A DNA stretch of 43,283 nt from Deltaproteobacteria bacterium (lineage in GTDB: Bacteria > Desulfobacterota > Syntrophobacteria > Syntrophobacterales > Syntrophobacteraceae): positions 1 through 43,283 of the forward strand of contig JAJYTC010000017.1 of the NCBI GenBank assembly GCA_021793275.1, written 5' to 3'. Each line of letters starts with the position of its first letter. Position 1 is the stretch's first letter. Position numbers and translations under genes: made by a program. The notes below the pieces were generated by a model. The model made no database searches, was not told the origin of the DNA, and saw only the letters and a list, made by a program, of their open reading frames with translations. This document shows positions 1-43,283 of the stretch, piece after piece.

Positions 1-2143
1 GCATGCGGCTGAAGAATTCCCTCGTTTCCGCAAAATTATGAAATACGACGCTAAGTGATACAAACTCCCTGTTATGCCTATCCAGGCCGCCGGTTACTTG
101 CAGTATCAGGACATCATCCGGCATGCTCGACAGCACGCCGAGCAGGTCGCGAATGCTGCTGTCTAAAATCTGAATATGGAGCACCAGGGGGTGGCGCCAA
201 GGAACGGCGAGATCCCAGTTGACCAGGAGCATTTGCTGCATCAGAAGGGAGTGTCTTTCATGAAGGTCGCGGCAGTCCCGGTGGTGAAAAGTCACCCCCC
301 TTTCACTAAGGGTTGCGAGAACATGGTCCTGACCGGGCAAAGGATTGCAGCAGCGCGCAAATTTGAAGACTGCCTTGTCCAGACCTGAGACTGTAAGAGT
401 GTTTCGACCCTGCCCTTCCGCGCTTTCCTGTTTCCTGGCCTCATCGGCCCTATGACTTTCCAGATAATAGAGCACAGCCTGAGGAGAAACAAGATCCTGA
501 CCTATCTTCAGGTATAATTCCTGGAGGTCTTTTACGTTTAAAACCTCGAGGATCAGCCGCATGCTTTCTCCCTCCAGCACAGAGGCGGAGAACTTATGTC
601 GCGCTATCTCCTGGAGCAGAATGTCCATGCCCGCCTGCCGGGCGAACATCAGCCGTTTTTGATGCAGCCGTCTGTTGATGGCGGTGCGTGCCTTAGGGGT
701 TTTGCACAGCGCCTCCAGTTCGGTATCCACATCCATCTGTTCCGAAGACGTGAGGATTTCAACCGTATCGCCGTCTTTCAACTGCCCCGTGATCGGCGTC
801 CATGCGCCGTTGACCAGGGCGCCCTCGCAACTGTCGCCAATCTCGGAGTGGATGCGATAAGCGAAATCGAGCACTATGCTGGATTTGGGAAGGTAGTAAA
901 TGTCTCCCGCCGGGCTGTAAGTATAGATTTCTTCGGATTCCGAAAGCCGAATCAGGTCTTTTCGATGCGTTGCGGCGCCCTCGTATTCGCCAATATAGCG
1001 CAGCAACTCGCTTATCTCCTGCCAGTGCTCGTTTGAAAGCCCCTCCTGGGACTCCCAGGCCCTCAGGGCGCCTCCACCGGCCAAATTCTCCATCTCCAGG
1101 TTCCGGATCTTGATCAGATAATTGTTTCCGCTCAAATGGACCCTGGTGTGCAGGCTCCGGTATCCATTAGCCTTCGGGTTGGCTATAAAATCGCGAAGAC
1201 TCTTGGGAATCGCTACAAGGTTGTTGTTCACCAACCCGAGCACTTTGTAGCAATCGGTTATCTCATCGCTGTGAAGGACAACGGCGAAGTCAACGAAATT
1301 CTCCGGGAAAGCCGGGTCGAGGCTCCGTTTGAGGGGGTTGTAATAGCTGCCCAGCCCCTTGGCGCGCGAGCGGATATCGGCTGGGACGCCGCAATCGGAA
1401 AGGATTTTCGAAAGGGATGCCTCGAGGCTGGCAACGGCCGGCGAGTTGCGCAACTCCTGCATCAAGTGCAGGATTTTCTTGCTTTTTTTTGGATAAAGAA
1501 AGGTGAGCGCGTGGTGGTAGAGTTCTCTTTTGAGCGGGTAGAGGTTGAGGCGAGCCGCGATCGGGGCGTAGACGTCGACCGTCTCCTGGGCGATGCGCTG
1601 CCGCTTGGTCAAAGGCAGATAATGGAGCGTCCTCAGGTTATGGAGCCGGTCGGCCAGCTTTATGAGGAGCACCCCGAGTCTTCGGCTTGCGCTGATAAAG
1701 ATCTTGCTGTGCGTCAGGTCCTTTAACGAAGCCCTGTCCAGATGGAACCTGGCCAGTTTCGTGCAACCGTCCACCAGTTCGGAGACCCCGGCGCCAAAGC
1801 GCGCTTCAATGTCTTCGACCGCCATCCATGGAACGTCCTCGACGACGTCGTGCAGCAGGGCGCCGGCAAGAAGCACCGGGTCTTTGAAGCGCATCTCCCG
1901 GACCATGATTTCGGCCACAGCACAAGGGTGACTTATGTAAGGCGCCCCTGATTTTCTGCGCTGCCCCTCATGCAATTCGGACGCAAAATCGAGAGCTTTG
2001 AAAAAAAGGGCATTACCGTCCCCCGATGGACCAAGGCTTTTTTCCATCCGCTCACGGAACTCGGCGAGATTGAAAAAATGCGTCTGCTCGGCTGTCACCG
2101 GAAATACTGGACCCGAATTTTCGCAAAGTTCGATCTCAGCCAT
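1..2143 (-). CDS. RelA/SpoT-family protein, hydrolase site intact, synthetase site degraded (3' end cut by window edge)
   Basis: My translation of the minus strand from ATG at 2143 stays open for 714 residues to the window edge. Domains in order are: HD hydrolase (about 45-200), synthetase-like domain (about 255-360), TGS (about 405-466), helical region, zinc-finger/CC region with an ARCCNPLPG motif (about 585-640) and a start of ACT (650 onward). All hydrolase landmarks are present: H72, H98-D99, E102-D103, D165 and N169 in LADRLHN. The synthetase keeps the RxKxxxS stretch (260-266) and the NPKANGYRSLHT motif. The family DxxAxR motif instead reads VDFAVVL, and the catalytic Glu of EVQIRT is Leu343 (LIKIRN). 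I infer a ppGpp hydrolase with little or no synthesis, in the cytoplasm. The family assignment is sure; the activity is inferred. Confidence 0.93.
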   Translation of the reverse strand, partial: MAEIELCENSGPVFPVTAEQTHFFNLAEFRERMEKSLGPSGDGNALFFKALDFASELHEGQRRKSGAPYISHPCAVAEIMVREMRFKDPVLLAGALLHDVVEDVPWMAVEDIEARFGAGVSELVDGCTKLARFHLDRASLKDLTHSKIFISASRRLGVLLIKLADRLHNLRTLHYLPLTKRQRIAQETVDVYAPIAARLNLYPLKRELYHHALTFLYPKKSKKILHLMQELRNSPAVASLEASLSKILSDCGVPADIRSRAKGLGSYYNPLKRSLDPAFPENFVDFAVVLHSDEITDCYKVLGLVNNNLVAIPKSLRDFIANPKANGYRSLHTRVHLSGNNYLIKIRNLEMENLAGGGALRAWESQEGLSNEHWQEISELLRYIGEYEGAATHRKDLIRLSESEEIYTYSPAGDIYYLPKSSIVLDFAYRIHSEIGDSCEGALVNGAWTPITGQLKDGDTVEILTSSEQMDVDTELEALCKTPKARTAINRRLHQKRLMFARQAGMDILLQEIARHKFSASVLEGESMRLILEVLNVKDLQELYLKIGQDLVSPQAVLYYLESHRADEARKQESAEGQGRNTLTVSGLDKAVFKFARCCNPLPGQDHVLATLSERGVTFHHRDCRDLHERHSLLMQQMLLVNWDLAVPWRHPLVLHIQILDSSIRDLLGVLSSMPDDVLILQVTGGLDRHNREFVSLSVVFHNFAETREFFSRM

Positions 2144-2223
2144 TTTATCCGCTCTTGAATTCGATCTCCCGGCGCCGCTCGGCAGGCCGGCATTGCGGAC
2201 ATCCGCAGGGAAATTAAGACACC

Positions 2224-2252
2224 TTCTTATTATTTACCCTGAATTGTATCAA
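2224..2252 (-). promoter_or_regulatory. Possible sigma-70 promoter of the RelA/SpoT homologue
   Basis: Read on the minus strand, TTGATA (2252-2247) is followed after 17 bases by TAAGAA (2229-2224), inside the only AT-rich patch upstream of the start at 2143. The -35 box matches 5 of 6 consensus positions but the -10 box only 3 of 6, so this is tentative. Confidence 0.28.
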
Positions 2253-2384
2253 AATAATAGGGGAAATTCATCCGCGAACGGGCATAGCGGGGAGTCGGAG
2301 GGTCGGTGAGTGGGTGAGTGGGCGGTTTCGTCGAACACATATGGATGGTTCGGCTTCTCTCATCGAACGCACCGGCATGGCTGA

Positions 2385-3395
2385 TCAAGCGGCACAGATA
2401 AAATCCTGCAGCTCCCTGTAGCCGTGCTCGCTCAAATGCCGGCGGATCAAGGTGCGTGCGCCTGCTAAACCTACGGCTGTGATGACGAAGACCTCGCGTG
2501 GACGCGGCAGACCATTTTGCGCCAACACCGGCGCCCCTCGCTTCACTCTGCCGATTTTGCGAGGGTCGACATCTATGACGGCGGCAATCTCGAGTCCCGC
2601 CAGCTGAAGGTGCTTGAGTAACCGGGAGCCTGTTTTCCCGGCGCCCCACAAATAAATCGGACGCCGCAGACCTTGCAGTTGGCACGAAAGGTAGTGGGCT
2701 TTTGCGCGCAGGAAGTTGTCCACACTGTAACGCGCATCGGCAAAGGTCAAACGGCTTTCGGAATGACGCCAGGCCAGGACGGTGTGCGATAGCTTGGCGA
2801 ACCTGCCTCCGCGAAGATAATAGCGCAGCCAGAGATCGTAATCTTCCGCCCACCCGTGCTCGCGGTACCCGCCGATGGCCAGGAGCTCATGCCGGCGCAC
2901 GACCACGCTGGGGTGAGCGAAGGGGGATTCGACAAAGATGTTTTTTACGATATCCTCATGGGAGTACATCCCGTTCAACCACTGCTGGTAACGCCACATG
3001 CCTCCACGCACCTCAGGCCGGGGAAACATGGCGATACGCGATGAGCAAACGCTTACCTCGGAGTTCGCTTCCATGTACGCTGTCTGAAGCTCCAATCGCC
3101 GAGGGTGGCAGAGATCATCTCCGTCCATTCGTGCAATCAGGGGCGCCGAACAATGCTCGATTCCGGTATTGAGCGCTGCGATGATGCCACGGTTTTCAGT
3201 GCGATGAACCCGCAGCCGGTCATCAGTTCGGGCCAGGTCATGCACGATATTTCCAGTCGCATCGATCGAGCCGTCATCAACGATGATGCACTCAAAGTCT
3301 GCGAGCGTCTGGGACAGAATGCTTTGCACCGCACTGCGTATGGTCCCCTCAACGTTATAGACCGGGAGCAGGACGGAAATAGCCGGAGTTTTCAT
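2385..3395 (-). CDS. Family 2 glycosyltransferase with C-terminal Rossmann-like domain
   Basis: Likely transfers a sugar from a nucleotide-sugar donor onto a glycan or lipid-linked acceptor; the substrate cannot be read. A GT-A fold covers about residues 5-230: ISVLLPVYN at the start, VDDGS near 39-43, the metal-binding DGDD at 91-94, and WAEDYDLWLR as the acceptor-side ED motif. After it, about 265-336, there is a separate nucleotide-binding-like segment (WGAGKTGSRLL, then VIDVDPRKIG). This suggests a fused Rossmann domain, as in some surface-polysaccharide transferases. I chose ATG 3395 because the protein then starts directly at the GT motif; a TTG at 3446 would add 17 unlike residues. No strong ribosome binding site precedes either. 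It has no polysaccharide neighbours here. Confidence 0.88.
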   Translation of the reverse strand: MKTPAISVLLPVYNVEGTIRSAVQSILSQTLADFECIIVDDGSIDATGNIVHDLARTDDRLRVHRTENRGIIAALNTGIEHCSAPLIARMDGDDLCHPRRLELQTAYMEANSEVSVCSSRIAMFPRPEVRGGMWRYQQWLNGMYSHEDIVKNIFVESPFAHPSVVVRRHELLAIGGYREHGWAEDYDLWLRYYLRGGRFAKLSHTVLAWRHSESRLTFADARYSVDNFLRAKAHYLSCQLQGLRRPIYLWGAGKTGSRLLKHLQLAGLEIAAVIDVDPRKIGRVKRGAPVLAQNGLPRPREVFVITAVGLAGARTLIRRHLSEHGYRELQDFICAA

Positions 3396-4132
3396 GATCG
3401 CAGCCCGCCAAGGAGGAAGCAAGATGCCGGAACGTCGCTTCAGCAACTATTCAGGCTGCTTCCCGCCTCGGTCTGAAGTCCGGGAAGTTCCGGCATCCGA
3501 CTATAGCTCTTCTGTGCAGCGGCCAAAAGTTTGCAATATGCCGCTCTCCAACTTCTACTCGAGATCGATCTCTTTGGCAACGGGAACATCATAGACCGTA
3601 ACGAGGGGTGAACCAAAGCTCTTAAGGACCTGGACTCAAAGTCGACGCAATGATAGACTGTTGCGAGCTACTGAGTGTTTCATCACAGAGAACCGGGTGC
3701 AACATTTTTGGCTCGGCGATATCGAAGGGTAGCCTCGAAATTGGCTTCAGACGTTGACTGCGGCCGGTCCGGTGCGGTATACTCAATTTAATTTACGGTG
3801 CTGTAACAGTCGTTTATACGCTCTTATTCTTAAGGACTCAGATTAGTGATCCCGACCTTCCACAAAATTGAACGTTCCTGCCCGCGCTCGATCGAATCGA
3901 ACCGGACAATGCATGGAAATCCACCCTGATTGAAAAGACCTCGCTACCTTAACGGTTTACCGTCCGCCTGAAGGCGTCTGCCTGCCCGCCGGCCCTCCAA
4001 AACCTTCGGATAGATACGCAGTCATGGGCCATAACGGAGTTACGGGCGGAAATCATCGATTTTGGTGCGAAGCCCTGCGGCATTCATGTCCATAAAGAAA
4101 AGCGCGCACTGCTACTTTAAGAGGAAGCTCAA
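3396..4132. other. Gene-free intergenic region (737 bases)
   Basis: Divergent gap between the glycosyltransferase (minus) and prfC (plus). Reading both strands I find no convincing coding sequence. It holds one sigma-70-like promoter (3754-3783) and otherwise nothing I can name. Confidence 0.55.
3754..3783 (+). promoter_or_regulatory. Sigma-70-like promoter upstream of prfC
   Basis: TTGACT (3754-3759) and TATACT (3778-3783) are separated by 18 bases, each matching 5 of 6 consensus positions. It points toward prfC, which starts about 350 bases downstream, implying a long leader if it is the prfC promoter. Confidence 0.45.
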
Positions 4133-5719
4133 GTGCATCAACCCTATGAGAGAGAAATCAAACGGCGCAGGACCTTCGGGATCATCAGTCATCCCGACGC
4201 CGGCAAGACTACGTTGACGGAGAAACTGCTGCTATTCGGCGGGGCAATCCAAACGGCCGGGGCCGTCAAGGCGCGCAGGGCCGCCCGTCACGCCACCAGC
4301 GACTGGATGGCCATCGAGAGGGAACGCGGGATTTCCGTCACCACATCGGTTATGAAGTTCAACTACCGCGATTTCGAAATGAACCTTCTCGACACACCGG
4401 GGCACCAGGATTTTTCGGAAGACACCTACCGGGTGCTCACTGCGGTCGACAGCGCTCTCATGGTCATCGACAGCGGCAAAGGCGTCGAGTCCCAAACCGA
4501 GAAGCTGATGGAAGTCTGCCGGATGCGCAACACCCCCATCATCACCTTCATAAACAAGCTGGACCGGGAAGGCATGGCGCCCCTGGATATCTTGAGCGAG
4601 ATAGAAGACAAGCTCCAGATCGAGTGTACGCCGCTCTCGTGGCCGATCGGCATGGGCAAAAACTTCAAAGGAGTCTACAATCTCTACCGCAGGCAACTCC
4701 ATCTTTTCACACCCGGACAGGAAACCAGAAAACAGGATGGAGTTCTGATCAGGAGTCTGGACGACCCGGAGCTCGACAGGCTTTTGGGCCGGCAGGCCGA
4801 CGATCTGCGCTCTGATGTGGAACTGCTCGAAGGGGCTGCCAATCCTTTCGAGTTGGATCACTATCTCAGGGGAAACCAGTCGCCTGTTTTCTTCGGCAGT
4901 GCTCTCAACAATTTCGGAGTAAGGGAGCTGCTCGACGCCATCATTGAAATGGCGCCACACCCTGGGGTTAGGCCCACTGCCACCAGGGACGTCTGTCCCT
5001 TTGAGAACTCTTTTTCCGGATTTGTTTTCAAGATTCAGGCAAACATGGACCCGGCCCACCGCGACCGTATCGCCTTCCTGAGGATCTGTTCGGGAAAGTT
5101 CACCAGGGGAATGAAGGTCATTCACCATCGGCTCGGGAAGGAAATCACCCTGGCCAACGCCACCATCTTCATGGCCCAGGACAGGACCAACGTCGAGGAG
5201 GCCCATGCAGGGGACATCATCGGCGTCTACAATCACGGAACCATCAAGATCGGAGACACCTTCACGGAAAAGGAGGCCCTGCACTTCACAGGCATTCCAA
5301 ACTTCGCACCCGAGCATTTCCGGCGCGTAATCCTGAAGAACCCGTTCAAGGTAAAGCAACTCCAGAAGGGCTTAACCCAGCTCGCAGAAGAGGGCGCCGT
5401 ACAGTTTTTCCGCCCGCTAAGGGGCTCGGATTACATCCTGGGGGCCGTGGGGGTCTTGCAGTTCGACGTGACCATTGCAAGGCTCAAGGCCGAATACGGT
5501 GTGGATGCCGCCTATGAGCCCATAGGCTTTTCGGCGGCGCGCTGGATTTGCTGCGAGGACAAGAAGAAGCTCGAAGAATTCGAAAGTAAACACCTAGCCA
5601 ATCTGGCCCATGATTCGGAGGGGCATTTGACCTATCTTGCCCCCACCGTATGGCGCCTGGATTTTGTTATGGAGGACTGGCCGGCTGTTTCTTTCAAAAA
5701 GACCCGAGAGCACAACTGA
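4133..5719 (+). CDS. prfC: Peptide chain release factor 3 (RF3)
   Basis: Translational GTPase that removes RF1/RF2 from the ribosome after peptide release. The 528-residue length matches the family (about 529). G motifs are clear: G1 HPDAGKTT, G2 around GISVTTS, G3 DTPGH and G4 NKLD. The SWPIGMG motif and the C-terminal region with FFRPL and VGVLQFDV are typical of RF3 rather than EF-G. The start is GTG at 4133, preceded by GAGGAAG with good spacing. It stands alone on the plus strand, with purE converging from the other side 14 bases past its stop. A long antisense open frame within it is a codon-bias shadow. Confidence 0.97.
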
Positions 5720-5733
5720 AACGCAACTTTGTA

Positions 5734-6222
5734 TTACAGGTCGCTATTTGAGATTACCTCCTTCGCCATATCCTCAATGAAGGAACGATACCTCCGCGCA
5801 ACGGCGGGATCGAGAAGAGACAGGATGCGGACGGCAAAGACAGCCGCATTGTAGGCGCCGCCTTTTCCAATGGACATGGTGGCAACGGGAACGCCCGGAG
5901 GCATCTGCACGGTTGACAGAAGCGAATCCATTCCTTTGAGCGGGGAAGAATCGATCGGCACCCCGATAACAGGCAGGGTGGTCCGGGCAGCGGATACGCC
6001 CGCCAGGTGGGCGGCCCAGCCTGCCCCGGCTATAAGCACCTTGACCCCGCGCTCCTCGAGCTCCATCACGTATTCGGCGGTTTGGTCGGGGGTCCTGTGG
6101 GCCGAGAGGATTTTCATCTCATAAGGTATTTCGAACTGGTCCAGAAGCCGGCCCGCACTTTCCATCACGGCGACATCCGACTTACTGCCCATTATGATTC
6201 CAACCAGAGGATTTTGCATCAT
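5734..6222 (-). CDS. purE: N5-carboxyaminoimidazole ribonucleotide mutase
   Basis: Class I PurE converts N5-CAIR to CAIR in purine synthesis. The 162-residue protein has the signature GSKSD near the N-terminus, SAHRTPD (about 40-46), AGAGWAAHL and the GVPIDSSPL to MPPGVPVATM loop, ending in GAYNAAVFAVRIL. The start lies in an ATGATG overlapping the purL stop, a 4-base ATGA overlap, so translation is very probably coupled to purL. The frame is open further upstream, but that part lies in purL and is not PurE-like. GAGWAA replaces the more common GAGGAA, a conservative change. No purK is visible in the window. Confidence 0.96.
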   Translation of the reverse strand: MMQNPLVGIIMGSKSDVAVMESAGRLLDQFEIPYEMKILSAHRTPDQTAEYVMELEERGVKVLIAGAGWAAHLAGVSAARTTLPVIGVPIDSSPLKGMDSLLSTVQMPPGVPVATMSIGKGGAYNAAVFAVRILSLLDPAVARRYRSFIEDMAKEVISNSDL

Positions 6223-9200
6223 AGCGCTCCCATCCATGCCCTGCGCAGTGAAAAAATATTCTCTCTTACGATTTCCCTGCCGGACCTGCCCGTAATGACA
6301 AGTTCGGGATTTTCCGTCACCTCGCCCACCAGTCCGAAGGGCAGCCCGACAAAGATTTTCTCGAACTCCCCGGCGCATTCTTTCGGGACCGTGACGAGAA
6401 ACCGCCCGCAGGATTCGCTGAAAAGGCGCCGGTCCTCGCACAGAGCCTGGTCCAGGACCGGGACTTTGGACAGATCGATTGTCAATCCGAGACGGCCGCC
6501 GATGGCGACCATGGCCGCATGGACCCCGAGCCCGCCTCTGTATATACCGTGACAGGAAGCGACAATGCCTGAAGATACTACTGTTTCCACGGCGCGGTAG
6601 AGGTCGAGGAGAGATTCGCATTTCCTCTTATCAAGCGCCTTCGGGTCGGCAAAGCCGGCTACCTTCGGGACATTGACTCCTGTGTAGCCGAAAAGGTCGT
6701 AATAGGCCGAGCCTCCGAGTTCGTCCGCCGTGTAGCCAAGCATATATACCAGGTCGCCTCGATACTTGGCCTCAAGGGTCTGCGATTTTAACACATCGGA
6801 AACTATCCCCGTCGCCGTAAACAGCATTGTTGGAAGACCGCTCACTTTGTGCCGTTCGCCGAAACCGCCCGGAAGAGACCCGTCCACATACATGCTGTCT
6901 TTTCCCGAAAGGAGCGGTATGGACCATGCCAGGCACAGATCTCGAAGCGCAAGATTGGCGCGGACCAGTTGCGCGGCCTTGTAACGCCCGTCCGGGTTTT
7001 GAACCGGGTCGTACTGAATGTTGGGCCAGCAGAAATTATCGACGCCCCCGATTTCGTCCAGCCTGCCCCCGACCGCCAGGATGCGCCTTACCGCCTCATC
7101 GATCACCGCTGCAACCATATGGTAGGTATCGATCTCGGAGTAGGAGGGTAGAAGGGCCTGCGCCACTGCAAGCCCCGTGTTCGCATCGAGGACGGGCCGG
7201 ATGACTGCGGCATCGTTTGGAATGTCCCGGTCCCTGCCGGCCATGAACTTTACCGCACTGCCTCCCTGCACCTCATGGTCGTATTGTCTCTGGATCCATT
7301 CCCGGCTGCACAGGTTGGGGGTGGAAAGAAGCGCATTCAAAAGCGGCCCGTAATTTTCAGGTTCGCCGAGCGGCGGTTCGCTAAGGCCTCGAGCTTCGGG
7401 AGCAAGCCATTGGGCATCGAACTCCCACTGCGGAAAATCTTCGGAAAAAAGGCTCAGGTCCAGGAGCGCACAGGTCCTGCCCCCGTAATCCAGGCGCAAC
7501 TTCCCCGTATTTTCATACCTGCCGATTACCGTGCTCTCGACATCATGTTTTCGCGAAAACTCCATGAACCGGTCCAGGTTTTCGGGTTTGACCGCGACGG
7601 TCATCCGCTCCTGGGATTCCGATACCCATATTTCCCACACATCGAGGCCTTCATACTTGAGAGGCACTCTGTCCAGTTCTACATGCGCGCCGCCGGCCAT
7701 CGCCGCCGATTCGCCTATTGAGGAAGAAAGCCCCCCGCCGCCGTTGTCGGTAATGAAGGTAATAAGGTCTTCGTCACGAGCATCGAGAAGGAAATCGTGC
7801 ATCTTCTTTTGAGTATACGGATCGCCGATCTGGACATGCCCGGCGGGGGTGCCCGCCCCGTAGCTCTCACTCGAAGCGGTGACCCCGTGGATGCCGTCTT
7901 TTCCCACGCGTCCCCCGCTCATTATGATCAGGTCGCCTTGCTCGGGGCATTTTAGCTCCGAGGGCTTTCCCCCGATTTCTTTGGGCATGATTCCGAGCGC
8001 TGCCACGAACACCAGGCACTTGCCCAGATAGGAGGGATGGAAAAACAGGTTTCCAAAGGGCGTAGGCACTCCGTGCTTATTGCCGCCGTCCTTCACTCCT
8101 TCAACGATCCCGTCGAGCAACCGCCTGGGGTGAAGGTGCGGCTTCAGCGGTCCGCTATAGTCGCGAGGCCCGACACAATAGCCGTAAAGGCCGGCTATAA
8201 GGCGCGATCCCTTTCCGACGCCCATTATATCGCGATAAATCCCGACAATCCCGGTCAGAGCGCCTCCATAAGCCTCCATGTTGGACGGGCTGTTATGGGT
8301 TTCGCCGGTAACCGAGTAGTTGAAGCGTGAATCGAACCGGGCAACGCCGGCGTTGTCCCAAAGAACGGAGACCACCCAGTCCTTGCGGTCCCGGACCTCC
8401 AGTGTAGGGACTTGGATGCAGGTCTTGAAAAGATTGTCCACTGAGAATCGTTCGCCCGTAAGCAGATCGACATAGCGGAATTTGCCACGGAAGGTATTAT
8501 GGTTGCAGTGGTCGCTTCGAGCCTGGGAAATCGCTTCCAGTTCCACGTCGGTAGGAGCGATTAGACCAAACTTTGCACGCTCTTCGAGCACCTGCGGCCT
8601 CAGAAAATAATTCCTGATGATCGGGATGTCGTTGCGGTTTAGCGCCAGGTTTCTCTCGTCGCTAAGCCTTGCAAGCTGCTCGTCGCTTTCAAGCGCGATT
8701 TCACAGATCGAGGGCTTGTGGGCAAGAAACACCTTGGGGGCAACAATGTCGGCTCCCCCGCCCTCGATCCAGTCGGCGCACGTATAGACCTTCCACTGCT
8801 GGATGATTTCGTTTGCAAGAAGCTCACGAGCTATCGTTTCGGCCTGAGTTCTCGAAAGCGGGGCATCTTTCAGGAGGTAGAGCCGCGAAGTGTAGGCGGC
8901 ATCTTCCACAGACGGCGCTTTTCCCAGCAAATCCCTTATAGCCTCGATCGCCACACTTCCCGCAGTATCGCGGACCCCCGGTCGATATCCCACCCAGATC
9001 GCCCAGTCAAAACCCGTAAGCTCCTCGAGTGTCTCCCCACCCCCCTTTGCAAAAGCAGATACCTGCGTCACGGGATTGGTGAAAATCCCGGCGCGCGCCG
9101 CTTCGAGTTCTTGGTCCGAGAGGCCGGTATCCAGAGTCAGCATGTTTATTACACGCGCTTCTCCTATCTCCCAGCCAAAGTAGTCGCGAACCCTCCTGCA

Positions 9201-9263
9201 AAGCCCAGCCCCATCCGGATCGAAAAGGTGGGGTTTTAGAGCCGTTTCCAGTCTCTTTGTCAT
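6219..9263 (-). CDS. purL: Phosphoribosylformylglycinamidine synthase, PurS-PurL fusion without glutaminase domain
   Basis: Makes FGAM from FGAR, ATP and glutamine in purine synthesis. At 1014 residues it lies between small PurL (about 730) and the large PurL of enterobacteria (about 1300). The first 190 or so residues resemble PurS (two alpha/beta units, around VINMLTLDTGLSDQE and YLLKDAPLS). They are followed by the linker with SDHCNHNTF and the two AIR-synthetase-like halves (NSPSNMEAYGGA, GGRVGKDGIHG, then LLSGKDSM). There is no C-terminal Cys-His-Glu amidotransferase, so a separate PurQ is expected elsewhere. The start ATG at 9263 has GGAGG 5 bases upstream. It overlaps purE by 4 bases. 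Confidence 0.95.
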   Translation of the reverse strand: MTKRLETALKPHLFDPDGAGLCRRVRDYFGWEIGEARVINMLTLDTGLSDQELEAARAGIFTNPVTQVSAFAKGGGETLEELTGFDWAIWVGYRPGVRDTAGSVAIEAIRDLLGKAPSVEDAAYTSRLYLLKDAPLSRTQAETIARELLANEIIQQWKVYTCADWIEGGGADIVAPKVFLAHKPSICEIALESDEQLARLSDERNLALNRNDIPIIRNYFLRPQVLEERAKFGLIAPTDVELEAISQARSDHCNHNTFRGKFRYVDLLTGERFSVDNLFKTCIQVPTLEVRDRKDWVVSVLWDNAGVARFDSRFNYSVTGETHNSPSNMEAYGGALTGIVGIYRDIMGVGKGSRLIAGLYGYCVGPRDYSGPLKPHLHPRRLLDGIVEGVKDGGNKHGVPTPFGNLFFHPSYLGKCLVFVAALGIMPKEIGGKPSELKCPEQGDLIIMSGGRVGKDGIHGVTASSESYGAGTPAGHVQIGDPYTQKKMHDFLLDARDEDLITFITDNGGGGLSSSIGESAAMAGGAHVELDRVPLKYEGLDVWEIWVSESQERMTVAVKPENLDRFMEFSRKHDVESTVIGRYENTGKLRLDYGGRTCALLDLSLFSEDFPQWEFDAQWLAPEARGLSEPPLGEPENYGPLLNALLSTPNLCSREWIQRQYDHEVQGGSAVKFMAGRDRDIPNDAAVIRPVLDANTGLAVAQALLPSYSEIDTYHMVAAVIDEAVRRILAVGGRLDEIGGVDNFCWPNIQYDPVQNPDGRYKAAQLVRANLALRDLCLAWSIPLLSGKDSMYVDGSLPGGFGERHKVSGLPTMLFTATGIVSDVLKSQTLEAKYRGDLVYMLGYTADELGGSAYYDLFGYTGVNVPKVAGFADPKALDKRKCESLLDLYRAVETVVSSGIVASCHGIYRGGLGVHAAMVAIGGRLGLTIDLSKVPVLDQALCEDRRLFSESCGRFLVTVPKECAGEFEKIFVGLPFGLVGEVTENPELVITGRSGREIVRENIFSLRRAWMGAL

Positions 9264-9283
9264 ATTGCCTCCGGCAAGTGAGT

Positions 9284-9363
9284 AGTGAACAGTGAAGAGT
9301 GATCAGTGGGCCGCTCAGCGCGTCTCTCCTGTTCTAACCACTCTTCGCTCTTCACTGCTCACT
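9284..9363. repeat. Imperfect inverted repeat of AGTG-rich units between purL and mntP
   Basis: The left arm (9284-9309, built of AGTGAACAGTGAAGAGTG-like units) is complementary to the right arm (9338-9363) at about 22 of 26 positions, around a 28-base loop. The right arm overlaps the mntP stop codon (9362-9364). It could act as an RNA hairpin ending mntP transcription or be a copy of a dispersed repeat. There is no T-run. Confidence 0.6.
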
Positions 9364-9907
9364 ATATTATGAACTCAACAGCCAGCGCGATCAGAATCAA
9401 TCCTCCGAGAGCTTCGACCCAGCTTCCGAAATTCATCGAGAGCCGTTTACCCAGCTTCATGGCAACCCAGGTCATCACTCCCGCGGTCACCCCGAAGCAG
9501 ACGGCAGAGGCGACCATGGACGATCCCACAAGCCCCATGCCGAACCCGACTCCAAGCGCGTCAAGGCTGGCCGCTACCGACAGCACCAAAAGGCTTACCC
9601 CCCGCGTAGGGTCGGCGCATTCCCCCTGTTCCTCACGCGCCCTCTTAAAGCTTCCGGCGAACATTTTAGAGCCGATGAAAAAAAGAAGCGCAAAGGCGAT
9701 CCACGGGCCCCAAACCCTCCCCGCTTCCGGGACTCTGCGGCTTACAAGCCATCCAAAAATCGGCATCATAAACTGAAAGAGGCCTAAATGAAAAGAGAGT
9801 CTGAAGGTCTGCCTCGGCCGGCAGAATCGAGCGCCAACGCTCATTCCCACAGCAAAGGCATCACATCCGAGAGCTACCGCGACAAGGGTTGTTTCCAATA
9901 ATTGCAA
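9362..9907 (-). CDS. mntP: MntP-type manganese efflux pump
   Basis: Probable inner-membrane Mn(II) exporter. The 181-residue protein is close to the usual length of about 188 and has about six hydrophobic segments. The duplicated acidic signature is present: CDAFAVGMSVG in helix 1 and ASLDALGVGFGMG in the second half, where the Asp residues of the family lie. The two halves look like an inverted repeat, as is typical. It is transcribed toward purL, but the inverted repeat between them suggests separate units. In many bacteria mntP follows a yybP-ykoY manganese riboswitch; the 104 bases upstream (9908-10011) show no convincing copy. Confidence 0.9.
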   Translation of the reverse strand: MQLLETTLVAVALGCDAFAVGMSVGARFCRPRQTFRLSFHLGLFQFMMPIFGWLVSRRVPEAGRVWGPWIAFALLFFIGSKMFAGSFKRAREEQGECADPTRGVSLLVLSVAASLDALGVGFGMGLVGSSMVASAVCFGVTAGVMTWVAMKLGKRLSMNFGSWVEALGGLILIALAVEFII

Positions 9908-10011
9908 GGCCGACCTTTTATCGTGAAAGTAGCGGGGGCCGTCAAGCGAGAAGGGAAAAACAGGACCGCAAAAGCCGGGGTAAGCTTGGAGCCGGCGCCT
10001 GGCGCGCCCCC

Positions 10012-10389
10012 CTAAGTATAATAACAGGCATAAATGCTTCCAAGCGATTCGTACTGCGCGGAAAGCTCGGCGAGCATTCTCTCGGTCTCTCTGTCAACAC
10101 CGACGAACTTTATCCCCATGCCTCGGGGGCACAGCGCATCCCCGGCGCCGTAGATGTTAGTCCAGACGACTTCTCCGTTCAGCTCGACAGAATTGTTAAA
10201 ACCGGGAAACAAGAGTGTTATTTTTCCTTTGGCATTAAGCGGGGCGGGGTTCTTGCACATCACCAGCATTCCTCTTTCGTTGAAATGAGTAGATGTGCCG
10301 GAAAACGTCTTTTCGCCCGACTCAAAAGTCACCTTGCAGGGCAGTTTCCTGTCCACAATGACTTCTTTTGCGCTTTCCTGCTCGCTCAC
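10012..10389 (-). CDS. PilZ-like domain protein
   Basis: Small 125-residue protein, 9 bases downstream of the pheT stop, so probably co-transcribed with it. The beta-rich pattern resembles PilZ domains: a VDRKLPCKVTFE strand at the N-terminus, then FNERGMLVMC where PilZ has (D/N)xSxxG, then LNGEVVW and MGIKFVGV. PilZ proteins bind cyclic di-GMP through RxxxR plus (D/N)xSxxG. Here the second Arg of the first motif is absent (RKLPC) and the second motif reads NERGMLV, so c-di-GMP binding is doubtful. Its role is unknown; the link to pheT may be only transcriptional. Confidence 0.72.
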   Translation of the reverse strand: MSEQESAKEVIVDRKLPCKVTFESGEKTFSGTSTHFNERGMLVMCKNPAPLNAKGKITLLFPGFNNSVELNGEVVWTNIYGAGDALCPRGMGIKFVGVDRETERMLAELSAQYESLGSIYACYYT

Positions 10390-10398
10390 CCCGGCCCC

Positions 10399-12804
10399 CT
10401 ATCTCAAGGAAACTGCGAACCTCGCCGTCACCTTTCCGATCAATTGGCTGTGAACGGTGTTTACTTCCTCGTCGGTAAGACTCCGGTCCGAGGCGCGATA
10501 CGTCAGCCGATAACCGATGCTCTTTTTCCCCTCCCCGATTTGTTCGCTCTTGAATATATCAAATATCTCGATACTCTCCAGCAGTGGTTCTTTCAGCGAG
10601 CGAATAAAATCGAGAGGTTGCTCAACAGGCAGCGACTCGTCGGCAATCAGGGCCAAGTCACGCGGAACGGGCGGAAACTTGGGAAGCCCCCTGTAGACCG
10701 GGACCGGCCCCCTGAGGGCAAAAAGGCTGTCAAAATCAAGTCTAAAGGCAAATACGGTCCGCTTAAGATCGAATGCTTCCTGCACCTCGGAATGAACCCT
10801 GCCGAGTTCACCGACCCTTTCGCCTTTTACATAAACGGAAGCAGATGCCGAGGGATCGAGCCACGGAGGTAGAGAGTCCGCGCGAAACCGCAGGTCATCG
10901 ATTCTCAAAAACGCGCAAATATGCTCGACTACGCCCTTCGTCTCGGCGTAATCAACATCACCATCGCTGTAAAGGGCAAGCTCCACACGTTTTCCGGCCA
11001 TTATCCCCGCCAGGTGATGAACTTCCTCTGCCTGCAGCCCCTCTTTTCGGGGTAGAAAAACCTTGCTCAGTTCGAAAATTTTAAAATTTTCATTCCTGTG
11101 ATCGATATTATAACGCGCATTGTTCAGCAGCCCCGGCAGCAGACTGGTTCGCATCACTGCCTGCTCGTCGCTCAAAGGGTTTCTGACACGAATCGGGGCC
11201 GGCACAGCGGGATCGCCTTCCGAATATCGAAGCATTCGGAGGGCACCGGAGGAAATGAAAGAGTAATTTATGACCTCGAAAAACCCGGCGCCGACCAAGA
11301 GATTCTTAAGTTCGGCGCGAACCGTCTGGTGCGGGTCGGAGTCGGCGGCATGAACCGCAGCCAAGGGGCTGGTTACCGGGATTCCATCATAGCCCGAAAG
11401 CCTCGCCAATTCTTCAGCCAGGTCCACTTCTCTTGTAATATCGCTGCGAAAGCCGGGCACGGTCACACGCAGCCTATCCGGTTCGCATTTCTCGACGCGC
11501 ATTTCAATCCGCTCGAGAATTTCCTTCATCTCATCGCCCGATAAGCTGATCCCGAGGAAGCGGTTGACCCTGTCGACCCTGAGATCGACTTCGGAGACCT
11601 TAAGGGGATTCGGACAGACATCGATCTTTCCCGATGCAATCTCGCCGCCAGCCACCTCGAGCATGAGCGCCGCAGCCCGGTCAAGGGCCCTTAGCACGCC
11701 GCCCGGGTCGGTACCGCGCTCGAACCGGTAGCTCGCCTCGGTTTTTAGCCCGAGCCTCCTGCTCGTCCTCCGGATCGAAACCGGATCGAAGTAAGCGCTC
11801 TCGATCAAAACGTCGCACGTATCGGGCCCGATTTCCGAGTTGAGCCCGCCCATGACGCCCCCTATGGCAACAGAACCAACCCCGTCACAAATCAGCACGG
11901 TCCCCTCGCCCAATTCGCGCTCGACCGAATCAAGCGTCGTAAACCGCTCGCCGGCCTCGGCTTTACGCACGACTATCCGTCGTTCGCGCAGCCGGTTGAA
12001 ATCGAAAGCGTGCAGCGGCTGGCCCAGTTCCATCATAACGAAGTTCGTGACATCGACAATGTTATTGATCGAGCGGACGCCGACCGCTTCGACCCTGTTT
12101 TTGAGCCAATCGGGGGAAGGACCGATCTTGACGCCCCTAATGACCCTGGCCGCGTAGCGAGGGCACCCTTTCGGGTCGTCTATAGTGACCGAGGTGAGCG
12201 AATCGACAGGAGGACCGGTTTCCTCGACGGTGCTTGCAGGATATCTGGCTAAAGTTTTGTAAAGGGCCGCCACTTCCCTCGCAATGCCTATCAAAGAAAG
12301 GCAATCGCCACGGTTGGGCGTGATTCCGACATCCATGAGGACGTCCTTAATTCCGAGGGCCTCGTCCAGAGGTATGCCTGCGGGCGTGTCTTCAGGAAGG
12401 ATCCAGATACCGCTGTGATCCTCACTCAAGCCCAGTTCTTTTTGTGAGCAGAGCATTCCCTTGGATAATTCGCCGCGCACCTTCGCTTCCCGCACAATCC
12501 CGCCCGACAGCTCGGCCCCGGGCAAAGCCAACGGAGCAACTGCGCCGGCGCGCGCGTTGGGAGCACCGCAAACGATCCTGCGCAATTCAAGGCCGCCTGC
12601 ACTGACCACGCAAATCTTCAGCCTGTCGGCATTGGGGTGAGGTTCCACCGCTTCGATGCGTGCGGTCACGACGTTTTTCAGTTGAGGGTGGCGAAGCGAG
12701 ATCGATTCCACCTCGAGCCCCCCCATGGTCAGGCCTTCTGCGATCCGCTCGGGGGAAAGCGGGCAGTCAACATAGTCGGAAAGCCAGTTAAGACTTATCA
12801 GCAT
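10399..12804 (-). CDS. pheT: Phenylalanyl-tRNA synthetase beta subunit
   Basis: Large subunit of the alpha2-beta2 enzyme that charges tRNA-Phe; the beta subunit binds tRNA and edits mischarged Tyr. The 801-residue length is normal. Order: N-terminal LNWLSDYVDCPLS, EMAP/OB tRNA-binding domain (about 40-150, with HPNADRLKICVV), B3/B4 editing domain (about 210-375), B5 (about 400-475), catalytic-like core (about 500-690) and a C-terminal anticodon-binding ferredoxin-like domain (FPPVPRDLALIADE onward). The start at 12804 has no strong ribosome binding site and follows an 82-base gap after pheS that contains an 8-bp inverted repeat. Confidence 0.97.
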   Translation of the reverse strand: MLISLNWLSDYVDCPLSPERIAEGLTMGGLEVESISLRHPQLKNVVTARIEAVEPHPNADRLKICVVSAGGLELRRIVCGAPNARAGAVAPLALPGAELSGGIVREAKVRGELSKGMLCSQKELGLSEDHSGIWILPEDTPAGIPLDEALGIKDVLMDVGITPNRGDCLSLIGIAREVAALYKTLARYPASTVEETGPPVDSLTSVTIDDPKGCPRYAARVIRGVKIGPSPDWLKNRVEAVGVRSINNIVDVTNFVMMELGQPLHAFDFNRLRERRIVVRKAEAGERFTTLDSVERELGEGTVLICDGVGSVAIGGVMGGLNSEIGPDTCDVLIESAYFDPVSIRRTSRRLGLKTEASYRFERGTDPGGVLRALDRAAALMLEVAGGEIASGKIDVCPNPLKVSEVDLRVDRVNRFLGISLSGDEMKEILERIEMRVEKCEPDRLRVTVPGFRSDITREVDLAEELARLSGYDGIPVTSPLAAVHAADSDPHQTVRAELKNLLVGAGFFEVINYSFISSGALRMLRYSEGDPAVPAPIRVRNPLSDEQAVMRTSLLPGLLNNARYNIDHRNENFKIFELSKVFLPRKEGLQAEEVHHLAGIMAGKRVELALYSDGDVDYAETKGVVEHICAFLRIDDLRFRADSLPPWLDPSASASVYVKGERVGELGRVHSEVQEAFDLKRTVFAFRLDFDSLFALRGPVPVYRGLPKFPPVPRDLALIADESLPVEQPLDFIRSLKEPLLESIEIFDIFKSEQIGEGKKSIGYRLTYRASDRSLTDEEVNTVHSQLIGKVTARFAVSLR

Positions 12805-12815
12805 CGGTCACTCTA

Positions 12816-12860
12816 GCGGCGAGCCGCCACGGCAGGGATTCTCCCCGCCCGACTCGCCGC
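12816..12860 (-). promoter_or_regulatory. Inverted repeat between pheS and pheT
   Basis: GCGGCGAG (12816-12823) and CTCGCCGC (12853-12860) form a perfect 8-bp stem around 29 bases, directly upstream of the pheT start. No T-run follows, so it is unlikely to be a strong terminator. It may stabilise the message or tune pheT translation. Confidence 0.5.
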
Positions 12861-12886
12861 CCGGTCAAGTTTATCGGATATATACT

Positions 12887-13897
12887 CTAAAATTGTTTGA
12901 GAAAACGCAGGTCGTTTTCAAAAAACAGGCGCAGGTCGTCTATTCCGAACTTTAGCATCGCAATTCGCTCGATTCCCATGCCGAAAGCAAAGCCGGTAAT
13001 CTCCTCCGGATCATAGCCGACATACTTGTAGACCTCCGGATCGACCATGCCCGATCCCAGGATCTCGAGCCATCCCGTGCCCTTGCAAACGCGGCAGCCT
13101 TTGCCCCGGCACATCACGCACTCGATATCCACCTCGGCGCTCGGCTCGGTAAAGGGGAAAAAACTCGGCCTGAATCGAAGCCCCACGGAAGGACCGAACA
13201 TCTGGTGGACGAATGTGGTAAGAATTCCTTTCAGATCACCAAAGGAGATTCCTTTTCCCACCATCAGCCCCTCGACCTGGTGAAACATCGGGGTGTGGGT
13301 GACGTCCGAATCGCGGCGGTAAGTTCTTCCGGGTGCAATGACCCGCACGGGGGGTTTTCTTTTTTCCATCGTGCGGACCTGGATCGGCGAGGTGTGAGTT
13401 CTCAGCACAACGTCTTCGGAAATGTAGAAAGTATCCTGCATGTCCCTGGCAGGATGGTCTTTCGGAATGTTGAGCGCCTCGAAATTGTAATAATCCAGTT
13501 CGATTTCGGGACCTTCGACGGTCTCGAAGCCGAGCCAGTTGAAAATGCGGCAAATCTCGGTCGCCGTCTGTGTGATCGGATGGAGGCGACCCGCAGGCGG
13601 GCGCCTTCCCGGAACGCTCACATCGATCGATTCACGCCTTGCGGCATCGAGCTCCCGCCTTTTGTCCAGCGCTTCCGAAAAAAGAGTCTCCAGCCGCGAC
13701 TTGGCCTCGTTCAAGAGTCTGCCGGCTTCACGGCGCTCCTGCTCGGACACCTTTCCCAGCTCCTTGAAGAGCTGGGCAAGTTCGCCCTTTCGCCCCAAAA
13801 ACCGAACCCGCGCCAGCTCAAAGGCCTTCGGGTCATCCTGCAGACCGGAAAGTACGCGGCAGGCCGTCTCAAGAAGATTCTCAACAGCCTTTTTCAT
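12887..13897 (-). CDS. pheS: Phenylalanyl-tRNA synthetase alpha subunit
   Basis: Catalytic subunit that activates phenylalanine and charges tRNA-Phe. It has 336 residues (family about 330-345). The N-terminal coiled-coil (about 1-85, [18 protein letters not shown]) precedes the class II core. Motif 2 is around [14 protein letters not shown] and motif 3 is [18 protein letters not shown] near the C-terminus. The phenylalanine-pocket FPFTEPS is also present. Four Cys in [13 protein letters not shown] could bind zinc, a variation seen in some bacterial PheS. It starts 3 bases after the rplT stop, so it is co-transcribed and probably coupled. Confidence 0.97.
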
Positions 13898-13900
13898 TTC

Positions 13901-14254
13901 CTATGCTGCTTCTTTGGCGATTCTGGCCAGTTCGGCGAAAGCCTCGGGGTTCGTAGCGGCAAGGTTTGCCAATGCTTTCCTGTCAAGGGTGATATTGGCC
14001 TTCTTCAAGCCGTTCATGAACTTCGAATAGCTCAAATCGTGCTCGCGGGCGCCTGCATTGATCCGCATAATCCACAGGCTTCTGAAATCGCGTTTCCTGA
14101 CCTTTCTGTCGCGGTATGCAAACTTGAGGGCGCGCTCGACCGTTTCCTTGGCCGTACGCAGCAAAACTCTGCGCCCCCCGCGATATCCTTTAGCCGCCGC
14201 GAGGATCTTTTTGCGCCTCTCGCGCGACTTGACCGCTTTTTTTACTCTGGGCAT
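13901..14254 (-). CDS. rplT: 50S ribosomal protein L20
   Basis: Early-assembly 23S rRNA-binding protein of 117 residues, full length. The N-terminus [17 protein letters not shown] and the region [18 protein letters not shown] are diagnostic. ATG 14254 is chosen because CAGGAG lies 7 bases upstream and the family begins MPRV; the frame extends further upstream without similarity. In E. coli L20 represses the infC-rpmI-rplT message through an RNA pseudoknot. The hairpins upstream of rpmI here could serve the same purpose, but I cannot confirm a matching L20 site. Confidence 0.97.
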
Positions 14255-14371
14255 CGAAAACTCCTGATTCGAGAAGTTGGCGGCGGGACCGCCAGCCGGT
14301 ATTGCCATGCCAGCACCACGGGATTTTGGTACTTTACGGTTTTCCCGCGGGGCATGAAAAAACTATTCTAT

Positions 14372-14569
14372 CTACAGATAGGGCATCATCCGTCTTACCG
14401 AGCGTACATTTATAGCGTCGACCACCGCACCCTGGCGCAATTCCCGTTTTCTTTTCCGGCTCTTCTTAGTCAGGATGTGGCTCTTGAAGGCCTTGGCCCT
14501 GACGATCTTTCCGGTCCCGGTTTTTTTGAATCGCTTGGCGGCGGCACGATTAGTCCTGATTTTAGGCAT
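14372..14569 (-). CDS. rpmI: 50S ribosomal protein L35
   Basis: Small basic ribosomal protein of 65 residues, the normal length. It begins [20 protein letters not shown] and carries the conserved [17 protein letters not shown] stretch. GGAGG lies 8 bases upstream of the ATG at 14569. It sits between infC and rplT, as in most bacteria. Confidence 0.97.
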
Positions 14570-14604
14570 TGCGGATATCCTCCGTCAAATGAGTTTTCCG
14601 GCCG

Positions 14605-14647
14605 GGCGGCAAGGCCGCCTGCCAGGCCCCCGCCTTGGACAGGCGGG
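14605..14647 (-). promoter_or_regulatory. Paired GC-rich hairpins in the infC-rpmI spacer
   Basis: Two perfect 6-bp stems lie in the 277-base infC-rpmI gap: GGCGGC/GCCGCC (14605-14619, 3-base loop) and CCCGCC/GGCGGG (14629-14647, 7-base loop). The spacer is longer than usual and has no gene. It is a reasonable place for L20-dependent autoregulation or attenuation, which is inference only. Confidence 0.45.
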
Positions 14648-14846
14648 CGCGTTTGCCTGCTGGGGAGCTCCAAGCCTCGGCTGTCGAGCCTGCCTCCCGT
14701 GCGGGCAATCGATATAATGGCTTCAGTCGCCTCACCCCGAGTTTGACACCCGAGGGGAGGGCCGTAAAATCGCCACGGCATAAAACAGCTAGTTTATTTG
14801 GGACATGATCAAGAGTCAACAAATTAAGGTGGATTTTGTGAATTTT

Positions 14847-15356
14847 TCAAGATTTCGGCGCCAGAATCATTATCAGGTTACGCCCTTCCATCTTGGGCTG
14901 CTGTTCGACTGAAATCTCTTCCTTCAACTCTTCCCTTATACGTTCCAGCACTTTCATGCCCTGATCCGAGTAGGCGATTTCCCTTCCACGAAAAAGAATC
15001 GTTATTTTGGCCTTATCCTTCTGGGCAAGGAAACGTTTGATGTGGCGGATTTTCACCTGCAGATCGTGTTCGTCGGTCTTCGGACGGATCTTGACCTCTT
15101 TTACCTGGATCACGGTCTGTTTCTTCTTGGCTTCCTGGGTCCTTTTGTTCTGCTGGTATTTGAACTTGCCGTAATCCATGATTTTGCAAACAGGGGGCTC
15201 GGCGTTCGGCGCAACTTCGACAAGATCCAGGTGCTCCTGCGCAGCCATCTCCAGCGCCCGTCTGACCGGAACGATCCCAAGCTGTTGGCCGTCATGGCCG
15301 ATCAACCTGACTTCCGGCGCTCGAATCTTTTCGTTCACATTGGTCTGTTTCTCCAG
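14847..15356 (-). CDS. infC: Translation initiation factor IF-3
   Basis: Binds the 30S subunit and rejects non-canonical start codons. N-domain ([14 protein letters not shown], then [16 protein letters not shown]), lysine-rich linker (about QEAKKKQ) and C-domain ([18 protein letters not shown] to [12 protein letters not shown]) are complete. The frame has no ATG or TTG between the upstream in-frame stop (TGA at 15375, shared with thrS) and the conserved region. The first standard start is GTG 15338, which is about 28 bases from the strong AAGGAG and trims the N-terminus. CTG 15356 lies 8 bases after GGAG and restores [12 protein letters not shown] non-AUG start is known for E. coli infC (AUU), so I place the start at CTG and consider GTG the alternative. 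Confidence 0.93.
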
Positions 15357-15372
15357 TGTCGTATCTCCTTTT

Positions 15373-17310
15373 TCAAATAATGTTCAATCCAACGCGCCCC
15401 TTGCTGGACTCGAGACACTCTCGTTCAACCAGATCGGCAAATTCAAGGGAGGTCATTAGGCCAAGTTGCGTTCCATCTCTTTTTCTGGGCGCTACAGCGC
15501 CGCCCTGGACTTCCTTATCCCCGATTACGAGCATGTAGGGAACTTTATGCATCTGGGCTTCGCGAATCTTATAGCCCAGCTTTTCGCTTCGCGTATCGAC
15601 TTCAGCGCGAACGCCGCGCCCCCGAAGCTCACTGCAGACGGCCTTGGCGAAATCGAGCTGGGAGTCGGTAACCGTTACGATCATCGCCTGCACGGGCGCA
15701 AGCCACACCGGGAAAGCCCCCGCGTAATGTTCAATGAGAACTCCCAGGAAGCGCTCGATTGCCCCCAGGATCACGCGGTGCACCATCACCGGCCTGTGGC
15801 GGCCGCCATCGGCCCCGATATAGGTCAGATCGAATCGTTCAGGCAGCGTGAAATCGCATTGTATCGTTGCGCACTGCCAACGCCGGTCAAGGGCGTCTTT
15901 AAGCTTGATATCTATCTTGGGACCATAAAATGCGCCTTCCCCTTCGCACACATGATATTTGAAACCCTTCTCTTCAAGCGCCTTTGTAAGAGCAGCGGTC
16001 GCCCGATCCCAATCCTCATCCGAGCCGATGGATTTCTCGGGACGGGTGCTGATCTCGATCTCGAATTCGAAGCCGAAAATCCCCATTACCTCGCTGACAA
16101 AATCAATAATACTCTTGATCTCATCATTCAACTGGTCGGGGGCACACAAAATATGGGCGTCGTCCTGAGTAAACTGCCTCACCCGAAGCAGACCGTGCAA
16201 AACGCCGGACTTTTCGTGCCGATGCACCGTCCCGAGTTCGAAGTAGCGGATGGGCAAATCCCGGTAGCTGCGGATTTTGGACTTGTAGATCAGCATATGC
16301 GAAAGGCAGTTCATCGGCTTTACGCCGTAGGACTGTTCGTCTATCTCCGTAAAATACATGTTTTCCCGGTAATGATCGAAATGGCCGGACTTTTTCCACA
16401 AATCCGTCTTGAGCAGGGTCGGGCCGATCACTACCTGGTAGCCGCGAAGTAAATGTTCGCGCTTTTCGAAATTTTCCAGGATATGGCGAATAATGGCGCC
16501 CTTGGGGTGGTAGATAACCATGCCGGCGCCGACTTCATCAGAGAAACTGAATAGATCGAGTTCTTTTCCGAGCCGGCGATGATCGCGCCTTTGGGCTTCT
16601 TCCAAAAAAGTGAGATACTTTTTGAGCGATTCCGCATCGAAAAAAGCCGTCCCATAGATACGCTGCAGCATCTGGTTGTGCTCGTCTCCGCGCCAGTAGG
16701 CGCCTGCCACCCCGGTAAGCTTGAAAGCCTTGAGAAAACCGGTTTGCGGGATGTGAGGACCACGGCAAAGATCGACGAAATCTCCCTGCTGATAAATTGA
16801 AACGGTTGAATCGGTGAATTCTTCGAGCAGCTCGACTTTGTATTTTTCCCCCATGGCGGAAAAGATGCCTATCGCCTCTTCACGGGGCACATCCCTGCGG
16901 GAGAAGGCAAGTTTTTGCGACACGATCTGCCGCATCCCATCTTCTATATTCTGGAGATCTTCCTGCGTAAAAGGCCGCGCCACATCGAAATCATAGTAGA
17001 AACCATTTTCGATCGCAGGACCTATGGCTACGCGGGCTTCCGGGAAAATCGATTTTACGGCCTGGGCCATAATGTGCGCGGCGCTGTGCCTCAGGATTTC
17101 GATCGCCTCCGGTGAATCTTTTCCTATCGGCTCGACCGAAGCATCCTGCTCGACCTTTCGGGAAAGATCGACCAATTGACCGTCAACTCTTGCCGCGATC
17201 AACAAATCGCCTGCGCCCGCCTTGCCAAGGATTTCGGAAAGGCGCGTCCCCACGGGCGCCGTGAGTTTTTTCCCGCCCGGCAGGAGTGTAATTTCGATTT
17301 CTTCAGACAT
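15373..17310 (-). CDS. thrS: Threonyl-tRNA synthetase
   Basis: Class II synthetase charging tRNA-Thr. The 645-residue length is typical. Domains: TGS (about 3-62), editing domain with HSAAH (H75, H79) and the downstream CRGPH motif, catalytic core (about 245-540, with MNCLSH, motif 2 [15 protein letters not shown], and the [14 protein letters not shown] end), then the anticodon-binding domain (about 545-645, ending in [11 protein letters not shown]). The editing site appears intact. It lies between tRNA-Val and infC; its TGA is 16 bases from the proposed infC CTG. The ribosome binding site is weak (GGGTGA). A hairpin with a T-run in the leader may attenuate it. Confidence 0.97.
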
Positions 17311-17340
17311 TTTTCACCCGGATCTATTGTATATGCAACT

Positions 17341-17374
17341 AAAAAAGGCACCCCGCCAGTTCGGAAAGATGCCT
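17341..17374 (-). terminator. Terminator-like hairpin in the tRNA-Val/thrS leader
   Basis: Read on the minus strand, AGGCA (17374-17370) pairs with TGCCT (17350-17346) around a 19-base region that can form an inner CCG/CGG pairing. A run of six T (17346-17341) follows at once. It lies about 30 bases upstream of the thrS start and downstream of tRNA-Val, so it could end the tRNA transcript or attenuate thrS. Confidence 0.55.
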
Positions 17375-17493
17375 CGAATGGAAAATCCAATCCTTGTTTA
17401 TTTCGATCCGCGCCCACGCGCAGGTACAATATGAACTATAATTCGCGATGGCTGGCGTCAAGAGCCTCCAAATCCTTACGACAACTCCTACAC

Positions 17494-17568
17494 TGGTAGG
17501 CACGGACGGTTTCGAACCGTCGGCCTCTACCGCGTCAAGGTAGCGCTCTCCCACTGAGCTACGTGCCT
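17494..17568 (-). tRNA. tRNA-Val (anticodon GAC)
   Basis: A complete cloverleaf can be folded by hand on the minus strand, 75 bases with encoded CCA. Acceptor AGGCACG/CGTGCCT (7 bp), D arm GCTC/GAGC, anticodon arm CTACC-TTGACGC-GGTAG giving anticodon GAC, 5-base variable loop, T arm GACGG-TTCGAAA-CCGTC, discriminator A. It decodes GUC and GUU. It opens the thrS-infC-rpmI-rplT-pheST cluster. The first acceptor pair is A-U rather than the common G-C. Confidence 0.95.
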
Positions 17569-18176
17569 ACTAAACTGTCCACTTACGTTGCAAGCCCGGT
17601 CAATAATGGGCTGAAATCTTTTTGTAGCACATCCTGTTCGTAAATCCAAGCAACATTTTGTTACTCTAACAGCCGTGGATCGCCCTCGAACCGAATCTTT
17701 CATTTTCTCACCCGCCCAAGCGGTAATCAAGCGTTGTTTCATCCCGATCGGCCGGTTGGGTCGGATCGAGACAAAGTCCTTTGAACCCGAAAAAAGGAGC
17801 AAACGGCGGCCCTTCGGACAAATCGGAGAGCCGATACAAGATTTAGAATCAAGTCAGCTCGAAGCGGCCGGTTGCCTCTGCCCGGTATCTACTTACGAAG
17901 TGATGAATGAAGACCGCATACTAATCCCAGCCTTTGATTAAGTTCTGCCGTTTTAGCGATGAAAGTGTGGAGCGTTTTTACCGGAACGATCGCTTTTAAG
18001 GGGTTGGGTCGGCCGACCGATTACTGAAAACTATGGCCCCCACTTGTGTTTTAGTTATTTTTAGTTAATTAAAGACATTACATTCGAAAATGATTGCTTT
18101 CCTATTCCGAATCATTAAAATTCCACACTTCGAACTATAAGCTTATCAATTTACGCTTACACGGAGAGGATCACCA
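17569..18176. other. Gene-free intergenic region (608 bases)
   Basis: Divergent gap between tRNA-Val (minus) and the MucR-like gene (plus). Short open frames exist but none resembles a protein family or has a good ribosome binding site. The last 130 bases are strongly AT-rich and probably hold the promoter of the regulator. Confidence 0.5.
18089..18116 (+). promoter_or_regulatory. Possible operator upstream of the MucR-like gene
   Basis: AATGATT (18089-18095) and AATCATT (18110-18116) form a perfect 7-base inverted repeat with 14 bases between, in AT-rich DNA 60-90 bases upstream of the start. MucR/Ros proteins bind AT-rich DNA and repress their own genes, so this may be an autoregulatory site. 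Confidence 0.35.
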
Positions 18177-18701
18177 ATGTCCAGAAAACTTATCGAAATT
18201 GCATCAGAAATCGTGCAAACCCAGGTATCTCAGACCCACATGACGGCAACCGAGATCGCAGCGTCTCTGCGGCATGTCTTTAATACACTTCATGAATTGA
18301 ACCGGGCCGAGTCAGGGGAAGTCGAGCTGGCTAAAATACAGGAGCCGGCGCCGGCTAAAGCACTTACCCCGAGCGATTCCATTCAGGAAGATAAAGTGGT
18401 CTGCCTTGAATGCGGCGCTGAAATGAGGCAGCTTACAAAGTTGCATCTTGTCTCCCATGGCATGACTGCCAAAGAGTACAAGAAAAAATACGGATTTACT
18501 ATGGGGACACCTTTGGCGGCCAAATCGTTGACAAAGGCAAGAAGCAAGGCGGCAAAGAAAAGAGGGGTTCCGGAGAATCTGAAAAAGTATATGGAGCAAA
18601 GAAGGCAGGCAAGAGTCGAAGTGTCTGAACCTGCATTAACGGAGACGGTTTCGGTCGGCCAACCGAAACGGACGAGAATCAGGAAGAAGAAGGCGGATTG
18701 A
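18177..18701 (+). CDS. MucR/Ros-family zinc-finger transcriptional regulator
   Basis: DNA-binding regulator of 174 residues. The core is a prokaryotic zinc finger with Cx2C-x10-Hx3H (C76, C79, H90, H94). It is followed by the family signature MTAKEYKKKYGF and a basic AARS-like helix (KSLTKARSKAAKKRG). The first 45 residues fit the MucR N-terminal dimerisation region; a basic tail (TRIRKKKAD) ends the protein. Start ATG 18177 has GGAGAGG upstream. In alphaproteobacteria the family controls polysaccharide, motility and virulence; the targets here are unknown. It is the only transcription regulator near the downstream SDR/BKACE cluster, 149 bases away, so it might control it. Confidence 0.9.
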   Translation: MSRKLIEIASEIVQTQVSQTHMTATEIAASLRHVFNTLHELNRAESGEVELAKIQEPAPAKALTPSDSIQEDKVVCLECGAEMRQLTKLHLVSHGMTAKEYKKKYGFTMGTPLAAKSLTKARSKAAKKRGVPENLKKYMEQRRQARVEVSEPALTETVSVGQPKRTRIRKKKAD

Positions 18702-18849
18702 TTCCACATCGGGGGCTGCAGGGCCGAGACCAGGGTCGTTTGTTTATACGTTGCGAGCCGAAGGCAGGCTGAGGTGAAATCATTACCCGATCAGCCATTA
18801 GGCCGGTAACATCTTCGGCTTTCGGACTTTCGACTTAAAAGAGACACAC

Positions 18850-19579
18850 ATGGACGATCTGCGTGGTAAGGTGGCGCTCGTAACCGGGGCAAGCCGGGGC
18901 ATCGGGCGAGCTATATCTCGGGTGCTTGCGGAGGCCGGGGTCGACGTCGCCCTCAATTACCTCTCCCGTGAGAAGGAAGCCCGGGAAACCCTGGCCCTGG
19001 TGGCCGGGGCTGGCCGGCGGGGAATTCTTGTCCGGGCGGACGTCTCGAATTCCTCTGAAATTTCGGAGATGATCGGCGCAATCGAGCGCGGTCTGGGGCC
19101 GGTGCAGATACTCGTAAATAACGCGGGGATCGCCATTCGAAAAAGCCTCGAGGAGGTAACCGAAAAGGATTGGGACAGGGTGATCGCGGTCAACCTCAAA
19201 TCGGCCTTCCTGCTCACCCAGGCGGTCTATCAGGGGATGTGCGCATCAGGCTGGGGAAGGATCGTAAATATCTCTTCCACTGCCGCCCAGACCGGCGGCC
19301 TCACCGCGCCCCCATACGTGGCGTCCAAAGCCGGCCTCTGGGGTCTTTCACATTCCTACGCAAAGCAGTTGATAACCTGCGGCGTTACCGTCAATACGGT
19401 CGCACCGGCCCCTGATCGAAACCGATATGGTGCGTGAGATCGAGGCCAAACCCGACCTCATTCCCATCGGCCGTTTCGGCGGAGCAGAAGAAGTCGCCGA
19501 AGCGGTCCTCATGCTGGTGAAAAACGGCTACATGACCGGGCAGACCATAAATGTGAACGGCGGCCTGTATTTTAGCTAG
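18850..19579 (+). pseudogene. Short-chain dehydrogenase/reductase (FabG-like), single-base frameshift near the 3' end
   Basis: NAD(P)-dependent oxidoreductase, probably acting on a 3-hydroxy/3-keto acid or thioester. It has the cofactor motif TGASRGIG (12-19), NNAG (90-93) and the catalytic S142/S143, Y156 and K160 (YVASK). The reading frame breaks in the C-run at 19409-19412. Removing one C restores ALIETDMVREIEA and the normal C-terminal GQTINVNGGLYFS, stopping at 19579, for a 242-residue protein. The open length of 730 bases (3n+1) agrees. As written, the product ends at 19437, lacking the last helix and strand. A decayed second copy of the 3' end at 22769 keeps the unshifted frame at this point. 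Sequencing error and real mutation are both possible. Confidence 0.85.
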
Positions 19580-19838
19580 CCTCCAGGAAGAGCGCCGCAT
19601 CTTCATCCGGCTAAAGGAACGACGCAACAACAAAGGAGTCCGCCATTCCGGGGGTGAGCAGCACATTTTTACGCCGGCCCGCACTCTCATGGCCCCCACC
19701 GACTGCTTCTCGCCGATGAGCCAACGGAACGACCGGCCCCTCCAATAGTCGGGGACGTGCTGGAAATGCCCGCCGCCATCCGGCGAGCGGGACATAACGA
19801 TCCTCATGTATGTCACCAGGAAGAAGAAGGAGAACGGT

Positions 19839-20762
19839 ATGAAAGAAAAGGCCGTCATAACAGCGGCAATCACCGGGGGCATCCACACTCCCACCATGTC
19901 CGATCATCTTCCCATCACGCCCGAACAGATCGCCGATGAGGCCGTAAGGGCTTATGAAGCCGGCGCCGCGGTCTGCCACGTCCACGCCAGGCACCCCGAA
20001 ACGGGCATGCCGGTACCCGATGTGAACGTGATGAAGGAGATCATCACGCGCATTAAGAGCCGCTGTAATATGGTCATCTGTATCACCACAGGAGGCGGAC
20101 TCGGGATGACCACAGAGCAGAGGGTGGCGCCTGTGGACCTCTACAAACCCGAACTCGCTTCTTTCAACGCCGGGTCCATCAATTTCGCGCTCTTTCAAAT
20201 GGTACCCAAATACAGGGAGTGGAAGTTCGAATGGGAAAAACAGTATCTCAGCGCCACCGAAGACCTCATCTTCCCCAACACCTTCAAGTCCATGCGCGAA
20301 TACTGCGCTAAGTTCAACGAAGCGCTCACCAAGCCGGAATTCGAAATCTATGACGCCGGAATGGTTAATAACGTAGCGACCCTGGTTAATATGGGCTATG
20401 TCCAAAAGCCTGTTTACATCCAGTTTGTGATGGGGGTCCTGGGCGGAATAACTGCGAGCTGCGAAAACCTGCTCTTCCTGGTCGATTATGCGAGAAGGCT
20501 CATCGGCGACTTTGAGTTCTCCGTATGCGTCGCAGGCCGGGCGCAGTTTCCCCTATGCACCCAGTCGCTTCTCGTTGGCGGAAACGTGCGCGTGGGCCTT
20601 GAAGACAATCTCTACCTGGATAAAGGCCGAAAGGCCAGGAGCAACGCCGAACAGGTGGCAAAAATCGTCCGCATAGCAAAGGAACTTGGCATAGAGCCGG
20701 CCACACCCGAAGAAACCCGGCAAATTCTGGGACTTAAAGGGATCGGCCGGGTGAATTTCTAA
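19839..20762 (+). CDS. Beta-keto acid cleavage enzyme (BKACE, DUF849)
   Basis: Zinc enzyme of the 3-keto-5-aminohexanoate cleavage family. It condenses a beta-keto acid with acetyl-CoA and splits it into acetoacetate and a new acyl-CoA; the acid used differs among subfamilies. The 307-residue protein keeps the metal site HVH (H47, H49) in the AAVCHVHAR motif, and a late Glu in VGLEDNLYL that fits the third ligand. It ends with the usual TPEETRQILGL. Start ATG 19839 is chosen because GGAG precedes it; an upstream ATG at 19806 lacks one. Two dehydrogenases follow, the arrangement of carnitine-type degradation, so the substrate may be a dehydrocarnitine-like or other 3-keto acid. The substrate is unproven. 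Confidence 0.9.
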   Translation: MKEKAVITAAITGGIHTPTMSDHLPITPEQIADEAVRAYEAGAAVCHVHARHPETGMPVPDVNVMKEIITRIKSRCNMVICITTGGGLGMTTEQRVAPVDLYKPELASFNAGSINFALFQMVPKYREWKFEWEKQYLSATEDLIFPNTFKSMREYCAKFNEALTKPEFEIYDAGMVNNVATLVNMGYVQKPVYIQFVMGVLGGITASCENLLFLVDYARRLIGDFEFSVCVAGRAQFPLCTQSLLVGGNVRVGLEDNLYLDKGRKARSNAEQVAKIVRIAKELGIEPATPEETRQILGLKGIGRVNF

Positions 20763-20805
20763 AGGCCCCGCCCCCACTCTAATACCAATGAAATTGGAGG
20801 TGTCT

Positions 20806-21771
20806 ATGAAAATGGCCGGGATAGAAAAAGTTGCCGTACTGGGAGGGGGTCTCATTGGTTCAAGCTGGGCGACTAATTTCCTCTGGAAAGGCCTCAAGGT
20901 CAATATCTATGACATAAGCTACAAGCAAATAAGCACGGCCGGCAATCGGGTCCGTGTAAACCTGGAATACCTTGTCTCAAAAGGCATCTTGACGCAGGAG
21001 CGAATGGACTCCGCCCTGGCGCATGCGACATATACCAGCAGTCTTGAAGAAGCGGTGACCGATGTCCAGTTCATCCAGGAGTCCGTCCTGGAGAATTACG
21101 AGGTAAAACAGAGCGTGCTCGCCGAGGTCGATAAATACGCTCCGGCGGATGCCGTCTTTGCGAGCAGCACTTCAGGACTTCTCATTACGGAGATCTCGAA
21201 GAACTCGAAGCGGCCCGACAGATGCCTTGGCGCGCATCCCTATAATCCGCCCCATCTCATCCCGCTCGTTGAGATCAGCAAAGGGCAAAAGACGAGTGAA
21301 GATACGGTGAGAAGGGCCTGTGACTTTTACAAGTCGCTGGGCAAGGAGCCGATAGTTTTGCAGAAGGAGGCCCTCGGATTCATCGCCAACCGGCTGTCCA
21401 TGGCTCTTTACCGGGAAGCGGTCGATCTGGTGGTTCGAGGGGTGTGCTCGGTAGAAGACGTCGACAAGGCCGTGAACTTCGGACCTGGCCTGCGCTATGC
21501 ACTGATGGGGCCCAATCTCATCTACCAGTTGGGAGGCGGTCTGCATGGCATTGAGGGCCTGCTTAAGCACGTCGAGAATTCAGTGGAACTCTGGTGGGAG
21601 GACATGGCGACCTGGAAGAAATGGCCGCCCGGCTGGTATGAAACAGCCCGCGAAGGGGTGAACAGGGAAATGGCCAATCGCTCGCCCGAGCAGGGACGCA
21701 ATACCGAAGAGATAACCAGGTGGAGGGATGACGGACTTATCGAAATCCTGAAGTTATTGAAAAAGATCTGA
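20806..21771 (+). CDS. 3-hydroxyacid dehydrogenase, carnitine dehydrogenase/lambda-crystallin type
   Basis: NAD-dependent oxidation of a 3-hydroxy acid, likely producing the beta-keto acid used by the upstream BKACE. The 321-residue protein has the Rossmann motif GGGLIGSSWA near residues 13-22, the catalytic-His region AHPYNPPHLIPLVEI, and the GPGLRYALMGPN motif. That last pair is typical of carnitine 3-dehydrogenase, L-gulonate 3-dehydrogenase and lambda-crystallin rather than fatty-acid oxidation enzymes. Start ATG 20806 has TGGAGG five bases upstream; ATG 20788 lies before that site. The gene is 43 bases after BKACE, so co-transcription is likely. Substrate (free acid or CoA ester) is not readable. 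Confidence 0.88.
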   Translation: MKMAGIEKVAVLGGGLIGSSWATNFLWKGLKVNIYDISYKQISTAGNRVRVNLEYLVSKGILTQERMDSALAHATYTSSLEEAVTDVQFIQESVLENYEVKQSVLAEVDKYAPADAVFASSTSGLLITEISKNSKRPDRCLGAHPYNPPHLIPLVEISKGQKTSEDTVRRACDFYKSLGKEPIVLQKEALGFIANRLSMALYREAVDLVVRGVCSVEDVDKAVNFGPGLRYALMGPNLIYQLGGGLHGIEGLLKHVENSVELWWEDMATWKKWPPGWYETAREGVNREMANRSPEQGRNTEEITRWRDDGLIEILKLLKKI

Positions 21772-21855
21772 ATCGAACGTAGATTCGTCGTCAACATCCC
21801 GTTCAAGCGCGAGATCCCTGCGCATGCTTACAAGTCGAATCGCAAAGGAGCAGTT

Positions 21856-22761
21856 ATGGACAAACCGTTCCAACGTGTAACAGTTGTCGGTTCAGGTATT
21901 CTGGGAACACAGATAGCGATGTTCGCCGCACACGCCGGCTACACTGTCAATGTCTACGATACCAGGCAGGGGGCATTCGACGAAACATACGCCAAACTCT
22001 ATGCAGATCTGAAGGCGAAGCAGATCAATCCTGTCATAGCCTGGGATCAATGGCAGGGGTGCAAGGAGGCCATCCGGTTTACTACCAGCCTGAAGGAGGC
22101 CCTGAGTGATGTTGATTTTGTCGTGGAGGCAGTGACCGAAGACCTTAACGTTAAGCGCGAGCTTTTCAAAAAGATGGGGGAAATTGCACCACCCGAAGCT
22201 ATCTTTGCCACCAACAGCTCCTCCCTTCCCGTATCGAAAATCGAAGACAGCAGCGCCAGGCCGCAGCGATGCCTCAATACTCACTTCTATATGCCTCTCC
22301 AGGGCATAACGATGGCCGATCTCATGGGAGGAACAAAAACCCTGCCTGAAGTAATGGATAAAGGCGAACAGTGGCTTCGATCGATGGGCTTCGTTCCACT
22401 CAGGGTAAAAAAGGAAATCCTCGGCTTTTGTTTCAACAGCGTCTGGCGCGCCATAAAGAAACAATCCCTCTACATGTGGGCAAATGACTTCGTCGACTTC
22501 CGGGATATCGACCGGGCATGGCGCATCTTTACGGGCGCCCAGTGGGGCCCTTTCGGCCTGATGGATACCGTTGGTCTGGATACGGTCGCAAACATCGAGA
22601 TGGTTTATTACGATAAGTCTGAAGATCCCCAAGACAAGCCTCCCGAGAAACTGTTGGAGAAGATAAAAAAAGGTGAGCTTGGCGTTAAGAGCGGCAAAGG
22701 CTTCTACTCCTATCCGAATCCGGAGTACCTCGATCCCGACTTTTTGAACCCGAAGAAATAA
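21856..22761 (+). CDS. 3-hydroxyacyl-CoA dehydrogenase family protein
   Basis: Second NAD-dependent 3-hydroxyacyl dehydrogenase of the cluster, 301 residues. N-terminal GSGILGTQIA (12-21) binds NAD; the region NTHFYMPLQ matches the catalytic-His motif (usually HFFNP), and the C-terminal LGVKSGKGFYSY is the classic end of the family. It differs clearly from the preceding gene, so the two are not a recent duplication. Possible roles are oxidation of a CoA-bound 3-hydroxy acid or interconversion of acetoacetate and 3-hydroxybutyrate released by BKACE; both are inference. AAGGAG lies 6 bases before ATG 21856. Immediately after its stop begins a decayed copy of the SDR 3' end. Confidence 0.88.
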   Translation: MDKPFQRVTVVGSGILGTQIAMFAAHAGYTVNVYDTRQGAFDETYAKLYADLKAKQINPVIAWDQWQGCKEAIRFTTSLKEALSDVDFVVEAVTEDLNVKRELFKKMGEIAPPEAIFATNSSSLPVSKIEDSSARPQRCLNTHFYMPLQGITMADLMGGTKTLPEVMDKGEQWLRSMGFVPLRVKKEILGFCFNSVWRAIKKQSLYMWANDFVDFRDIDRAWRIFTGAQWGPFGLMDTVGLDTVANIEMVYYDKSEDPQDKPPEKLLEKIKKGELGVKSGKGFYSYPNPEYLDPDFLNPKK

Positions 22762-22768
22762 GGGAGAT

Positions 22769-22890
22769 ACGGTCGCGTCGGCCTTGCTCCAAACCGTTAT
22801 GGCGCGTGAGATCGAGGCCGGCTCCGACCTCATTCCCATCGGCCGTTTCGGGCGGCGGGCAAGAAGTCGCCGAAGCGCTCCTCATGCCGG
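22769..22890 (+). pseudogene. Decayed second copy of the SDR 3' end
   Basis: Starting 7 bases after the dehydrogenase stop, this stretch aligns with 19396-19523 of the SDR gene. It shares a 28-base exact block beginning CCGACCTCATTCCCATC, a 16-base block GCGTGAGATCGAGGCC and the block AGAAGTCGCCGAAGCG. It reads VASALLQTVMAREIEA in the uninterrupted SDR frame, then breaks by an inserted G after GRFG (around 22852). No upstream part of an SDR is present. The following bases to 23113 have no recognisable gene. The result is a diverged direct repeat on both sides of the BKACE-HCDH-HCDH genes. Confidence 0.85.
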
Positions 22891-23113
22891 TCCGCAATTC
22901 GGCTCACACGCCTCGGCATAAACAGCCCGGAATCAACGTTTGACGTAGCGCATCAGGGCATGCGTCCGATGGTCATTTTTCGTTTGACTTTCTCTCTGAG
23001 GGAGCCATAAAAGCAAAAACGCTCTCAAACATCGTCGAGCAACTCGGTCTATGGCAGCCCCCTCGTTTCTCATCAGATGACAGCCGAAGTTCACTTCACA
23101 GGAGGCCAAGAAG

Positions 23114-23434
23114 ATGAAAGTGGGAATCGTCTGTTCCACCAAGGACCCGGAAATCCTCTGGAATGCCTTTCGTTTTGCCAACCTTTGCCTCGAAAAGATG
23201 GATGATGTTTTCCTGTTCCTCAACTGCGGCGCGGTGGCATACTATGAGGTGGATTCTCCCAAATATAAGCTCCAAGAGCTTCTTAAGTCCTTTACATTGA
23301 GCGACGGCGTCCTCTATTCCTGAGGGTCCTGCATGCGCTCCCGGGGACTGGGAGAAACAGAGTACGGCGACATGGCAACCCAGCAAAATCTTTACGAACT
23401 CGTTAACACCTGCGACAAGGTGATGTGCTTTTGA
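23114..23434 (+). CDS. DsrE-like small redox protein, probable selenoprotein (UGA at codon 70 read as Sec)
   Basis: Small DsrE/DsrF-fold protein of 106 residues if the in-frame TGA at 23321-23323 is read through. Residues 1-69 match the family start (MKVGIVCSTKDPE, then WNAFRFANLCLE) and 71-106 match its end (CMRSRGLGE, then NLYELVNTCDKVMCF), in the same frame, so there is one gene and no frameshift. The TGA replaces the first Cys of the family's CGxC motif, giving U70-G-S-C73. A GC-rich hairpin with G at the loop start follows 14 bases later, as bacterial SECIS elements require. DsrE-like selenoproteins are known from deltaproteobacterial and marine data. GGAGG lies 8 bases before ATG 23114. 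Likely role: sulfur-transfer or thiol redox chemistry in the cytoplasm. Confidence 0.82.
23321..23354 (+). promoter_or_regulatory. Putative bacterial SECIS of the DsrE-like gene
   Basis: After UGA (23321-23323), CTCCC (23338-23342) pairs perfectly with GGGAG (23350-23354) around loop GGGGACT. The loop begins with G, 19 bases after the UGA, within the range known for bacterial SECIS hairpins that bind SelB. Confidence 0.6.
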
Positions 23435-23483
23435 GGCTTGGCCAAACAGTGGAAAAACTCGGAAGAAGTGAAAAGGAGCAGCA

Positions 23484-23768
23484 ATGAATTTACCCGGGTC
23501 GAAGGCGATAATCGACATTTTCATGACCGACCAGTGAGCATCCGGACCTTACATGGTCGAAGCGGTAAAGGTTTTGCCGCAGGAACTGCAGGAAGTTATC
23601 GAAATCCGGACCTGGAATGTCAAGAAACTCGAAGGGATCAAAAAAAAGAAGGAACTTCGCGCGAAGGTTGTGCCTTCCATCGGGATTAACGGAAAGATTG
23701 TGTTCGGGTCCGGCATTCCCGAGCAGGATGAGCTGATAGCGGCAATAAAGGAACAGATTTCCCTTTGA
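23484..23768 (+). CDS. Thioredoxin-like small protein, probable selenoprotein (UGA at codon 18 read as Sec)
   Basis: Reading through TGA at 23535-23537 gives a 94-residue protein with one thioredoxin-like fold. The first strand is AIIDIFMTDQ, then U18-A-S-G and the helix PYMVEAVKVLPQEL, a middle strand VIEIRTWNV, and the cis-Pro region KVVPSIGINGKIVFGSGIP with a final helix. The TGA falls exactly where these proteins have their active-site Cys after the first strand. AAGGAG stands 5 bases before ATG 23484. The downstream part lacks a good start of its own. It lies 49 bases after the DsrE-like gene and is probably co-transcribed. Partner Cys is absent in the UxxG motif, so it may work as a monothiol/selenol reductase. 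Function is inferred from fold. Confidence 0.8.
23535..23571 (+). promoter_or_regulatory. Putative bacterial SECIS of the thioredoxin-like gene
   Basis: CCTTAC (23547-23552) pairs with GTAAAGG (23565-23571) with one bulged A, leaving a 12-base loop that contains GGTC. GGTC lies 17 bases after the UGA, close to the 18-base spacing of GGUCU in E. coli fdhF. Confidence 0.5.
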
Positions 23769-23782
23769 AAACCGCAAGCTTC

Positions 23783-24478
23783 TCACTTGATTCTAGACAG
23801 CGGCAACAGGACGAGCGGGACGAAATCTATCAGGAAATGAAGCACGACAGGTGCGACCAGGCTTTTTCTCCAAACATAAATGAGGGCTAAAATTACGCCC
23901 AAAATCCCGACTGTCCCGAGGTTTGCCGCCCCCTCATAGCCATGGCCGATGGAAAAGACCACAGAGGAGATAAGAACCGCGGCGGCGATGCTGCCCGTAA
24001 GATTGTTGAAGCGCAGCATCAGGTATCCCCGGAAAATAGTCTCCTCGGCTACGGCTACGACGGTCACCAGGATACAGGCCAGAAAGATCTCGAACGGGCT
24101 CTTAGGAATCAGAAGCCGCGCTACACGGCTCAGGTTGGAGGTCAATCCGAACCATTCGAAAACTTTCTGGATTATCGTTTCGCCGAACAGAATCGGCAAA
24201 AATAAGGCTACTCCCAAAGCGGCCTCTTGCTTTAGCCTGGTGAATTTCCATCCGAGCCGGGCAAGTGGTTCTCCGTCGCGCCAAAGGAAGAAAACGACCA
24301 GGCAGGTAAGCGCGATATCGCGAAGGATAACGGAAATCGCCAGGAAGGAGAAGCCGAACTTTGCTTTCCCGAAAGCAAGATAGGAAATTATCATCGAAGG
24401 CACGATCAGGAGCAGGAAGATAGCGACCTCGAAAAGCTCTTTCCTGCGCCCTTCCGATCTAATAGCGGGTTCATCCAC
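23783..24478 (-). CDS. CPBP-family intramembrane metalloprotease
   Basis: Polytopic membrane protein of 231 residues with six to eight hydrophobic segments. It carries the three motifs of the CPBP (Abi/CAAX prenyl protease 2-like) family: EETIFR (E145, E146, R150), the FSIGH motif ending in H179, and HFLID (H214, D218). These residues form the predicted metal site inside the membrane. Bacterial members process peptides or protect against bacteriocins, but substrates are rarely known. The gene converges with the thioredoxin-like gene, the two stops being 14 bases apart. Nothing in the context suggests a specific substrate. Confidence 0.9.
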   Translation of the reverse strand: MDEPAIRSEGRRKELFEVAIFLLLIVPSMIISYLAFGKAKFGFSFLAISVILRDIALTCLVVFFLWRDGEPLARLGWKFTRLKQEAALGVALFLPILFGETIIQKVFEWFGLTSNLSRVARLLIPKSPFEIFLACILVTVVAVAEETIFRGYLMLRFNNLTGSIAAAVLISSVVFSIGHGYEGAANLGTVGILGVILALIYVWRKSLVAPVVLHFLIDFVPLVLLPLSRIK

Positions 24479-24696
24479 TGTCCGGCCTCACTGGTTCGAA
24501 AAGTCTCCCGCGCCAAAAACGCGAAGGATATAGGCTTTCCTAAGAAAGATGCGCCATTTCTGAGAAATCATCTTCGCAACTACAAATACCTTTAACGCTT
24601 AACGCTATGTTGAAATCCCGGCCCTTTGAACCAGCTCGCAGACATAGGGCCCCTCCTTATCGCAGCAGATAAAATCCGTCCCTTTGCATGCCCGTT

Positions 24697-25647
24697 TTAC
24701 GACTTTTTTATCCAGGACGGCGGATACAGTACCATCAGGTACAGAAAGATCACGCAATATATAATGGCGGTTCCCAGGATATCCCCCTTGTTTCCGGTAA
24801 AGCCCGGGCCGTAAGGTCCTCCCCAGCCTTCGCCCGTTGTCCATAAACCAAAACAAAAGGCAGCGCCGATGGGCAGCATGAACCGCAATCCCTTCTTAAA
24901 AAGCAGGCTCAGGGCAATCAGGGTCTCGATGGTAGCAGCGAAGATTCCGAATGCCAAGGGACCAACCGCATGAATGATGTTAACGAAAAATTGTATGTAG
25001 GCTACGATCCATGCCGGTTGGCCCGCCTGGGATTGAACCAGATAATCGACGGCATGCCTGAGGAAGTAGGGATGCCATTTCCAGGAGGCGTTGAAAGCCC
25101 ACAGCAGACCGAACAACACCCGGCCCACCTCGGACAGGCGGCTCGATAAGCCTCCATCCCCCTCTCCATTAGAAACACTGAGGAAGACGAAAAAGAACGC
25201 CAGGGCATATACGATGGCCGTTCCCGGATCGGTCGCCCCTTGGGTGTAAGGCCCTCCCAGGCCGCCGACCGTAGACCACATAAAGAGGTTGTAAATGATC
25301 CCCACCCAGGCAAAAAAGCGGAGCCAAAGGCCGCTCAGAAGTGAAAGCGCCAGCAAAGCATCGATTACCACCGTTGCGATCGCAACCCGGGATGGGCCAA
25401 GTACCAGGATAACATCTTTAACTCTCATCACGTAGTGCGCCAGCCATCCGGGCTGGCCGTGAATGCCTGCATTGAAAGACTTGAGGAACAAATGATTTAT
25501 ATAGGCGCTGTTCGCCTGAAACCAGGTATTGAGCAGCCAAATGATGCCAAATAAGATACGCAATAATTTGAAGGCAAGCTGCCGGGTGATTCTTGCGCCA
25601 CCCGCAGCGGATTGATTCTGGGAAGGGTCTTGCACTGCCTGTTCCAT
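24697..25647 (-). CDS. Tandem-duplicated DoxX/DoxD-like membrane protein
   Basis: Membrane protein of 316 residues made of two similar halves (about 20-165 and 172-312), each with four hydrophobic segments. Both halves share an R(I/V)LFG(I/L)(I/L)W start, a QPGWLAHY / QPAWIVAY motif, an (I/T)xALLAxSLL-like helix, and GGPY followed by a PGTAIVYAL / LGTAIIYCV helix. This matches DoxX/DoxD proteins, which in sulfur-oxidising archaea form part of thiosulfate:quinone oxidoreductase; bacterial functions vary. Start ATG 25647 has AGGAGAGG upstream. Next gene upstream is lepB with a 187-base gap. Function beyond membrane redox or transport is unknown. Confidence 0.75.
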   Translation of the reverse strand: MEQAVQDPSQNQSAAGGARITRQLAFKLLRILFGIIWLLNTWFQANSAYINHLFLKSFNAGIHGQPGWLAHYVMRVKDVILVLGPSRVAIATVVIDALLALSLLSGLWLRFFAWVGIIYNLFMWSTVGGLGGPYTQGATDPGTAIVYALAFFFVFLSVSNGEGDGGLSSRLSEVGRVLFGLLWAFNASWKWHPYFLRHAVDYLVQSQAGQPAWIVAYIQFFVNIIHAVGPLAFGIFAATIETLIALSLLFKKGLRFMLPIGAAFCFGLWTTGEGWGGPYGPGFTGNKGDILGTAIIYCVIFLYLMVLYPPSWIKKS

Positions 25648-25834
25648 TCTTTTCCTCTCCTTAACGTTATCAAATGCTCTCGTAACCTACCGCCGATCAT
25701 TACAAGGTAAATCAGAAATCGGATTTTCGCATGTAAAAAATTTAGCACCGGGCTTCCGGGCAACAGACGGGTCGGGAAGGGCGCCGGTCCTTTCTAAATT
25801 GCCCGAATATCGTGCGTGCTTTGAGGCGCGTACT

Positions 25835-26452
25835 TCAGTGGATCAGCATTCCGATTCTTGACCACCTGACCATATGCTCGATGCTATGGGCCTTGCTGTT
25901 CCACGAGAAGTAAATAAGGAAAGCCTTCCCCAGAACGTTTTTGAACGGGACAAACCCCCAAAATCGACTGTCATCACTGTTGTTGCGGTTGTCGCCGAGG
26001 ACAAAGTAGGAATTGCGGGGGACCAGGACAGGACCGTAATTTTCCACTGCTTGTATAAAACCCGGCGGCTCCTTCTTGCTGAAGTACGCCCACGGGTCCG
26101 GAATTAATTTATTGTCGATATAAATCTTGCCATTGATGATTTGAACCATTTCTCCAGGCAGTCCAATGACTCTTTTTATAAAGTCCAGTGATGGTTTCCC
26201 GGGATAAATGAATACGATAACATCTCCGCGTTCAGGTTTTTCGTAAGAGAAAAATCTGGCGCCTGTGTAAGGGATTCGTATCCCATAGATGAATTTGTTA
26301 ACCAGAATGTAATCCCCGGGCAATAGCGTGGGCTTCATCGATCCGGACGGGATATAAAACGATTGGACGACAAAAGTCCGTATGACGAGGGCGATCGCTA
26401 TAGCAGCGACAATAACCTCGATGTTTTTTATTATCTCCCGCTTATTGGCCAT
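25835..26452 (-). CDS. lepB: Signal peptidase I
   Basis: Cleaves signal peptides from secreted proteins at the outer face of the inner membrane. The 205-residue protein has one N-terminal membrane segment (about 10-28), the catalytic Ser38 in PSGSMKPTL and the general base Lys93 in DFIKRVIGLPGE, plus GDNRNNSDDSRFWG. It is the short type without the large inserts of E. coli LepB. It is divergent from degQ, sharing a 405-base upstream region, and may be expressed alone. Confidence 0.96.
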   Translation of the reverse strand: MANKREIIKNIEVIVAAIAIALVIRTFVVQSFYIPSGSMKPTLLPGDYILVNKFIYGIRIPYTGARFFSYEKPERGDVIVFIYPGKPSLDFIKRVIGLPGEMVQIINGKIYIDNKLIPDPWAYFSKKEPPGFIQAVENYGPVLVPRNSYFVLGDNRNNSDDSRFWGFVPFKNVLGKAFLIYFSWNSKAHSIEHMVRWSRIGMLIH

Positions 26453-26857
26453 TTTCGCTCCCGGTTTCTGAATTTTACTGACTACCGGAATGGAAAATCC
26501 CGCGATGTATGCAGTGTATTACTCATGCCGGACAGAAAGCCGAAGACGTCGCTCGATGATTTTTTCCTCGCCCGACCATTTCAAGGTCCGGCGTTTCTTC
26601 ATTTAATGCCGGATGCTGAAAAGTAAAGATCGCTGCATCCGAAAGAGCAGTTAGTGCATTTACCGGACAAATACTTATAGTTGCGTTAATCCACCTCGAT
26701 CCGGAAACGACAGGTTCCGGGACCGTGAGGCTTACGAACGGGAAATGCTCCATTTCTTGCCGGCCGATCGGGGCGCCCTGCCGGTTAAATCAAACTCTTT
26801 TTTCGAGGGGAAGGGAGAATTTCTTTTTACGCCAAAGCAAAGAAGGAGGTACGGAAA
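26453..26857. other. Divergent intergenic region between lepB and degQ (405 bases)
   Basis: No coding sequence is supported on either strand. It must contain both promoters, but I see no pair of boxes good enough to name. GGAGG at its right end is the degQ ribosome binding site. Confidence 0.5.
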
Positions 26858-28309
26858 ATGGCATGGAGGCGACTGAAAGGCTTTCTTTACGCATTGACGA
26901 TCGTTTCGTTAGTCGGCGTCTTTATCCTGGCCTACGGGGTAATCAAGCCCAGGGCTCAGAGCGATCAGGCCAATCAAACCAATCTGGTCACTGCCATAGA
27001 AAAGGTCGCCAAAGAGGGGATACCCTCTGTCGTTCACGTCGAGGTGACCGAACGTCAGCAGATCGCGAATCCTTTTCTTCCCTTTGAAAGCAATCCGTTC
27101 TTTAAACAATTTTTTCAACTTCCCAAGATGCCAAAAAAATTTCAGCGCAAGATATTCGGACTGGGCAGCGGTGTAATTATCGATAATTCGGGGCATATTA
27201 TAACCAACTATCACGTCGTTGGAGGAGCGACCAGGATCCATGTAGTCCTGGCTGACGGAAGGGTGTTTTCCGGAAAATCGGTAAAAGTTATCGGAACAGA
27301 CCCTCAGACGGACCTCGCCGTCATACAAATCCTGGGGAAGGGCCCGTTTCCGTACCTTACTTTCGGAAACTCCGACAAAGTAAAGGTAGGCCAATGGGTG
27401 GTGGCGATCGGGCAGCCCGAGGGGCTCAGCGAGACGGTCACCCAGGGGATCATCAGCGCAAAACATCGAACCGGGCTTTTTTCATCACCTATCAGCTACC
27501 AGGACTATTTGCAGACCGATGCAGCGATCAATCCAGGCAACAGCGGTGGACCCCTTATGGACCTTAGCGGCCGGGTGATCGGCATAAACTCCGCAATTAT
27601 CACCGAATCCGGTGGGTTTGAGGGACTGGGGTTTGCGATCCCGAGCAACATAGCCGCCCATGTCTCTCAGCAGTTGATCAAGTACGGCAAAGTCATCCGG
27701 GGTTGGCTCGGGGTAACTCTCCAGAAATTGACTCCCGAGCTTGCGAAGTCTTTCCATCTGACCAGCGTTAGCGGTTCGCTCGTTGCCGACGTAATCAAGG
27801 GAAGTCCTGCCGATCTCGCCGGAATAAAGCGAGGGGACGTGATCACCGCATTCCAGGGGAAACCGGCCGAAAACCCATCCATTTTGGCCGACGACGTATC
27901 GCTCACTCCGCCGGGGAAGCGGGTGACATTCACAATCATACGCAACGGCGCCAAGCGGCAAATTTCGGTTAAGATCGGAAACCTCGAAGATGAGCATAAG
28001 GCCCTGGAGAATTCCCTGAAACATGAATTCGGCATCCTCGTCAGCCCGATGACCACCAAAGAGGCAAATGAGTACGGCCTGGACTCCCAACCCGGATTGA
28101 CAATCGAGCAGGTCACCCCGAACAGTCCTTTTGGCAGGGCCGGTTTTCAAAAGGGTGACATAATTCTGCGGATCAACAATAACGAGGTTACCGATGCTTC
28201 CGGCCTGTTTATGATGCTGAGCTCGTTAAAGTCCGAGCACAGAGTGACCGTCACGGCCGTTACACACAAAAGCGGCCAGATCGTCAACGTGTTCGTTAGA
28301 CTGCCGTAA
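26858..28309 (+). CDS. degQ: DegQ/HtrA-family periplasmic serine protease
   Basis: Protein quality-control protease and chaperone of the cell envelope. The 483 residues comprise an N-terminal membrane anchor or signal sequence (about 8-28), a trypsin-like domain with catalytic H119 (TNYHVV), D152 (TDLAV) and S229 (GNSGGP), and two PDZ domains (about 275-365 and 390-480). A Phe/Pro-rich LA-loop-like insert (about 70-95) precedes the protease core, as in DegP/DegQ. GGAGG is 10 bases before the ATG. No sensor of envelope stress is adjacent. DegP versus DegQ cannot be fixed from sequence alone; the symbol is the closest match. Confidence 0.93.
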   Translation: MAWRRLKGFLYALTIVSLVGVFILAYGVIKPRAQSDQANQTNLVTAIEKVAKEGIPSVVHVEVTERQQIANPFLPFESNPFFKQFFQLPKMPKKFQRKIFGLGSGVIIDNSGHIITNYHVVGGATRIHVVLADGRVFSGKSVKVIGTDPQTDLAVIQILGKGPFPYLTFGNSDKVKVGQWVVAIGQPEGLSETVTQGIISAKHRTGLFSSPISYQDYLQTDAAINPGNSGGPLMDLSGRVIGINSAIITESGGFEGLGFAIPSNIAAHVSQQLIKYGKVIRGWLGVTLQKLTPELAKSFHLTSVSGSLVADVIKGSPADLAGIKRGDVITAFQGKPAENPSILADDVSLTPPGKRVTFTIIRNGAKRQISVKIGNLEDEHKALENSLKHEFGILVSPMTTKEANEYGLDSQPGLTIEQVTPNSPFGRAGFQKGDIILRINNNEVTDASGLFMMLSSLKSEHRVTVTAVTHKSGQIVNVFVRLP

Positions 28310-28322
28310 AAAAACTTTCGCT

Positions 28323-28346
28323 GCCTTCTTTCCAGCGGTGGAAGGC
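28323..28346 (+). terminator. Hairpin after degQ
   Basis: GCC-TTCT-TTCCA-GCGG-TGGAA-GGC: an inner perfect 5-bp stem (28330-28343, 4-base loop) and an outer GCC/GGC pair. It lies 14 bases after the degQ stop. No T-run follows, so termination would need help or be partial. Confidence 0.4.
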
Positions 28347-28440
28347 GGGACTTAACTTTATTGAGATAAGTCTTCGAGTCCCGGGAAGATACTTCACGGG
28401 CTCTATGATGCGCCGCTGGAAAGGAGGTCCGAGTTTAACG

Positions 28441-28641
28441 ATGTTCACGATGTTTGCTTATTCCCAGTATTTGCCATGGTGGTGGCTCTTGCCCGTCACT
28501 TTGAGCGTGTTGTTTTTAGCCTCTCTGCCACTTTTGCCTTATGCCGACAGACATCGATGGAAGTTAAATCCCAGCCTTGTTTTAGCGGCCTTGACCGTGG
28601 TTTCTTTCGTGTTCGTCATAATTGCCTCGTTCCACAGTTAA
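28441..28641 (+). CDS. Small membrane protein, unknown function
   Basis: Short protein of 66 residues with two hydrophobic segments (about 10-30 and 43-63) joined by a charged loop (YADRHRWKLNP). A GGAGG lies 13 bases before ATG 28441, rather far; an ATG at 28405 in the same frame lacks a ribosome binding site. The arrangement PWWWLLP, then PLLPYADR and NP, recalls the C-terminal end of cytochrome b/b6 proteins, but there are no haem ligands, so I would not call it one. It lies between degQ and the DUF1614 gene. Confidence 0.5.
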   Translation: MFTMFAYSQYLPWWWLLPVTLSVLFLASLPLLPYADRHRWKLNPSLVLAALTVVSFVFVIIASFHS

Positions 28642-28781
28642 CCGCTGGTCTCCAGGTCCCGGGGGAGGATAAACTCAGTAATTATTAAGACAAGATAACC
28701 TCGACGAGAAATGGACTGTGGCTTAAAAATCAGCCTCGTGCGCAACGACTCGCCGGTTTTTTTTTAAAAAGGAAGCAAAAA

Positions 28782-29501
28782 ATGCTGCAGTATTTCCCGA
28801 GTACTTTTCCCTTCTATCTCTTTTTCTTTCTCCTCTTCGCTTTCCTGATTGCGATGATCGAAGTGAAGGCCCTCAGCTACGCTTACGAACGCATGGGAAT
28901 CAACAGGCATTATGTCTTCCTCCTCCTTCTCCTTTCACTTCTCAGCACTTATTTCAACATCCCGATCTATCATTTCCCGCCCGAGAAATTAGTTTCCGGA
29001 ACCCAAATCGATTTTTTCGGGATGCGTTACATCATCCCGCTCGCATCAGCATGGCGGGGACCGACGCTCGCGGTCAATGTCGGAGGAGCTCTAATCCCGA
29101 CGCTGCTCTCACTTTACCTCATAATGAAAAAAAAACTCTTTTTGAGGGCGCTGCCGGCCGTAGCGCTGGTCACACTGATCGTCCACTGGCTTGCCTATCC
29201 GGTTAGAGGGTTGGGAATAGCTGAGCCCCTCTTTGTGCCTCCTCTGATCGCCTCTGCCGCCGGCCTCGTATTCGCCTGGCGGGCAGCACCTGCGCTGGCC
29301 TATATCTCCGGAACACTCGGAACACTGATAGGGGCGGACCTCATGAACCTGGACAAAGTTCGCGGACTGGGCGCGCCAATTGTCTCGATTGGAGGGGCCG
29401 GCACTTTTGACGGTATATTTCTTACGGGGATAGTCGCCGTTTTGCTGGCAAGCATTTTTTCCAGCCCGAAGGAAGAGGACGACACGCAAGAGCAGGCATG
29501 A
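28782..29501 (+). CDS. DUF1614 family membrane protein
   Basis: Polytopic membrane protein of 239 residues with about seven hydrophobic segments. It matches the DUF1614 pattern: LSYAYERMGI, NIPIYHFP, AVNVGGALIP, GADLMNLD and a GGAGTFDGIFLTG stretch near the C-terminus. The conserved Asp and Asn within membrane segments suggest a transport or ion-binding role, but no function is established for the family. AAGGAAG precedes ATG 28782. It is common in Desulfobacterota and archaea, which fits the presumed host. Confidence 0.85.
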   Translation: MLQYFPSTFPFYLFFFLLFAFLIAMIEVKALSYAYERMGINRHYVFLLLLLSLLSTYFNIPIYHFPPEKLVSGTQIDFFGMRYIIPLASAWRGPTLAVNVGGALIPTLLSLYLIMKKKLFLRALPAVALVTLIVHWLAYPVRGLGIAEPLFVPPLIASAAGLVFAWRAAPALAYISGTLGTLIGADLMNLDKVRGLGAPIVSIGGAGTFDGIFLTGIVAVLLASIFSSPKEEDDTQEQA

Positions 29502-29650
29502 CCGGCAGCTTTGACTGCTCTTATAGATTTCTTAGCGGGCCACTTGAATTGGGACGGCCTCAAAGTATATCATTTACTATCTGCCGAAGGTCAGCGCGAA
29601 CAGGCTGACAGTGTCCTAATTACAACCTCACGATATGGGATTTTACCGTT

Positions 29651-31384
29651 ATGTCCGAATTTATCGAGGCCTTTCGAAGACTTGCCATTCCATATTGGAA
29701 GTCCGAAGACAAATGGCGAGCCTTCGCGCTGCTCGCGGTAATAGTCGCGTTCAACCTGGGCATGGTATATTTCCTTGTTGAGATAAACCACTGGTACAAC
29801 CAATTCTACAATGTCCTCCAGACCTTTAACAAGGCCGCCTTTATCCCTGCAATCCTTCGCTTTTGTCTGCTGGCCGGAGCATATATCCTCCTGGCCGTTT
29901 ACATGCTGTACCTGAGCCAGATGCTGCAGATTCGCTGGAGAAACTGGCTGACGGACAAGTACCTCAAAGAGTGGCTCAACCACAAGGCATACTATCGAAT
30001 CAATTTCGACGGCGCGGCCACCGATAACCCGGATCAGCGAATAAGCGAGGACATCAATTCCTATATATCGCAGACGATCAATCTGGGGACGAGCCTGCTC
30101 AGTTCAGTGGTTTCCCTCTTTTCTTTTCTCGGCATTCTCTGGGGGCTCTCCGGGTCGCTTCCCATTCCCCTGGGCGCTCATTCGTTCAAGATTCCCGGAT
30201 ACATGGTCTGGGCTTCGCTGGTCTATGCTGTTTTGGGCACCTGGCTGACCATTCGAGTCGGATATCCCCTCGTTCGACTCAACTTCGACCAGCAGAGGTA
30301 TGAAGCCGATTTCCGCTTCAGCATGGTCAGGGTGCGTGAGAACAGCGAGTCGATTGCGCTCTACGGCGGCGAGGGGCAGGAACAGACGCACCTGATGGGA
30401 CGCTTCAAGAGTTTGCTCGAAAATTTCTGGAAAATCATGAAGCGGCAAAAGCGGCTTTCCTGGGTGACCAATTCCTACAGCCAGGCTGCGGTCATCTTTC
30501 CCCTGCTGATGGCGGCGCCCCGTTTCTTTTCGCATCAAATGGATCTGGGTGGGCTGATGCAGACAGCGGATGCGTTCGGACAAGTCCAGGGATCGTTTTC
30601 TTTCCTGGTCTCCAGTTATGCCACGATAGCAAGCTGGCATGCCGTAATAAATCGTCTGATCGGCTTCTCAAGGACCATGGACAGGCTGGAGAGCACCGAA
30701 CTGCGGCCGGCCACCAAGTGTCTGTGCACTCCCGACAGAGCCATAAGAATCGAATCTTTCAATGTAGCCCTCCCGGATGGGAGACTCGTGGTCAGGGACC
30801 TCGAACTTGATATCCAAGCGGGCGCCCATCTCCTTATCACTGGCCCGTCCGGCTGCGGGAAGAGCACCTTGATCCGGGCGATGGCGGGCATCTGGCCCTT
30901 CTGCGAGGGCACGGCGCTCTTGCCCGAATCCTGCAAAATCATGTTTCTGCCGCAAAAACCCTACCTACCTCTTGGCACCTTAAGCAACGCCCTCTGTTAC
31001 CCGCATGCGAACGGCTACCGGCAGGAGGATTTCGAAAGAGTGCTGGAACAGTGCGGACTTGCGCACCTGATTCAAAAGCTGGACAAAGACAAAGACTGGG
31101 CTCATGTGCTCTCTATCGGAGAACAGCAGCGCCTGGCGTTTTCGAGGATTTTACTCGTTAAGCCGGACTTCGTATTCCTCGACGAGGCCACGGCGTCGGT
31201 GGATGAAAAAGCGGAAGCCGAACTGTACAAAGAGCTTCAAGAAAATTTGCCGTGCTCTGCGGTCATAAGCGTGGGACACCGCGCGACGCTGGTCGCCTGG
31301 CACTCGGAGACGCTGACGTTCGGCGGAAACGCCAACTGGGTTAGATCGTCTCTGGGAGACCAAAGGCTTGGAGTGTACGCCTGA
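29651..31384 (+). CDS. SbmA/BacA-type ABC transporter (membrane and ATPase domains fused)
   Basis: Inner-membrane transporter of 577 residues, half-transporter expected to dimerise. The membrane part (about 1-340) carries the SbmA/BacA family signature YYRINF, then NPDQRISEDI (126-135). The ATPase part (about 365-575) has Walker A GPSGCGKST (398-406), signature LSIGEQQRL and Walker B FVFLDEA. Relatives include E. coli YddA and M. tuberculosis Rv1819c, which take up peptides, cobalamin or other hydrophilic solutes; eukaryotic ABCD proteins carry acyl-CoA. Cargo here is unknown. The ATG at 29651 has only a weak ribosome binding site. It starts 149 bases after the DUF1614 gene. Confidence 0.92.
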   Translation: MSEFIEAFRRLAIPYWKSEDKWRAFALLAVIVAFNLGMVYFLVEINHWYNQFYNVLQTFNKAAFIPAILRFCLLAGAYILLAVYMLYLSQMLQIRWRNWLTDKYLKEWLNHKAYYRINFDGAATDNPDQRISEDINSYISQTINLGTSLLSSVVSLFSFLGILWGLSGSLPIPLGAHSFKIPGYMVWASLVYAVLGTWLTIRVGYPLVRLNFDQQRYEADFRFSMVRVRENSESIALYGGEGQEQTHLMGRFKSLLENFWKIMKRQKRLSWVTNSYSQAAVIFPLLMAAPRFFSHQMDLGGLMQTADAFGQVQGSFSFLVSSYATIASWHAVINRLIGFSRTMDRLESTELRPATKCLCTPDRAIRIESFNVALPDGRLVVRDLELDIQAGAHLLITGPSGCGKSTLIRAMAGIWPFCEGTALLPESCKIMFLPQKPYLPLGTLSNALCYPHANGYRQEDFERVLEQCGLAHLIQKLDKDKDWAHVLSIGEQQRLAFSRILLVKPDFVFLDEATASVDEKAEAELYKELQENLPCSAVISVGHRATLVAWHSETLTFGGNANWVRSSLGDQRLGVYA

Positions 31385-31503
31385 ATGGCACAGAGCCGGG
31401 AACATCTCATTTGCGTTCCTGCCAAAGAAACTGTAACATAGCGACTTTATCTGTATTATTATAGAGCTTTCCCTGGTGCAACAATATCATGTGAACGTGC
31501 AGT

Positions 31504-34500
31504 TTGGACCAAGAGCTCAGTGCATTGATGCATTATCACGCATTAATAGACCTCATCCGTAATTCGGCCCTCCTCATAGCGCTTTCCGCGCTCTATTCTT
31601 TATTGGCCCGGTTCCGGAAAAAGGGTGAGTTGCTCTTCAAGGTTTTGATCGGCCTGCTTTTTGGCTGTGCGGCCGTCGCGGGCATGCAGATGCCCTTTCA
31701 CCCGAGCCCCGGCATCATCTATGACGGCAGATCGATCGTGCTCGCCATGGCCGGGCTTTTCGGCGGAGCTACGACCGCCGCCGTTTCCGCCGTGCTCGCA
31801 GGCATATACAGGGCCTACGCAGGTGGTGCGGGGGTGTGGGCCGGCCTGGCGGCTATAGCCCTCTGCCCTTCAATCGGATTGACTTTCCGCCGCATTTACA
31901 ACAATCGGCCCGACACCATGGGGCCGATCTCCCTTTATGGGCTTGGCCTGATAACTCAACTGGTCGTGCTGGCCTGCCAGTTGCTTCTGCCGCTCCCGGC
32001 GGCCTACGAGGTGATCCGCCGGATCTGGTTTTCGATTCTGCTGGTTTTACCCGTGGCAACCTTGCTATGCGGAATACTCATCAGAACCGAGGAGCAGCGA
32101 GTTCTTCTGGAACAGAGTTTATGGAAGAGCCGGGAAGATTACCGCATCACGATTGATTCCATCGGCGACGCCGTAATGTACACCGACAATGAAGGCCTGA
32201 TTACAGGCATGAACCGGGTGGCCGGTAGCTTGACGGCCTGGACGCCGACCGAAGCAATGGGACGCCCCCTCGAAGATATTTTCCGCATCGTAAACGAGCA
32301 AACCCGCAATGTCGTGGAATCCCCTGTCCCCCGGGTCCTGCGCGAGGGTGTGGTGGTCGGTCTGGCCAATCACACCATCCTTCTTGCACGGGACGGACGG
32401 GAGGTCCCCATAGCCGACAGCGGGGCGCCTATTCGCAACGAGCAGGGCGACATCCAGGGGGTGGTGCTGGTCTTCCGCGACCAGACAGACGAACGGGCGG
32501 CGCAAAGGTTCACCCGTGCCCACATACAACTTATCGAGTATTCCGCGCTCCACTCGTGGGACGAATTTCTGAGAAAAGCCCTCGATGAAATCGCAGCTTT
32601 CGTGGACAGTCCCATAGGGTTTTACCACGCCGTCGAAAGCGATCAAAAGACTTTTGCCCTCCAGCAATGGCCCACCAGCACCATGAATGAGTTCTGCGGG
32701 GCCGAGGGCGAGGGCCTGCATTACAGCATCGATCGGGCGGGCGTCTGGGCGGACTGTCTGCGTGAAAGAAAGCCGGTAATATATAACGACTACAATTCCC
32801 TGGAGCATGAAAAGGGGATGCCGGAAGGACACCCCGGGGTCGTTCGCATACTGGCGGCGCCCGTGATGAGGGAAGAAAGAATAGTAGCGATACTGGGCGT
32901 TGGCAACAAGCCGGCTGACTACACGGAAAAGGACGCTGAAGCTGTCGCCTTCCTTGCGGACGCAATGTGGGAAATCGTCGAGCGAAAACGAGCAGAGGAT
33001 GTCCGACGGGAAAGAGAGGAAATAAACAATGCCATCCTCAATCAGGCAATAGAAGGGATTGTGCTTGTAGATTCCGAAACGCTGCGCTTTGCCGAATTCA
33101 ACGATGCGGCCTGCAACGCATTGGGGTATTCTCGGGAGGAATTTGCCCGGCTAAAGCTTTGGGATATCCAGGGAAGCCTGACACAGGAGGAGTTCGCACA
33201 GCGGTTCCGAAGTGTCGTGGAAACAGGTCACGGACGCTTCGAGAACCGGCAGCGCAGAAAAGACGGTAGTCTTCGTGACGTGCTGGTCAGTAACCGCATC
33301 ATTGATATCCATGGTCACAAGTACGGGGTCGGCGTCTGGCTGGACATTACCGAACGTAAGCAGATGGAGGAGGCCCTCCGCGACAGCGAAACGCGCTTTA
33401 GAAACATTTTGTATACGACCAACGAAGGCTTTTGGATGATTGACAACTCCACTGCAACCATGGATGTCAATCCGAGAATGTGCGCCATCCTGGGCAGAGA
33501 CCGCGAAGAGATCCTGGGCAGAAAAATCTTCGATTTTGTGGACGACCAAAACAGGGCCGTCTTCGAGCAACATTTGGAAATAAGAGCGCAAGGGAGGCCG
33601 GGCGTCTATGAGATCGCCCTCTGCCGCCCCGACGGCTCGCATGTCTTTTGCCGGTTCAGTGCTACACCCATTTTTGACGGCTCGGGGGTCAAGATCGGCT
33701 CGTTCGCAATGGTCACCGACATTACCGAGCGCAAGCAGGCCGAAATGGAGCTGCTAAGGGCCAAGACCGAGTGGGAGCGAACTTTCGACAGCGTGCCGGA
33801 GCTGATCTCTATCATCGACACCCGATACCGGATCGTTCGCGTCAACAAGGCGATGGCTCAAAAGTTCGGCCTCGCGCCGGAACAGTGTATCGGAATGCGT
33901 TGTTTCGAATTGGTGCATGACACGAGCCGGCCACCGGAGTCTTGCCCTCACGCTTTGCTGTTCGCAGACGGGCTGGAACACGTTGCCGAAGTGCACGACG
34001 AGCGAATGGGTTGTGATTTTCTGGTAAGCGCGACACCGCTTCTCGATGACAATGGAGTACTGGTCGGCTCAGTACATACCGCCCGTGATGTAACCGGGCA
34101 AAAAACCCTGGAAATGCAGGTCCGGCAGACACAAAAGATGGAAGCCCTTGGCACCCTGGCAGGGGGTATTGCTCATGATTTCAATAATATTCTGGCTATA
34201 ATCATGGGCTATACCGACATCGCCCTGCTGGAACAGCGGGAACATACCCCCGTATACGACGCTTTGCAAAATGTGCTGAAGGCGACCTCCCGCGCTAAAG
34301 ACCTGGTGACGCAGATCCTTGCCTTCAGCCGCAAAAGCGACAGAGAGCGAAAACCGATCGAAGCAAGGTTTATTGTCAAAGAAGCAGTGAAACTGCTCAG
34401 GGCATCGATCCCTACCACTATTCAAATTCGTGCGGCTCTTGATTCTGACGGGCTGGTAGTGGCGGATCCGACTGAAATCCAGCAGGTCGTAATGAACCTT

Positions 34501-35259
34501 TGCGCAAACGCAAGTCATGCCATGAGGGATAAAGGCGGCGTTCTTGGACTCAATCTGGACAGTGTCTATCTCGGCGCAGATCAGGGATTGGAACGCCGGG
34601 GCCTGCAACCGGGGCCCCATTTGCGGCTCACCGTAAGTGATACGGGCCGTGGAATAAGGCCTCAGTTTATCGAGCGCATCTTTGAACCCTACTTCACAAC
34701 GAAGGGGCCGGGCGAGGGGACCGGCATGGGACTGGCCTTAGTTCACGGGATAGTGAAAAGTCTCGGCGGGGCCATTGAAGTTTACAGCCGCGAGGGACAA
34801 GGCACAACCTTCCAGGTCTTCCTTCCCATGATAAGTCTGAAAATAAAAGAGACCAAAAATGCATCTCCAACGCAACTTCCACAAGGTAATAAGGAACGCA
34901 TATTGTTTGTTGACGACGAGCACGCCATAGCGGATCTCGGCGAAAAGATGCTCACCCGGCTCGGCTACCAGGTGACCGTCAGCACGAGCAGCCTTGAAGC
35001 CCTGGAACTTTTCCGCAACAAGCCGGACATGTTCGACCTGCTCATTTCGGATCAAACCATGCCCAACATGACGGGTGTGGACCTTGCCAGGGAAGTTCGC
35101 CGCATCAGGAAGGATATTCCGGTTATCATCTGCACCGGATACAGCGAACGGCTGACTGAGGAGAAGGCGAAAGAGTTGGGAATAAGCGCGCTGGTGATGA
35201 AACCGTTTGCGATAGAACACCTTGCTTCGATAATCCGAAAGAGCCTCCAGGAAAAATAG
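31504..35259 (+). CDS. Hybrid sensor histidine kinase (5TM-PAS-GAF-3xPAS-HisKA-HATPase-REC)
   Basis: Large membrane signalling protein of 1251 residues. Order: five-helix 5TM-LYT-like sensor (about 1-195), PAS (205-325), GAF (335-490), three PAS domains (about 510-620, 630-745, 755-870), HisKA with H891 in GGIAHDFNN, HATPase with DTGRGI and a GEGTGMGLALVHG G-box, and a receiver with D1183 (LLISDQTMP). The last PAS has Cx-rich PESCPHA. The phosphate probably moves from H891 to D1183 and on to an unlinked partner. TTG 31504 is the longest start; ATG 31528 is an alternative, neither with a clear ribosome binding site. No separate response regulator lies nearby. The signal is unknown. Confidence 0.9.
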   Translation: MDQELSALMHYHALIDLIRNSALLIALSALYSLLARFRKKGELLFKVLIGLLFGCAAVAGMQMPFHPSPGIIYDGRSIVLAMAGLFGGATTAAVSAVLAGIYRAYAGGAGVWAGLAAIALCPSIGLTFRRIYNNRPDTMGPISLYGLGLITQLVVLACQLLLPLPAAYEVIRRIWFSILLVLPVATLLCGILIRTEEQRVLLEQSLWKSREDYRITIDSIGDAVMYTDNEGLITGMNRVAGSLTAWTPTEAMGRPLEDIFRIVNEQTRNVVESPVPRVLREGVVVGLANHTILLARDGREVPIADSGAPIRNEQGDIQGVVLVFRDQTDERAAQRFTRAHIQLIEYSALHSWDEFLRKALDEIAAFVDSPIGFYHAVESDQKTFALQQWPTSTMNEFCGAEGEGLHYSIDRAGVWADCLRERKPVIYNDYNSLEHEKGMPEGHPGVVRILAAPVMREERIVAILGVGNKPADYTEKDAEAVAFLADAMWEIVERKRAEDVRREREEINNAILNQAIEGIVLVDSETLRFAEFNDAACNALGYSREEFARLKLWDIQGSLTQEEFAQRFRSVVETGHGRFENRQRRKDGSLRDVLVSNRIIDIHGHKYGVGVWLDITERKQMEEALRDSETRFRNILYTTNEGFWMIDNSTATMDVNPRMCAILGRDREEILGRKIFDFVDDQNRAVFEQHLEIRAQGRPGVYEIALCRPDGSHVFCRFSATPIFDGSGVKIGSFAMVTDITERKQAEMELLRAKTEWERTFDSVPELISIIDTRYRIVRVNKAMAQKFGLAPEQCIGMRCFELVHDTSRPPESCPHALLFADGLEHVAEVHDERMGCDFLVSATPLLDDNGVLVGSVHTARDVTGQKTLEMQVRQTQKMEALGTLAGGIAHDFNNILAIIMGYTDIALLEQREHTPVYDALQNVLKATSRAKDLVTQILAFSRKSDRERKPIEARFIVKEAVKLLRASIPTTIQIRAALDSDGLVVADPTEIQQVVMNLCANASHAMRDKGGVLGLNLDSVYLGADQGLERRGLQPGPHLRLTVSDTGRGIRPQFIERIFEPYFTTKGPGEGTGMGLALVHGIVKSLGGAIEVYSREGQGTTFQVFLPMISLKIKETKNASPTQLPQGNKERILFVDDEHAIADLGEKMLTRLGYQVTVSTSSLEALELFRNKPDMFDLLISDQTMPNMTGVDLAREVRRIRKDIPVIICTGYSERLTEEKAKELGISALVMKPFAIEHLASIIRKSLQEK

Positions 35260-35567
35260 TCATTTAAGAATTTTTCGCAGATCGCACTGATTTTCGTTGC
35301 ATTTTTTTGAACTCTATCATAATGTCCGACGTAAATCCCAAACTTTAGACCAGATCGATGAGATTTTCGGGGCAGGCTTGCGCGCCTGAAACGCTATCGA
35401 CCCTTGCATCTTGCCGGGTCCCTTTTACTGTGCACAAAAAAGCGGGCCGCAGAGGATTGCTTGAGGTCTGAAAGGGGGAACCGAACCAGTCCATAAAGGA
35501 GGAGGCCACGTATTTATAAGCTTTTGGTGAGATGGTATTTGCAATATCCCTTGGGAGGGGGACGAAG
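35260..35567. other. Intergenic region (308 bases)
   Basis: No gene seen on either strand. The start is AT-rich after the kinase stop; the right end carries the GGAGGGGG ribosome binding site of the next gene. No confident promoter or terminator. Confidence 0.45.
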
Positions 35568-36620
35568 ATGTTCGAGGCCTATAATCAATGGATGAAATTC
35601 GTCGTTGAAGCTACCAGACCCGTAACCCAGCCAACCTTCGCAACGAAAAATGAAATAGTGCTGGAAACTGATGCGTTCACATTGAGGCAATTTTCAGAGG
35701 GAGGTGACAGCAATCCCGTCCTCATTCTGCCTCCGCAGTCTGGTCATCACAGCGGTATTTGCGATTTTTCCCGCGAGAATTCACTGGTCGGAACTTTTCT
35801 GAATCACGGCGTCAAAAGTGTCTATGCAATAGATTGGAAAAGCGCCACTTACGGGCGGGCCGGTGAAACCCTGGAGACCCTGGTTATGGATACCGACCGG
35901 TGCGTATCGCGCATCGGCCGAAAAGTCAATCTGGTCGGCCTGTGCCAGGGCGGATGGCAAGGAGCGATATATACCGCGCTTTTCAAGAACAAAGTAAGTT
36001 CCCTCGTGCTCGCCGGTTCGCCCATAGATGCGCATGCGGATCCAGGGAAAATTAAATTTGCTTGCGATCTTTTTCCATATAATTTTTTTAAGAGCCTTGT
36101 TATGGCCGGAGGCGGCATATACCGAGGAGAGTTTCAGCTCCTTGCATTCAAGCTGATGAATCCGTACGACCGGTTTTTCCTGGACTATTACAATCTTTAT
36201 AAAAATGTCGAGGATGCTGCCTTCCTTGAAAGACATCACCGGTTTAGAAACTGGTATGAGTCTGTCAGCCACTTGCCGGGGAAGTGGTATCTGCAGATAG
36301 TTGACCAATTGTTTATCAAGAACAATTTGATTAAAGGTAAAATGACGCTGTTCGATAAGAAGATCGATTTGAAAAATATCGATTGTCCCCTGTTTATGAT
36401 TGCAGGGTCAAAAGACGACATTACGACTCCCGGCCAGGTGTTCAACGCCGCCAAATACTTTTCCACGCCGCCTGACCGGATGGAACAATTCCTGGTCGAT
36501 TCCGGCCATATCGGACTTTTTATGGGAAAAAATTCTCTCAAGACTGCCTGGCCCAAGGTAATCGCGAAAATGAAAACGTATTCCGACAACTGTGAGGAAG
36601 AACTTTTGGAGGCCGTCTGA
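35568..36620 (+). CDS. PhaC-like alpha/beta hydrolase (class III PHA synthase type)
   Basis: Protein of 350 residues with the lipase-like box GLCQGG, where the nucleophile is Cys126 as in polyhydroxyalkanoate synthases rather than Ser. Further triad members are D283 or D284 (AGSKDDIT) and H314 (DSGHIG). Length fits class III PhaC (about 355), which polymerises 3-hydroxybutyryl-CoA together with PhaE. No phaE, phaA, phaB or phasin gene is adjacent, so activity as a polymerase is uncertain and an acyltransferase or hydrolase role is possible. ATG 35568 is preferred over 35532 because GGAGGGGG precedes it. The window's BKACE/dehydrogenase genes may feed 3-hydroxybutyrate metabolism, which would fit PHA. 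Confidence 0.82.
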   Translation: MFEAYNQWMKFVVEATRPVTQPTFATKNEIVLETDAFTLRQFSEGGDSNPVLILPPQSGHHSGICDFSRENSLVGTFLNHGVKSVYAIDWKSATYGRAGETLETLVMDTDRCVSRIGRKVNLVGLCQGGWQGAIYTALFKNKVSSLVLAGSPIDAHADPGKIKFACDLFPYNFFKSLVMAGGGIYRGEFQLLAFKLMNPYDRFFLDYYNLYKNVEDAAFLERHHRFRNWYESVSHLPGKWYLQIVDQLFIKNNLIKGKMTLFDKKIDLKNIDCPLFMIAGSKDDITTPGQVFNAAKYFSTPPDRMEQFLVDSGHIGLFMGKNSLKTAWPKVIAKMKTYSDNCEEELLEAV

Positions 36621-36680
36621 TCTGCGATTCCAGCAAGAGCTGTTGACTTACCCTGTTGCTGAAAAAGCGAAGGGCAGAAG

Positions 36681-36701
36681 CGAGGGGAGCTGTGCCCCTC
36701 G
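36681..36701 (+). terminator. Hairpin after the PhaC-like gene
   Basis: A perfect 7-bp stem CGAGGGG/CCCCTCG with loop AGCTGTG, 61 bases past the stop of the PhaC-like gene. It is followed by a C-run rather than T, so it is either a repeat element or a non-canonical terminator. Confidence 0.4.
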
Positions 36702-36763
36702 CCCCCCCGCCGGGTCCGGGACACCCGGAAACCATGAGAAACCCGCGTAGGGGCGAACCGTAG

Positions 36764-36790
36764 GTTGGGCTAAGCGCAGCGCAGCCCGAC
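36764..36790. repeat. Palindromic intergenic repeat
   Basis: GTTGGGCT (36764-36771) and AGCCCGAC (36783-36790) pair at all eight positions with one G-U, around an 11-base centre rich in GCGC. Form and placement suggest a REP-like dispersed repeat, which needs genome-wide copies to confirm. Confidence 0.45.
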
Positions 36791-37026
36791 AAGAACTTTT
36801 CAAAACAGCGATGTCAGGCCCAATGTCCCAATGTAGTGCCGAGTTGACGTGACCCCGACCACTTCTCCTGACGCTTGAATTTAACTGAAGGGCTGCGTAA
36901 AATAATTTTATATCCTGTGAGCCTTCCGGGGAGAAGGCTCCATACTGGCGCAAGCCGCCGACGTTGCGCGAAATTTTCTTCCACCCCGTGGTTTTGGGAC
37001 GATCGGCGGTCATAATCGAGCCTGCC

Positions 37027-39576
37027 ATGAAAAATAATGCCGGAAAGTCACTACGCCAAATTCTTGCAGTCGCTCATCCGCTTTACGCCTCTATTCGCGC
37101 AAGGCTTTATCTGCTCCTTCTTAGCGTAATGATTCCGGTAATGCTCATCCAGATCGGATATCTATACGTAAGATTCAAGGAGCGAGTGCAAAGCGCCTCT
37201 CAGGCCAACCTGGAGATATCTCGGGCGGTGGCCGGCGGTTTCAAAGGATTCATTGACGATGTTCTACGTCAGGAGCTGGCTATCGGTACCAATCTCACAC
37301 TGCCTCGCCCCCTCTCGTCAGTTGAGATGAACCGGATACTTGAATTGAACACGGAGGAGTCTCCGGCTGTCCGCAACTTCGCCTGGCTTGACCCCGCAGG
37401 CCGTGTCATCGCATCCAACCAAGGCTCTGGTGCCGGCTTGGCTCTCATTGAACGTGGTTATGTACGAAAGCTCATGTCAGGCAGGCAATGGGTAGTAGGT
37501 GACCTTATGCTTTTACCGGCTACGGGCAAAGCCATTTTCACGGTAAGCCGGGCAATTCGGGGAGGAAAAGGAAATCTTCTGGGCATCGTCGCAGCGGCAA
37601 TAGATCCCGATAAAATGGGAGATATATTCCCGATCCATCTGGCCAGGGATCAGGCTCTAACTATAATTGACAGCCACGGTATGGCAGTATGCCGGGAACC
37701 GAAAAGGGAGTGGAAGTGGGAGGAGCGAAAGCTCCTTAAAGGTCGGCATTTTATCAGGCAAGCTTTGGAAGGCGCGGAAGTGAGCGGCGTTTTTCCCTGC
37801 TGCGATTCCGGCGAAGACCGCATAGTTGCGATTGCCCCTATCTCCTCCATCGGCTGGGCCGCAAGTGTGGGCCGCTCCAAGGACGCGGTGATGGCCCCGA
37901 TCAAATCCCGACTGCTCCATCAGGCGGTCATATTTCTTCTTATAATGGCTGCATTTTTCTTTGGGGCGTTCCTCCTCTCGGAAGGCATATCCGGTTCTAT
38001 TCGGAGACTCCTGGAGCATGCCTCAACTCTTGGCGCCGGCAATCTGAAAGAGCCGATAGAGGAGAGTGGTCCTGAAGAACTGAAGGGTCTGGCGTCTGCC
38101 TTCAATGTGATGGCGGAAAAGGTTCGCGCACGAGAAAAGGCCCTTACGGCTGCGCAGGGACGGCTTATCTCGGTTTTCGAGGCTATCCCCGCATGTGTCT
38201 ATCTTCAGGCCCCGGACTATTTCATCGTGTTTGCCAACCGCACATTCCACAAAATCTTCGGTGATCCCGAGGGGAAGCGCTGCTATGAGATTTTGAGGGG
38301 TAGAAGTGAACCATGCGAGAACTGCGATGCGCTGTGCGCAATAAATACGCACACTCCCCAGCAATCGGAATGGACCGATCCCGATGGAAGATGCTACTCG
38401 ATCCACACCCATCCCTTTACAGACGTCGATGGCTCCCCGCTGTTGCTCAAACTCAGCCTTGATATTTCCGAGAGAAAACGTGCATGGGAGGCCTTTAGGG
38501 AAAGTGAGAGCAGGTACCGCGAACTCGTTCAAAATGCGAACAGCGCTATCGTCCGATGGAATAAAGATGGAGTCATCACCTTCTTCAACGAGTATGCTCA
38601 AACCTTCTTCGGCTACCGGGAAGATGAGGTGATAGGCAAACAGGCAAGCATTTTCCTGCCGGAGAAGCAATCCGATGGGACCGTTTTGACCACTCTGGTC
38701 CAGGATATCGTGAGCCATCCGGATCGCTACGTGAATTATGTCAATGAGAATATCCGCCGGGACGGCAGCCGGGTTTGGATGGCCTGGACCAATAAGCCGA
38801 TACTCGATCGGAGTGGGAAAGTTGCCGAAATACTTTCAGTTGGAACCGATATCACCGAACGTAAGCAGGCCGAAAATGCACTGAGGGAAAGCGAGCAGCA
38901 GTTGCGCAATCTTTCCGCCAAGCTCCTTTCGGCACAGGAAGAAGAGAGGAGAAGAATCGCTCGTGAGCTTCACGACAGCCTCGGGTCATCGCTTACCGCC
39001 ATAAAGATGGGTCTCGAAAAGACGCGCGGTGAACTCGAACAGGATGGGGCCCGCTCCCAACTGCTCGACGCCCCCATCGGGTGGACACGGCTTATGATCG
39101 ATGAGATACGAAGGCTCATGACCGAACTCCGCCCCCCCGTTATCGACGATATGGGAATCATTGCGGCTCTTAGATGGTTTTTCAGGCAGTATCGGACCAC
39201 CTATCCCGAAATCCACGTCGAGGTGCAAATCGGTATTGAAGAGCAGGATATCCCCGAGCCCTTGAGGATCGTGATATTTCGGATCACTCAGGAAGCCTTT
39301 CACAATATTGCCAAATACAGCAACGCAGAGTATGTCGATTTTGCCCTCATAAAGCGGGACAACGCCATAATACTGACCATAGAGGACAATGGAGATGGAT
39401 TCGACCTCGAAACCGTTCTCTCGCAGGTCGGTGATGGGCAAGGACTTGGGCTGACGAGCATGAAAGAAAGAGCAGAGCTTTCCGGTGGGTCTTTTACAAT
39501 CCGGTCGGTCCCCGGAACGGGAACTGTGCTGAGTGCTGAATGGCCTCTGCCCGGGCATCGATCAAGTCTCTCCTGA
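37027..39576 (+). CDS. Membrane sensor histidine kinase (Cache-HAMP-2xPAS-HisKA_3-HATPase)
   Basis: Sensor kinase of 849 residues. A membrane segment (about 25-45) and a second (about 298-318) enclose a periplasmic Cache-like sensing domain. HAMP (about 320-375) follows, then two PAS domains (about 380-490 and 495-620), a HisKA_3 domain with H649 in ARELHDSLG, and HATPase_c with EDNGDGFD and GLGLTSMKER. This is the NarX/LiaS class, which normally pairs with a LuxR-type response regulator, but none is adjacent. The first PAS contains CENCDALCA, a Cys cluster that might bind metal or sense redox. ATG 37027 is chosen over 36964 because the membrane segment then lies near the N-terminus; ribosome binding site weak. 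Confidence 0.9.
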   Translation: MKNNAGKSLRQILAVAHPLYASIRARLYLLLLSVMIPVMLIQIGYLYVRFKERVQSASQANLEISRAVAGGFKGFIDDVLRQELAIGTNLTLPRPLSSVEMNRILELNTEESPAVRNFAWLDPAGRVIASNQGSGAGLALIERGYVRKLMSGRQWVVGDLMLLPATGKAIFTVSRAIRGGKGNLLGIVAAAIDPDKMGDIFPIHLARDQALTIIDSHGMAVCREPKREWKWEERKLLKGRHFIRQALEGAEVSGVFPCCDSGEDRIVAIAPISSIGWAASVGRSKDAVMAPIKSRLLHQAVIFLLIMAAFFFGAFLLSEGISGSIRRLLEHASTLGAGNLKEPIEESGPEELKGLASAFNVMAEKVRAREKALTAAQGRLISVFEAIPACVYLQAPDYFIVFANRTFHKIFGDPEGKRCYEILRGRSEPCENCDALCAINTHTPQQSEWTDPDGRCYSIHTHPFTDVDGSPLLLKLSLDISERKRAWEAFRESESRYRELVQNANSAIVRWNKDGVITFFNEYAQTFFGYREDEVIGKQASIFLPEKQSDGTVLTTLVQDIVSHPDRYVNYVNENIRRDGSRVWMAWTNKPILDRSGKVAEILSVGTDITERKQAENALRESEQQLRNLSAKLLSAQEEERRRIARELHDSLGSSLTAIKMGLEKTRGELEQDGARSQLLDAPIGWTRLMIDEIRRLMTELRPPVIDDMGIIAALRWFFRQYRTTYPEIHVEVQIGIEEQDIPEPLRIVIFRITQEAFHNIAKYSNAEYVDFALIKRDNAIILTIEDNGDGFDLETVLSQVGDGQGLGLTSMKERAELSGGSFTIRSVPGTGTVLSAEWPLPGHRSSLS

Positions 39577-39597
39577 CGCACATTGGGAGGTGAATTC

Positions 39598-40776
39598 ATG
39601 ACCCGTTCGAATGGCATCGCGGGTATCGAGAACGCAGAGACTGCCTCCACTTCCGACATCGCAGCCATAAAGGGGCGTATGATTTCTCTTGACGCCTTTC
39701 GCGGAATTACAATCGCCTTGATGATACTTGTCAATAATCCAGGGGACCCGGGCAATGTTTATTCCCTTTTAAGCCATGCCGCCTGGAACGGATGGACTAT
39801 CGCCGACACGGTTTTCCCGACTTTCCTTTTCATTGTGGGGGTATCAATAGTTTTTTCACTGGATAAACAGATCGAAAAAAAGGTGTCAACCCCGGCGCTT
39901 ATGGCTCGGATTCTCAAAAGGACCGTCATTCTTTTCGCGCTGGGCATTTTTGTAAACATTCTCCCGAGCTTCGACCTTTCCACACTCCGAATACCGGGGG
40001 TTCTGCAAAGAATAGCCGTCTGCTATTTTTTCGTTTGCCTGATCGTTTTAAAAAGCGGCCTGAGGGGACGTATTTTGTGGCTGATAGCCCTGCTCGCTTC
40101 CTATTGGCTGATGATGCGCTTCATACCCGTGCCCGGAATCGGCGCCGGTGTCCTCGAACCAGGCAAAAATTTCGCGGCCTGGGTCGACTCACATCTCCTG
40201 AAAGGATACATGTGGTCCTATTATGGGGGTAAGTGGGATCCGGAAGGGATAGTGAGCACAATTCCGGCCATTGCGACAACCCTATTCGGGGTGCTCACGG
40301 CTCAATGGCTCAAATCTTCCTTTTCAGGGGGCCGAAAAATTGCAGGCATGTTATTGGCCGGATCGCTGCTCATGCCGGCCGGCCTCATACTGGGCCACTG
40401 GCTGCCGATAAACAAGAGCATCTGGACGAGCACTTTCAGCATGTTCATGGCCGGGCTGGCTGTTGTCAGTCTCGCGTTCTTTTATTGGTTCATCGACATC
40501 GCCGGTTTTGTGCGGTGGTCAAAACCTCTCGCCATTTTAGGCATGAATGCGATCACGGTTTATGTTCTGTCTATAGTTTACGGTTATTCCCTCTGGACCC
40601 TGGAGCTGGAAACATCCGCAGGAGAAAAGATAAGCTGCCACTCCTACCTGTTCAGATACTTCTGCACCCACCTCGACCCTAAAGTGGATTCTTTGCTTTG
40701 GGCGTTTTGGATTGTTCTATCCATGTATCTGGTGGCATGGATTATGTGGCGAAAACGGATATTTATAAGAATCTAG
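39598..40776 (+). CDS. NagX/HGSNAT-like membrane acyltransferase
   Basis: Integral membrane protein of 392 residues with about ten hydrophobic segments after a 30-residue polar N-terminus. The signature RMISLDAFRGITIALMILVN and the following WNGWTIADTVFPTFLFIVG are diagnostic for the heparan-alpha-glucosaminide N-acetyltransferase/NagX group (DUF5009), which moves acetyl groups across the membrane onto an amino sugar. The region NKSIWTSTFSMFMAGLA is also typical. GGAGG precedes ATG 39598, which is 21 bases after the upstream kinase stop, so the pair is likely an operon. The next gene encodes a PIG-L deacetylase; an acetylase and a deacetylase side by side suggest work on amino sugars, by inference. 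Confidence 0.88.
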   Translation: MTRSNGIAGIENAETASTSDIAAIKGRMISLDAFRGITIALMILVNNPGDPGNVYSLLSHAAWNGWTIADTVFPTFLFIVGVSIVFSLDKQIEKKVSTPALMARILKRTVILFALGIFVNILPSFDLSTLRIPGVLQRIAVCYFFVCLIVLKSGLRGRILWLIALLASYWLMMRFIPVPGIGAGVLEPGKNFAAWVDSHLLKGYMWSYYGGKWDPEGIVSTIPAIATTLFGVLTAQWLKSSFSGGRKIAGMLLAGSLLMPAGLILGHWLPINKSIWTSTFSMFMAGLAVVSLAFFYWFIDIAGFVRWSKPLAILGMNAITVYVLSIVYGYSLWTLELETSAGEKISCHSYLFRYFCTHLDPKVDSLLWAFWIVLSMYLVAWIMWRKRIFIRI

Positions 40777-40900
40777 CCCACCCTCCTCGCTAAAACAGTC
40801 CGATAAACATTTCCATTTGCCTTTCCTTGCAAAATACCTGATTATTCCGCGTTCATTTTTGGTTCGACCCGTTTATTTTATAGGTTCGGAGGTAGTAAAC

Positions 40901-41896
40901 ATGCTTCAGGTATTATTGATGTTATTTTTCTTTGCCGCCACTGCGTTTGTTCCTGCCAATGCCTGGTCACAAAAGGCGCTGGTTGTGCAGCTGCATATTT
41001 CACACGCCACACGTCTTATGGTCTTTTCCCCGCATCCCGATGACGAGACCCTGGGGGCAGGGGGTTTAATTCAGCGCGTTCTACAGTCCGGTGGCAAGGT
41101 AAAGCTAGTATACATGACCAGTGGAGACGGATTTCCGCAAGGGGTGGAAATGGAGGATCACGTTTCGATCCCCACTGCAATGGACTACCGCGAGTATGGA
41201 ATCCTGCGCCGCTCGGAGGCCCTCAGGGCGACCGCCACACTGGGGCTCAAAAAACGCAATGTGATTTTCCTGGGTTTTCCCGACGGGGGGTTATCCTACC
41301 TTCGTTCCAAGTTTCTCACAACCAAGTCCCCGTACACCTCTCCTTTCACCAGGCAAGACAGTCCGCCGGAATTCGAAAAGATAATCCCCGGGGCGTACTA
41401 CACCGGAGATGACGTTATCGGAGAGGCGGAGCGGCTGATCGCCAAGTTTCGACCCACTCTGGTAGCAACCACCCCTGCTCAGGACTGGCACCCCGACCAT
41501 AGTGCGACTTACTTTTTTGTTCAGCACGCACTGACACACTGGGATAAAAACCATCCAAACCTTAAACCCATGCTGATCACTTTCCTGATCCATTACGGGC
41601 ACTGGCCGGTTGGTCCGGGTTCGGAGGTCGGCTCGCGTCTTAATCCTCCCAAAGGCTTTCCCGATAAAGGCATACAGTGGGTCTCATTGCCGCTTACACC
41701 CGAAGAAGTGAAGATAAAAGGCGAAGCCATCCAGCAATTTCATTCTCAGATGCTCATCATGGGCAGGTTTCTAATGAGCTTCGACAGGTCGAACGAACTT
41801 TACATATTGTACAAACATAGTCAGAAAAAAGCCAAGGGCATAAACCCGGAGCGCCGTATCCCCCGCCCCCCCGCGTTACCTGCCTCGCGGGCTTAG
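40901..41896 (+). CDS. Exported PIG-L family deacetylase
   Basis: Zinc-dependent N-deacetylase of the LmbE/PIG-L family, which removes acetyl groups from amino sugars. The metal motif HPDDE (45-49) and a later DWHPDHSAT, with its His-Asp-His, are present. An N-terminal hydrophobic segment followed by ANA-W (about residues 1-22) looks like a signal peptide, so it probably acts in the periplasm; most family members are cytoplasmic. GGAGG precedes ATG 40901; an earlier ATG at 40817 lies in an unlike stretch. The NagX-like acyltransferase lies 124 bases upstream. A strong terminator starts right after the stop. The substrate is unknown. Confidence 0.9.
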   Translation: MLQVLLMLFFFAATAFVPANAWSQKALVVQLHISHATRLMVFSPHPDDETLGAGGLIQRVLQSGGKVKLVYMTSGDGFPQGVEMEDHVSIPTAMDYREYGILRRSEALRATATLGLKKRNVIFLGFPDGGLSYLRSKFLTTKSPYTSPFTRQDSPPEFEKIIPGAYYTGDDVIGEAERLIAKFRPTLVATTPAQDWHPDHSATYFFVQHALTHWDKNHPNLKPMLITFLIHYGHWPVGPGSEVGSRLNPPKGFPDKGIQWVSLPLTPEEVKIKGEAIQQFHSQMLIMGRFLMSFDRSNELYILYKHSQKKAKGINPERRIPRPPALPASRA

Positions 41897-41923
41897 CCCC
41901 GGAAGTGTCCGATCCGGGGTTTT
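41897..41923 (+). terminator. Intrinsic terminator of the PIG-L gene
   Basis: CCCCGG (41897-41902) and CCGGGG (41914-41919) form a perfect 6-bp stem with an 11-base loop, followed at once by TTTT (41920-41923). The stem starts at the base after the TAG stop. Confidence 0.75.
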
Positions 41924-42607
41924 AAGCCGGCGTGCAGTTCTTGAGCCGAACGTGTCGGAAAGAGCTGCACCCGGCACAACACCCCGGCTTCGCAAACAAT
42001 TGCCGCATAAAGCGCCGACATCGCCTCGCGGCGGACGCTTTGGCGCGGCAAACAGCGTCCGTTGTCAATTATTGTCTACCTTCGTCATCAGAAAGGCCTT
42101 CGATTTGGAAACGTCCGGGCCGAGCCGGGCCGCTCGGGAGGAGCAGTCTTTTATATCTCCATATCAAAGAGCCTTTGATTTGAGGGCTCTGCTTTTCCCG
42201 CAGCCCCTTACCGGCTGCCCGTAAGTAATGATACGGAAGAATTTGCCGAGATGATCGGCACTTTTTGCAAGCCCCGGCAAGAATGAGGCTGCCGGCGATA
42301 AGGCCGGGGCCTTCAGTCCCCATTCTCCCTTCGAATCCAAACTGAATTCCCGAAAGGCCCTACCCTCCGGCGAACCGCACAGGACGCCGCTTTTCATTTT
42401 CAACTACACGGAGTTTACAAATTTTAACATTCGATTCATGCTTCTTTACGGGGATTTTTCCAACATCGCCCGGTTATTGCTTCTGTGCGAACACCAAACG
42501 CAATTGAGCTAACCGGTTCGAAAAAACGGATATAAACTTGCGGCTCGCATTTGTGACCTCTTAGAGCGCGACTTGGTTTAAAAACATTACAGCAAAAGGA
42601 GAGAGCA
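41924..42607. other. Intergenic region with an 11-bp hairpin (684 bases)
   Basis: No gene supported. GTGCAGTTCTT (41932-41942) and AAGAGCTGCAC (41960-41970) pair over 11 positions with one G-U, around 17 bases. A smaller perfect stem CCGAGC/GCTCGG occurs at 42120-42137. I looked for riboswitch cores and found none. The final bases AAAGGAG are the ribosome binding site of the next gene. Confidence 0.5.
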
Positions 42608-43283
42608 ATGAGCGTTTCAGCAGTCGGCAATCCCAACTGGCTTTATACGAATTACCTTTCCACGCCCAACCAGTCATCCTGCAGCGCTGCGAACTCAAAC
42701 AGCCAGGTATCCGGAAATCAGTCGAACTCGGGAGGAAATGATACGCTGATGGAAAGCATCATGCAGGCGTTCGGTCAGGTGGGGCTTTCGATACCCTCCC
42801 CGTTAAGCGGCCCCGTGGCAAACTCTAACCCGGCCACCTCCACTTCCGTCGCAGCCACCGAATCCGCTGCCTCGACAAGCCCGACGGGTTCGTCTCACCA
42901 CTCCCGACATGCACTTGGAAAGTTCATGCATGACTTGTTCTCGGCCGTAGAGTCGGAATCGGGTGCAGACGAAAGTTCCACATCTTCTACGGCAGCCTCC
43001 CCTTACTCGAGCTTTTCAAGCAAGCTGGAGCAGTTGATTTCGCAGTTAGGAACGGGTTCAGGCAACTCATCGACTTCCACGACTTCATCTACGAACAGCA
43101 CCCTCAGCACGCTCCAGTCAGACTTCAACAACCTGGTTTCATCGCTTTCCGGCAATAGCTCTTCGAACAGTTCCAATAGCGCATCCAGCAGTGCGAGCGC
43201 AACATCGGCAACCACCCCGGACCTCACGACTTTTCTACAGGATGTGCTGACCAACCTTGGGACTTCAGCCACCACATCGACCA
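42608..43283 (+). CDS. Ser/Thr/Asn-rich low-complexity protein (5' part only, cut by window edge)
   Basis: My translation from ATG 42608, with AAAGGAG 6 bases upstream, stays open for 225 residues to the right edge. More than a third of the residues are Ser, Thr, Asn or Gly, broken by short amphipathic helix-like segments. The segments SKLEQLISQLG, LQSDFNNLVSSLS and LQDVLTNLG resemble each other: a Leu-rich stretch and a final LG or LS. Low-complexity linkers join them. There is no signal peptide. I do not recognise a function; the pattern is like Ser-rich repeat proteins found in Desulfobacterota and Burkholderia. It could be a structural or assembly protein. The opposite strand has only a shadow frame. 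Confidence 0.8.
   Translation, partial: MSVSAVGNPNWLYTNYLSTPNQSSCSAANSNSQVSGNQSNSGGNDTLMESIMQAFGQVGLSIPSPLSGPVANSNPATSTSVAATESAASTSPTGSSHHSRHALGKFMHDLFSAVESESGADESSTSSTAASPYSSFSSKLEQLISQLGTGSGNSSTSTTSSTNSTLSTLQSDFNNLVSSLSGNSSSNSSNSASSSASATSATTPDLTTFLQDVLTNLGTSATTST

Follow-up and report, generated by a model that had tools for sequence, protein, structure and literature searches.

A long RelA/SpoT homologue of Desulfobacterota with an intact hydrolase and a lost synthetase site probably serves as the hydrolytic half of a split stringent-response pair

The closest described system is the SpoT protein of Acinetobacter baumannii, for which it has been proven biochemically that it is a hydrolase-only enzyme with a regulatory pseudo-synthetase domain (PMC9974481). 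In this protein the guanine-stacking tyrosine is lost (Y to N304) and GDP is not bound (PMC9974481). A second point of reference is RshD, the divergent second copy of Syntrophobacter fumaroxidans and Desulfotalea psychrophila, which has been labelled [HS] (Atkinson et al. 2011, PMC3153485); according to its own authors, RshD groups second copies of doubtful kinship (PMC3153485). Here we analysed a stretch of 43,283 nucleotides of a Deltaproteobacteria bacterium (Syntrophobacteraceae type, Desulfobacterota, metagenome-assembled; assembly GCA_021793275.1, contig JAJYTC010000017.1), hereafter the window, which starts with a gene for a long RelA/SpoT homologue (RSH). With a probability of about 0.88, its sequence and that of its relatives argue that this gene encodes the hydrolase-only half of a split stringent-response pair.

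The gene is an ORF of 714 amino-acids that runs on the minus strand from position 2143 to position 2, where it is truncated by the contig start. The end of another contig of the assembly, C240, carries a 138-base match to the last 46 amino-acids of the ORF (98%), followed by 22 more residues and a stop codon. As this overlap supplies the C-terminal end, the ORF represents residues 1-714 of a full protein of ~736 residues. From the N-terminus, and all on the minus strand, the protein comprises the HD hydrolase domain (residues 45-200, positions 1544-2011; Pfam HD_4, 3e-32), a domain with the synthetase fold, hereafter the pseudo-synthetase domain (residues 251-350, positions 1094-1393; defined by alignment, dN/dS and the AlphaFold2 fold), core or linker helices (residues 351-402, positions 938-1093; from the AlphaFold2 model, with boundaries set by analogy with A. 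baumannii SpoT), the TGS domain (residues 403-466, positions 746-937; Pfam 6.3e-17, and a match to 3hvz with a Z score of 10.4), the helical (HEL) region (residues 467-588, positions 380-745; AlphaFold2, and Pfam RelA_AH_RIS at 5e-5, which is at the cut-off), the zinc-finger (CC) domain (positions 209-379) and the RRM/ACT domain (residues 646-714, positions 2-208; AlphaFold2). This is the layout of the long RSH superfamily, with the RRM recognized by fold only. The Pfam matches were HD_4, RelA_SpoT, TGS and the marginal RelA_AH_RIS; the Pfam ACT domain gave no match. The initial annotation had described the TGS, zinc-finger and ACT regions as kept: this stands for the TGS domain, found by Pfam, and for the zinc finger, whose residues C598, C599, H620 and C624 are invariant among the relatives of the protein, but the ACT end is known as a predicted fold only.

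To locate the active-site residues, we built alignments of the window protein with SpoT and RelA of E. coli and with dozens of relatives, and numbered the residues as in RelSeq. All eight hydrolase residues tested are intact: R44 (R63 in the window protein), H53 (H72), H77 (H98), D78 (D99), E81 (E102), D82 (D103), D144 (D165) and N148 (N169). Four of them, H98, D99, E102 and D103, form the HDVVED motif (positions 1835-1852, minus strand), and the RKSG guanine-contact motif of the HD domain is as in Rel. The synthetase site is lost: E323 is replaced by L343, Q325 by K345, K251 by P270, R295 by S315 and K297 by R317, and R269 is lost. L343-I-K345 thus takes the place of the catalytic E-x-Q of the EVQIRT motif (positions 1109-1117, minus strand). 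Which residue matches the aspartate of the DxxAxR motif, D264, varies between alignments (V284 or N282), and D285 lies one residue off; hence all five residues checked for a bifunctional Rel[HS] (D264, E323, Q325, K251 and R295) are replaced. These alignments bear out the initial annotation on the complete HD site and on both substitutions of the E-x-Q motif; its reading of DxxAxR as VDFAVVL picked the right string, in a register that is slightly uncertain. In canonical Rel, R241, K243, K304, N306, Y308, H312 and R327 contact the guanine nucleotide and its phosphates. All seven are kept in the window protein as R260, K262, K324, N326, Y328, H332 and R347, as is S247.

The same pattern was found in the relatives of the window protein: the hydrolase site is intact in 48/48, the catalytic glutamate is replaced by leucine in 48/48 and the glutamine by lysine in 48/48, a fixation which indicates that the change in the synthetase is not due to chance. 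One could still imagine a synthetase working through a shifted site, with D285 and other residues standing in and supporting weak synthesis like that of bifunctional SpoT; most GTP-side residues are indeed kept, and D285 is nearly invariant in the window-type (H) family. However, the catalytic glutamate and glutamine are gone from every one of the 48 relatives, K251, R295 and R269 are lost as well, and the more distant H2 sequences carry E or T in place of D285. We therefore consider residual synthesis very unlikely, and the reading of the initial annotation, a hydrolase-only long RSH, is favoured by the intact HD site, by the synthetase losses and by the mirror-image partner described below.

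The initial annotation had predicted that the genome should encode another (p)ppGpp synthase and had proposed a search for it. This search retrieved exactly one other RelA_SpoT-domain protein, on contig C65, which has a complete synthetase site and in which three hydrolase residues are changed (R44 to I, D82 to K and N148 to G). Judged from these residues, the C65 protein is the mirror image of the window protein: it can only make the alarmone, its hydrolysis being lost. Its RelA_SpoT Pfam score is 140.5 bits, against a weak 45.8 bits for the window protein. An intact HD domain, the loss of the synthetase residues and the presence of another synthase in the genome together give the sequence profile of an [Hs] enzyme. 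In the mechanism that we propose, the C65 protein, a sister Rel, would make the alarmone without hydrolysing it, and the window protein would degrade (p)ppGpp via its Mn-dependent HD domain without synthesizing any, its hydrolase balancing the C65 synthetase. As the same genome also encodes a protein of the small alarmone hydrolase type, short and HD-only (L269:1435-2016, plus strand, on contig C263; HD_4, 65.5 bits), the window protein is not the sole candidate hydrolase.

We then compared Rel proteins from genomes with and without such a second copy, defining the Rel hydrolase site as broken when at least one of the eight hydrolase residues is changed. Rel is broken in 32/32 genomes with a window-type copy, and in one of 55 rows without it. 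The single case, G272, does not count as an exception to this coupling, since it has a hydrolase-only RSH of its own: a second copy of 496 amino-acids with an intact HD domain and a dead synthetase. Among genomes with a low-scoring Rel, four more have a full-length hydrolase-only RSH (L292-L295; glutamate to arginine and His312 to glutamate in the synthetase), each beside a broken Rel, which brings the count to 37/37 with a hydrolase-only second copy versus 0/64 without. A profile search with this second family yielded six more genomes, for which a broken Rel hydrolase was predicted before inspection and found in 6/6; in these genomes the Rel synthetase site is intact, and the second copy has an intact HD domain and has lost the glutamate. 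In total across the phylum, the Rel hydrolase is broken in 43/43 genomes with a hydrolase-only long RSH versus 0/64 without, a count that comes from related genomes and is not a p-value. On a Rel tree computed with the HD columns left out, the well-supported (starred) branches force three changes and the best tree five, all in the same direction. With 3-5 pairs, independent-pairs statistics cannot reach 0.05. The weakest partner cases have a single hydrolase residue changed (N148D in L051, D82E in L326), and residual hydrolysis is thus possible in these few partners. In two fragmented metagenome-assembled genomes (MAGs), G025 and G248, the Rel hydrolase site is broken but a hydrolase-only copy was not found; their congeners carry one, and both were set aside from the count.

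One further candidate for a Rel with a broken HD domain, L271 (on contig C261 of G089), was rejected: its gene appears to be frameshifted immediately downstream of the HD domain, which is intact in the other frame. This frameshift may be an assembly error or a real split. The second hydrolase-only family (L292-L295, L262 and L333-L338) comes from other families of the phylum; some of its members are ~485-500 amino-acids long and end after the TGS domain, and others have an altered zinc finger, with FCxxC replacing CC.

The 31-33% identity of the window-type family to canonical Rel, together with the presence of 7smg, a related HD protein acting on (p)ppApp, among the fold matches of the window model, could mean that the HD domain has changed its substrate to (p)ppApp or another nucleotide, in which case there would be no simple pair making and breaking ppGpp. 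The RKSG motif and all catalytic residues are nonetheless as in Rel, and, with hydrolase residues missing from all partners, a ppGpp hydrolase is to be expected elsewhere; we regard such a change of substrate as improbable.

Searches of kin genomes recovered the window-type protein across the whole order, as well as in certain families further away. Among the matches listed, most of which were canonical Rel, the nearest named relative is that of Syntrophobacteraceae MAG_BA69 (89% identity; phylum Thermodesulfobacteriota in NCBI, Desulfobacterota in GTDB) and a distant one that of Desulfamplus (39%); in the Desulfamplus MAG (G293) the window-type protein is present and Rel was not found. Within the genus, the window gene has a dN/dS ratio of 0.047 in the HD domain and of 0.119 in the pseudo-synthetase. 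The ratio lies at 0.05-0.10 in the core, TGS, helical and zinc-finger parts and at 0.294 in the RRM end. The fast evolution of the RRM end, and Pfam scores below those of the partner for several domains, are what one would expect of a decaying duplicate heading to loss and devoid of a cellular role. Yet full-length window-type ORFs are found in dozens of genomes, dN/dS stays at 0.05-0.12 in the HD, pseudo-synthetase, core, TGS and zinc-finger parts, and Rel has lost hydrolase residues wherever a hydrolase-only copy is present, so that decay is hardly credible. Rather, the value of 0.119 indicates that the dead domain is constrained and does not drift freely.

The AlphaFold2 model of the window protein (pLDDT 82) spans all regions. 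The structural comparison to RelSeq proposed in the initial annotation was run on this model: its N-terminal catalytic half matches RelSeq, S. aureus Rel and A. baumannii SpoT (PDB 7qpr) with Z scores of 25-29. The predicted ATP-binding helix spans residues 265-275 in the partner model versus 264-267 in the window model, both predictions resting on family alignments of 28-37 sequences. Purifying selection and the kept guanine-pocket residues make a regulatory role of the pseudo-synthetase likely. We propose that the pseudo-synthetase, core, TGS, zinc-finger and RRM parts are retained as a regulatory scaffold, in which the pseudo-synthetase would sense a guanine nucleotide or keep the hydrolase in its active conformation, as is the case for Acinetobacter SpoT. 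Since the window family keeps the stacking tyrosine and most of its neighbours, its dead domain may be able to sense a nucleotide.

In a quick maximum-likelihood tree, the window-type clade (SH-aLRT 100) sits on a long branch, with E. coli SpoT, RelA and all Rel on the opposite side. The window protein thus seems to form a clade of its own and not to descend from Moraxellaceae or gammaproteobacterial SpoT, although this tree is without any Moraxellaceae SpoT and its long branches make the deep placement unsure. The window-type (H) and second (H3) families are joined, apart from all others, at 98 SH-aLRT; both are long branches, compatible with one origin or two. The synthetase-only partners look like vertical Rel proteins that have lost hydrolysis, because they are placed among Desulfobacterota Rel, adjoining single-copy Rel proteins of the same class that are intact.

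No clue to function came from the gene neighbourhood: in Syntrophobacterales a gene for an HtrA-like protease lies close by, and the other families have another gene set. At six Syntrophobacterales loci (L033:803-1169, plus strand, on contig C240 of the same genome as the window; L076; L299; L300; L301; L304), a conserved protein of ~106 amino-acids without Pfam match is encoded between the hydrolase-only RSH, which lies on the other strand, and the HtrA/DegP-like gene, named by eye from its sequence. Elsewhere in the window, positions 6219-9263 (minus strand) encode a PurL-like protein of 1014 amino-acids, which scores 416 bits with NCBIfam PurL against a cut-off of 526 and has ~230 additional N-terminal residues ahead of the PurL match.

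Beyond the individual pair, we tentatively suggest, as a broader picture that is possible rather than probable, that Desulfobacterota repeatedly evolved a complete RelA/SpoT-like division of labour of their own, in which at least two hydrolase-only families, degraded in different ways, are each tied, so far without exception, to the loss of Rel hydrolysis, and that the dead synthetase of the window family is a guanine-nucleotide sensor controlling the hydrolase. A literature search, with subscription papers mostly outside its reach, found no report that these proteins have lost synthesis or that Rel shows the matching loss. Hydrolase-only long RSHs were already known from Moraxellaceae; what would be new is the loss of the synthetase in Desulfobacterota and the matching change in Rel. 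In the literature found, Moraxellaceae were the only case of a complete split of long-RSH functions, which would now extend to many families of another phylum, where well-supported branches show at least three complementary changes of the partner. The subfunctionalisation of stringent factors would thereby become comparable across independent cases, and the kept guanine pocket provides a testable proposal for the function of the pseudo-synthetase domain.

With respect to the known systems, the window protein shares domain order and fold with bifunctional Rel[HS], from which it differs by the loss of the synthetase catalytic residues. Like Moraxellaceae SpoT[Hs], it is a long RSH with an intact HD domain, a dead pseudo-synthetase, regulatory domains and a synthetase-only paralogue alongside; the comparison with this protein made in the initial annotation is therefore apt as an analogy, but does not seem to extend to descent, as the window family and E. 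coli SpoT lie in separate clades. The window family further differs from A. baumannii SpoT in keeping Tyr328, Lys324, His332 and Arg260. RelA[hS] and SpoT of beta- and gamma-proteobacteria likewise share out the work, one long RSH being synthetase-only and the other hydrolysing. However, the Desulfobacterota partner groups with Desulfobacterota Rel and keeps the RxKD motif (GRYKD) where E. coli RelA has ExDD, and the hydrolase half is, by sequence, fully monofunctional, unlike in the RelA[hS]/SpoT pair. A window-type orthologue (L018, 60% identical) is carried by genome G015, which may be that of S. fumaroxidans. Whereas RshD was labelled as having both activities, no window-type member examined has retained the synthetase site; at least the Syntrophobacter/Desulfotalea branch of RshD appears to be [Hs], and re-annotation of this part of a group labelled bifunctional since 2011 is suggested.

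Follow-up and report, generated by a model that had tools for sequence, protein, structure and literature searches.

DsrE-like selenoproteins have been known since 2005 from the Sargasso Sea and since 2006 from Desulfovibrio vulgaris (PMC1088965, PMC1794560; review PMC13188914). They belong to the Pfam family DsrE (PF02635), carry a UxxC motif and are distributed within the Deltaproteobacteria/Desulfobacterota. Their fold is also that of YchN and of TusD/DsrE from the TusBCD/DsrEFH complexes. Among the thioredoxin-like proteins, the closest described selenoproteins are the Sec.1 and Sec.2 types, with PF13192 as their Pfam family and the motifs CxU/UxC (PMC13188914), and the thioredoxin-like (seleno)proteins with a HUIPC motif (NF047660). 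Another relevant system is the three selenoprotein operon Tso, for which models exist for TsoA (NF045695), TsoR (NF045707) and TsoX (NF045809) (Haft and Tolstoy 2025, as cited in PMC13188914). For the bacterial SECIS element (bSECIS), the published model describes a loop of 3-9 nt with a G in the first two loop positions, a spacing of 16-37 nt and an energy of at most -7.5 kcal/mol (PMC13188914).

Here we describe two adjacent, co-directional genes within a window of 43,283 nucleotides, i.e. the whole stretch of DNA that was analysed (contig JAJYTC010000017.1 of the Deltaproteobacteria bacterium assembly GCA_021793275.1, family Syntrophobacteraceae). As described in the original prediction, both reading frames contain exactly one in-frame TGA, at codon 70 of a DsrE-like and at codon 18 of a thioredoxin-like gene. 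We consider it highly probable that both genes are decoded as selenoproteins, that the DsrE-like gene stems from a Tso operon, and that the two are unrelated genes with a lineage-specific adjacency that does not indicate a joint function.

The DsrE-like gene and its selenocysteine codon

The DsrE-like gene (23114..23434, forward strand) encodes a protein of 106 amino acids with Sec at position 70 in the context YSUGSCMRSRG, and its ATG is preceded by the ribosome-binding-like sequence AGGAGG. The protein matches Pfam DsrE (PF02635) over residues 1-106 with 34.8 bits (cut-off 22.7 bits) and possesses a UxxC motif with Sec in the column of the redox-active Cys. Its predicted structure (pLDDT 96.5) aligns with E. 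coli YchN at a Z-score of 16.5 and with TusD at a Z-score of 14.2. In the YchN alignment Sec70 takes the place of the first Cys in the motif LCKTC, so that the window protein shares the fold and the conserved Cys position but has Sec instead of Cys. We noticed no partners of the TusB/TusC or DsrF/DsrH type near the gene. The gene is a member of the long-known and widespread DsrE-like selenoproteins, with which it has in common the fold, the Pfam family, the position of Sec, the UxxC motif, the bacterial SECIS and the occurrence in Deltaproteobacteria/Desulfobacterota, and from which it does not differ in any essential respect. In contrast, its UGSC letters do not make it a 'UGSC-containing protein': an NCBIfam search with the DsrE-like protein gave no match at E-values up to 1, including the UGSC-containing selenoprotein model NF041046, and we regard the resemblance of the letters as coincidental.

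The UGA codon for Sec70 is located at 23321..23323 on the forward strand. This column is occupied by Sec in nearly all homologues and by Cys in one of them (L074) and in E. coli YchN. Exactly one TGA is present in 20 of 23 DsrE-like matches from 40 genomes of relatives and in 26 of 28 matches from 395 genomes of the phylum, the window included (25 of 27 without it). The two exceptions are L074, with its Cys, and L075, which has a TAG elsewhere in addition to the TGA. This latter orthologue (L075:1501-1818, forward strand) carries the TAG at a conserved Trp codon and is possibly a pseudogene or affected by a sequencing error. A second in-frame TGA, which ends the window gene at 23432-23434, is the true stop codon, since in the homologues the frame closes at this point (TAA, TAG or TGA), directly behind a conserved Phe that is rarely replaced by Tyr or Leu. 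The frame does run on beyond this codon (FUGLAKQW), and a second Sec at this position was considered, but the occurrence of TAA and TAG in homologues led us to reject it.

Compared with six orthologues of the same genus, the DsrE-like gene has dN values of 0.04-0.13 and dS values of 0.5-1.7, which are similar before and after the UGA, and the flanks of the gene do not align with these same orthologues. The bSECIS hairpin (23338..23354, forward strand) consists of a stem formed by 23338-23344 and 23348-23354 and a loop GGA at 23345-23347; it has a spacing of 21 nt from the UGA and an energy of -10.5 kcal/mol and lies within the published bSECIS limits. In 33 distinct sequences it is 97.8% paired, compared with 42-54% when slid, and 35 double-changed cells were counted versus 8.9 in shuffles, with none of 500 shuffles reaching such a value. 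Because the TGA column is conserved, dN/dS is low before as well as after the UGA and the hairpin covaries, the comparison of sequences establishes that the DsrE-like gene is decoded with Sec.

The DsrE neighbourhood and the Tso operon

In relatives of the same genus and beyond, the DsrE-like gene is part of a row composed of a TsoR-type ArsR regulator, the selenoprotein TsoA, DsrE and an ArsM-like methyltransferase, the latter being often the gene that directly follows DsrE. TsoA and DsrE occur within 2 kb on the same strand in eight genomes (G004, G006, G010, G020, G039, G183, G299 and G390). Genes for TsoA, with the motif LULAxC, were seen immediately upstream of DsrE orthologues at L112:5793-6239(-), L113:8824-9270(+), L115:3474-3920(-) and L118:7649-8101(-); at the last of these loci Sec is kept in TsoA and Cys is found in DsrE. 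Upstream of the DsrE orthologue at L116 (G039:C12), a TsoX-like domain is apparently fused to an ArsM-like methyltransferase, and a TGA is located upstream of the called start.

Unlike these eight genomes, the genome of the window does not contain TsoA, and the locus is not a Tso operon. However, a remnant of a TsoR-type ArsR regulator gene remains at 23030..23075 on the forward strand. It comprises 46 bp with 85% identity, is eroded and no longer a gene, and corresponds to the regulator found upstream of DsrE in relatives. Because this scrap has remained beside it, the window gene is apparently what a decayed Tso operon has left behind. In genome G009 the DsrE orthologue directly follows a mucR gene, near thrS; in the window, genes for an SDR, a BKACE and two 3-hydroxyacyl-CoA dehydrogenases lie between mucR and DsrE. 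A direct repeat of 125 bp (85%; 22767-22891 and 19394-19518) occurs between the terminal part of a short SDR gene and the stretch before DsrE. The short SDR gene encodes 195 amino acids and is probably truncated, and the repeat may mark a rearrangement.

The DsrE family, common in Desulfobacterota, thus recurs inside Tso operons, and the window copy would be the remainder of such an operon. Judging from its fold and its neighbours, the protein would most likely handle sulfane sulfur or selenium, or reduce a metalloid-thiol adduct, within the Tso pathway, with Sec at the position of the conserved YchN Cys and Cys73 as the likely resolving partner. We found no statement on a DsrE-TsoA/TsoR neighbourhood in the literature accessible to us, of which Haft and Tolstoy 2025 is not a part, and we do not claim priority.

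The thioredoxin-like gene and its relatives

The second gene (23484..23768, forward strand) encodes a thioredoxin-like protein of 94 amino acids, with Sec at position 18 (UGA codon at 23535..23537, forward strand) in the context DQUASGPYM and without any cysteine; the ribosome-binding-like sequence AAAGGAG precedes its ATG. The best Pfam match is Thioredoxin_3 (PF13192), which scores 23.2 bits and narrowly misses the cut-off of 24.8 bits, and this best match is shared with the Sec.1/Sec.2 selenoproteins. Those proteins have CxU or UxC motifs, whereas in the window protein Sec is the first residue of a four-residue motif, the last Cys is changed to Gly and there is no other Cys. The best NCBIfam match is HUIPC_Trx_selen (NF047660), with 33.3 bits far below the curated cut-off of 105 bits. 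Proteins of this type occur in the same URO-D cluster of the window's own genome, but their motif is HUIPC and not UASG, and the family of the window protein is a sister family. The predicted structure (pLDDT 83) has a helix at residues 21-29 directly after Sec18, and Foldseek aligns it with solved thioredoxins at an E-value of about 1e-4, which places the protein within the thioredoxin fold. Hence, the assignment to the DsrE and thioredoxin families made in the original prediction is borne out by the Pfam DsrE match and the predicted folds.

The two redox residues (CxxC or UxxC) of a dithiol thioredoxin are not present in the window protein, where Gly replaces the resolving second Cys of the relatives (UAAC/CAAC). 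The original prediction was silent on this point. The window protein thereby varies a type that is already known: it lacks Cys and has Sec as its only redox residue.

The family is rare and was detected in 10 of the 395 genomes of the phylum. At the position of the TGA, most members have Cys (QCAACGYM) and others Sec (QUAACVYM, QUIACVYM), often one of each per genome, and contig C231 of the window's own genome likewise carries two members, one with Sec and one with Cys. Every row that covers this column contains either Cys or Sec; the alignment lacks the beginning of one Sec row, L070. The placement of the TGAs at the redox-Cys position, as originally predicted, is therefore confirmed for both genes by Sec/Cys columns: one TGA in 26 of 28 and one Cys for DsrE, Cys or Sec in every covering row for the thioredoxin family.

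A putative bSECIS hairpin of the thioredoxin-like gene is located at 23562..23580 on the forward strand (stem 23562-23569 and 23573-23580, loop GGU at 23570-23572), 32 nt after the UGA. Its energy is -10.0 kcal/mol and it conforms to the published bSECIS limits. In five Sec sequences, two of which are near-identical, this hairpin is 95% paired with two double-changed, compensating pairs, and in eight Cys sequences the same region is 37.5% paired. A nearer hairpin, GACC-UUACAU-GGUC, was rejected as a bSECIS, since its loop contains no G. On the basis of these sequence comparisons it is very likely that the thioredoxin-like gene is decoded with Sec and is hence a real selenoprotein gene.

It is unlikely, in our opinion, that only the DsrE-like gene encodes a functional selenoprotein while the thioredoxin copy is a paralogue in decay, with UASG marking the loss of function. 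Such a decay would fit the lost resolving Cys, the occurrence in this genome only, the identity of at most 47% to any relative and the long branch (1.42) of the window protein in the tree. This tree puts it nearest to the Sec forms but does not decide between a Sec and a Cys ancestry. Within the class, the search yielded no close orthologue. However, at this divergence the frame is still open over 94 codons, the ribosome-binding-like site, the conserved P64 and the IP motif are kept, and the bSECIS hairpin is maintained with compensating changes.

Elsewhere, genes of this family adjoin those for a URO-D-type methyltransferase, for CobW-type GTPases and for further small thioredoxins, and in genomes G334 and G053 the thioredoxin domain is the C-terminal domain of the URO-D-type methyltransferase itself. 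Two such methyltransferases with a fused C-terminal thioredoxin domain (CAAC), at L065:1191-2555(-) and L066:1486-2835(-), are followed by CobW-type GTPases. The cluster on C231 of the window's own genome (L100, 9000-28999) comprises a URO-D methyltransferase, several small thioredoxins (one with Sec), an SMC-like ATPase, a TSCPD protein, CobW GTPases and a thioredoxin-reductase-like protein. A further thioredoxin-like protein with an in-frame TGA (NUILC) is encoded in the cluster of G247 (L102:9572-9730(-) with its 5' extension).

We regard the window protein as a divergent representative of a Cys/Sec family that would act in URO-D-type corrinoid methyltransferase systems. Since the second Cys is lost, its Sec would have to act as a lone selenol, which, given the fold and the neighbours of the family, might be resolved by an external thiol or might itself be a metal or methyl ligand. 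A more far-reaching and rather doubtful idea is that this Sec takes no part in disulfide exchange but is used as a ligand or acceptor by a metalloid pathway or one of the URO-D-type methyltransferase kind, and that, in addition, the DsrE-like protein belongs to the Tso pathway as a component so far overlooked. If this were true, both proteins would represent Sec chemistries beyond ordinary dithiol redox.

Selenocysteine decoding and the adjacency of the two genes

The original prediction also proposed that the two proteins work together as a sulfur-relay or reductant pair. According to this explanation the genes would be co-transcribed, and the DsrE-like protein would be reduced or reloaded by the Sec-thioredoxin as part of a relay for sulfur or selenium. 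The genes are co-directional, only 49 bp apart and both contain Sec, and a terminator-like match near the end of the DsrE-like gene is weak and within the expectation from shuffled sequences. However, DsrE and this thioredoxin were found adjacent in no other genome among those searched, the two families have different neighbours, with the ArsM-like methyltransferase often following DsrE in relatives and the thioredoxins tied to URO-D methyltransferases, and an ordinary dithiol reduction is impossible for a thioredoxin without Cys. We therefore regard a functional pair as improbable and prefer two unrelated selenoprotein genes, whose adjacency would be a lineage-specific rearrangement.

The energy of the two hairpins was dropped as stand-alone evidence, since it is not significant for the single sequences: 19% and 27% of random TGAs in the window have a hairpin of equally good energy, and the comparison with synonymous recodings gives P-values of about 0.09 and 0.11 for the two genes. 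As the energy alone is within chance, the case for Sec rests on the comparative evidence, i.e. covariation and dN/dS. Of the hairpins first proposed, with G-bearing loops 17-19 bases after each TGA, the G in the loops (GGA and GGU) could be retained but the spacing had to be corrected to 21 nt and 32 nt.

The genome contains a tRNA-Sec gene (selC) with the anticodon TCA on contig C140 (74 bits), selA on contig C273 (selA was present in all 40 genomes of that search) and selD on contig C115, which itself has one TGA and is Sec-containing. The selB gene was detected as fragments at contig ends that cover the model positions 1-97, 58-328 and 444-580. By this content of selA, selB, selC and selD genes the genome is that of a Sec-decoding organism, with selB in pieces. 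SelB and Sec-tRNA would read the internal UGA of both genes, probably helped by the hairpin downstream of each codon, whose loop begins with G. That neither TGA is decoded and both genes are nonsense-mutated pseudogenes is extremely improbable, and for the DsrE-like gene already contradicted by the comparisons: each TGA alone looks like a stop codon and the hairpin energies are ordinary, but TGA occurs in the same column across the phylum, purifying selection acts on the DsrE-like gene before and after its UGA, covariation is strong and the Sec trait is complete except for the fragmented selB.

Standard gene callers truncate or overlook both genes, which means that the selenoproteome of such Desulfobacterota is under-annotated. 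Through the DsrE-TsoA neighbourhood, an orphan selenoprotein family that has been known since 2005 gains a context that can be tested. The lone-Sec thioredoxin, from a family elsewhere fused to a corrinoid-type methyltransferase, may serve as a system for asking what role Sec plays when no resolving Cys is present.
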